Positions 1 through 46,442 of a DNA stretch of 46,442 bases are shown piece by piece. The DNA comes from an uncultured beta proteobacterium. GTDB taxonomy: Bacteria; Pseudomonadota; Gammaproteobacteria; Burkholderiales; Burkholderiaceae. Location of the stretch: positions 1 through 46,442 of the forward strand of contig CAJEZV010000007.1 of assembly GCA_903995005.1 (NCBI GenBank), read 5' to 3'. Below the pieces are notes generated by a model that searched no databases, had not been told where the DNA came from, and worked only from the letters and a program-made list of their open reading frames with translations. A program made the translations under genes and the position numbers. Every line of letters starts with the position of its first letter. Position 1 is the first letter of the stretch.

Positions 1-37
1 AAAAAGTAAAGGGCTAGCATTAAGTCGCCTCCATCAC

Positions 38-808
38 TTATAACTCCCCGCGATGGAGTGTAGTTCCAGCAAATGATTGCTGAATAGGCATGATTTCAAC
101 AGCATTGACATTCATGTGCGCAGGTAAGGTTGCCGACCAGAATATTGCCTCGGCAACATCGTCAGAGCTAAGTGCTTCAACCCCTTCATACACTTTCTCT
201 GCTTTTGCATCATCACCCTTGAAGCGAACATTAGAGTACTCGGTCCCCGAACTCAAACCAGGCTCTACACAGGTAACGCGCAAACGAGTACCTATCAAGT
301 CAGCCCGCAAGTTCAGGCTAAATTGCTTTACGAATGCTTTAGAAGCTCCATACACGTTGCTACCAGGATATGGGTAGAGCCCTGCGACAGAGCCAACATT
401 AATCACGTGACCACATTTTCGCTCGACCATGCCGGGCAAAAAAGCTCGAGTCATATGAACAAGACCTCTAATATTGGTATCAATCATTTGATCCCAATCA
501 GCAATATTAGTTTGATGCGCTGGCTCCAAGCCTAATGCAAGCCCAGCGTTATTGACGAGAACAGTAACCTTCGCAAATTCTTGAGGCAAAGAAGCTGCTA
601 AAGAATCAACTTGGGCGCTATCGCAGACATCCAATACCAAGATGTGAAGCTTCTGCTGCTGCTCTATAGGGAGCGATGCTTTGAGTGCTTCTAAGCGCGC
701 CCTTCTTCTACCGGCAGCGATGACCCTATGGCCATGAGCCAAAAAACGTCGTGCAGTTGCCTCACCAAATCCAGCGGTTGCACCTGTTACTAAAACGGTA
801 TGTTCCAT
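38..808 (-). CDS. SDR family NAD(P)-dependent oxidoreductase (YdfG-like)
   Basis: ORF with N-terminal TGATAGFGEATARRF Rossmann motif, NNAG, YGASK catalytic motif. Confidence 0.93.
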   Translation of the reverse strand: MEHTVLVTGATAGFGEATARRFLAHGHRVIAAGRRRARLEALKASLPIEQQQKLHILVLDVCDSAQVDSLAASLPQEFAKVTVLVNNAGLALGLEPAHQTNIADWDQMIDTNIRGLVHMTRAFLPGMVERKCGHVINVGSVAGLYPYPGSNVYGASKAFVKQFSLNLRADLIGTRLRVTCVEPGLSSGTEYSNVRFKGDDAKAEKVYEGVEALSSDDVAEAIFWSATLPAHMNVNAVEIMPIQQSFAGTTLHRGEL

Positions 809-828
809 ATCTCCATTAACTCCAATGA

Positions 829-1752
829 TTAAGCTAGGTCTATTAATTTCTGATCTTCAAGCTTAGCAGCTCCTGACTTTACCAAAGCCTGGGGCAACCA
901 TTTGATGAAATCCTCTAAATCCATATTCAACTGCTTTGCAGCACTCTTTAGTGCTGGCGTACCCACAATCCAATGATTCACCTCGTCCAGGTCCTTTGTA
1001 CGCCACTCTATCAACTTATATTTCAACAAGACTTTTGCGCCATGACGAGCATTTCGGTCCGGGTCAGAAGCCAAGTAGTCCAACCTTGATCGCGCCGTGG
1101 CTATAGATTTGGCAGCATCTATAAAAGGTTTACCATGCCCTGGAATCACCAAGCTCACTGGCAACGTCTCAATGAGGTCTAAGGTCTGCGCAACCTCTTC
1201 AAAGCCAGGCTCACCCCAGATCTCAGGGAAAACGACACCAAAGCCCTCTTCCCACAGTGCGTCGGCAGAAATCAGAATGCAATGATCTGGCTGATACAGC
1301 ATGACTGAATGGTGATCGTGTCCTGGGGCTGCCAATATCTGCCAAACATAGCGCCCAAGCAATATTTCCTGCCCTGGAATAAGCAATCTATCATGAGCAA
1401 AACGTGGGCACTCTTGTCCTAGATTTTGATAACTTAATAAATCTTCGTTCCAATTGCTCACTGCTTTTTCTTCTGCAGCTGGAATCAGAATCTCACAATG
1501 AAATGCTTTTGCTAGAGCAGCATTACCACCGCAGTGATCTGAATGGAGGTGTGTATTTACCACTTTATCCAAACGTGATAATGAATTCTTATTCAGTGCA
1601 TTGCGCACTAGATCAATCGTGAGATTTTCATGTGCACAATAACCGGTATCCACCAGCGAAACATCTTGATCGCCAAAGTGAAAAATATTATTAGCAGAAA
1701 GCCAGCCTCTTTCAAAGACTTCAATCCCTGGAGGCAATAAACGGGTAGGCAC
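829..1752 (-). CDS. MBL-fold metallo-hydrolase
   Basis: HLHSDHCGGN metal-binding motif, APGHDHHS, PGHGKP. Confidence 0.9.
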   Translation of the reverse strand: MPTRLLPPGIEVFERGWLSANNIFHFGDQDVSLVDTGYCAHENLTIDLVRNALNKNSLSRLDKVVNTHLHSDHCGGNAALAKAFHCEILIPAAEEKAVSNWNEDLLSYQNLGQECPRFAHDRLLIPGQEILLGRYVWQILAAPGHDHHSVMLYQPDHCILISADALWEEGFGVVFPEIWGEPGFEEVAQTLDLIETLPVSLVIPGHGKPFIDAAKSIATARSRLDYLASDPDRNARHGAKVLLKYKLIEWRTKDLDEVNHWIVGTPALKSAAKQLNMDLEDFIKWLPQALVKSGAAKLEDQKLIDLA

Positions 1753-1753
1753 T

Positions 1754-2326
1754 TTAATTTCTAAGATTAGCTTGTGGGGTCAACTCCAACTGACGAGTGT
1801 CAAACTGTTGACCTTGCAGTCTCTGTAAAAGATCGTCATAGGTCTTTTTATCTAACTGCGGTGTTCTAGAAAGAATCCAGAGGTATTGACGTCGAGGATC
1901 GCTGATTGCAGCCACCTGATACTGAGAATCCAAATCAATCACCCAGTAATCACCCCACACCATGGGCAAAAAAGAAAGCCATACTGGCGCAAATCGCACC
2001 TCTAACTTTGGTGAGTCTTTGGCACCTATTTGCCGTGCTGTACCCTCAGCATCCAAGAGTTCACCGTCAGCATTTTTGCAGCTATTGAGCACTTTGAGAT
2101 TACCATCAGGCCTTATTGAATAAACTGCTTTGGTATTGCTAATACATTTCCTCTGAAACCAGTTCGGAAACTTGGCAATTTCATACCAAGCACCTAAGTA
2201 TCTCGGTACATCTAAAGCTGGAATCGTCTTTACTGAATCATCGCTTACTTGACTATTATTTTGACTATAAGCAGGCAAGCAAACTAAGAGGAGAAGACTA
2301 AATAAAGCGCCTTGTATTTTCATCAT
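1754..2326 (-). CDS. Lipocalin family protein (Blc-like), exported
   Basis: Signal peptide; YLGAWYEIAKFPNWFQRKC lipocalin GxW motif; YLWILSRTP. Confidence 0.88.
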   Translation of the reverse strand: MMKIQGALFSLLLLVCLPAYSQNNSQVSDDSVKTIPALDVPRYLGAWYEIAKFPNWFQRKCISNTKAVYSIRPDGNLKVLNSCKNADGELLDAEGTARQIGAKDSPKLEVRFAPVWLSFLPMVWGDYWVIDLDSQYQVAAISDPRRQYLWILSRTPQLDKKTYDDLLQRLQGQQFDTRQLELTPQANLRN

Positions 2327-2328
2327 GC

Positions 2329-3291
2329 CTAATAGTACTTCTTCAGATCCATACCAGCATACATGCTGGCGACTTGCTCGCTGTAGCCATTAAACATCTG
2401 GGTTTTAATCTTCGGTGCAAACATCCCTTTTGCATCACCAATACGTCGCTCAGTTGCCTGGCTCCAGCGTGGATGATCTACTTGAGGGTTCACGTTGGAA
2501 TAGAAACCATACTCGCGCGCATCAAATTGACTCCAGCTTGTTTTGGGCATTTCTTCTGTAAACCGAATTTTTACAATAGACTTTGCGCTCTTAAAGCCAT
2601 ATTTCCATGGAACCACGATTCGGACTGGTGCACCGTTTTGCTTTGGCAGTACTTCACCATACAAGCCAAGAGTCAGCAGCGTTAAGGGATTCATGGCTTC
2701 ATCCATACGCAAGCCTTCGCGATAAGGCCAATCAATAATATTGCTCTTGAGTCCTGGCATTTGTTTGCGGTCAGCCAGAGTGATAAATTCCACATACTTT
2801 GCAGAACCTAGGGGCTCTACTTTATTAATGAGTTTTGATAATGAGTAGCCATCCCAAGGGATCACCATTGACCAACCCTCAACGCAGCGCATGCGATAGA
2901 TACGCTCCTCAATTGGCGCCAGTTTTAATAGCGCATCAATATCGAGAGTAAGGGGCTTTTTCACTAAGCCCTCAATGGAAATAGTCCATGGGCGAGTTTG
3001 TAAGGTATGTGCATACTCAGCTGGGTCAGCTTTATCAGTCCCAAACTCGTAGAAGTTGTTATAGCCCGTTACATATTTATAGGGGGTTAATTCATCCTTG
3101 GCTGCATAAGCCTGATTGAGGGCTGCGCTCAGTTTTTCTGGATTGGCAGCTAATGCCTCTCTTGAAAACCAAGGGGCTAGCGCCATCCCGAAGCCACCGG
3201 CTGCGGCAGCCTTGATGAGATTGCGGCGGTCCTCAAAAATTGCTTGAGGAGTGATGTCACTCGGAAGAATGGTCTTATCAATAAAGCGCAT
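2329..3291 (-). CDS. msrP: Protein-methionine-sulfoxide reductase catalytic subunit MsrP (YedY), Tat substrate
   Basis: Tat-like [13 protein letters not shown] leader; [18 protein letters not shown] molybdopterin-binding region; [15 protein letters not shown]. Confidence 0.93.
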
Positions 3292-3370
3292 GGGGTACCC
3301 CAGTCAATGTAATTAGCTTATTTTGCTACTGATGGCAATTTATTGCTTGCCAGTATTAATGCGCCTAAAA

Positions 3371-3402
3371 GCAAAAGGCAAACCCGAAAGTTTGCCTTTT
3401 GC
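3371..3402 (-). terminator. Intrinsic terminator hairpin between icd and msrP
   Basis: Perfect 13-bp inverted repeat GCAAAAGGCAAAC-ccgaaa-GTTTGCCTTTTGC; followed by TTTT on the minus strand; downstream of the icd stop. Confidence 0.8.
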
Positions 3403-3431
3403 TGTGTCACTGAATAAGTCTCATTGAGCCA

Positions 3432-5666
3432 TTAAGCTCTAACCGCTTTCAAAGCTGCATTGAAAGTAGCGCTAGGGCGCATTACTGCCTTGCACTTTTC
3501 TGAGTCAATTGCAAAGTATCCACCGATATCTGCTGGCTTACCTTGAACTGCCTGGAACTCACTCACAATTTTCTGCTCGTTTGCCTGCAAGGATTTAGCC
3601 AAAGGGGCGAAGTAAGCTTGCAATTCTTTGTCTTCAGTCTGTGCTGCCAATGCTTCGGCCCAATACATCGCCAAGTAAAACTGGCTGCCACGATTATCTA
3701 ACTCGCCAGTCCGTGGAGAAGGTGATTTATTGTTATCCAACAATTTACCAGTGGCCTCATCCAAGGTACGAGCTAAGATTTTCACTTTAGGATTACCTGT
3801 CTTATCGCTGATATCTTCTAGAGATACCGCTAAAGCCAAAAACTCGCCCAGCGAATCCCAACGCAAGTGATTCTCTTCAACCAACTGTTGCACGTGCTTA
3901 GGAGCAGAACCACCAGCGCCTGTTTCAAAGAGCCCGCCACCTGCCATTAAAGGTACGATAGATAACATCTTTGCGCTAGTGCCTAATTCCATAATTGGGA
4001 ACAAGTCGGTGAGGTAATCGCGCAAGATGTTGCCGGTGACAGAGATGGTGTCTTTGCCGCGAATCACGCGCTCAAGGGTATAACGCATTGCACGAGTCTG
4101 GGACATGATCTGAATATCCACACCTTTGAGATCGTAGTCTTTCAGGTAGGTATTGACCTTCTTAATGAGCTCAGCTTCGTGTGGGCGGTACTCGTCTAAC
4201 CAGAATACTGCTGGAGTATTAGAGAGACGGGCACGATTCACGGCCAACTTCACCCAGTCACGAATCGGCTCATCTTTAACTTGGCACATGCGCCAGATAT
4301 CACCCTCTTCCACATGCTGCTCGAGCAATATAGTTCCGTCATCAGCAACAATACGAGCCACACCAGCCTCAGGGATTTCAAAAGTCTTATCGTGTGAACC
4401 GTACTCTTCGGCCTGTTGGGCCATTAAGCCAACGTTAGGCACAGTGCCCATTGTTGTTGGATCAAAGTTACCATGGGTCTTACAGAAATTAATGATTTCT
4501 TGATAGATACGTGCAAAGGTACTCTCTGGAATCACCGCCTTAGTATCGTGCAAGCGCCCATCAGCACCCCACATCTTGCCACCAGCACGAATCATGGCTG
4601 GCATGGAAGCATCAACGATCACATCACTTGGAGAATGCAGGTTGGTGATGCCTTTAGCAGAGTCCACCATTGCCAATGCTGGGCGATGTTCATGACAAGC
4701 ATGCACATCGTGGATGATTTCTTCACGCTTGGACTCTGGTAGCGACTTAATCTTGTCATAAAGACTGCTCATACCATTATTGACATTGACACCTAACTCT
4801 TCAAAAAGCTTACCGTGTTTAGCAAAAGCATCTTTATAGAAAATCTTTACGGCGTGACCAAACACGATTGGGTGAGAGATCTTCATCATGGTTGCCTTCA
4901 CGTGCAAGGACAACATCATGCCAGTCTTATAAGCATCTTCAATTTCTTTTTCATAGAACTCGCACAAGGCTTTCTTACTCATGTACATACTGTCGATAAT
5001 CTCGCCAGCTAGCAAAGAGACTTTTGGCTTGAGCACAATGGTCTTGCCGCTCTTGGTCACCAGGTCCATTTTCACATCGCAGGCTTTAGTCATCGTCATT
5101 GACTTTTCACCAGCGTAGAAGTCGCCACCGTGCATGTGGGATACGTGGGTACGGGATGCCTGACTCCACTCGCCCATTGAATGCGGATGTTTACGAGCAA
5201 ACTGTTTCACGGCATTTGGTGCGCGACGATCAGAGTTACCTTCACGCAACACGGGATTTACGGCACTACCTAAGCATTTAGAGTAACGAACACGAATCGC
5301 TTTTTCTTCATCATTCTTAGGATCATCTGGGAAATTCGGGATTTTGTAGCCCTTACCCTGTAATTCTTTAATCGCTGCAAGCAACTGGGGTACCGAAGCG
5401 CTAATATTAGGTAACTTAATAATGTTGGTATCTGGCATTAAAGTCATTTTGCCGAGTTCAGCCAAGTTATCCGGCACTTTTTGTTCAGCCGTTAAGCAAT
5501 CAGAAAACTCAGCCAAGATACGGGCAGCAACAGAAATGTCACTCTTCACAATCTCAACGCCAACAGGCGCTGTAAAAGTTCGGATGATTGGCAGGAATGC
5601 ACAAGTCGCCAAAAGTGGCGCTTCATCTGTCAGCGTGTAAATAATCTTTGATTTCTCTGAAGCCAT
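3432..5666 (-). CDS. icd: NADP-dependent isocitrate dehydrogenase, monomeric type
   Basis: 744 aa; full-length match to the monomeric IDH pattern ([32 protein letters not shown]-like [21 protein letters not shown]-type C-terminus). Confidence 0.95.
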
Positions 5667-5902
5667 TAACGTTTCCTCAATTTTGAAAAATTTACAGGGC
5701 TAGGTTTTTACCCAACCAGTCTCACATCCGCATTTTGCAAGCCGCTTTTAGCGCGCCCATTGCCAACGAAGGGAGCTCTCTATTTTAAATCATCGGTGTT
5801 GGCAAAATTGCTGGATTTATAGCCCAAATCCACCAATACCGCCCTATTTAAGGGAATCCACCAAGACAACCAAAGGTCTGAATTGGCCGTAAACTCTATC
5901 TC

Positions 5903-7102
5903 ATGCCCAACAAGCACCCTTTACTCAATAAAAATCTGGTGCTGCTCATTATTTGCCAGGGCCTATTCCTGACTAATAACGTCACCTTTATCGCCATCAA
6001 TGGTTTGGTAGGCCTCAGCCTTGCTCCTGCGAGCTGGATGGCCACCTTACCGGTAATGGGCTATGTAGTAGGCGCCGCGTTCTCTACCTCCATTGTTGCG
6101 AAATCCCAGAATTACTTTGGCAGAAAGATTTCTTTTCAGCTGGGGCTACTAGTGGCTATGCTCTCCGCCCTCTTATGCGCCTATGCGGCCCTGAGTCAGA
6201 ATTTTTGGCTCTTGGTAGCGGGCACTTTTATTGCTGGCTACTACAGCGCAAATGGCCAACTCTATCGTTTCGCTGCGGCTGAACTCACTGAAACTAGCCA
6301 GCGCGATAAAGCCGTCTCCTGGGTGCTGGCAGGCGGCATTCTGGGTGCAGTTATAGGCCCCAACCTTGCCTCCTGGACACGCGATTTATTCGATACTGCC
6401 TTTTTAGGGGCCTATCTCACTCTATCGATTGCCGCCTGCATTGGCATCTTTGTGATGCAGTTCATTCACTTTCCGGAAGAATTTAAAACTCAGCATGCAC
6501 TTTCAGATGGGCGTGCGCTCAAAAGCATTCTCCAGCAGCCCGTCTTTATGGTTGCCATTATTGGCGCTGCTCTTGGTTATGGCGTCATGAATTTACTCAT
6601 GGCAGCAACCCCACTTGCAATGCAAATGTGTGGGCTTCCCTTTTCAGATACAGCCCTTGTTTTGGAGTGGCATGTCATTGGCATGTTCGCACCAGGATTT
6701 TTTACTGGCTCTCTCATTCAACGTTTTGGCGCCATCAAGATTATGGGCGTTGGAGTAGCCCTCAATTTGATTTGTATCTTGATTGCATTGAGCGGTGCAG
6801 ATCTGCATCAATTCTTCATTGCACTTTTCTTACTGGGAGTTGGTTGGAACTTTTTGTTTACCGGCTCTACCTCTTTAGCAATGACTGCCTATAAACCGAA
6901 TGAACGAGACAAAGCTCAAGCCGCCATTAACTTCTTTGTCTTCGGGACAATGGCATTCACCTCATTTGGATCTGGCGCCCTGATTACCTCACAAGGCTGG
7001 AATATCCTCAACCTGGGATCACTCTTTCCTGTTTTTGTGACTGCAGCAGCACTGCTCTGGTTAGCTAGCCAAAATCGGAAACTTAAAAATTTAGAGCCTT
7101 AA
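5903..7102 (+). CDS. MFS transporter
   Basis: 399 aa, about 12 hydrophobic segments, YFGRKISF MFS loop motif. Confidence 0.88.
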   Translation: MPNKHPLLNKNLVLLIICQGLFLTNNVTFIAINGLVGLSLAPASWMATLPVMGYVVGAAFSTSIVAKSQNYFGRKISFQLGLLVAMLSALLCAYAALSQNFWLLVAGTFIAGYYSANGQLYRFAAAELTETSQRDKAVSWVLAGGILGAVIGPNLASWTRDLFDTAFLGAYLTLSIAACIGIFVMQFIHFPEEFKTQHALSDGRALKSILQQPVFMVAIIGAALGYGVMNLLMAATPLAMQMCGLPFSDTALVLEWHVIGMFAPGFFTGSLIQRFGAIKIMGVGVALNLICILIALSGADLHQFFIALFLLGVGWNFLFTGSTSLAMTAYKPNERDKAQAAINFFVFGTMAFTSFGSGALITSQGWNILNLGSLFPVFVTAAALLWLASQNRKLKNLEP

Positions 7103-8142
7103 GAAGCTTTTGCGAGCGGCAGGTTAAATAAGAGATTTTGGGGTTTTAGCTTAAGTTGTTGCTGCTCGTTCATAGCAATTGCCATATAGACTGGCTTACC
7201 TGCCTGAGCTTTAGCCACAGCAGCCTCATCAATAAAGTCTAGACGGAATAGGCAGATTACTTTCTCAAGCTCGTCAGCCTCAACAGCCTCCTTGTTGTAA
7301 AGCTTATTCAATATCTCCGTTGCCGCAGCATCTAAACCCACATGCCATGACCACTTGGGATCGCTGATTTGCTGCATTGGAGTAATACGCACTTTAGCAC
7401 CCAGAAAATGCTCAATCCATTTTTCTAGAACACGGCAAAAGTGATTAATAGGCTCATGTCCGAAGTTCAGCTGTACCGCAAAGTCAAAATCGGTATTTCG
7501 GGTCCAGTACTCAGCAGCATTTTCCTCATGTAAGACATCCAAGTCTGCCGACCGCATCGTCATGGATTTACCTTTTAATAAATCCATGATGTTGCCGGTA
7601 TCGCCTGCTTGGGCATTGCGAGAGACCGTCTCCTCATCTGCGCCCATCACAATGGAGTCATCAAGCACTGTAATCTTTTGGGTCCTAAAGAACAGCTCGC
7701 CCATGCGCGCTTCCAAAGGATGAACTTCATCCCCCAAAATATGTCGCACAAAGATCTGCGCCAGTTGCGCTACAAATAAGGGGGGAACATCAACGCCCTC
7801 ACCCCTAAACAAGCTCATATAAAAACTCTCTAAGGAGCTTGCGGCTAAAAGGCGTGCTCGATAGCGCAACCAAACCCGATAGTTTTCCTGAATATCCTCA
7901 TCGGCCAAAGTGGCAATTTCAGTGTCGGCAATCTCGATTCGAGGGTTTTGCATCAGGCGCTGGTGCAAGGCTTTCTCAATGGCGCAGGACTCCGGAACCA
8001 GGCTGAGCTCAGGTCTAAGCAAGTAGGTGCGTAAAAAGTCATCTGTGACTAACAGCTGCCGGTCTGGGCTATGCAAAAGGGTGTTGTATGCGGAATTGGG
8101 CCAATAATTTGTCATGTCATAGAGCCAAATGCGGCTCGCCAT
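7099..8142 (-). CDS. Conserved hypothetical protein (DUF6352-like)
   Basis: Long intact ORF; MTNYWPNSAYNTLLHSPDRQLLVTDDFLRTYLLRPEL N-terminus typical of a Burkholderiales-conserved family; family name recalled, not searched. Confidence 0.7.
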   Translation of the reverse strand: MASRIWLYDMTNYWPNSAYNTLLHSPDRQLLVTDDFLRTYLLRPELSLVPESCAIEKALHQRLMQNPRIEIADTEIATLADEDIQENYRVWLRYRARLLAASSLESFYMSLFRGEGVDVPPLFVAQLAQIFVRHILGDEVHPLEARMGELFFRTQKITVLDDSIVMGADEETVSRNAQAGDTGNIMDLLKGKSMTMRSADLDVLHEENAAEYWTRNTDFDFAVQLNFGHEPINHFCRVLEKWIEHFLGAKVRITPMQQISDPKWSWHVGLDAAATEILNKLYNKEAVEADELEKVICLFRLDFIDEAAVAKAQAGKPVYMAIAMNEQQQLKLKPQNLLFNLPLAKAS

Positions 8143-8200
8143 CAGAATAAATAAGGCTCAGAATATACTAGCCAATCAATTTGTGTGAAATAGGAAAAAC

Positions 8201-8551
8201 ATGATGAATGAACTCAAAAAAATCGATACCGTTGTAGGCGACGGCAAAGAAGCTGTGGCTGGCAATCACGTTGACGTGCATTACACAGGCTGGCTCTATG
8301 ATGAGAATACAGCTGATCATAAGGGTCAGAAGTTTGATAGCTCATTAGATCGCGGCCAACTGTTTAGCTTTCCCTTAGGCGCTGGTCATGTCATTAAGGG
8401 CTGGGATGAAGGTGTTGCTGGGATGAAAATCGGTGGCAAACGTACGCTCATCATTCCTTCGGATATGGGCTATGGTCCTCGCGGTGCGGGAGGCGTTATT
8501 CCAGCAAATGCAACTTTAGTATTTGATGTTGAATTGCACGGCGTTAACTAA
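8201..8551 (+). CDS. FKBP-type peptidyl-prolyl cis-trans isomerase
   Basis: [49 protein letters not shown] motifs. Confidence 0.95.
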
Positions 8552-8580
8552 GCACCATTAGATTTGTCTTGATGGAATGC

Positions 8581-8608
8581 AAAAGACCACCTAAGGGTGG
8601 TCTTTTTG
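8581..8608 (+). terminator. Intrinsic terminator after FKBP gene
   Basis: AAAAGACCACC-taag-GGTGGTCTTTTT hairpin plus U tract. Confidence 0.88.
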
Positions 8609-8637
8609 TTTATGCTGCAATATATATGCCACTCAAA

Positions 8638-9624
8638 TTATGAGCGCACATTCTTGCCGTTTGAGGTCAAACGATTTGTAGGGCGGGTTTGGCATAGGCT
8701 GATGATGCGATTTCTTTCAGCCATGACTTTGTCAGCATAACCACCATCATGTTCAGCATTTGCGGCACCAACGTAGTACTTCAAACCATTGCGCAATGAG
8801 CCTGCCGTGGCGATGAGGTATTTCAGAATATAGGCACCGATACGAATATTGACTTCAGGCTTCACGGCTTCAGTGGTACCGCCATATAAAGCATACTTAT
8901 CTTTATGAACTGAAGTCATTACCTGCATCAAACCTTCAGCACCAGCATGACTTTTGGTATTTGGATTGAAGTTTGACTCGATGGAAATCACGGCTAACAG
9001 AAGCACTGGGTCAATGTTGACTTCTTTAGCAATCAAAATCGTTTTCGATACATACTCTTCAATCTTGGCACGATCGAGTTTGTATTTCTGCTCAAAGAAA
9101 TCTGCAACTAATCGTTGGTTCTGGATTGAACCCATCAAATTACTATCCAGAGCCTGTGGATCAATCTTGGATGTCGGAATACGGTCAGACAAATGAGAAA
9201 TTGACTTCACCTGCATCTGCGCAACAGAAGGCATCAACAAAGCAACCGTCTGCTGCTTGGCGCTATTAAAACCGCCAGAATAAGCATTCGATTTGTTGTA
9301 GATCACCGCGGCGATTTCAGAATCTACCATCTGGGTCGAACTATCATTTGCCGTCTTATATTGCTCTAGCATGCCAAAGCCATTGCTCCAAACGATATGG
9401 CGGGCTTCATCGGGAACGAGGATGCGAGCTAAATCAAAAGCACCGGCATTAGTACCGTTACCAGAAAGCCAAAGGCCTACCACCATGAATACGCTAACAA
9501 CGAGAATGCCATTGATCACCCGGTACACCGGAGCCATAGCATGCGTCAGCAGATCCTTAGCGGCCAGGATTGCTGGTTGCTGATTCTGCGTTTCACTCAA
9601 ATTGTTTGTTAAACATTTACTCAT
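8638..9624 (-). CDS. Lytic transglycosylase (SLT domain), membrane anchored
   Basis: SIESNFNPNTKSHAGAEGLMQVMTSVH SLT catalytic motif; N-terminal TM segment. Confidence 0.9.
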   Translation of the reverse strand: MSKCLTNNLSETQNQQPAILAAKDLLTHAMAPVYRVINGILVVSVFMVVGLWLSGNGTNAGAFDLARILVPDEARHIVWSNGFGMLEQYKTANDSSTQMVDSEIAAVIYNKSNAYSGGFNSAKQQTVALLMPSVAQMQVKSISHLSDRIPTSKIDPQALDSNLMGSIQNQRLVADFFEQKYKLDRAKIEEYVSKTILIAKEVNIDPVLLLAVISIESNFNPNTKSHAGAEGLMQVMTSVHKDKYALYGGTTEAVKPEVNIRIGAYILKYLIATAGSLRNGLKYYVGAANAEHDGGYADKVMAERNRIISLCQTRPTNRLTSNGKNVRS

Positions 9625-10131
9625 CTATTCATTTGCGACACCCCTTAAACCCAACTAGAGATTTATGTTGCAGCGCAATATCTAAAAAACATGGGTCATC
9701 CTAAGAAGGTTCTTATATCAAGTCAAGAATAAAGAAAGTGATTTCAATAACTTTTTGATCTCGAAATACGGGATCTCCCGCATAAGCCATCTCATTTTCT
9801 TATTTAATCTATTGATATCAATCACTTATAAAAGTTAAGAGTCACTAATTTCATACTGTAAAAAAATGGCCAAATTCAGACTTTTTTACGATTTGAGATA
9901 AAAAAATGGCTTCAAAAACCATACATCTAGTGTTTGATGGCGCCTCAGTTTCTACCGGTAGTAGCAGGAGGAAATTGTTGAAAGGCATGATTGTTAAAGC
10001 ATTGCTGATTCATTTCAGTCAGGTTAAGGCATGCCGAACCTTCTCTTGAGGGCAAATTCTTATTAGCTACATGGCTAGCTTTGGTCAAAAATGCGCGGGG
10101 GTATGTATAGCTGGTCCTAAACTTACATCCT

Positions 10132-11157
10132 ATGAAAAGTCTTCGTCAGTTTCTTGCCCTGGCAGTCCTAGTTGGTCTTCTAAACCCACTGAGCGCTTTT
10201 GCCTTATTCGAGGATTGCAAGGATCTATTTCCAGGACAAAAAATCCCGAGCACCCAGCAAGCGGGGCGTGACCTCTGCTTTGATAGCTTTGCGATCTATT
10301 ACTCGCCCTCTGATAAGAAGCCCATCTATACAGTAGAGAAATTGAGTCGAGAGCAGTTATTGGTCCCTCACCCTAAAAGAAGTAACCGATTTTACGAAGA
10401 AGCTAGGTTGCCATTGAACGAGCGCTCGCTTCTTTCAGACTATCGCGGGAGTGGTTATGACCGTGGTCATAACGCGCCAGCTGGCGACATGACCAATGAG
10501 CGTTCGATGGCTCAGTCCTTCTCGTTAGCAAACATGATGCCGCAAGCTAGACAAAACAATCAGGGGATTTGGGCGAAGAATGTTGAAGAGCCAACCAGAC
10601 TTTATGTGAAAAGAGCAACGAACGATGTTTATGTCTTCACCGGATCAACTGGTAATAGCGGGAGCATCGGCAGTAGTCGCGTCACCATTCCAAGTCATTT
10701 ATACAAACTGGTTTATGACCCAGGTAAAAATTTGGCATGGGCTTATTGGATTGAGAACACCAATGAGGCCACCATGAATCCACCGATCTCTTATCAGGAT
10801 TTAATTCAGAAAACAGGGATTGATTTTCAGCTTCCACTTAATTCAGGTCCCGCTATATCTAAAGCAACGCCCTCAGAAGCTAAGCCAGGTATGGCTATGA
10901 TGGGGGGCTGGTACCCCATATTCTTTGATGATTATTCATCCACCAAGGTAGATCAACTTATCAATCACATTCAAGAAGGTCGGGTAGCGAGTATTGAGAT
11001 TCAATACGACCGTAATAGTGATTTAGCTAAAAAAATTGCGGCACAAATTGAATTACAGAGCACGATTACACCAGGCCTCTTACAAAGCAGTCCGCCAGAC
11101 TCCGCAACAGTGACTTACGAACGAAACCGAGTTACCGCAATCGTTCGATCCAAATAA
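10132..11157 (+). CDS. DNA/RNA non-specific endonuclease (NUC1/EndoG type), secreted
   Basis: Signal peptide MKSLRQFLALAVLVGLLNPLSAFA; DRGHNAPAGDM (DRGH) catalytic motif; NMMPQARQNNQGIW. Confidence 0.92.
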   Translation: MKSLRQFLALAVLVGLLNPLSAFALFEDCKDLFPGQKIPSTQQAGRDLCFDSFAIYYSPSDKKPIYTVEKLSREQLLVPHPKRSNRFYEEARLPLNERSLLSDYRGSGYDRGHNAPAGDMTNERSMAQSFSLANMMPQARQNNQGIWAKNVEEPTRLYVKRATNDVYVFTGSTGNSGSIGSSRVTIPSHLYKLVYDPGKNLAWAYWIENTNEATMNPPISYQDLIQKTGIDFQLPLNSGPAISKATPSEAKPGMAMMGGWYPIFFDDYSSTKVDQLINHIQEGRVASIEIQYDRNSDLAKKIAAQIELQSTITPGLLQSSPPDSATVTYERNRVTAIVRSK

Positions 11158-11439
11158 TCAAGACTTGGCTTTTAAGCCATGGACCTGCTGTATAGGAGTC
11201 AAGAGTCCGCGTAGGCCATTGTGATCTAGGGTGTGCATTAGCTCCAGCAATGCACCAAGTTCTCCCTTTGGAAATCCCTCTCTCGCAAACCAGGCTAAAT
11301 AATTTCCTGGCAAGTCTGCCAGAGCACGTCCAGCATGTTTGCCGTAAGGCATTTTCATTAAAACGAGTTTTTCAAGGGCGTCTGTATTCACTAAAGAAAT
11401 CTTACAAGCAAAAACGATAAACCTCACAAGTAACGCCAT
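11158..11439 (-). CDS. DUF3820 family protein (true start may be downstream)
   Basis: MPYGKHAGRALADLPGNYLAWFAREGFPKGELGALLELMH characteristic of DUF3820. Confidence 0.85.
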   Translation of the reverse strand: MALLVRFIVFACKISLVNTDALEKLVLMKMPYGKHAGRALADLPGNYLAWFAREGFPKGELGALLELMHTLDHNGLRGLLTPIQQVHGLKAKS

Positions 11440-11466
11440 TTATTGCAAGCTGGTCATTTTTCTATT

Positions 11467-11509
11467 TGAGAATCATTCTCATTTGATGTTATATTGAGAA
11501 CAATTCTCA
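11467..11509 (+). promoter_or_regulatory. Two tandem Fur-box-like palindromes
   Basis: TGAGAAT-C-ATTCTCA at 11467-11481 (perfect 7-1-7) and TGAGAA-CAA-TTCTCA at 11495-11509, 35 bp upstream of the start codon at 11544; resembles Fur/GATAATGATWATCATTATC class sites. Confidence 0.75.
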
Positions 11510-11543
11510 TTTAGACTTTTTCAACCACTCACCTGATACGACC

Positions 11544-12458
11544 ATGAAAATCACCATCAAAAGACTGATTGCCTTTAGCTTCATCATCGTAAGCGCCCTT
11601 CATTTCTCTTTTGCCAATGCCGGCGAAGGAGTATTCGGCTGGATCTATACGCTAGATCTTCAGCCCAAAGGTAAGTTGGAGTTTGAACAGCGCCTACAGC
11701 TCAATCAACAACAGGCAGCTGGAACTTATGAGGCATGGACTGCTCGATCAGAATTGGAATATGGTTTAAGCAATGATTTACAGGTTGCCGGCTATATCAA
11801 TTCGTATTACACAAATGCCAGTCAGAACTACACCAATCCTGAGGCCTGCGGGGAGGATGCCACCTGTACCGGTGGCTATGCAGTGCCCTCTTCACATGAT
11901 CCAGCCACACCTTACAGAAAGAGTGGCATTGAAGGAGGATCGCTCGAAGCGATTTATAGACTCACCAATCCAGTGACATCACCCGTGGGTATTGGCTTTT
12001 ACCTCGAGCCCACCTGGGGCAGAAATAAAGATGAACTTGAAGCAAGACTTTTATTGCAATCCAACTTTATTGATGACCGTTTAGTGGTTGCTGGCAACGT
12101 TGTAGTAGCAAATGAACGCTTGAAGTTTATTGAGAACGGCAACGTCCCTGAATCTATGCTGGATTTTTTAGTAGGTGCAAGCTACCGCTTTGCGCCAAAG
12201 TGGTCTGCGGGGGTAGAGGCTCGTTTTCATAACGATTACTCAGAACTCAATCTGCGCAACCAAGTACAACGCGCTACCTTTGTGGGTCCTAATATGCACT
12301 ACGCAGCTAAAGACTGGTGGGTAACTGGCGCCTGGCGCTATCAGCTAGCTGGTGGTAACTGTATGGGTGGTGGCGAAGCCGAATGCTCAAACGCTAGGGT
12401 CTGGGATAGTCACACCGTCAATGAATTCATTCTCAAAGTTGGTTTTCCACTGAACTAA
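11544..12458 (+). CDS. Outer-membrane beta-barrel-like protein (DUF6662-like)
   Basis: Signal peptide ending FANA; repeated amphipathic segments (FEQRLQLNQQ, ARSELEYGLSNDLQVAGYINSYY); terminal FILKVGFPLN. Confidence 0.7.
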   Translation: MKITIKRLIAFSFIIVSALHFSFANAGEGVFGWIYTLDLQPKGKLEFEQRLQLNQQQAAGTYEAWTARSELEYGLSNDLQVAGYINSYYTNASQNYTNPEACGEDATCTGGYAVPSSHDPATPYRKSGIEGGSLEAIYRLTNPVTSPVGIGFYLEPTWGRNKDELEARLLLQSNFIDDRLVVAGNVVVANERLKFIENGNVPESMLDFLVGASYRFAPKWSAGVEARFHNDYSELNLRNQVQRATFVGPNMHYAAKDWWVTGAWRYQLAGGNCMGGGEAECSNARVWDSHTVNEFILKVGFPLN

Positions 12459-12473
12459 AGATAGAGACATCAA

Positions 12474-13007
12474 ATGAACTGGAAACCCAACCCTTTTGCA
12501 ATTGTTGGCTTAGCAATGGTAAGCATGCCGATTATTGCTCAGGCAAAAATTTATGTGACAGTGGATCAGGTGCAGAAAATTCTGTTCCCCAATAAGCAAC
12601 TCACAAAAGCCCCCATCATCATTACCGATGATCTCCAAGAAAGAATGCGGGTAGCCTCTAGTATTCGCCACCCCTTTCAAGGAGATCGGATCTGGAAAGC
12701 ATCTGATGGCAGCTGGCTCATTGTTGATGAAGTGGTCGGCAAACACGAAATGATTACCTATGCCGTGGGGATCTCTCCCAACGGAAGTATTTTAGGTATT
12801 GAGATTTTGGAATATGTTGAGTCTTATGGCTATGAGGTAGCAGAAGCTCAGTGGCGCAAACAATTTTTTGGTAAGTCGGCGAAGGACCCTATCAAACTCA
12901 ATCAAGATATCCAGAATATTGGTGGTGCGACCCTTTCTTGTAAACATCTTACCGATGGAGTGAAGCGAGTAGCAGTTTTGTATGACTTAGCTTTAAAGGC
13001 TAAATGA
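12474..13007 (+). CDS. Periplasmic FMN-binding domain protein
   Basis: Signal peptide; GISPNGSILGIEILEYVESYGYEV and NIGGATLSCKHLTDGVKR (FMN-binding/flavinylation-type motif). Confidence 0.82.
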   Translation: MNWKPNPFAIVGLAMVSMPIIAQAKIYVTVDQVQKILFPNKQLTKAPIIITDDLQERMRVASSIRHPFQGDRIWKASDGSWLIVDEVVGKHEMITYAVGISPNGSILGIEILEYVESYGYEVAEAQWRKQFFGKSAKDPIKLNQDIQNIGGATLSCKHLTDGVKRVAVLYDLALKAK

Positions 13008-13822
13008 CCGTCCGCTGCCAAGCCCTTTTGGGAACATTTATAGAAATCACTATCGATCAAGAAGGTGATGAAGCAATCAATAAAGCATTTACTACGGTAG
13101 GGCAAGTTCAACACTTGATGAGTTTTTATGATCCATTAAGTGAGCTCAATCAAATTAATCGCTGGGCTCATCAAGTATCCCTGGTAGTTCACCCCTGGAC
13201 CGCTGAAATCATCAAAATTGCCCAAGAAATTTATCAGCAATCAAATGGCTTATTTAATTGCGGTATTGGGCATCGACTTGTTGTGGCCGGCTTATTACCT
13301 CGCCATCTTGATCTATCTCAATATGAGCTAGGCGGCATAGAAGATATTCACTTTATAGACCCACAAACCTTAAGAGCCTCTAAGCCCGTATGCCTAGATC
13401 TCGGCGGGATTGCCAAAGGGTTTGCAGTCGATAAGGCTGTTGAGAGTTTGCTGGCAAGCGGCATTCAATCGGGCTGCGTGAATGCAGGAGGTGATCTGCG
13501 GGTATTTGGAACAGTAAGGCCAGTGCAAATTCGAAACCCAAGCCGCCCAAACCACTTAATTGATATTGGCTCCCTACAAAATGGGGCTATCGCTACAAGT
13601 GGCTTGTACTTTTCTAATCGCGATCAAGAACAAAGCCATATCATCAACCCCTTTGCAAAAGATGAATCTGATGCACATCTCCATTTCTCAGGCTCGTATT
13701 CCGTCTTAGCGAATGAATGTGTCTATGCAGACGCCCTTACCAAGGTACTTGCACTCTCAGGCCTGCAAGATCATGCTTGCTTTACCCACTTTTCAGCCAA
13801 GACCATCAAGATTGCCGCATGA
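13004..13822 (+). CDS. apbE: FAD:protein FMN transferase (ApbE family)
   Basis: LLGTFIEI N-terminus; LDLGGIAKGFAVDKAVESLLASGIQSGCVNAGGDLRVFG; ATSGLYF; starts in ATGA overlap with previous stop. Confidence 0.93.
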   Translation: MTVRCQALLGTFIEITIDQEGDEAINKAFTTVGQVQHLMSFYDPLSELNQINRWAHQVSLVVHPWTAEIIKIAQEIYQQSNGLFNCGIGHRLVVAGLLPRHLDLSQYELGGIEDIHFIDPQTLRASKPVCLDLGGIAKGFAVDKAVESLLASGIQSGCVNAGGDLRVFGTVRPVQIRNPSRPNHLIDIGSLQNGAIATSGLYFSNRDQEQSHIINPFAKDESDAHLHFSGSYSVLANECVYADALTKVLALSGLQDHACFTHFSAKTIKIAA

Positions 13823-14259
13823 GTCGCTTAGGAAAAATGCCTAGCTGGCAAAGATCATTTGTCGTAATCAGCATGCTTGCTTGCTCAATGAGTGGGAGCC
13901 TATATTTACTTGGCCATGAGTTTCAGGTTCAAAGATCAGCTTTAGGAAATCACCATATTCTGGCTGTGCATGGAGTCTTGGCGATGATCGCGATCCTTGC
14001 TCTAGGCTCAGTTCTGCCGTTTCACCTGAAGGCTGGACTTAAATCTAAAAAGAAATGGTTCAGTGGATTTGGCCAGCTGAGTTTCTTAGTGGCATTACTG
14101 TTTACCGGAGCCTTACTGTATTACGGGCCTGTAGAAATTCGTGAAGGCGTAGTGATGACCCATTGGGTTCTGGGAGTTTTATTTTTTATCGTTTTCCTAT
14201 TCCATTCACTTTTGCCACTAAACATTAGACTTACCGACAAACAAAAAGGGATGCCCTAG
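13819..14259 (+). CDS. Small His-rich 4-TM membrane protein (cytochrome b561/DUF4405-like, putative heme-binding)
   Basis: ATG at 13819 overlaps apbE stop (ATGA); four hydrophobic segments with conserved-looking His: GHEF, HHILAVHG, FHLKAG, THWVLG, FHSLL. The supplied ORF start 13717 is upstream of the likely start. Confidence 0.65.
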   Translation: MSRLGKMPSWQRSFVVISMLACSMSGSLYLLGHEFQVQRSALGNHHILAVHGVLAMIAILALGSVLPFHLKAGLKSKKKWFSGFGQLSFLVALLFTGALLYYGPVEIREGVVMTHWVLGVLFFIVFLFHSLLPLNIRLTDKQKGMP

Positions 14260-14266
14260 GCATCCC
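14248..14266 (-). terminator. Terminator hairpin overlapping end of convergent membrane-protein gene
   Basis: GGGATGCC-cta-GGCATCCC; on the minus strand followed by TTTTTGTTTG, i.e. a minus-strand U tract. Confidence 0.75.
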
Positions 14267-14287
14267 TCTGACAAAGCTCTACTACTT

Positions 14288-14500
14288 TTACTTACTGCAA
14301 GAACCCTTATTGCAAGATGTGCCACAAGAGTTGATACCCAACAAAGGATAGGCTGGGCAGAAACGAAATAATCCTGTTGCCAAAGGAATGAACCCTAACC
14401 ATCCCCACATCCCAATCATATTGGTAGCAGTAAGCACCACCAATAATGCGCCTACTGAAATTCTTAAAATACGGTCAATACCGCCGACGTTACATTCCAT
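14288..14500 (-). CDS. DUF2892 (YgaP-like inner membrane) protein, likely start MECNVGGIDR
   Basis: MECNVGGIDRILRISVGALLVVL...FCPAYPLLGINSC pattern of DUF2892. Confidence 0.9.
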   Translation of the reverse strand: MECNVGGIDRILRISVGALLVVLTATNMIGMWGWLGFIPLATGLFRFCPAYPLLGINSCGTSCNKGSCSK

Positions 14501-14539
14501 AGTAAATCCCTTCTTTTGATAAAACATTCACCAAATCGT

Positions 14540-14857
14540 TTACTTCTTGCAAAAGTGCTTATATAGCAAGCCCATAACTGCTACTGCTACCTGACTGGCA
14601 AGCGTGTAGTAAATTTGTTTTCCATCTCTACGAGTCTTCACTAACTTTTCTTTTCGTAACACTGTTAGCTGTTGTGAGAGTGTTGGTTGATGAATATCTA
14701 GAGCAGACTCTAGCTCACCAACACATTTTTCACCTTGGGCAATCTCACACAAGAGCATCATGCGATCTCGGTTTGAAAGGACTTTCATGAGTTTGCAAGC
14801 ATCTTCCGCAGAAGCCTGCATTTTTTTGAGTTCTGCTTTTGAAATCAGCATCTTCAT
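14540..14857 (-). CDS. bigR: ArsR/SmtB family regulator, BigR/SqrR-like (persulfide sensing)
   Basis: wHTH core HQPTLSQQLTVLRKEKLVKTRRDGKQIYYTL; Cys in LLCEIAQGEKC and C-terminal HFCKK; adjacent to persulfide-dioxygenase-like MBL gene. Confidence 0.8.
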   Translation of the reverse strand: MKMLISKAELKKMQASAEDACKLMKVLSNRDRMMLLCEIAQGEKCVGELESALDIHQPTLSQQLTVLRKEKLVKTRRDGKQIYYTLASQVAVAVMGLLYKHFCKK

Positions 14858-14858
14858 A

Positions 14859-15731
14859 TCAGATAGTATTCAGTGGGATTTTGAGATAGGACTTACCATT
14901 CGCCTCAGGCTCAGGAAAATGGCCCGCACGAATATTGACCTGGATCGATGGCAGGATCAGATGAGGCACGTCTAAAGTAGCATCGCGCTTACTACGCATT
15001 TGTACAAATGCATCTTCCGTAATGCCATCATGCACATGAATATTGCTTTGCTTTTCTTTGCCCACAGTAGTTAGATGAGCTACTGGTCGATTAGTTGGTG
15101 GGTAATCGTGGCACATATAAAGCTTGGTTTCATGAGGATAGGCTAAGATTTTCTGAATCGATTGATATAAAGCCTTAGCATCTCCACCTGGGAAATCACA
15201 GCGTGCTGTGCCAACATCCGGCATAAATAAGGTATCACCTACAAATAAGACATCACCAATCTCATAGGCCATACAAGCTGGGGTGTGACCCGGGACATAT
15301 ATTGCCTTTAAAGATAGGTCACCAAAAGTCAGTGATTCACCATCACTCAGTAAGTGATCAAACTGCGAGCCATCAACTACAAAGCGCTCATCTAAATTGA
15401 AGATTCCCTTAAAAACATTCTGCACATGAGTAATGTGATCACCAATCACAATCTTACCGCCAAGCTTGCTTTGTAAATACGGGGCGGCTGTGAGATGGTC
15501 TGCATGCGCGTGGGTTTCCAATATCCAGACTAGCTGTAACTTTTTCCCAGTAATAAATTGAACGACCTCATCTGCAGATTTAGTGGTAGTTCGACCCGAC
15601 TTAGAGTCATAGTTCAGAACAGAGTCAATCACTACACAAGCACTACCCTCACCCGCATACACTACATAGGTAAAAGTCCAGGTTTCTGGATCAAAAAAGG
15701 CTTTAATGTCAGCGTTTACTTTTGGGTTCAC
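14859..15731 (-). CDS. blh: MBL-fold metallo-hydrolase, Blh/persulfide dioxygenase (ETHE1)-like
   Basis: ETHAHADHLTAAPYL, PGHTPACMAYEIGDVLFVGDTLFMPDVGTARCDFPGGDA, CHDYPP motifs. Confidence 0.9.
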   Translation of the reverse strand: MNPKVNADIKAFFDPETWTFTYVVYAGEGSACVVIDSVLNYDSKSGRTTTKSADEVVQFITGKKLQLVWILETHAHADHLTAAPYLQSKLGGKIVIGDHITHVQNVFKGIFNLDERFVVDGSQFDHLLSDGESLTFGDLSLKAIYVPGHTPACMAYEIGDVLFVGDTLFMPDVGTARCDFPGGDAKALYQSIQKILAYPHETKLYMCHDYPPTNRPVAHLTTVGKEKQSNIHVHDGITEDAFVQMRSKRDATLDVPHLILPSIQVNIRAGHFPEPEANGKSYLKIPLNTI

Positions 15732-15762
15732 AATGGTCTTCCTATGATTGCACTAGGTAATT

Positions 15763-15782
15763 AATATATATATTTATATATT
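15763..15782. promoter_or_regulatory. AT-rich palindrome, candidate BigR operator in divergent promoter region
   Basis: AATATATA-TATT-TATATATT perfect 8-4-8 inverted repeat between divergently transcribed blh and tauE/safE-like genes. Confidence 0.65.
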
Positions 15783-15805
15783 ATCTTAATATAAAATAAA
15801 TTGCA

Positions 15806-16627
15806 ATGGATTACTCAATATTGATCAGCCCGGCCCTAGGGATACTTGTAGGCTTTCTCATGGGACTTACAGGGGCTGGTGGCGGGATTTTGTCTGTCCC
15901 ATTACTCGTTTTTGCCCTGCACTTATCGGTAGCAGAGGCTGCGCCGATCGCTTTATCTGCCATAGCACTTGCTGCTGGCGGTGGCGCACTATTGGGACTG
16001 AAAAACAAAACATTGAGATACAAGGCTGCTGGGTTTATGGCGACCTTTGGATTGCTGCTATCGCCAGTAGGCCTTTGGTTGGCTCAACGAGTGCCCAATA
16101 GCCCGCTATTAATTCTTTTTAGCTGCACGCTCTTTTATTCTGCCATCAATCTATACAGACAATCTAGTAGAGAAATTTTGGGTACTGCTGATGTAAATAG
16201 AAAACCTCCACCATGTTTATTGAATCCCTCCATTGGCAAGCTGGCCTGGAATATTCCCTGTGCAAGAGCTCTAATGCTATCGGGTGGTTTAGCAGGATTT
16301 CTATCTGGGCTTCTGGGTGTTGGGGGTGGCTTTGTCATTGTTCCTGCACTCAAGCGCTATACCGATCTACCGGTGCAACCTATTGTTGCTACCTCATTAG
16401 GGGTGCTCGCTGTAATCTCAACTGGTAGCGCTGTATTTTCTGCTGCTGCCGGCAATCTTGATCTACTCGTTGCAGTGCCATTCTCCTTAGGTGCTCTGGG
16501 CGGCCTTTTGCTTGGTGGATCCTTGGGGAAAAAAATCAGTGGGCCACGGTTACAGCAGATTTTTGCAGTGCTAACGTTTGTAGTAGCTATTAGCCTCATG
16601 GTCAAGGGCATCAAAAGCTACTACTAA
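15806..16627 (+). CDS. Sulfite exporter TauE/SafE family protein
   Basis: GFLMGLTGAGGGILSVPLLVFALHL and duplicated GFLSGLLGVGGGFVIVPAL motifs. Confidence 0.93.
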   Translation: MDYSILISPALGILVGFLMGLTGAGGGILSVPLLVFALHLSVAEAAPIALSAIALAAGGGALLGLKNKTLRYKAAGFMATFGLLLSPVGLWLAQRVPNSPLLILFSCTLFYSAINLYRQSSREILGTADVNRKPPPCLLNPSIGKLAWNIPCARALMLSGGLAGFLSGLLGVGGGFVIVPALKRYTDLPVQPIVATSLGVLAVISTGSAVFSAAAGNLDLLVAVPFSLGALGGLLLGGSLGKKISGPRLQQIFAVLTFVVAISLMVKGIKSYY

Positions 16628-16643
16628 GCAATGAAAATATTGA

Positions 16644-17576
16644 TTATTTTCTAAAGAACTTTTCTAGATTTGGCCAAAATAGATTCACAACTAGGCCAGC
16701 AATCACTAAGCCAGCAGCTAAAATTTTCCACATAGGTAATGGCTCACTTAAGAAATAAGCCGACGCACCCATTCCAAAAATGGGTACCAATAGCGGAGCT
16801 GGTGCCACTACTGCAGCAGGATGCCTTGAAAGCAGCCAGGCCCAAGCAGCATAACCAAAGACTGTGTTACCCCAAGACTGCCAAAAGACACCGGCCCAAG
16901 CTCCTATTGACGCAGAGCTGATGGAGGTAGCAATCTGCTCCCAACCGCCTTCAAAAATCCAAGAGATTAAAAAGAGTGGTGGCAATGAGAATAGGCTTGC
17001 CCACACTACATAAGAAAGCATGTTGATTGAGCCCGCACGTCGACTTACTGTATTGCCAATCCCCCATGAGAGTCCTGCGATGACTACTAAAGCGATTCCC
17101 AGAAAAGTTGTGTTTGCATCGGTATGGAGCGCAATAATTACAAGGCCAGTCATTGATACTGAGACAGCAACTGCTTGATACAGCTTCAAACGCTCTTTTG
17201 CAAAAAACATGGCAAAACCAATAGTAAAGAAAACCTGCGTCTGAACTACCAAGGAAGCCAAGCCTGGAGAAATACGCCCATCAATCGCAAAAAACAAGAC
17301 ACCGAATTGCCCGACCCCGATAGCGACACCATATGCGCACATATTGACCCAAGACACTTTGGGTCTGGGTATAAAAAATGCTAAGGGCAAAAAAGCAAAG
17401 GTATAGCGCAGTGCTGCAAACAAGAATGGCGGAAAAGCCTCTAAAGAAAGCTTGATCACTACAAAGTTAGTACCCCAGACTGCCACAATCACTAAAGCGA
17501 GTAGAAGATGGCTTAAGGGAAGCTGATTACTTTTGTGATTATTCACCAGTGAGTAACTCCGCAACACGCTCTGCAA
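16644..17576 (-). CDS. EamA/DMT family transporter
   Basis: Two EamA repeats (VWGTNFVVIKLSLEAFPPFLFAALRY...). Start may be GTG near 17546. Confidence 0.9.
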   Translation of the reverse strand: MQSVLRSYSLVNNHKSNQLPLSHLLLALVIVAVWGTNFVVIKLSLEAFPPFLFAALRYTFAFLPLAFFIPRPKVSWVNMCAYGVAIGVGQFGVLFFAIDGRISPGLASLVVQTQVFFTIGFAMFFAKERLKLYQAVAVSVSMTGLVIIALHTDANTTFLGIALVVIAGLSWGIGNTVSRRAGSINMLSYVVWASLFSLPPLFLISWIFEGGWEQIATSISSASIGAWAGVFWQSWGNTVFGYAAWAWLLSRHPAAVVAPAPLLVPIFGMGASAYFLSEPLPMWKILAAGLVIAGLVVNLFWPNLEKFFRK

Positions 17577-19164
17577 TCATCATGGTTGGAGCGGCGGTAT
17601 TACCTGAGGTGATTGTGGGCATAGCAGAGGCATCAACTACCCGAAGATGATGAATGCCTCTGACCCTCAATTGAGAGTCCAGTACCGCCATCGGATCATC
17701 CGCACGGCCCATCTTACAAGTGCCAACCGGATGAAAAATAGTGGTACCTATATCACCGGCGGCTTTCACCAACTCCGCTTCAGTTTGGTGCTGTGCACCC
17801 GGTTTGTATTCTTCTGGTGAATAAGGCTTGAGTGCTGGGCTTTGGACAATCTTGCGCGTTAAGCGCAATGACTCAGCGGCAATCTTGCAGTCTTCCTCAG
17901 TCGATAAGTAATTTGGAGAAATAACTGGCGGCGCCTCGGGATCTAGAGAGTTGATATGCACACTACCACGTGACGTGGGTCGCAGATTACAAACACTAGC
18001 CGTGAAGGCATTAAATGAATGTAAGTCTTCACCAAACTTTTCTAATGAGAGCGGTTGCACGTGGTATTCCACATTAGCACTCTGTTGCGCTGGTGAGCTG
18101 TAGGCAAAAGCACCGAGCTGGGATGGGGCCATCGACATTGGTCCCGAGCGTTTTAAAAGATATTCCAAACCAATCATCATCTTGCTAAACCAAGAGTTAG
18201 CTTTGGTATTGAGCGTCTTAATGCCATCTACTTTATAGATCATGCGTAGTTGAAGATGATCTTGCAGATTCTCACCAACCCCAGGCAAATCAGCCATTAC
18301 CGGAATGTCTAATGCAGCAAGATGTGCAGCAGCACCAACACCAGAGCGCTCTAGTATTTGCACACTTCCAATAGAACCTGCACTGAGCAAAACTTCGGCG
18401 CCCCGCTCAATTGCACATAAAGCCTCACTGAGAACGCCATCCTTGCGATACTCTACCCCATAGCAATTTTTGGTAGCGGGGTTAATTTTGAGCTTAGTGA
18501 CCATTGCCTCAGTAATGACTGTCAAATTACTACGCTTAGCCGCATCTTTTAAAAAAGCTTTAGCAGTATTTAATCGCAAACCAGCGCGCTGACTAACATC
18601 AAAGTAGCCCACCCCAAAGTTATCGCCTCGATTAAAGTCATCTGATGCTGGAATGCCAGCCTCTACAGCAGCCTCTCTAAATTTATCCATGATGGGCCAG
18701 CGCAAGCGTTGCTTGGATACTGTCCATTCACCACCTTTGCCGTGCCACTCATTAGCAGCGCCGTGGTAATCCTCAAACTTTTTATAACGGGCTAATGCAT
18801 TTTGCCAAGACCATGCATCGTCACCAGTGGCCTGTACCCAGGAGTCGTAATCGCCCACTTGGCCACGCATATAAATCATGCCGTTAATGGAGGAGCAGCC
18901 ACCCAGAACTCTGCCGCGGGGATAGATTAATGAGCGGCCATTGAGACCTTTTTCGGCTGCGGTCTTAAAACGCCAATCTGCCCTCGGGTTATCTATGCAG
19001 TACAAATAGCCCACCGGAATATGAATCCAAATGTAGTTATCACTCTTGCCAGCCTCAATCAGTAAAACCTTCTTTTTGGGGTTGTCAGTTAAACGCTTAG
19101 CCAACATACAGCCAGCGCTGCCTGCCCCAATAATGATGTAGTCGTAGGTATTTGATTGAGTCAT
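17539..19164 (-). CDS. GMC family oxidoreductase (choline dehydrogenase-like)
   Basis: YDYIIIGAGSAGCMLAKRL, GGCSSINGMIYMRG, HPVGTCKMG, TSGNTAAPTMMIAER. Confidence 0.94.
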   Translation of the reverse strand: MTQSNTYDYIIIGAGSAGCMLAKRLTDNPKKKVLLIEAGKSDNYIWIHIPVGYLYCIDNPRADWRFKTAAEKGLNGRSLIYPRGRVLGGCSSINGMIYMRGQVGDYDSWVQATGDDAWSWQNALARYKKFEDYHGAANEWHGKGGEWTVSKQRLRWPIMDKFREAAVEAGIPASDDFNRGDNFGVGYFDVSQRAGLRLNTAKAFLKDAAKRSNLTVITEAMVTKLKINPATKNCYGVEYRKDGVLSEALCAIERGAEVLLSAGSIGSVQILERSGVGAAAHLAALDIPVMADLPGVGENLQDHLQLRMIYKVDGIKTLNTKANSWFSKMMIGLEYLLKRSGPMSMAPSQLGAFAYSSPAQQSANVEYHVQPLSLEKFGEDLHSFNAFTASVCNLRPTSRGSVHINSLDPEAPPVISPNYLSTEEDCKIAAESLRLTRKIVQSPALKPYSPEEYKPGAQHQTEAELVKAAGDIGTTIFHPVGTCKMGRADDPMAVLDSQLRVRGIHHLRVVDASAMPTITSGNTAAPTMMIAERVAELLTGE

Positions 19165-19245
19165 ATGCTTTGCTGCCTATTATTTACCAAACCCAGAATC
19201 TTGGCATCTAGTTAGGATAGTCCAATACCCGTCTAAAATACGAGT

Positions 19246-19773
19246 ATGCATATTAATGAGAAGAATCGCACGCCCAAAGTTGTTGAGGCTGATGAAGGCC
19301 CTAGCAAGTCTGAGCTTAAGCGCCAAATGACGGAGCGCCAGAAATTGGCGGAAGTATTGGCGGCCTTAAGTAGTGATGCTCTGAAAACCATTCCTTTAGA
19401 TGAAGCTATCAAAGTAGCGATTGCAGAAACCAACAAGATCAAGAGTTTTGAAGCGATTCGTCGCCACAAACAGTATCTTGGCAAGCTCATGCGTTTTTTG
19501 GATGAGGAAGAGTTAGATGCTATTCAAAAACGTTTGGATGCCATTCAAGGAGTGAGCAAGGCTGAGACTGCCAAGCTCCATTTTTTGGAAAGCTATCGCG
19601 ACAGACTGATTGCTAATGATGAAGCTTTCACCAAAATGATTGAGCAGTATCCCGATATGGATATTCAGAATATGCGTACGCTGATTCGGAATGCCCGTAA
19701 AGAAAAAGAGCAAAACAAGCCACCCAAGGCCTATCGTGAAATCTTCCGAGTTTTAAAGGATATGGGGCTCTAA
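19246..19773 (+). CDS. yjgA: Ribosome biogenesis factor DarP/YjgA (DUF615)
   Basis: PSKSELKRQMTERQKL, AIRRHKQYLGKLMR, LESYRDRLI motifs. Confidence 0.92.
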   Translation: MHINEKNRTPKVVEADEGPSKSELKRQMTERQKLAEVLAALSSDALKTIPLDEAIKVAIAETNKIKSFEAIRRHKQYLGKLMRFLDEEELDAIQKRLDAIQGVSKAETAKLHFLESYRDRLIANDEAFTKMIEQYPDMDIQNMRTLIRNARKEKEQNKPPKAYREIFRVLKDMGL

Positions 19774-19784
19774 AAAATCTCAGT

Positions 19785-20846
19785 TTAGATTTTCAGGCGC
19801 AGCGCTGGTACTTCAATAGCACGATATAAATAATTGGCAGCAATCGTGCTGCACACCACCACCCCCAACATCAAGGCAATTGCTAGCGCTCCACTTTCGT
19901 GGGCATGCATTCCTGTCGCAATATAAAGTGTGTTGGCGAGCAAGATAAATACAAAGTGAATCAAGAAAGCACAGTAAGAGCGCTGACTACCCCAGGCAAT
20001 GGCCTTCAAAATTCTGAGAGGCTCTTCTTTGGGTGGATATGGAGTATCACCCCAGAACAGTAATGCTATTGCAACAAACCAGGCTAAGAAATTTCTGAGC
20101 CAAATTTGCTGGAATGAGGCAATAGCAACGATCAACCCAATCAGCAATAGCGCAATCTTAGCAAGACGATTGACTCCCTGATTCTCAAAGCACTTTGCCA
20201 GGTAAGCCAAGACTCCTAAGCCATAAGAACCAATGAAGTAAATGAAGTAAGCCTCGTAAATTCCTGAGCGATTAAAAAATAGGAGTGAGCTCACTGCTAG
20301 CACGCTAATGACCCAAATGACTGCTTGGTATCTTGGAAAAGAAATTAGCAAAATAGCGAGGACTGAATATAGCTGCCAATCAATTGCAATATACCAAGCA
20401 CCTGCCGAAATGGAATCTAGGCCTAAGATCCCTTGAATAAAAAAGAGATGCGCTAAGAATTGCGAAAGGGTTTCTGATTCACCAACAAACTCATCATTGA
20501 CCCAAAAGCGCGCAATAGATGCGCATGCAATCGTCAGAATTAATGCAGCAGCATAGGGGCCGAAGAGACGTAAATAACGATTGAGGATTACCTTCAGCAA
20601 TCCTTGAGCGCTAAATTTAACATTAGCATATCGACTCAAAGATTGAGCGGCTAAATAGCCAGCCATGACCAAAAAGATCTGAACTGCATAACGGCCATAC
20701 TCAAATAACCAGGTCATGATGCCCGGTAAAACTGAATGGGCATCCTGCGCAATCTGCCCGTAGCTAGATAAATGATGAAGAATGATTAAAAGGGCCGCAA
20801 AGACCTTCAGAAAATCAATTAGAAGAAATGGTGAGGCTTGCTTCAA
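19785..20846 (-). CDS. Acyltransferase family protein (OafA/YrhL type)
   Basis: Multi-TM; LKVFAALLIILHHL N-terminus and acyltransferase_3 architecture. Confidence 0.88.
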   Translation of the reverse strand: MKQASPFLLIDFLKVFAALLIILHHLSSYGQIAQDAHSVLPGIMTWLFEYGRYAVQIFLVMAGYLAAQSLSRYANVKFSAQGLLKVILNRYLRLFGPYAAALILTIACASIARFWVNDEFVGESETLSQFLAHLFFIQGILGLDSISAGAWYIAIDWQLYSVLAILLISFPRYQAVIWVISVLAVSSLLFFNRSGIYEAYFIYFIGSYGLGVLAYLAKCFENQGVNRLAKIALLLIGLIVAIASFQQIWLRNFLAWFVAIALLFWGDTPYPPKEEPLRILKAIAWGSQRSYCAFLIHFVFILLANTLYIATGMHAHESGALAIALMLGVVVCSTIAANYLYRAIEVPALRLKI

Positions 20847-20851
20847 GCGAA

Positions 20852-21028
20852 TTACTTAGGCTTTTTCTTGCCCATTAAGGAAGCTAGTAAGGGATTTGCC
20901 TCAGCCAGCTCTTTCTTTGATTTTGCTCTATCAGCTGCCGTTAACTTAGGTGTCTTCGCTGAATTTTTCAGACGCTGCGCAGTAACCAGGGCTAAGTTTT
21001 TATATAGATCGGTTTTTTTCATTGTCAT
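20852..21028 (-). CDS. Small basic hypothetical protein, 58 aa (absent from supplied ORF track)
   Basis: Manually translated MTMKKTDLYKNLALVTAQRLKNSAKTPKLTAADRAKSKKELAEANPLLASLMGKKKPK*; ends 5 nt upstream of the acyltransferase start. Confidence 0.5.
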   Translation of the reverse strand: MTMKKTDLYKNLALVTAQRLKNSAKTPKLTAADRAKSKKELAEANPLLASLMGKKKPK

Positions 21029-21070
21029 AAGAAATACTTTCTGCGCTGATTACTGTGTAAGTCGCTGACC

Positions 21071-21652
21071 CTATTGCTTAGTGATTGAGCGAGCTGCTAG
21101 ACCTAGGAAAAGTAAAGACCAGCCCTGTAACAGCAGCTCAATAGCAATTAATAAACCGGGTAACCATAAACTGGATGCTGGGTAACTATTCATAATGAGC
21201 AAACCCATCAAGATGGAGAGCGCGGAAGAAAGTGCCAACCAGATCCACTCACTGAAATGACGATGGTGAAATGCAGAAATCAAACGCAATACTCCAGTCA
21301 CAAAGAAGATGGCCGCGAGCCACAGCGTAATTGCCTCAAGCGCAGGGATCGGAAAAGACCAAGTGAATATTGCAGCGGCAATGTACAGAATGGCCAGCAG
21401 CATTTGCACACCTACACTCTTCCAGCCATGCGACTTCATGGCATGCAATGCTTGCAATACGCCACCAGCAAACAAAAAGATACCAAGTACATTAATTGAT
21501 ACAAAGGAAAATAGGGTCTGACCAGCAATGCCAATCATGCCCAATAAGACAAACAAGATGCCCAGACCAATGAGGGCGCCAGGAACTTTAGCGGCTGCAC
21601 CCAATACCTTGGTATGGATTTCGTTCATTTGTGCAGCGGTGAGTTCGGTCAT
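21071..21652 (-). CDS. HdeD family / DUF308 membrane protein
   Basis: Six TM-like segments; GVLRLISAFHHR, SALSILMGLLIM pattern of HdeD. Confidence 0.85.
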   Translation of the reverse strand: MTELTAAQMNEIHTKVLGAAAKVPGALIGLGILFVLLGMIGIAGQTLFSFVSINVLGIFLFAGGVLQALHAMKSHGWKSVGVQMLLAILYIAAAIFTWSFPIPALEAITLWLAAIFFVTGVLRLISAFHHRHFSEWIWLALSSALSILMGLLIMNSYPASSLWLPGLLIAIELLLQGWSLLFLGLAARSITKQ

Positions 21653-21865
21653 ATTGGGCTTTTTTGGATAGTTAATACACTAGAAACCTCTACTGTATCA
21701 ATAAACCCTTTATAAAAGGCTGAAACGGGGCTCAAGCAAGCCTGTCATCCCTCATGACAGGATAAGCATGAGGATTACCAGAAAAAACGGGTATTCTTTA
21801 TCCTTTAATAAATCAGCACATTTGCCCGGCGTCATTGGGTTATTGAATTTAGAAAGACCTCTTTC

Positions 21866-22090
21866 ATGGATAACACGTTTACCATCATTTTCGGCATTGT
21901 TGCCATGCTCCTGCCACTAGTGGTAGGTCGCCTTGTATGGAAACGCTTTGATCAATACTTTGGTAAAGGCGATGAAGTCTATATGGATAGCCTTGAATAC
22001 TTTCTCAAGAAAATTGGCCTTACCATCCTAGTTGCTTTTGTACTCTTGTGGATCGGGATGAGCTTAGTGTTTAACGGCAGTGCCTCTTAA
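21866..22090 (+). CDS. Small membrane hypothetical protein
   Basis: 74 aa, two hydrophobic segments, intact ORF. Confidence 0.55.
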   Translation: MDNTFTIIFGIVAMLLPLVVGRLVWKRFDQYFGKGDEVYMDSLEYFLKKIGLTILVAFVLLWIGMSLVFNGSAS

Positions 22091-22107
22091 ATAAGCAAGC
22101 GAGCAAT

Positions 22108-22479
22108 ATGAACGATCAACTCAAAGAAATCTTTGTTAAAGCAAAGCTCAACTTTGCGATTCTGACTGCGATTTTGCTCATTGCCATCTTAGGTAAGTTC
22201 ACTAATCCAGAATTTACTAATACCGTTTTCGTTACAGCTGATCAACTCGTCTCAGATCTTTATATCGTCTTTATTGCAATTACCTTAGGTGCTTTTATTC
22301 CAAACTTTAAGCTAGTTGTATTTGGCTCGATTGCTGCATTTATAGGGTCAACAATCCTAATTCAGCTTGGTATCTTTACCTATCTCACTATTGATTACGT
22401 CTTTGCAATCTTGATCGTCATCTTAGGCTTTGCTTCGATAGCCAATCTGTATAGGCACTATCGGGAATTTAGACTTTAA
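22108..22479 (+). CDS. Hypothetical membrane protein
   Basis: 123 aa, several hydrophobic segments; 17 bp after the previous ORF. Confidence 0.55.
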   Translation: MNDQLKEIFVKAKLNFAILTAILLIAILGKFTNPEFTNTVFVTADQLVSDLYIVFIAITLGAFIPNFKLVVFGSIAAFIGSTILIQLGIFTYLTIDYVFAILIVILGFASIANLYRHYREFRL

Positions 22480-22519
22480 TTCACCCGTCACAAGCAGCTA
22501 AACGCAGAGCAATAGCAAG

Positions 22520-24055
22520 ATGAAATTCCTTATTAAGCAATTTATCCCTTATTTACTTATAACAGTGGTACTTACTGCGCTTTTTTATAGCACGGGATAT
22601 AGCCTAAACTGGACGTATTGGGCAGACCAAGAATTAACCTTGGGCTATAACGGTCTGTTAATTAATTCTGGGCTCAATCAAGAATATATCGATCATCCTG
22701 GCTTTTTCTCGATTCAACTGATTGCTCTTCTCCTGAAGGCGGGAAGCTATCTAGGTCTCAGTGACGTTCATAATATTAACCAGATCAATCAAGCGCCTTC
22801 GATACTTGATGGTATGCGCTATCTTGTTATTGCAGCTAGACATGCAGCACTAGTTACTACTATTGCACTGCTTGCCGGCATTTACTATGTAAGCAATAAA
22901 ATATTTAAGAACACTGTCATTGCATTGTTAGTGACTTTTTTAGCATTCGTAAATAATGGTGTTTTTTATCACTTTACTGCTACGCGTACCGAATCGATAG
23001 CCTTCTTATTTTTACTTTTATCGATTTATTACTTTATTATCAGCTATCAAAATAGCTCATATAAGGCCTATTTATTCATTCAGTTGTGCCTGATAGCGTT
23101 TTTCTGCGGAGCTCTGAACAAGGCTCAAATTATTGCACTTGCCCCCTTCTATTTTTGCTGGGCAGCATTCTTTGTTCCCAATACACCCATCAACTCAGAT
23201 AAAAGAGTGCATCAACCCATCCTGCTCTTGGTCGGCATCTTGAGCTATATCGTCTTGCTCTATTTCTACTCAACTCAGTCGGCTGGGATTGGCCTTCTCT
23301 TTAATGTACTTTTAGTGAGCTTTTTCAATATCCTCATCGTAGGATTGGCCATTAAGACTGGATGCAATAGTTATAAGTCATTACTTATCTTTAATGTCTC
23401 TTATTTGCTAGCTTACGTTTTGGTGGAATACTTCAGCACCCTAATCAATCAGGGAGTGCCGATTTTTAGTAATATTGCTGACCCCATAAGTATGACTAGA
23501 TTTTTAAGGGCAGTTCCTTCTCAAATACTTCATCCTGAAAATAATTTTTTAGCGAGTACATCAATTCTAGAGCGAATTAGCAGCGCGCTAAATTTTGCTA
23601 CAAGCCCGCTAGTGGAAACCTTTGGAAGAATTTCATCTTCTACCTTACTGATCTTATTTAGTCTTATTTGGGTAATATATCAACGCAAAATTATTACTAA
23701 AAAAGAATGGTGGTTGGGTGGATTTAGTCTCTTTAGTTTTTATATTATCAATTTAGTTAACAAGGTGCGTTATCTAGATGCGCCACAATATCGACTCTTT
23801 TCAGAATTCTTCCTGCTTACTTTTGTGCTTGTGCTGATTTACAGACTGCCCGATATACGTGCAAAGAAGAGAATACTTAGTCTCTTGATATTTATAACGA
23901 TATTAGCAAACTTGGTGCCCTATAAGCACTATTACAACTGGCTAATACGAAAAGGATTTAACCCTTTTTGCGGCTACCACATGATGCATGCCCACGAAAA
24001 ACTAAATATCCAAAAGATTTTGCTGGAGTGTGCGCAGCCTTCCATAAAGCTCTAA
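22520..24055 (+). CDS. Large multi-TM protein, GT39/PMT-like glycosyltransferase candidate
   Basis: 511 aa polytopic ORF with N-terminal YWADQELTLGYNGLLINSGLNQEYIDHPGF-type loop. Confidence 0.6.
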   Translation: MKFLIKQFIPYLLITVVLTALFYSTGYSLNWTYWADQELTLGYNGLLINSGLNQEYIDHPGFFSIQLIALLLKAGSYLGLSDVHNINQINQAPSILDGMRYLVIAARHAALVTTIALLAGIYYVSNKIFKNTVIALLVTFLAFVNNGVFYHFTATRTESIAFLFLLLSIYYFIISYQNSSYKAYLFIQLCLIAFFCGALNKAQIIALAPFYFCWAAFFVPNTPINSDKRVHQPILLLVGILSYIVLLYFYSTQSAGIGLLFNVLLVSFFNILIVGLAIKTGCNSYKSLLIFNVSYLLAYVLVEYFSTLINQGVPIFSNIADPISMTRFLRAVPSQILHPENNFLASTSILERISSALNFATSPLVETFGRISSSTLLILFSLIWVIYQRKIITKKEWWLGGFSLFSFYIINLVNKVRYLDAPQYRLFSEFFLLTFVLVLIYRLPDIRAKKRILSLLIFITILANLVPYKHYYNWLIRKGFNPFCGYHMMHAHEKLNIQKILLECAQPSIKL

Positions 24056-24060
24056 AAGTC

Positions 24061-25509
24061 CTAGATAAATTTAATCCGGCGGGCAGCAAATGCCACCATC
24101 TTAAGCAATAGCCAGCCATGACTCCAGCGAGAGATATTGGTCTCACCATAACGTCTTGCGCGATACCGAATCGGCACTTCGACAATCTTGAGATTTAAGC
24201 GAGCAGCGCCAAAGAGCAAGTCAAAGTCACCAAAGGGATCAAAGTCGCCAAAGTATTTACGATTATGCGCAATCCGCTCGTAATCTTTTTTCCAAAGAAC
24301 CTTGGTGCCGCATAAGGTATCCCGAATCGGCTGACCAATCAGCCAGCTAAAGGCCCAGGAGAAAAACTTATTCCCCAGTAAATTTAAGAAGCGCATTGCC
24401 TCATCTTGCATGGGATAAACCAAACGCACGCCATTGACAAATTCTCCAAGACCGCCAGTAATAATGTTGTAGCAGCGGGTCAAATCTTCAGGCGGAACAG
24501 TAATATCAGCATCCAGAATCATCAAGATATCGCCAGTAGCTGCATCAAAACCATTGCGTACTGCATTACCCTTGCCTTTGCCGGTTTGCTTGAGCAGTTT
24601 GCAATTGCAATCAGGGCGCTTGGTGATTTCGCTAGCGATCATGTCATAGGTATCATCGGTAGAGTTCCCCTCTACAAAAATAATCTCGGTACCAGAGCCC
24701 ATTTGAGGAACCCGCTCAAAGAGTTCGGCAATATGACCAGACTCATTGCGCGCAGCAATGATGACCGAGACGCTAGGATTTTTCTTTTCTTGTAATCCTA
24801 CTGGTCTTGCAATCATGAAATTGGTAATTGCTAATAATTCAAACGGCCAAATCTTGGCTAGGTAGCGATTGCAAAAATTTGAGATGAACGGAATATTGAT
24901 CGGTGCAATAATTTCGCGCCACTGGCGTAAATTCTCATACTGAGAAATTTCCAATAGATTATTCATGTCATGGCGAGTAAGCCAGTTCTGCGGCAAATTT
25001 GGTGTTGCTAAACCAAAGGCGCGGGCAGCGCGCAAAGGCAAATTCCAGACATGACTAAAAAAATTGAATACGATGCGGGTCTCAGCATGGCAATAAGGGC
25101 GGATGCTATCTAGCATTGTTTGCACATCCCATAAGTCATTCACTAAATCAGAGATCACGATGAAGTCAAAGACGTGATCACCGAGATTGAGCTCATGAGC
25201 ATCGGCATGAATAAACTGTAAATGAGGGTAATGCTTGCGCGCTTTTACTAAGGCCTGCTCACTAAAATCAACACCCACCCCTAAGGAAGGTTTGAGAGCA
25301 TGCAGCAATGATCCGCCACGACAGCCTAATTCCAAGACCTTACAGTCGCTCGGTACGATGTTTTGGTAAATGTGCGCTAACTTCTTTTGGTAGTAAGCGC
25401 CCCAAGAGTGGGTTGAGGAGCCATTAATTTGGTCCCAAAATTGGCCTCGCACCTTCTGATAATCAGAAAACTCTAATTCGTAGGGGTTGGTCTTGGGGCT
25501 CATATTCAT
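24061..25509 (-). CDS. Fusion of class I SAM methyltransferase and GT2 family glycosyltransferase
   Basis: N-terminal VLELGCRGGSLLHAL...GVDFSEQALVKAR; C-terminal VSVIIAARNESGHIAELFERVP, EGNSTDDTYD, LMILDADITVPPEDL. Confidence 0.9.
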   Translation of the reverse strand: MNMSPKTNPYELEFSDYQKVRGQFWDQINGSSTHSWGAYYQKKLAHIYQNIVPSDCKVLELGCRGGSLLHALKPSLGVGVDFSEQALVKARKHYPHLQFIHADAHELNLGDHVFDFIVISDLVNDLWDVQTMLDSIRPYCHAETRIVFNFFSHVWNLPLRAARAFGLATPNLPQNWLTRHDMNNLLEISQYENLRQWREIIAPINIPFISNFCNRYLAKIWPFELLAITNFMIARPVGLQEKKNPSVSVIIAARNESGHIAELFERVPQMGSGTEIIFVEGNSTDDTYDMIASEITKRPDCNCKLLKQTGKGKGNAVRNGFDAATGDILMILDADITVPPEDLTRCYNIITGGLGEFVNGVRLVYPMQDEAMRFLNLLGNKFFSWAFSWLIGQPIRDTLCGTKVLWKKDYERIAHNRKYFGDFDPFGDFDLLFGAARLNLKIVEVPIRYRARRYGETNISRWSHGWLLLKMVAFAARRIKFI

Positions 25510-25557
25510 AGTCAGAATATAACCTAGCTCTTGGCCTCTAGCTGTATTTGGGCATGA

Positions 25558-25887
25558 TTAAACAGCCATTTGAAATACACGTATTCGCGGCTCAATGAAT
25601 TCCAGCAGCTTTCGCTTGGCTATTCGCATATCGTACTCAGACTGTAAATTTAACCAGAAACGGGGCTCCATGGAAAAAAATAGACCTAAGCGTAAAGCCG
25701 TATCTGCCGTGATGGGGCGAGTTCCATGAATAATTTCACTAATGCGGCTTGGCGAAACATCAATATCTGCTGACAGCTGACGCGCTGTAATGCCCATTGG
25801 CTTCATAAAGTCTTCTAGCAAAATCTCGCCAGGATGAATTTCATCAAGAAGTTTTGTTTTCATCATTTCCTTAGTGATAATCCACAA
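25558..25887 (-). CDS. higA: HigA/VapI family addiction-module antitoxin (XRE HTH)
   Basis: IHPGEILLEDFMKPMGITARQLSADIDVSPSRISEIIHGTRPITADTALRLGLFF. Confidence 0.93.
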   Translation of the reverse strand: MWIITKEMMKTKLLDEIHPGEILLEDFMKPMGITARQLSADIDVSPSRISEIIHGTRPITADTALRLGLFFSMEPRFWLNLQSEYDMRIAKRKLLEFIEPRIRVFQMAV

Positions 25888-26149
25888 TTTCTACGTTATA
25901 GGCTCCACCGTCTTTCCAAATGAAACAAATGCGCCATTGACTATTGATACGAATGCTATGCTGATCTTTACGTTTTCCACTTAAAGACTCCAACATATTG
26001 CCAGGTGGAATTTTCAAATCTAATAAATTAACTGCCGCATGAAGCTGTAATAACTTACGCCTTGCTACCCTCTCTATATTCACAAACTTTTTCGAGGACC
26101 TGCTGCTAAATAAATCTTTGGTCAGTTCACATGAAAATGAGTGGATCAT
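25871..26149 (-). CDS. higB: HigB/RelE-type toxin
   Basis: RKLLQLHAAVNLLDLKIPPGNMLESLSGKRKDQHSIRINSQWRICFIWKDGGAYNVEIVDYH; overlaps antitoxin start. Confidence 0.93.
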   Translation of the reverse strand: MIHSFSCELTKDLFSSRSSKKFVNIERVARRKLLQLHAAVNLLDLKIPPGNMLESLSGKRKDQHSIRINSQWRICFIWKDGGAYNVEIVDYH

Positions 26150-26159
26150 GCAGTACTTT

Positions 26160-26176
26160 ATTCTGTTAAACAGAAT
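26160..26176. promoter_or_regulatory. Palindrome upstream of higBA, candidate antitoxin operator
   Basis: ATTCTGT-TAA-ACAGAAT perfect 7-3-7 inverted repeat 11 bp upstream of toxin start; ACAGAAT half-site recurs near 26210-26220. Confidence 0.5.
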
Positions 26177-26315
26177 CTGTAAAGTAGAACTTTTGTCATT
26201 TTCTCCTCCAGACAGAATGCTAAGGAGAGCGCTTGGAGAGACCCTTTATATTAAATTTCATATATAAAGCCGACTTTTAAGTATTTGTAGCAATAAGAAT
26301 ATCCCCTGACAATCA

Positions 26316-28049
26316 GTGGCTATGTACAAATATGACCGCATTGACCAAACCCTGGTGGATCAACGGGTTGCCCAATTTAGGGACCAAGTTGCTAGGCGCC
26401 TTAATGGCACCCTGGCAGAAGAGGAGTTCCGCCCCCTCCGTCTTCAAAATGGTCTATATCACCAGCGCCATGCTTATATGCTGCGGGTTGCCATTCCTTA
26501 TGGCCTATTAAGCGCAAACCAACTCAGAACGCTAGCGAATATCTCTGAGAAATATGACCGAGGCTATGGGCACTTTACAACCCGTCAAAATATTCAATTT
26601 AACTGGGTCACCTTAGAAGACACTCCCAATATTTTGGCTGATCTTGCCAAAGTAGAAATGCATGCTATTCAAACATCAGGCAACTGCATTCGCAATATTA
26701 CAAGTGATGCTTTTGCGGGAGTGGCTGCTGATGAATACATTGATCCTCGCCCCGTATGTGAATTGCTACGCCAATGGTCAACACTGCATCCAGAGTTTGC
26801 TCACTTACCACGTAAATTTAAGTTTGCCATTAACGGTGCCAAAGAAGATCGCACAGTATTACTTTGTCATGACGTTGGCATTGAGCTCAAGAAAAATACC
26901 AACAATGAATTAACTGCCGATATTTATGCAGGCGGCGGCATGGGCCGTACCCCTATCTTAGGGTCTCTGGTTAAACAAGGCCTTCCTTGGAATGTCCTAC
27001 CCAGCTATCTAACAGCCTTATTGCGTGTGTACAACCGTTTTGGTAGAAGAGATAACCTTTATAAAGCTCGCATCAAGATCTTAGTAAAAGCCTTAGGTCC
27101 AGAAGAGTTTGCACGACAAGTTGAAGTTGAATGGCTACACATTCAAAAGGGGGACGATCACTTTACGCAAGCAGAGTGGGATCGTGTCGCTCAGCATTTC
27201 ACAAAACCTGCCTATCAAAACCTAGTCGGATTAGCTGATGATCAAGTAGTAGAACTTGCTCCAGAAGCAGACAAAGTAGCATTTAAGCGCTGGTTAGAAC
27301 GCAATGTCAAAGCACATCAAGTACCCGGTTATGCAAGCGTGATTTTATCCCTCAAGCTCCATGGTACGCTAGCTCCTGGTGATGCCACCACGGCTCAGAT
27401 GAATGCCATTGCCAATCTTGCTGATCAATACTCTTTTGGTGAATTGCGCGTTACCCATGAACAAAACTTGGTACTGGCCGATGTTGAGCAAGCCAAGCTC
27501 TTTGCGCTTTGGCAAGCTGCTAAAGCTCAACGAGTGGCATTGCCCAATATTGGTTTGCTAACTGACATCATTGCCTGCCCAGGTGGGGATTTTTGCTCAC
27601 TTGCTAATGCAAAATCCTTACCAATTGCCAAAGCTATTCAAGAACGCTTTGATGACTTAGATTACTTATTTGATTTAGGGGATATTTCTTTAAATATCTC
27701 TGGCTGCATTAATTCTTGCGGGCATCATCATGTGGGCAATATTGGCGTCTTAGGTGTTGATAAGGATGGTGAAGAGTGGTATCAAATTACCCTTGGCGGT
27801 GAACAAGGTAACGATGCCACTATTGGTAAAGTGATTGGGCCATCTTTTTACGCTGACGAGATTCCAGATGTGATGAGTAACATCATCAATACCTATGTTG
27901 AGCAGCGCAGTGCGGATGAATCTTTTATTCAAACTTATCGCAGATTAGGGGTGACTCCATTTAAGGAGGCGGCCTATCAAGATAAAAACGAGAATTCTAA
28001 GAAAAAGAATGCTGCTGATGGCAGGGTAGCAGCAGAGAGTGCTCTATGA
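26316..28049 (+). CDS. cysI: Nitrite/sulfite reductase (siroheme/4Fe-4S), CysI-like
   Basis: FTTRQNIQFNWV; CPGGDFCSLANA and NISGCINSCGHHHVGNIG siroheme/Fe-S motifs. Confidence 0.94.
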   Translation: MAMYKYDRIDQTLVDQRVAQFRDQVARRLNGTLAEEEFRPLRLQNGLYHQRHAYMLRVAIPYGLLSANQLRTLANISEKYDRGYGHFTTRQNIQFNWVTLEDTPNILADLAKVEMHAIQTSGNCIRNITSDAFAGVAADEYIDPRPVCELLRQWSTLHPEFAHLPRKFKFAINGAKEDRTVLLCHDVGIELKKNTNNELTADIYAGGGMGRTPILGSLVKQGLPWNVLPSYLTALLRVYNRFGRRDNLYKARIKILVKALGPEEFARQVEVEWLHIQKGDDHFTQAEWDRVAQHFTKPAYQNLVGLADDQVVELAPEADKVAFKRWLERNVKAHQVPGYASVILSLKLHGTLAPGDATTAQMNAIANLADQYSFGELRVTHEQNLVLADVEQAKLFALWQAAKAQRVALPNIGLLTDIIACPGGDFCSLANAKSLPIAKAIQERFDDLDYLFDLGDISLNISGCINSCGHHHVGNIGVLGVDKDGEEWYQITLGGEQGNDATIGKVIGPSFYADEIPDVMSNIINTYVEQRSADESFIQTYRRLGVTPFKEAAYQDKNENSKKKNAADGRVAAESAL

Positions 28050-28615
28050 CCACTATTCGCCCCCATTCACAAATCTTACATTTCCCAAGGGGGCAAAAAC
28101 CCACCCTTATTTCTGATGAGTGGCACCTTTGGGATGCTCAAGATAAAGATCTCCTGCCGCAAGAGCATGCAAATGCTAAGGTGCTACTGCCATTTACTTG
28201 GTGGCGCAGCCATTTCCATTCGAACCGCCAAGATAGCAAGGTATTGGCTAAGGCTAAAGCAGGTCAAATTGCTGTGTGGTTTACCGCTGATGAGGACATT
28301 CTCAAGCACGCCGATCTCATTACTCAAGGCAAGCAATATTGGCCTTTAGTTGCAGCTCACTTTCCGCTCTTTAGGGATGGCAGAAGTTTTAGTACTGCCG
28401 CACTATTGCGTGACCGTTTTGGCTGGGAAAAAGAAATTCGGATGATTGGTGATGTACTCATTGATCAACTTTTACAAGGAGCAAGAGTAGGTTTTGATAG
28501 CTTTGCGCTACGTCACGATCAAGATCTCAATATTGCCCTTAAACAATTTGATCTATTTACCGTGACGACACAAAATAGTTGGCGCGGCAAACGTACCCTA
28601 CTAGCAGCAAGCTAA
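28046..28615 (+). CDS. DUF934 family protein (sulfite-reductase-associated)
   Basis: GRSFSTAALLRDRFGWEKEIRMIGDVLIDQLLQGARVGFDSFALR; ATGA-type overlap with cysI. Confidence 0.93.
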   Translation: MTTIRPHSQILHFPRGQKPTLISDEWHLWDAQDKDLLPQEHANAKVLLPFTWWRSHFHSNRQDSKVLAKAKAGQIAVWFTADEDILKHADLITQGKQYWPLVAAHFPLFRDGRSFSTAALLRDRFGWEKEIRMIGDVLIDQLLQGARVGFDSFALRHDQDLNIALKQFDLFTVTTQNSWRGKRTLLAAS

Positions 28616-28634
28616 GCCAAGTGAAAGCACAGCC

Positions 28635-29501
28635 ATGACAAATCATCTTTCATTCGGAACAGTCTATCTGGTTGGCGCTGGCCCTGGCGCTGCTGATCTG
28701 ATTACCGTGCGCGGTGCCAAGCTTTTAGCAAAGGCAGACATTGTTTTTCATGATGCTTTAGTTGAGCCAGAGATGCTAGATCTTTGTCCACAAGCGATTA
28801 AAGTTCCAGTGGGTAAGCGCTGCGGCAAACTCTCTTCTGCGCAGCACTTTATTAATAAGCGTTTAGTCGATGCCGCTAAGCAATATCAAACCATCGTGCG
28901 CCTTAAAGGTGGTGACCCTATGCTGTTTGGCAGAGCTGATGAAGAGATTGGGGCGCTCAAGAATGTTGGTGTCACCGTTGAAGTTGTTGCAGGCATTACT
29001 GCCGCACTAGCAGGCGCAGCGAGTATTGGACAATCTTTAACCTTAAGGGGCGTTAGCAGAAGCGTAGCTTTTATTACGCTTGCGCAAGCAACTGAAGGCC
29101 TAGATGAAAATCAATCTTTACCCATTCAAAATCCTAGTGCTGATACTTTGGTGTATTACATGGGGCGCAAAGATGCTGCCAAGATTGCACAGCAACTCAT
29201 TGACCAAAGTCCTAATCACACTAGCAATACCCCCGTTCATATTTTAGAGTCAGTGAGCACACGGCGCGAGCGCCAGTGGAGTAGTACTTTAGGCAAATTG
29301 GCCCTTGGCACAGCAGACTCTTGGTTTGATAGCAGCTCGCCAGCACTCATCATGGTTGGTGAAGCGTTCAGAGCTGCGGATCAAGACAGTCAAAATGAGA
29401 TACAAAAAGAACAACAACCAAATCTAGAGAGCCTTGGCTCCAAAATCGATAATCGCTTGCAAGACCACAGGGTCTTCGCCAACGGCAGGCGTTGCGCTTA
29501 A
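28635..29501 (+). CDS. cobA: Uroporphyrinogen-III C-methyltransferase
   Basis: VYLVGAGPGAADLITVRGAKLLAKADIVFHDALV; VRLKGGDPMLFGRADEEI. Confidence 0.94.
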   Translation: MTNHLSFGTVYLVGAGPGAADLITVRGAKLLAKADIVFHDALVEPEMLDLCPQAIKVPVGKRCGKLSSAQHFINKRLVDAAKQYQTIVRLKGGDPMLFGRADEEIGALKNVGVTVEVVAGITAALAGAASIGQSLTLRGVSRSVAFITLAQATEGLDENQSLPIQNPSADTLVYYMGRKDAAKIAQQLIDQSPNHTSNTPVHILESVSTRRERQWSSTLGKLALGTADSWFDSSSPALIMVGEAFRAADQDSQNEIQKEQQPNLESLGSKIDNRLQDHRVFANGRRCA

Positions 29502-29786
29502 TTGCACTGCGGGGAACTTTGCTCTGCATGCATCCAGTAAGACCGGAAAATCATTTCGTAAATGGCCGCCTTGACCAAAAAATACGGGCACTACCGTAAT
29601 TTGGCTTGCACCTTGAGCGCTTAGAGCATTAACGGCATCTTCCAATGAGGGCTGCATTATTTCTAGAAAAGCAAGCTCAACTGGGGCGCCAGAATGCTGA
29701 GCGCGCCATAGAGCGACAAGCTGATCAAAAGGCTCTCGCCACCGAATATCGCGGGCACCATGACCAAACAGAATAATTGCTTTCAT
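29424..29786 (-). CDS. cbiX: CbiX/sirohydrochlorin chelatase family protein (likely start MKAIILFGHGARD)
   Basis: ILFGHGARDIRWREPF; VVPVFFGQGGHLRNDFP. Confidence 0.9.
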   Translation of the reverse strand: MKAIILFGHGARDIRWREPFDQLVALWRAQHSGAPVELAFLEIMQPSLEDAVNALSAQGASQITVVPVFFGQGGHLRNDFPVLLDACRAKFPAVQLSATPAVGEDPVVLQAIIDFGAKAL

Positions 29787-29867
29787 TTTTAATAAATTTC
29801 CTTTGAGCTCCATAATAACGGGATAATCCTTATTCAATAGTACCTACCTTTTTATATTTTCACATCT

Positions 29868-30899
29868 ATGGCCTACCTTCTGACTGATCTCATTACTCAA
29901 ACTTGGTTTATCACCTTGATGGGGGTAGCACTGATTGGGGGTGTTCTGCTAGCTGTCCACCATGCTGAAGTGGTAGCCCATAAAACGGGTGAGCCTTATG
30001 GCGCTTTAGTGTTAGCCATAAGCGTGACCATTATTGAGGTGTCCTTAATCATCTCCATGATGCTTACCGGTCATGAAGGCTCAGAAGTGATTGCGCGTGA
30101 TGCAGTATTTGCAACAGTGATGATTGTGATCAACGGTGTCATTGGCTTGTGTATCTTTATTGGTGGATTACGCCATCATGAAATGTCATTTCGTAATGAA
30201 GGCACCAATTCGGCACTGGCAGTCTTAACAGCGCTAGCAACTTTCATTTTAGTGATGCCGGTTGTGACTACTAGCACTCCTGGTCCAGACTTTACAAAAA
30301 GCCAATTGGCTTTTGCAGGCATTGCTTCTTTTACCTTGTATATAGCCTTCTTATTCTTTCAGACAGTCAGCCATAGGGACTACTATTTGCCTAAAGTGGA
30401 GGATAAAAAAACGGACATTAACTTTCATGCACCTAAGCCCAGTAATCTGAAGACTGCAGTTAGCGTAGTTCTACTAATTGTGTCGCTCATCGCTGTTGTG
30501 GGCTTAGCAGAGTTACTGAGTCCTGCTATCGAGGCTGGCGTGAAAGCAGCTGGAGCACCAAAAACCATTGTGGGTATTGCGATTGCTATGCTCGTACTCT
30601 TACCTGAAGGCTTTGCTGCAGTCAGAGCAGCCAGAGCCAATCGCCTACAAAGCAGTTTGAACCTGGCCTTAGGATCAGCTTTAGCCAGTATTGGCTTATC
30701 CATTCCAGCGATTGCCGCCATTGCGATTTACTTTAATCTACCGCTAAGCCTAGGCATTAGTAGTCTGAATATGACACTGATGTATTTAACCTTCTTTGTT
30801 GGAGCGCTCACCTTGGCTATTGGTAGAACTACTCGGCTGCAAGGCGTGGTGCATCTCATTATCTTTTTTGAATATTTATTTTTGAGTTTAGTTCCTTAG
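29868..30899 (+). CDS. Calcium/proton (cation) antiporter, ChaA-like
   Basis: HHAEVVAHKTGEPYGALVLAISVTIIEVSLI and LPEGFAAVRAARANRLQSSLNLALGSALASIGLSIP. Confidence 0.92.
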   Translation: MAYLLTDLITQTWFITLMGVALIGGVLLAVHHAEVVAHKTGEPYGALVLAISVTIIEVSLIISMMLTGHEGSEVIARDAVFATVMIVINGVIGLCIFIGGLRHHEMSFRNEGTNSALAVLTALATFILVMPVVTTSTPGPDFTKSQLAFAGIASFTLYIAFLFFQTVSHRDYYLPKVEDKKTDINFHAPKPSNLKTAVSVVLLIVSLIAVVGLAELLSPAIEAGVKAAGAPKTIVGIAIAMLVLLPEGFAAVRAARANRLQSSLNLALGSALASIGLSIPAIAAIAIYFNLPLSLGISSLNMTLMYLTFFVGALTLAIGRTTRLQGVVHLIIFFEYLFLSLVP

Positions 30900-31109
30900 T
30901 AAAATAAGAAGATGTATGAGGCAATTCAAAGTATTTGATTTCACATGAGCTGTCACACGAGTTCTAATAAAATGATTTACATTGTATTACATTCATAATG
31001 TAGTTATCTAAAATATCCCCTTGTTATTAAGTATCATTCCTTCGAAACAATACCAAGAAACACGGGATACCAACTTTAGAGTTATTGAACAGGCGCTCCA
31101 ATTTTCTAC

Positions 31110-31868
31110 ATGATTTATCTACACAAACTCATTCCCTACATCGTTTACCCCATCACCATTAGCCTATTGCTCATGGCATGGGCTCTTCTGACGAAAAAAC
31201 GAAGTCCGCTCTTGTTTGCTTTTCTGTTGTTGTTGACTACTAGTCTACCCATAACTTCTGACTTCATGCTCGACGCTTTAGAGGCTGGCCAAATCCCCAA
31301 GCAAGCGAACGATTTGCAAAAAGTTGATGCCATTGTGGTTCTGAGTGGGATGATTTCGCCCATTCACACTCCAAAGGGTCTTACTTATGAATGGGGGGAT
31401 CCAGATCGATTTTTTGGTGGTGTTAAGCTTATCAAAGCGGGGGTGGCGCCGCGCATCATTTTTACTGGAGGCATATTGCCCTGGCAAAACGATGTTGAAC
31501 CCGAAGGCATAATCCTCAAACGCTTTGCCATACAAATGGGGGTAGATGGCCCTAAAATTCTAGTCACAGGCAATGTACAAAGTACTGCAGACGAAGCAAA
31601 AGCTGTTAAAGCCATATTAGACAAAAATCATTGGCAAAATATTATTTTAGTGACTTCTGCTTTTCATATGCCCAGAGCTCAAGCATTATTTCAAAATGAA
31701 GGAATTGGATTGCAAACCTATCCTGTAGACTTCAAATCTAGATCAGATGGAATAACTCCGATGGATTTTTTACCTTCCGCCCAAGCCTTTGGGACTTTTG
31801 AATTTGCTTTTCGTGAATTTTTAGGTAGAACTTATTACAATTTTTTACTACCTTTTTCAGGAAAATAA
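31110..31868 (+). CDS. YdcF family protein (DUF218)
   Basis: DAIVVLSGM...VTSAFHMPRAQALFQ pattern; two N-terminal TM segments. Confidence 0.9.
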   Translation: MIYLHKLIPYIVYPITISLLLMAWALLTKKRSPLLFAFLLLLTTSLPITSDFMLDALEAGQIPKQANDLQKVDAIVVLSGMISPIHTPKGLTYEWGDPDRFFGGVKLIKAGVAPRIIFTGGILPWQNDVEPEGIILKRFAIQMGVDGPKILVTGNVQSTADEAKAVKAILDKNHWQNIILVTSAFHMPRAQALFQNEGIGLQTYPVDFKSRSDGITPMDFLPSAQAFGTFEFAFREFLGRTYYNFLLPFSGK

Positions 31869-31937
31869 GTCGCCTATCCCGACCTTCAAATCACTCCTGA
31901 TTACTCATTACATTCCAGCACCATACATACCCAATCT

Positions 31938-32978
31938 ATGCAGCCCTCCCTGAATAATCTTAAAAGCTTGCAAATTTTGCGTATGATTGCAGCCACTAGT
32001 GTTGTTTATTACCACATTTATGCTCAACCTAATTTTGGCTCATTTGGCGTAGATATTTTTTTTGTCCTAAGTGGTTTTGTGATTGCACTAGTTATTCAAA
32101 ATCAATCATCGCCAATACAATTTGCTATCAACCGAATCAGTCGCATAGTGCCGCTCTACTGGATTCTAACAACAGTACTTTTTCTTTTAATTTACATCCA
32201 TCCTACTATCGTTCGACAATCGACTGCAGAAACAACGACTTTCTTTTTTTACCTCAAATCGCTTTTCTTTATTGCATACTATGATATTGGGCAGCGTAGC
32301 CCACCCTTATTAAGAGTGGGCTGGACCTTAAACTATGAGATGTTTTTTTATTGCATAGCCTGGCTCTCTTTACTCTTTTTTAGAAAACAGATAGTTAAGG
32401 CCATCGTCATAATCATGGCTGGCGTCTTTATTACTTCGCACTTGATGGGGAGTACCAATCCGTTTTATGAAGAATTTTTTGGTCGCCAGTATATCTTGGA
32501 GTTTTTGCTAGGGATGCTAGCATTTCACATTTTCAAAAGTAAATGCTTCTCTATTCCTAATGGTTTATATCCATTGATAGCGATTGGAAGTTACTGCTTC
32601 ATGGCTTATATTGATTCCAATGAAATCCTTGGCAATGGCTTAATATTTTTTGGAATCCCTTCTACACTACTTCTTCTAGCGATGCTGGGTAATGAGGATT
32701 ATTATGCTAAAACCTCATCTAAACTGATTGCTGCGCTCGCCTTAATGGGGGATGCTAGTTATGCAACCTACTTATCGCATTTTTTTCTAGTCGAAGGCTT
32801 TAAACGCATTACTTGTGAGAAGCTGGACTTATTTGATTGCTATCGGCTGCCGGGAGTCATCGGGATTATTTGTGTTTGCCTTATTTCTGGTCAGATTATT
32901 TACTGGCTAGTAGATAAATCTACGCACCAATATTGCAAACGATTTTTTAACCGATGGCTTAGCAAAGATAAATCTTAA
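31938..32978 (+). CDS. Acyltransferase family protein (OafA type)
   Basis: LQILRMIAATSVVYYHIYAQ, GVDIFFVLSGFVIA, RISRIVPLYWI. Confidence 0.92.
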   Translation: MQPSLNNLKSLQILRMIAATSVVYYHIYAQPNFGSFGVDIFFVLSGFVIALVIQNQSSPIQFAINRISRIVPLYWILTTVLFLLIYIHPTIVRQSTAETTTFFFYLKSLFFIAYYDIGQRSPPLLRVGWTLNYEMFFYCIAWLSLLFFRKQIVKAIVIIMAGVFITSHLMGSTNPFYEEFFGRQYILEFLLGMLAFHIFKSKCFSIPNGLYPLIAIGSYCFMAYIDSNEILGNGLIFFGIPSTLLLLAMLGNEDYYAKTSSKLIAALALMGDASYATYLSHFFLVEGFKRITCEKLDLFDCYRLPGVIGIICVCLISGQIIYWLVDKSTHQYCKRFFNRWLSKDKS

Positions 32979-33234
32979 GTTATTTTCAGGACTAATACTT
33001 TACCTTTAGATAAACATCCCTAAGTTTGGATAAGACGTTTGGCAAGATAGGTTCAAAAAACCTGACAATCCTTGATTTTTTTAGGTATATTTTTCTATTA
33101 TTTATCTTCTTTTTACCCCTCCTAATAGATCTACACCTTTTATATCCAGCATTATTTTGATTAGCTGTTCGCTAAGAACTTAGAGCAATCCCCCGCTAGA
33201 AGGGGCACCTCTTGAGGCGAATTAACAGCAAATA

Positions 33235-33598
33235 TCCAACCTGCCCCTGTTGAGCGGCTAGAGGAGATGGTGGTTTACCAAAAGCCATTCGCCTAAACAA
33301 AAAGAGTGAACTACGGTCTGCCATCTTTACCAGTTGGTGCGAGGAAAAAGAGATTGAACTGAAGTTTATCCAGCCTGGTAACCACAGAAAAATGTTTTTA
33401 TTGAGCGGTTTAACCGCACTTACCGTCATGCAGCACTCAATGCCCATATCTTAGAATCTCTCGAGCAGGTTCGAGAAATTACTGAGGAATGGATCCACAG
33501 TTACAACCAGGACTGCCCTCATGCAGCACTCGAAAAGTTGTCGCCGATACACTGTCGACAACAAGCTGAAAAATCCGCTTTGGGAGTATCTACTATTT
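33235..33598 (+). pseudogene. Degraded IS3-family transposase (OrfB C-terminal) remnant
   Basis: Two frames: GGLPKAIRLNKKSELRSAIFTSWCEEKEIELKFIQPG then, after a frameshift, IERFNRTYRHAALNAHILESLEQVREITEEWIHSYNQDCPHAALEKLSPIH...GVSTI*. Confidence 0.88.
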
Positions 33599-33714
33599 AG
33601 GGGGTATTACATGACATCGCGTCCCCGAGCATACTGCCACACCCAGCCATATAAACACGTGCATTTACACCAATGTTGAACGCGCCACCTTACAAGATTC
33701 CTTGATTATTTAAG

Positions 33715-35352
33715 TTATCGTTGTCCAAGCCCAGTAACACATGAGCCTGGGATAATCTTATACAAAAGCATGGTTGTACCGCTTCCTGCAAACTCAACAT
33801 GCTTGAGGACCACTGAATTAGTTAATGTTTTCGTGGAAATCACGTACCTAGCACCAATTCTTTCAGCTTCACAGAAGTCTATTACATCTGGGGGGCCGGG
33901 TTCATAAAAAGTATAAACGCGGCTTCCCCACTCGTCATAGTATTTTTCCCGCCCAGAAACCTTAAGTCCTTCCGCTATTACTAACCGAAAACGCCTTTTA
34001 TACTCGAGCGGATAAAGGCTATAGTAACCGTCAATCGAGCGTATTCCATTCATGGGTGCGACCATCGGATCGATGGAAACAGAGAGAACTGGGCTGTCAC
34101 CAACTATCGCCTTTATATTCCCATAGTCGGCTCGTTTGTAGTACTCGTTGAAGGATTCCATAGGTTTTTTGCCTGCGAGTAGTCTCAATGGCTCTTTTAG
34201 GTGGGGTGTCTGCATTAGATTAAACACTATCCCAACTAAAATCGCAAAATACAATACCAGAGAATTTTTGGAATACCCTTTTAAAGAAACAATAACTCCC
34301 AAAAAAATCAGGACAGAGTACAGAAAATAAAATCTTTGCACCTGGAAATATCTTAAAAATGGTACTAACTCCCGCACAAAATTTGATGCGCCGGTCGCAA
34401 TAAATGTCTCAAAAGCATAGATGCATATTAGAAGAATGAAGAACACGGGGGCTCGCGTTCGAAACCCCCTTGAAAGTAACAAGACTAAAAATAATAAAAT
34501 CAAGGGCGCCAAATTCAAACTTACGTGATCACCAGTAGTGGAGGAAATAAGACCTCTCAGGGTGTCTAAAAATGTCAAGAAAAACGGGAGATAAGGTCTG
34601 AAGGCGGGCCATTCAGTGCGATGAAATACTTGGTCGTTGAAGGGATAACTTAATATAAGTCCCGAGTTTCCGAAAATAAGGCCGAGGCAAAAAAATAAAA
34701 AAGCTAAAGCAAGTTTCTTATCTAGTCTTAAACTTAGGCCGAAGAAAAAGAATGGTAGACATATCGCAAAAAAAATTCCGGAGAGAGTGATTGAAATATT
34801 TGACGAAACAAAAAAAATCAGTAGCGGTATTAACAGACCCAACTTCGATGATTTGCTTGTCAATACAAACAAATACAGAAGTAACGGCAAACCCGAAACT
34901 GTAAACAAAAACGCAGTATGACTTATTGATACACTAAACTGCAGTGAGAGGAGGGTCGCGAGTAGGGGCGAAAGTAAAAAATGCCGGGCAAGTAGGTAAA
35001 TTCCACAAAATGCAATAATTCGTACCACAAGATCGGTAACAGCATACGCTTTCCACGCATCGAGAATTACATAAAGAAATGTGAGCGGCTGCGTGACGCG
35101 GCTAAGGGTAAAAAATGGCACCTCTCCGTTGAGGGCCAACTTTGTTGCTTCATAATTTCCTCCAAAGAATTGTCCAATTATGTAGTTATGTACAATTTCT
35201 CCATCTAAATTATCGTGAACTTCTACAATTCTACCCCCCTCAAATAACCATGGGGTATAAAAAATGAATAAGATAATTATGACAATTGCTATAGACGCAT
35301 ATTGCTCCCCCGGGGGAAATTTATTTCTAAGGGGCGTCAAAAAGGTAGTCAT
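33715..35352 (-). CDS. Large membrane protein, YfhO/DUF6044-like (glycosyltransferase-associated)
   Basis: 545 aa polytopic ORF with C-terminal soluble IRSIDGYYSLYPLEYKRRFR...YVISTKTLTN. Confidence 0.65.
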   Translation of the reverse strand: MTTFLTPLRNKFPPGEQYASIAIVIIILFIFYTPWLFEGGRIVEVHDNLDGEIVHNYIIGQFFGGNYEATKLALNGEVPFFTLSRVTQPLTFLYVILDAWKAYAVTDLVVRIIAFCGIYLLARHFLLSPLLATLLSLQFSVSISHTAFLFTVSGLPLLLYLFVLTSKSSKLGLLIPLLIFFVSSNISITLSGIFFAICLPFFFFGLSLRLDKKLALAFLFFCLGLIFGNSGLILSYPFNDQVFHRTEWPAFRPYLPFFLTFLDTLRGLISSTTGDHVSLNLAPLILLFLVLLLSRGFRTRAPVFFILLICIYAFETFIATGASNFVRELVPFLRYFQVQRFYFLYSVLIFLGVIVSLKGYSKNSLVLYFAILVGIVFNLMQTPHLKEPLRLLAGKKPMESFNEYYKRADYGNIKAIVGDSPVLSVSIDPMVAPMNGIRSIDGYYSLYPLEYKRRFRLVIAEGLKVSGREKYYDEWGSRVYTFYEPGPPDVIDFCEAERIGARYVISTKTLTNSVVLKHVEFAGSGTTMLLYKIIPGSCVTGLGQR

Positions 35353-35414
35353 AATATTTAAATGTCAGGATGAATTATTGCTGATTTAGGCCCACTACAT
35401 CCGAGTAGATTCTT

Positions 35415-35550
35415 ATAGTAAACCATTCCAGCAACATGATTTGATTCTGGCCACCTGGGCTTGGGGTGCTGGTGGTCTATAACCCAAAGCACTATGAGGC
35501 CTGAGATGGCTGTAGTATTTGGTACCCTCCGCATGCTAAAAGCCATTGCC
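35415..35550 (-). pseudogene. Degraded IS3-family transposase (OrfB C-terminal) remnant
   Basis: Minus-strand frame reads KYYSHLRPHSALGYRPPAPQAQVARI, the classic IS3-family OrfB tail; not the frame of the supplied 64-aa ORF. Confidence 0.85.
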
Positions 35551-35736
35551 AATTTTTTCTAATTTAGGACATCCAATTTATTGGGAGGAGGTCATCAAAG
35601 ACGTTTATTAGAGTGACTAATATAAATTCTATGTCCAGAATCTGTAAATTCTACAGTATCATAAACAAAAAATTAAGAACTCCTCCGTGTTAAATTAAAT
35701 GACAAATTTTCATCAATTAATCTTTAGGACAAGGAA

Positions 35737-36510
35737 ATGAAAGCGGTAATACTTGCTGGTGGTTTCGGAACTAGAATTTCAGAGGAAAGTATTTCTCGTC
35801 CAAAGCCAATGATTGATATTGGTGGAAAACCAATTCTTTGGCACATTATGAAAATCTACTCTCATTATGGCATTAATGACTTTATTATTTGCTGTGGCTA
35901 CAAAGGTTACATCATTAAAGAATATTTTGCTAATTATTTTTTGCATTCTTCGGATGTAACTTTTGATATGCAGAATAATAGCATGGAGGTTCACCAAAGA
36001 TTTTCTGAGCCTTGGAGAGTTACCTTAATTGATACAGGTGAAAACACCATGACAGGCGGCCGACTAAAGCGGGTAACTGAATATCTAAAGGGTGAGGTAG
36101 ATTTTTGCTTTACTTATGGCGATGGTTTATCAGATATCAATATCAATTCTTTGATAAAATTTCACCAGCAAAAATCCGTAAAAGCTACATTAACCGCTGT
36201 GTACCCCCCCGGACGATTTGGAGCCCTCCAAATTGAAGATCACAAAGTAATAACCTTCAAGGAGAAGCCAGAGGGTGACGGCAGCTTGATTAATGGAGGG
36301 TTCTTTATTCTATCAACAGATGTGCTTTCTTTGATAAAGGATGACACTACCATATGGGAACGAGACCCCCTAAATAGCTTGGCTACAGAAGGGCAGATAG
36401 CCGCCTATGAACATCATGGATTTTGGTGCCCCATGGATACCTTGCGCGATAAAATTTACCTTGAGGGCCTCTGGAACTCTGGAAAAGCCCCTTGGAGGGT
36501 TTGGGATTGA
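35737..36510 (+). CDS. rfbF: Glucose-1-phosphate cytidylyltransferase
   Basis: [63 protein letters not shown]. Confidence 0.96.
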
Positions 36511-37628
36511 ACCCTTCTTTTTGGCATAACAAACGAGTATTTGTAACTGGGCATACTGGATTCAAAGGAGGATGGCTAAGCTTGTGGTTGCAAAAGCTTG
36601 GCGCAAAGCTAACTGGTTTTAGCCTGCAGCCATCAACTAATCCCAATTTTTTTGAAATTGCCCAAGTTCATCAAGAAATGATGAGCATCATTGGAGATAT
36701 TCGCGATGGCAATGCACTTACTGAGGCATTGCAGCAAGCAAAGCCTGATATCGTAATCCACATGGCGGCCCAGCCACTAGTTCGTAGCTCATACCTTGAT
36801 CCAATCAAAACTTATTCGACGAATGTCATGGGTACTGTTAATCTCTTGGAGGCTGTTCGCCAACAATTACCTCAAATACGAGCAGTGGTGAATGTCACTA
36901 CCGATAAATGCTATGAAAATAAAGAGTGGGTTTGGGGGTACCGCGAGAATGATTCACTAGGAGGATATGATCCATACAGTAGCAGTAAAAGCTGTTCCGA
37001 GTTAGTAACAGCAGCCTATCGAAACTCATTTTTTAACTCTAAAAATAGTGAACTTTATAATGTTGGGTTAGCCACTGCGCGCGCAGGTAATGTAATTGGT
37101 GGCGGAGATTGGTCTCAAGATCGGCTTATTCCTGATATGTTAAGAGCGATTAATAATTCCAAAAATATTGAAATCCGCAACCCACATTCTATTCGACCAT
37201 GGCAGCATGTATTGGAGCCGATAAATGGATATCTTCAACTGGCTGAAAAACTTTATCTTCTAGGGGGTGAGTTTGGCGAGGCATTTAACTTCGGTCCACG
37301 CGAAAATGACACAAAAAGCGTACTGTCTGTAGTAGAGGAGTTTGCTAAATATTGGGGTGAAGGAATTACTTGGAAATTCGATAGCGGAAATCATCCACAT
37401 GAAGCTCAATCTTTAAAGCTTGATTGCTCAAAGGCAAATTTGAAGCTCGGCTGGGAACCTCAGTGGAATTTAGATAAAGCCATCGAAAGTACTGTCGCAT
37501 GGCACAAAGCCTATATCCATAAAAAAGATATGAGAGCATATAGCCTTAAACAAATTGACGAGTATTCAAAATTACAAAATCTATCTGATGGCATTAAAAC
37601 CAATATAAATGAAAATTATGAAAAATAA
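36492..37628 (+). CDS. rfbG: CDP-glucose 4,6-dehydratase (TTG start at 36492 or 36507)
   Basis: [73 protein letters not shown]. Confidence 0.95.
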
Positions 37629-38862
37629 AGTTAATGAAATAAAAAAATGTGAGGTATGTGGCAATGATAACCTTGTTAGCGTCCTTAATTTAGGACATCA
37701 TCCAATGTGTGATGATTTGGTACCAATTCACGATACACGAGTTTGCCAAGAATATCCTATCGAAATTTTATTCTGCAATAAGTGCAAGACGGCGCATCAA
37801 CGCTTTCAAGTGCCTAAGCAAGACCTTTTCCCCGTCTCATACCATTACCGCTCACGCTTCACAAATGATGTGCTTGAAGGCATGAAAACATTGGTTAACT
37901 CATGCGAGGATCGATTTGGCAATCTTTCTGGAAAAAAAATTCTTGATATTGGATGTAATGATGGAAGTCTACTTGACCTCTTCCAAATAAAAGGTTCGAA
38001 AACAATAGGTATTGAGCCGACTGGAGCCCATCAAGATGCAATGAGAAAGGGGCACTCTATATATAATGAGTTTTTATCTTCTAGGATAGCCGGTGATATT
38101 GTAAAAGAGCATGGGAATCCAGATTTTATTACTTTTACAAATGTTTTTGCCCATATTGAAAATCTCCACGAGGTCTTTGATTCGCTTAAGCTCCTAATGT
38201 CCCCATCAACAATAATTATTATTGAGAATCATTATTTAGGCGCTGTACTTGAAGGAGGTCAATTCGATACTTTTTATCACGAACATCCTAGAACCTACAG
38301 CTATACATCCTTCAATTATATGTCACATGCACTTGGGCTTAAATTATTAGATGCAGAGTTTCCTGATCGCTATGGAGGTAATATTCGAGTATTTCTAGGA
38401 AATCCAAAAAACAATAATGCATTTCGTAACGATGAAGACCAATTGATAGATGAAAACAAATTTATTGAAATTTTTGAATCTCTTAATTCCAATATCGAGA
38501 ATTGGAAAAATTCAAAATTAGCTCTAATAAAAAATTATGTCCAATCATATGGAAAACTAAGAGCCAAAGCATTTCCTGGACGCGCTGCCATCCTAATTAA
38601 GCTTCTTGGATTGAATGAAGAATTGATTTTGGCTGCATATGAAAAAAGTGGATCGCCAAAAATTGGGCACTATATACCGGGCACTAGAATACCCATACTA
38701 TCAGACGATGAGCTTTTTAATTTTCCCGATAAGACGCTCCCAATTCTTAATTTAGCATGGCATATACCAAAAGAAATTAAAAACTATATTTCACACCATA
38801 ACTATTCTGGAATGGTCATTGATATTCTTACCAAAGAAGATTTCATAAAACGAAATAAATGA
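37609..38862 (+). CDS. Sugar C-methyltransferase (TylC3/NovU-like, zinc-binding N-terminus)
   Basis: CEVCGN...CNKCKTAHQ zinc motif; ILDIGCNDGSLLDLF SAM motif; GGQFDTFYHEHPRTYSYTSF. Confidence 0.9.
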   Translation: MKIMKNKVNEIKKCEVCGNDNLVSVLNLGHHPMCDDLVPIHDTRVCQEYPIEILFCNKCKTAHQRFQVPKQDLFPVSYHYRSRFTNDVLEGMKTLVNSCEDRFGNLSGKKILDIGCNDGSLLDLFQIKGSKTIGIEPTGAHQDAMRKGHSIYNEFLSSRIAGDIVKEHGNPDFITFTNVFAHIENLHEVFDSLKLLMSPSTIIIIENHYLGAVLEGGQFDTFYHEHPRTYSYTSFNYMSHALGLKLLDAEFPDRYGGNIRVFLGNPKNNNAFRNDEDQLIDENKFIEIFESLNSNIENWKNSKLALIKNYVQSYGKLRAKAFPGRAAILIKLLGLNEELILAAYEKSGSPKIGHYIPGTRIPILSDDELFNFPDKTLPILNLAWHIPKEIKNYISHHNYSGMVIDILTKEDFIKRNK

Positions 38863-39785
38863 TTGGGATTCTAGGCTCCGGGTTTGGGTTATACGGCTAT
38901 TTGCCAGCGTTCATTGATGGGTGCCACAAACGTGTCATACTCCCAGAAAGATATTTCACTCGATTCAAAGAAAGAGAGGAGCTGAAGCAGTTTGATAATA
39001 AGATTGAATGGGCCAAAAACGAGATCGAACTTCTAAAGTATGCAAGCGGTGTAGTGCTTGCTTTATCCCCAATCAAGCAAAGTGAATTTATTCCTAAATG
39101 CTTAATACAGAGAAATATTAAATTCATTCTTCTTGAAAAACCGTTAGCTGTTAATCCATCGATTTCAGAAAAATTTTTAAATAACCTTATTCAATCAAAA
39201 AAAAAATTTCGTCTAAGTTATATTTTTAGATACACGCCGTGGGGGAAAAAATTATTAGCTGATATAAATACATTTAATAAATCCGGAATTATAAAAATTA
39301 ATTGGAAATTTACGGCTCATCACTTTCGCAATAACCTATACAACTGGAAACGTTTTCATTCAATGGGTGGGGGTCCTATACGTTTTTATGGAATCCATTT
39401 AATAGCTTTACTCTCGGAAATGGGTTATAGCAACATTTTGATATCACGAACCTTTGGTGAATCCCCAGACGAAATACAAAGATGGACAGCTATTTTTGAA
39501 GGAAAGAACTTACCTAATTGTGAGATTTTAATTGATACAAAATCAAAGTTTAATGAATTTAGTATTAGACATACCCTTGAATGCGAGAATACTACACATA
39601 CATATTTAGAAGACCCCTTTAGTATTGATGATAATTTATTCACTAGTAATAAAATGGATCAAAGAATAAATTTACTTATTCAGCATTACTACTCTCTGTG
39701 GGATTCTAACGACAATGATTTCAATTGGTACAGCAATACAAATTTACTTTGGAGCAAAGTTGAGATGTGTACCAAATTTTTTTAA
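38859..39785 (+). CDS. Gfo/Idh/MocA family oxidoreductase
   Basis: MIGILGSGFGLYGYLPAF Rossmann start; FILLEKPLAVNPSISEKFLN (EKP motif); ATGA overlap with previous gene. Confidence 0.8.
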   Translation: MIGILGSGFGLYGYLPAFIDGCHKRVILPERYFTRFKEREELKQFDNKIEWAKNEIELLKYASGVVLALSPIKQSEFIPKCLIQRNIKFILLEKPLAVNPSISEKFLNNLIQSKKKFRLSYIFRYTPWGKKLLADINTFNKSGIIKINWKFTAHHFRNNLYNWKRFHSMGGGPIRFYGIHLIALLSEMGYSNILISRTFGESPDEIQRWTAIFEGKNLPNCEILIDTKSKFNEFSIRHTLECENTTHTYLEDPFSIDDNLFTSNKMDQRINLLIQHYYSLWDSNDNDFNWYSNTNLLWSKVEMCTKFF

Positions 39786-39832
39786 ATTTATGATTGAATG
39801 AATGCAATACCTCCATTTAAGTAAACATTTTG

Positions 39833-40170
39833 GAAGTGGAATTTTCTATCGTTTATGGTAGCATTTAGAATAGGAGGCTTTATGAAGCAATCGAGATTTA
39901 CTAAGAGCCAAATCGTAGCCATCCTCAAGGATGGCGAGAGTTGGCATTGCGATTGCTTAAGTGCTGCTCAGCCATAGGATTAGTGTTGCAACTTTCAATA
40001 AGTGATCTAAATATGGAGTTATTGAAGCATTGGAGCTGGTAATCTTCCCGGAGGCTAACAGCCCTAATGTAGAGCTCGGGAAGTTTTCATAGATACACTA
40101 TCGACAAGAAGCAGAAAAATCCGTCTTAGGAATCTCCACTTTTCAGGAGGCATTACCCCAGGGGCACCTT
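39833..40170 (+). pseudogene. Internally deleted IS3-family element remnant
   Basis: AGGAGG then MKQSRFTKSQIVAILKDGE (OrfA start) followed by frameshifts; right part GATACACTATCGACAAGAAGCAGAAAAATCCGTCTTAGGAATCTCCACTTTTCAGGAGG aligns with the OrfB 3' end of the 33.2-33.6 kb remnant. Confidence 0.82.
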
Positions 40171-40199
40171 CAAAGTTGCACGTTGTAACTCAATTCACC

Positions 40200-41135
40200 T
40201 TAGAAATTAATTCTTTCACTCTCAATTACTATTGGCTTATTTTTTGCAATGTTATATATTTTCAGAATATATTCCCCAAGAATCCCAATAAAAAATAGCT
40301 GAATGCCCCCAAATAAAAATATTGACGCAATAATTGTAGGTATCCCTCTACCTATATTCAAATTCCCCGTAAGATATAATATAAAAATAACTGCAACATA
40401 TATAAAACTCAGAGTAGAAATAATTAAACCAATGATTAATGATAGCCTCATAAGAGCGCTACTAAATGTGATTAATCCAATGAAGCCTTGGTCTATTAAT
40501 TGTGTGAAATTATTTTTTGATAATCCGGATTTTCTTTTTCTCCATTTATAGGGAACACCGATTCTACTAAAACCAACATCAAATGTCATCATACGTAAAA
40601 AAGGTTCAACCTCACTAGTTTTAATTAATGCCTGTTGAACAACTTTATCAACCAACTGAAAGTCTCCAACATTAACTGGAAAATCTACATAAGAAATTTT
40701 ACTAATTATTTTATAAAAGAAAAATCTCAAGTTTTTCATCAAGAAAAATTCATCACGATCCTGTCTAATACCATACACAACTTTATATCCAGATTCCCAG
40801 TATTTTACAAAATCTACAATTAATTCAGGAGGATCTTGCATATCAACAGGCATGAAAAGCAATATGGCATCACCTGAAGCACTCTTTACACCATTAAATG
40901 TATTTTTAAAAATCCCATAATTACGTGAATTGATTATGATTTTCACTGAATTATCAGAATCTGCAATCATTCTAAGAATTTTTACTGTATTGTCTGTTGA
41001 CGAATTATCGCAGAATATATGCTCTCTTTCATATTTAGATAACTTGGAATCAAATAAATCTTTTATAGTCAAATAAAATGATTCACATGTTTCCTCCTCG
41101 TTAAAACACGGTGTGATAATTGATATTTTTTTCAT
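40200..41135 (-). CDS. GT2 family glycosyltransferase (GtrB/DPM1-like, 2 C-terminal TM)
   Basis: ISIITPCFNEEETCESFY, DNSSTDNTV, LFMPVDMQDPPELI; C-terminal LFFIGILGEYILKIYN. Confidence 0.93.
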   Translation of the reverse strand: MKKISIITPCFNEEETCESFYLTIKDLFDSKLSKYEREHIFCDNSSTDNTVKILRMIADSDNSVKIIINSRNYGIFKNTFNGVKSASGDAILLFMPVDMQDPPELIVDFVKYWESGYKVVYGIRQDRDEFFLMKNLRFFFYKIISKISYVDFPVNVGDFQLVDKVVQQALIKTSEVEPFLRMMTFDVGFSRIGVPYKWRKRKSGLSKNNFTQLIDQGFIGLITFSSALMRLSLIIGLIISTLSFIYVAVIFILYLTGNLNIGRGIPTIIASIFLFGGIQLFFIGILGEYILKIYNIAKNKPIVIESERINF

Positions 41136-41232
41136 TTTAAAATAATAGGTCTATATGTAAATTTATTAAATCTTACCACCTTTAATTTTATGTCCTTGAA
41201 AGCGTAATCCCCCTTCAGGCTAAACGCCCTCA

Positions 41233-41445
41233 GAAGTAGAATTTTCTCTATTAGGGCGAGTTCTGCATGAAATGTTCTAAATTTATCGACAGCCAAATCA
41301 TGGATGCTTAAAAACGGGCGGATGCTAGCTTAGCTATCTCTGATGTTTGCCATGAACTGGGCATTAGCTCTGCCATCTTTTACAAACGGTGCGCTTAGTA
41401 TGGCGGTATGGACACCTCGATTATAGCCAGGCTACTAAAAGAGTA
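41233..41445 (+). pseudogene. IS3-family OrfA pseudogene with in-frame stops
   Basis: From ATG 41267: MKCSKFIDSQIMDA*KRADASLAISDVCHELGISSAIFYKRCA*YGGMDTSIIARLLKE. Confidence 0.9.
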
Positions 41446-41579
41446 TTTAATTAACAAAATAATTTTAGGGAAATAAAGCTTTATTTCTGATGGGAGAGTA
41501 AGGCCCCTGCACTGAGCCATTTTTGCAGCAAGCTATAATAAAATTATATTTGTATCTTCAACATTGAATGGTCTTTTAA

Positions 41580-43145
41580 TTGAACCTGCACTCATATATA
41601 AGCTTCTACAAAATTAATTTAATGTTCGTTGTCGCATTCATTTTATATATTGTTTGGTCGACCGGTTTGCATGCTGATGACTATCATTTAATTGAACAAA
41701 TGCGCCTTTGGACGTTAAATAACTACTTATTTCCTGATCCCAAAGAAATAAACGTTCTTATATTTGGCCCAGTTTCCTATTACTTTGGTTACTTATCATT
41801 TTTTGTATTCGGATCTGATTATCTATGGGGATATGATGTTGTAAAGGCCATATCTTCCCTTGTAAGCATTCTTTTAATTCAGAGATTTGCTGCTGACTAT
41901 TTAACCTCCAACAGAGCTTGGTTGGCGGCCTTAATTTATGTACTTTTACCGAATCACGATACTACTCTTTACTGGGTACTAACTCTAATTTATATAATTA
42001 CTCCCGCTTGCATAATGTTCTCTCACCACCTTGTGAGAAATGAAAAATATGGACTCGGATTCATAATAGGCTTAATAGGATCATTTGCAAGTCACGCCTC
42101 TCCACCATTTACTTTTGGACTTGCTTTGATATTTTTAGTTGAACGTTCTTATAAAAAGGCTGCATTATTTATAACACCTGGTATTCTATATTTAGTTTAT
42201 TACTTTCTTATTTATAGAATTCCTGGAGTATCTGCTCGAAGAATAAATTCTGAGCTGACACTAACCTCTTTTGTAAGTAACTTTTTAGTACAAATAGCAT
42301 CCTTCTTAGACGCCGCGATCGGACCATCATTCTGGTTGAAGATTTGGTATTCAATTTCCAGTATTTCATCTATCTCCATAATAATAACTATATTCAGCCT
42401 TTTAACCATTCTAAAAATTGATTTCTCGCAGAATGGAAGGGTATCTCGCCCACTCATTGCAGGGTTATGTGCAGTTACCATTCTTGGATTGGCAATGTTT
42501 TCCTTAACCGGAGTGTATCCACAAATCGCCTTTAATCTTGGGAACCGCATTATGGTTTACGGCACTCTATTGATTGCATTTTTGATTGCAATGCTTCCAA
42601 TCGGTAGGTTTTATATGCTGGGAATTATGGCAGTCCTAATATCAGCGGTTTTAGGCCTTTCCGATCATTGGAAGACATGGAACCGAAGTCAAATAGAGGT
42701 AATAGAGAATATACGCACCCTCACTCCCGAATTTGAAAAAATTCCAACAGGTGCAATACTCTTTGTTACAGGACATCCCTATAGCCAACTGGGGCAACTC
42801 GGTCATATCGAATTTTTTAGCGAGACTTCTGGGGTTTGGGGCGTATTCAGTTACGCTTTAGGAGCCAAGCAAAAATTTGGCATTCACTCACTTAATAAAT
42901 GGCACTTTATAAAAGAAAATAACCTAATTGATATTAAATACAACAAAACAATGTCTCTTGGGAATGAAGTATGGGTCTACAACTCTGAATCCAATACGTT
43001 AATGAAATCAGACATCAACGATTTAAATGGGATTATTAAATCAATACCGGATAGCCCCAGACATTGGTTACAAATGGGAGATGAAAATCCACTTAGATCA
43101 GTAGCATTAAAGATGATACCTAGGCTAGAATACGCTTTTAAATAA
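41580..43145 (+). CDS. Large multi-TM hypothetical protein (polysaccharide region; glycosyltransferase/polymerase-like topology)
   Basis: 521 aa polytopic ORF within glycan gene cluster; no diagnostic motif recognised. Confidence 0.55.
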   Translation: MNLHSYISFYKINLMFVVAFILYIVWSTGLHADDYHLIEQMRLWTLNNYLFPDPKEINVLIFGPVSYYFGYLSFFVFGSDYLWGYDVVKAISSLVSILLIQRFAADYLTSNRAWLAALIYVLLPNHDTTLYWVLTLIYIITPACIMFSHHLVRNEKYGLGFIIGLIGSFASHASPPFTFGLALIFLVERSYKKAALFITPGILYLVYYFLIYRIPGVSARRINSELTLTSFVSNFLVQIASFLDAAIGPSFWLKIWYSISSISSISIIITIFSLLTILKIDFSQNGRVSRPLIAGLCAVTILGLAMFSLTGVYPQIAFNLGNRIMVYGTLLIAFLIAMLPIGRFYMLGIMAVLISAVLGLSDHWKTWNRSQIEVIENIRTLTPEFEKIPTGAILFVTGHPYSQLGQLGHIEFFSETSGVWGVFSYALGAKQKFGIHSLNKWHFIKENNLIDIKYNKTMSLGNEVWVYNSESNTLMKSDINDLNGIIKSIPDSPRHWLQMGDENPLRSVALKMIPRLEYAFK

Positions 43146-43278
43146 TAGTTAATATTGATAAGAAGTTGTCTGCCATAACAACTGAGCTATAGACCCAATA
43201 TCATAATCACTTCTATTTTATCGATGACTACAGCTTCCTAACATTTTTAAGTATTTATAAAAATCTAATTGGATCTGC

Positions 43279-44289
43279 TTAGCCAATATTCATATTATCA
43301 ATTACATCCTTAATTGAACCAGGCATTGGCCGTGTAAATTTAAAATTTAAATATCTCTCAATCTTTTTTGTGCAGTATGTTGTCCGAAAAGCAAAAATAG
43401 CAAATTGTGGGAAATAGAAAAATTTTCCAATGGTAGACTTGAGTATGTAGAGAGGGGCTTGTATTAATATAAAAGGAATACGAAACGGCATTATCTTTAC
43501 ATTAAGTAGGGATGATATTTTCAGCAATAAATCCTCCCAAGTACAATCATTGCTTACAATAAATATCTCGTTTCTACTTTTAGGATTTATGGCTATAAGC
43601 AACATAGCATTTATAACATCATCAACATGAATATATGTGGCTATAGAATCCTTTTTTCCAATAAAAAAGAAATATCCCGACTTTACCCAATTTATCAATT
43701 TACGTATTGATTGATTTGACATTGACGCACCAATAATATTTGATGGTCTAAGAATGGTATAAAAAAAAATGTTGGAAGACGCTGTAATAACTAATTCGTC
43801 AGACATAGTTTTTGTTTTTTCATACTGATTAATCGGGTTGGTATCACTAGATTCGGTGACCACCCTTCTCATTTGAATATCTTGTGGCGGCCCATAAGCA
43901 CCGCAAGAGCTGAGCTGAATCCAATGGATCTTTTTTTTAGATGAAAAAAATTCTTCGTGGACTGCATTTATTAATAGTTGCGTTCCATTAATATGCAAAG
44001 AACTCATCTGAAGCTCATTATTTATCTCTCCAGCGCAATGGAATAGTAAATCACAACCCTCTATAAAATATTTTAGATGTAATTCAGGATTAGTTAAGTC
44101 ACCAAAATATATATCGATATTAGCAGGGAATTTGCTATCTTTTTTCCTTGTCAATACTTTTATACGACATCCAATTAATGAGAGTCCTTCTATTAGCCGC
44201 CTTCCAATAAAGCCATTAGCACCAGTAATGCAAATAGTTTTATTCTTAAGATTAATGGGGTCTAATATATTGATCATTACTTCACTCAT
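43279..44289 (-). CDS. NAD-dependent epimerase/dehydratase (extended SDR; possible UDP-4-keto sugar reductase)
   Basis: KTICITGANGFIGRRLIEGLSLIGCRIKVLTR; SSCGAYGPP; YEKTKTMSDE; adjacent to WbpM-like gene. Confidence 0.88.
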   Translation of the reverse strand: MSEVMINILDPINLKNKTICITGANGFIGRRLIEGLSLIGCRIKVLTRKKDSKFPANIDIYFGDLTNPELHLKYFIEGCDLLFHCAGEINNELQMSSLHINGTQLLINAVHEEFFSSKKKIHWIQLSSCGAYGPPQDIQMRRVVTESSDTNPINQYEKTKTMSDELVITASSNIFFYTILRPSNIIGASMSNQSIRKLINWVKSGYFFFIGKKDSIATYIHVDDVINAMLLIAINPKSRNEIFIVSNDCTWEDLLLKISSLLNVKIMPFRIPFILIQAPLYILKSTIGKFFYFPQFAIFAFRTTYCTKKIERYLNFKFTRPMPGSIKDVIDNMNIG

Positions 44290-44374
44290 TATTGGCTCTC
44301 CAAATATTGGAGTTAATCGTTTTAAATATCTAACCTGCTAGCTCGTAAAAATTTAAATTACATACCAGAATCAA

Positions 44375-46279
44375 TCAAATATAATTCGTGCGGAAGCTAT
44401 AACCGGGAATCAAATCCTGCAGAATCTCTATGACCAATTTTTCATCGCCACTACGAAGTGCATTATCTATATCTGCAATTTTCTCCTTAAGAATATCCCA
44501 AGCAAGAAAATCTTCGTATGCCTTAAAAATATTAGGGTGGAGAGTTGGTTTGGCTGCGCCATCAATAAGCAGCTCCTCATATAGTTTTTCGCCTGGGCGC
44601 GCGCCAACTTCTACAATTTCGATATCCCCATTTATATGATCGGCATCTTTGACCTGAAGCCCGGATAGCTCAATCATCTTGCGCGCTAAATCGACAATCT
44701 TAATAGGACAACCCATATCCAATAAGAAAAGGTCTCCACCCTCTGCCAAAGCACCAGCCTGCATTACCAACTGCGCTGCCTCAGGAATGGTCATGAAAAA
44801 ACGTGTCATATTGAAATCGGTTACAGTTAACGGACCGCCGTTCCTGATTTGCTCCTTAAATTTTGGCACAACAGATCCAGATGAATTCAAAACATTGCCA
44901 AATCGGACCATAGAAAATTTTGTGTTCCTAGATGTGCTCGCCAAAGCCTGAAGTATCATTTCTGAAAACCGCTTTGTTGCACCCATTACATTGGTTGGTC
45001 TAACAGCCTTATCTGTGCTTATTAATACAAAATTCGGTACGCCTAACTCTTCTGCAATTTTGGCGATATTAAATGTGCCAATTGCATTATTAAAAATACC
45101 ATCCAATAGGTTATTCTCAACCAGTGGAACATGTTTGTATGCCGCAGCATGATAGATAATATGAGGCTTTGTCTGAAGTATCAAAGTGCGCATTCGACTT
45201 TCATTGGTAACTGTTGACAATATTGGCGTTATAGATAATTTGGATTCACCTTTCTGTGAATCGTTCTTAATTAGCTCTTGGTGAATTTCATAAAGTGCAA
45301 ATTCGCTTTGGTCAACTAATATAAGATTACTAGGATTAGACTTCAAAATTTGACGGCAGAGCTCGCCTCCAATTGAACCCCCTGCACCAGTTACTAATAC
45401 GGTTTTACCACGGGTATTCTTAACTAGCAACGCTGAATCCGGTGAAACAATATCTCTTCCCAACAAATCATCGATATCTAATGAACGTAGATTATTTACA
45501 GACACTTTTCCAGTTACGATATCAAATATCGAAGGCAGAATCTTGATTTTCAATTTTGCATTACGAACATGCTCAATAATTTTTTTTCGAGCAGTCACAT
45601 TGGCTGATGGAATTGCGAGCAGAACTTCTGAAATATTTAAATTAGATGATATTTCTACTAAGCTCTCTGGGGAATAAATTTTCTTGCCAGTCACAATACG
45701 ACCCTGCAAGTCAGGATTATCATCCAAAAATCCAGCCAATTGAATGTCGGAGCCATGAAGTATGGCATTGGCTAGTTGTCTGCCTGCCTTACCAGCCCCA
45801 TAAATAAGAACCCTAGGGGCAGTTGCTAGCTTAAGCTCTTTTCGATAATCGCTACCAAGCCAATAGGCTGCAAAAGCACGACTCCCAATTACAAGAATCA
45901 TCATGATAATTGGCTGAATAATTCCAATTGTTCTAGGGACGCCCTGAACGCCAATAACTGAAAAAACTAGGGCAATGGCCAGAAAATATATCGACCCAGT
46001 TTTAATAAGTCTTAGAAAGGCAATTGACCCTGAATATCGAAATATTTCACGATACAAACCAAATTTAAAGAAAAGTGGCACGCCTACAATGCTGGAGACT
46101 AAGAAAATAATCCATGGACTCCAATATTCACTGGATAAATAAGGGGTCCACTCACCTAGCCTCAGATAATAGGCGATATAAACGCTTAAAAAACAAATCA
46201 CTACGTCAATAATTATTACAATAGATCGCTTCATTAAGCGCGGTAAACTTAAAATACATTCTATTAATTTATTATTCAT
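44375..46279 (-). CDS. WbpM/CapD/FlaA1-family UDP-sugar 4,6-dehydratase, membrane anchored
   Basis: N-terminal TM segments; VLIYGAGKAGRQLANAI and KTVLVTGAGGSIGGELCRQI; YHAAAYKHVPLVE; ISTDKAVRPTNVMGATKR. Confidence 0.95.
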   Translation of the reverse strand: MNNKLIECILSLPRLMKRSIVIIIDVVICFLSVYIAYYLRLGEWTPYLSSEYWSPWIIFLVSSIVGVPLFFKFGLYREIFRYSGSIAFLRLIKTGSIYFLAIALVFSVIGVQGVPRTIGIIQPIIMMILVIGSRAFAAYWLGSDYRKELKLATAPRVLIYGAGKAGRQLANAILHGSDIQLAGFLDDNPDLQGRIVTGKKIYSPESLVEISSNLNISEVLLAIPSANVTARKKIIEHVRNAKLKIKILPSIFDIVTGKVSVNNLRSLDIDDLLGRDIVSPDSALLVKNTRGKTVLVTGAGGSIGGELCRQILKSNPSNLILVDQSEFALYEIHQELIKNDSQKGESKLSITPILSTVTNESRMRTLILQTKPHIIYHAAAYKHVPLVENNLLDGIFNNAIGTFNIAKIAEELGVPNFVLISTDKAVRPTNVMGATKRFSEMILQALASTSRNTKFSMVRFGNVLNSSGSVVPKFKEQIRNGGPLTVTDFNMTRFFMTIPEAAQLVMQAGALAEGGDLFLLDMGCPIKIVDLARKMIELSGLQVKDADHINGDIEIVEVGARPGEKLYEELLIDGAAKPTLHPNIFKAYEDFLAWDILKEKIADIDNALRSGDEKLVIEILQDLIPGYSFRTNYI

Positions 46280-46308
46280 AATATTATTAATAATAGCAGA
46301 CCCTTCTT

Positions 46309-46442
46309 CTAGTGAAAAATATCTTTACGATATATCACCTTAAGAAAAGTTAGCCATATAATTTGTATATCAAATAATAAAGATTGGCGCTTCAAATACT
46401 CCTCATCAAAATTAACTTTAGTTATTTCACTAAGCCGATCCC
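46309..46442 (-). CDS. C-terminal end of initiating sugar transferase (WcaJ/WbpL-like), truncated by window edge
   Basis: Manual translation DRLSEITKVNFDEEYLKRQSLLFDIQIIWLTFLKVIYRKDIFH*, matching the bacterial sugar transferase C-terminal pattern. Confidence 0.7.
   Translation of the reverse strand, partial: DRLSEITKVNFDEEYLKRQSLLFDIQIIWLTFLKVIYRKDIFH

Follow-up and report, generated by a model that had tools for sequence, protein, structure and literature searches.

A Fur-box-preceded flavinylation operon with a DUF6662 barrel in Polynucleobacter: a candidate assimilatory ferric reductase

The operon described here occupies positions 11467-14259 of the window, i.e., of the whole stretch of 46,442 nucleotides that was analyzed, and belongs to a genome of the freshwater bacterium Polynucleobacter. 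It comprises four tightly packed genes on the plus strand (Table 1), whose positions and common direction agree with the initial annotation of this DNA. The two 4-bp ATGA overlaps noted there were also found, whereas the first intergenic gap measures 15 bp rather than the 16 bp given. A search of the open literature, with subscription papers outside its scope, returned no description of DUF6662 or of the combination of barrel, FMN_bind, ApbE and four-transmembrane-helix (4-TM) protein. The adjoining region (14288-16627) encodes a YgaP-like TM protein, a BigR-like ArsR repressor, a Blh-like sulfur dioxygenase and a TauE-family exporter (matches below NCBIfam cut-offs) and is probably a sulfide/persulfide detoxification island.

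Table 1. Coordinates of the genes and sequence features of the operon (positions in the window)
Feature	Position	Strand	Evidence
Sigma-70-type promoter, TTGAGA-18-TATATT	11466-11495	+	TATATT invariant in 13 aligned promoters
Fur box 1, TGAGAATCATTCTCA	11467-11481	.	Perfect 7-1-7 palindrome, overlaps the -35 element
Fur box 2, TGAGAACAATTCTCA	11495-11509	.	One mismatch, starts at the end of the -10 element
Outer-membrane beta-barrel, DUF6662	11544-12458	+	Pfam, AlphaFold, PDB folds, conservation
Exported FMN_bind protein, predicted covalent flavoprotein	12474-13007	+	Pfam, RnfG/NqrC relatives in PDB, conservation
Flavinylation motif GGAT, predicted FMN-bearing Thr153 (codon 12930-12932)	12921-12935	+	Motif conservation
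ApbE FAD:protein FMN transferase, no signal peptide	13004-13822	+	Pfam, PDB relatives, N-termini
4-TM protein, predicted di-heme b-type cytochrome	13819-14259	+	Histidine conservation, model, Pfam matches of relatives
Codons of His51, His69, His115 and His129 in the 4-TM gene	13969, 14023, 14161, 14203	+	

Comparison with Pfam placed the products of the first three genes above the curated cut-offs for DUF6662, FMN_bind and ApbE, as had been proposed, whereas the 4-TM protein matched DUF4405 only weakly. The barrel protein is a member of DUF6662 (PF20367; 3.4e-13, 50.2 bits, cut-off 27). It carries a signal peptide at about residues 1-26 and two conserved cysteines near its C-terminus, its AlphaFold model contains 12 strands (pLDDT 84.9), and in related loci it is as conserved as the flavoprotein. 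The FMN_bind domain was recognized in the second product at 2e-10. This protein contains the sequence IGGATLSC at residues 149-156; 143 of 151 relatives retain the pattern [SGTA]GAT, and the threonine is invariant in the alignment. An FMN_bind protein with an [S/T]GA[S/T]-like motif and apbE lie in one gene cluster, a combination characteristic of flavinylation-associated extracytosolic electron transfer (Meheust/Huang). Judged by crude hydropathy and inspection, the hydrophobic N-terminus of the FMN protein, which ends in AQA before KIY, marks it as an exported substrate. The signal peptide begins with a conserved MxWxP (12474-12494; W3 and P5 in >90% of the alignment), which is unusual for a signal peptide, although part of this conservation may reflect the search pattern used.

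The ApbE domain (2.4e-42) is complete by profile and has relatives in the PDB (8e-33). Neither a signal peptide nor a lipobox was found in the window protein or most of its relatives, the domain beginning about seven residues after the initial methionine, and a search of the window for an in-frame upstream start codon returned none. The protein thus has the domain of a typical exported ApbE lipoprotein but not its signal, a point overlooked in the initial annotation. From its N-terminus the ApbE of the cassette looks cytosolic, while its substrate appears to be exported. Cytosolic ApbEs that act on cytosolic substrates are known (PMC12052999). In one relative (locus L128) the FMN protein bears a Tat-like RRQFIK signal that would fit flavinylation before export in the folded state; as a general answer the Tat route was rejected, since a convincing signal of this kind occurs in that relative only.

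The 4-TM protein falls below the Pfam cut-off for DUF4405 (PF14358; 0.013, 16.4 versus 26.7 bits). A weak match to this family occurs in 11 of 32 relatives, and relatives also match cytochrome b561 (8.9e-11). The model of the window protein (pLDDT 89.3) has four helices and not the six of DUF4405, but the four membrane histidines characteristic of that family are present: His51, His69, His115 and His129 are conserved at 99-100% in 145 sequences. Two of them, His51 and His69, reside on TM2 and the other two on TM4, and their placement, judged from sequence and helix boundaries, would suit the ligation of two hemes, one close to each face of the membrane. The description of the protein as histidine-rich was an overstatement, the protein containing seven histidines in all, the four conserved ones included. 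A Foldseek search with the model returned no significant match; among the PDB matches listed, Escherichia coli superoxide oxidase (5oc0) had the highest TM-score (0.62), with an E-value of 4.2. On this fold, and on the b561 matches of the relatives, one might build the view that the protein passes electrons from superoxide to quinone in a response to oxidative stress. We consider this highly improbable: besides the insignificant E-value, such a function would leave the FMN protein and ApbE without a purpose, and the genomic context described below is one of iron and not of oxidative stress. The prediction of a membrane heme protein and a flavinylated carrier, as initially proposed, is supported by the conserved histidines and the flavinylation motif. 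In two loci of one genus (L227, L229) the 4-TM gene occurs without an adjoining FMN or ApbE match; in L227 a DUF1924 protein is encoded upstream, and the gene upstream in L229 is nearly identical.

The two tandem Fur-like palindromes reported upstream of the operon are present and bracket the promoter. Dinucleotide shuffles of the window yielded a mean of 0.25 such sites by chance, and Fur box 1 is the sole perfect match across the 1.66-Mb assembly. Both boxes and TATATT are kept across Polynucleobacter relatives while the surrounding bases vary. In sister genomes the 15-mer palindrome, with one mismatch at most, also occurs upstream of feoA-feoB, of the gene for the FTR1 permease, of tonB with a TonB-dependent receptor gene, and of genes for a HiPIP and a solute-binding protein. 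Because this gene set has the make-up of a Fur regulon, we take the palindrome as a Fur box; it is a 7-1-7 palindrome that lies over the promoter and is common to known iron genes, as expected of a member of such a regulon. The E. coli-style 19-mer consensus has no match in the genome, and the 7-1-7 form fits instead. Fur-like sites upstream of cassettes in other genera are mixed, being good in some loci (e.g., L088, L091, L098) and weak, absent or not above chance elsewhere. Control of the cassette by Fur, as put forward in the initial annotation, is therefore well supported by sequence within Polynucleobacter, through the motif, its overlap with the promoter and its sharing with feoAB, FTR1 and tonB, but unproven outside this genus.

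Lack of co-occurrence in relatives had been named in the initial annotation as a finding that would speak against the operon; the genes do occur together. Of 80 loci retrieved with the FMN protein, 74 preserve all four genes in the same order and the remaining six are truncated by contig ends; the cassette is present in 61 of the 81 Polynucleobacter genomes sampled, i.e., about three quarters. A phylum-wide sample contained matches to the FMN protein in 15 of 399 genomes, and ten loci outside the genus (L127-L136) were fetched from it and scored by profile. Six of them (L127-L132) show barrel, FMN, ApbE and 4-TM genes in this order, and two (L133, L134) show FMN-ApbE-4TM with no barrel recognized by profile. 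The last two are distant variants in which a Porin_O_P barrel and an FMN_bind protein occur with PepSY (L135) or with FTR1, a NapH-like ferredoxin and a b561-like protein (L136). Cassette modules, and the four-gene order itself, also occur in other proteobacterial classes. The 4-TM protein was detected in 63 of 399 Burkholderiales genomes sampled (29 of 158 genera), and among 53 Burkholderiales loci tallied for its neighbors, 50 have an FMN gene, 44 have apbE and 33 have an adjacent barrel of the DUF6662 or Porin_O_P-type-related kind. It follows that FMN-ApbE-4TM forms the core, whereas the barrel is frequent but interchangeable: it is a swappable outer-membrane module drawn from DUF6662 or from a second, Porin_O_P-type-related porin family. 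The DUF6662 barrel noted in the initial annotation is confirmed, but its assignment as the outer-membrane partner is at best plausible, because the barrel is replaced or absent in some lineages.

Individual genomes depart from the general pattern. The cassette of Polynucleobacter necessarius PPGSP2 (L069) has an in-frame stop codon in both the barrel and the FMN gene, so that the operon looks inactivated in that lineage. Some Polynucleobacter carry two cassettes (second copies L189 and L190 in genomes G572 and G544), one of which adjoins a divergent ferritin-like gene. In five larger-genome Polynucleobacter (L181-L184 and L186; G539, G551, G559, G576, G609) a divergent cassette is followed by an HbpS-like gene; no 4-TM gene was found between the two in G539 and G559.

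The iron-related role proposed earlier gained support from gene neighborhoods in several lineages. In a Dechloromonas MAG feoB starts about 45 bp downstream of the 4-TM gene, in an Azonexaceae genome one further ORF separates the cassette from feoB, two further genera show cassette-feoA-feoB and cassette-feoB, respectively, and in another genus feoAB is convergent with the cassette. FTR1 lies upstream of the cassette in one to two lineages outside Polynucleobacter, and ferritin-like genes adjoin it in other loci. By a rough Poisson estimate, five FeoB neighbors would arise by chance with a probability of about 1.6e-4, or 0.014 if counted as three independent events; many relatives have no iron gene nearby. 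Among 67 complete Polynucleobacter genomes, 41 contain both the cassette and FeoB, 12 the cassette only, one FeoB only and 13 neither. The cassette thus occurs in 41 of 42 FeoB carriers versus 12 of 25 FeoB-less genomes (Fisher 2e-6), a figure we did not take at face value: on a single-gene tree (der, 58 genomes) the cassette changes about five times and FeoB 11 times, and independent contrasts point in the same direction by about 3 to 0. Since these are too few for significance, the near-nesting of FeoB within cassette carriers is suggestive only. The assembly that contains the window is only 80% complete, and no FeoB was detected in it. Polynucleobacter asymbioticus induced feoAB about 4-fold when grown in cultures that were interpreted as iron-limited; ferrous uptake alone was recognized in this organism (PMC6629928). 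The text of a Herbaspirillum iron RNA-seq paper does not mention genes of the kind described here.

Fur control would be explained equally well if the operon spared iron, with the flavin carrier replacing a periplasmic cytochrome c or HiPIP on the way to another extracytosolic reductase or respiratory branch and no iron being reduced; the palindrome upstream of the HiPIP gene fits this explanation, and flavinylation has been proposed to be advantageous in iron-poor settings (Meheust et al., PMC8238504). We nevertheless regard it as rather unlikely, for the 4-TM partner is predicted to need two hemes itself, the linkage to feoB, FTR1 and ferritin in unrelated lineages points to iron traffic, and the cassette has no other terminal reductase as a conserved neighbor. 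Iron traffic could also mean reduction of ferric siderophores or heme that TonB receptors import into the periplasm, as for PepSY/FoxB, in which case the barrel would stand outside the electron flow. Polynucleobacter genomes mostly encode 3-6 TonB-dependent receptors, the PepSY/HiuB systems provide precedents (PMC13001220), and the HbpS-like genes for heme degradation after divergent cassettes agree with such a role, but no TonB receptor lies consistently beside the cassette as feoB, FTR1 and barrels do, and the barrel equals the flavoprotein in conservation. An explanation along these lines is unlikely in our view.

Taken as a whole, the operon is a real, conserved and iron-linked variant of flavinylation-associated extracytosolic electron transfer. 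We propose, with a probability of roughly 0.6, that it encodes a flavinylation-based assimilatory ferric reductase under repression by Fur, an idea supported by the adjacency of the cassette to feoB/feoAB, FTR1 and ferritin genes in unrelated relatives. When iron is short, Fur would leave the promoter and the operon would be expressed. The FMN_bind protein would receive FMN from ApbE at its Thr153 and would act at the periplasmic surface of the inner membrane or farther out. The 4-TM protein, with two putative b hemes held between TM2 and TM4, would take electrons from quinol or from a donor in the cytosol, bring them to the periplasmic side and hand them to the FMN protein, which would reduce Fe(III), most likely in ferric complexes that pass through the DUF6662 barrel or are encountered there. 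The resulting Fe(II) could be taken up by FeoB, an FTR1-type permease or another transporter. The role of the barrel is the least certain part; it may serve as a pore through which ferric chelates or reduced iron enter, or hold the flavoprotein at the outer membrane. A bolder version, in which barrel and flavinylated FMN_bind protein together conduct electrons across the outer membrane without cytochrome c, seems doubtful to us; if true, it would be a flavin counterpart of porin-cytochrome complexes and would allow Fe(III) to be reduced at the cell surface in oxic, humic-rich freshwater, with Fe(II) passing to FeoB. The source of Fe(II) for FeoB is a question in many aerobic Gram-negative bacteria, and a ferric-reducing cassette would be a compact, genetically testable candidate. 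It would also give DUF6662 and a small, unnamed family of cytochromes a function and extend flavinylation-based electron transfer by a component in the outer membrane, beyond the descriptions cited here.

Several known systems resemble parts of this arrangement. The FMN protein shares with RnfG/NqrC the FMN_bind domain and, by prediction, its flavinylated threonine and is their distant sequence match among PDB relatives, but it lies far below the NCBIfam curated cut-offs (rnfG 23.9 versus 102 bits, nqrC 10.5 versus 144), and the cassette is devoid of Rnf/Nqr subunits. The 12-strand fold of the barrel resembles the COG4313 channel (4rl8) and FapF (5o65), with TM-scores of 0.56-0.57; a search for a sequence relationship to these proteins found none, and their gene contexts differ. 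MtrCAB-type porin-cytochrome conduits combine an inner-membrane donor, a periplasmic carrier and an outer-membrane barrel in one operon, as is predicted here, whereas the cassette is without a multiheme c cytochrome and its 12-strand barrel shows no sign of enclosing a redox protein. The DUF4405/FezC cytochromes (Huang et al. 2024, PMC11334425) are also small membrane proteins with four conserved histidines encoded beside apbE, for which binding of heme b has been shown (PMC11334425, PMC10979944), and they serve in flavinylated electron transfer, the role predicted for the 4-TM protein. They have six helices instead of the four predicted here, the window protein scores below the cut-off of their family, and the cassette differs in its partners, FMN_bind and an outer-membrane barrel, and in its Fur control; that paper makes no mention of a porin or of FeoB. 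A further parallel is the Caulobacter operon CC_3059-3063 (CCNA_03155-03159) for DUF2271, DUF4198, ApbE and PepSY proteins, which is Fur-repressed and strongly induced by iron limitation (PMC3751524) and whose mutants are EDTA-sensitive (PMC12004947). PepSY stands there in place of the 4-TM protein and DUF2271 in place of FMN_bind, DUF4198 is additional, and an outer-membrane barrel is not reported; a "Transporter" of this locus was considered as a barrel and rejected, since a later paper describes the locus as a PepSY system, and no barrel was seen at a DUF2271 locus in another genome examined. Fur-type control, an inner-membrane heme protein, an exported flavinylated protein and ApbE are common to both systems, in the cassette as predictions from sequence, and the Caulobacter operon has been implicated in periplasmic ferric reduction (PMC3751524, PMC12004947, PMC8238504), the function proposed here, so that by analogy it provides an independent precedent and the nearest experimental parallel.
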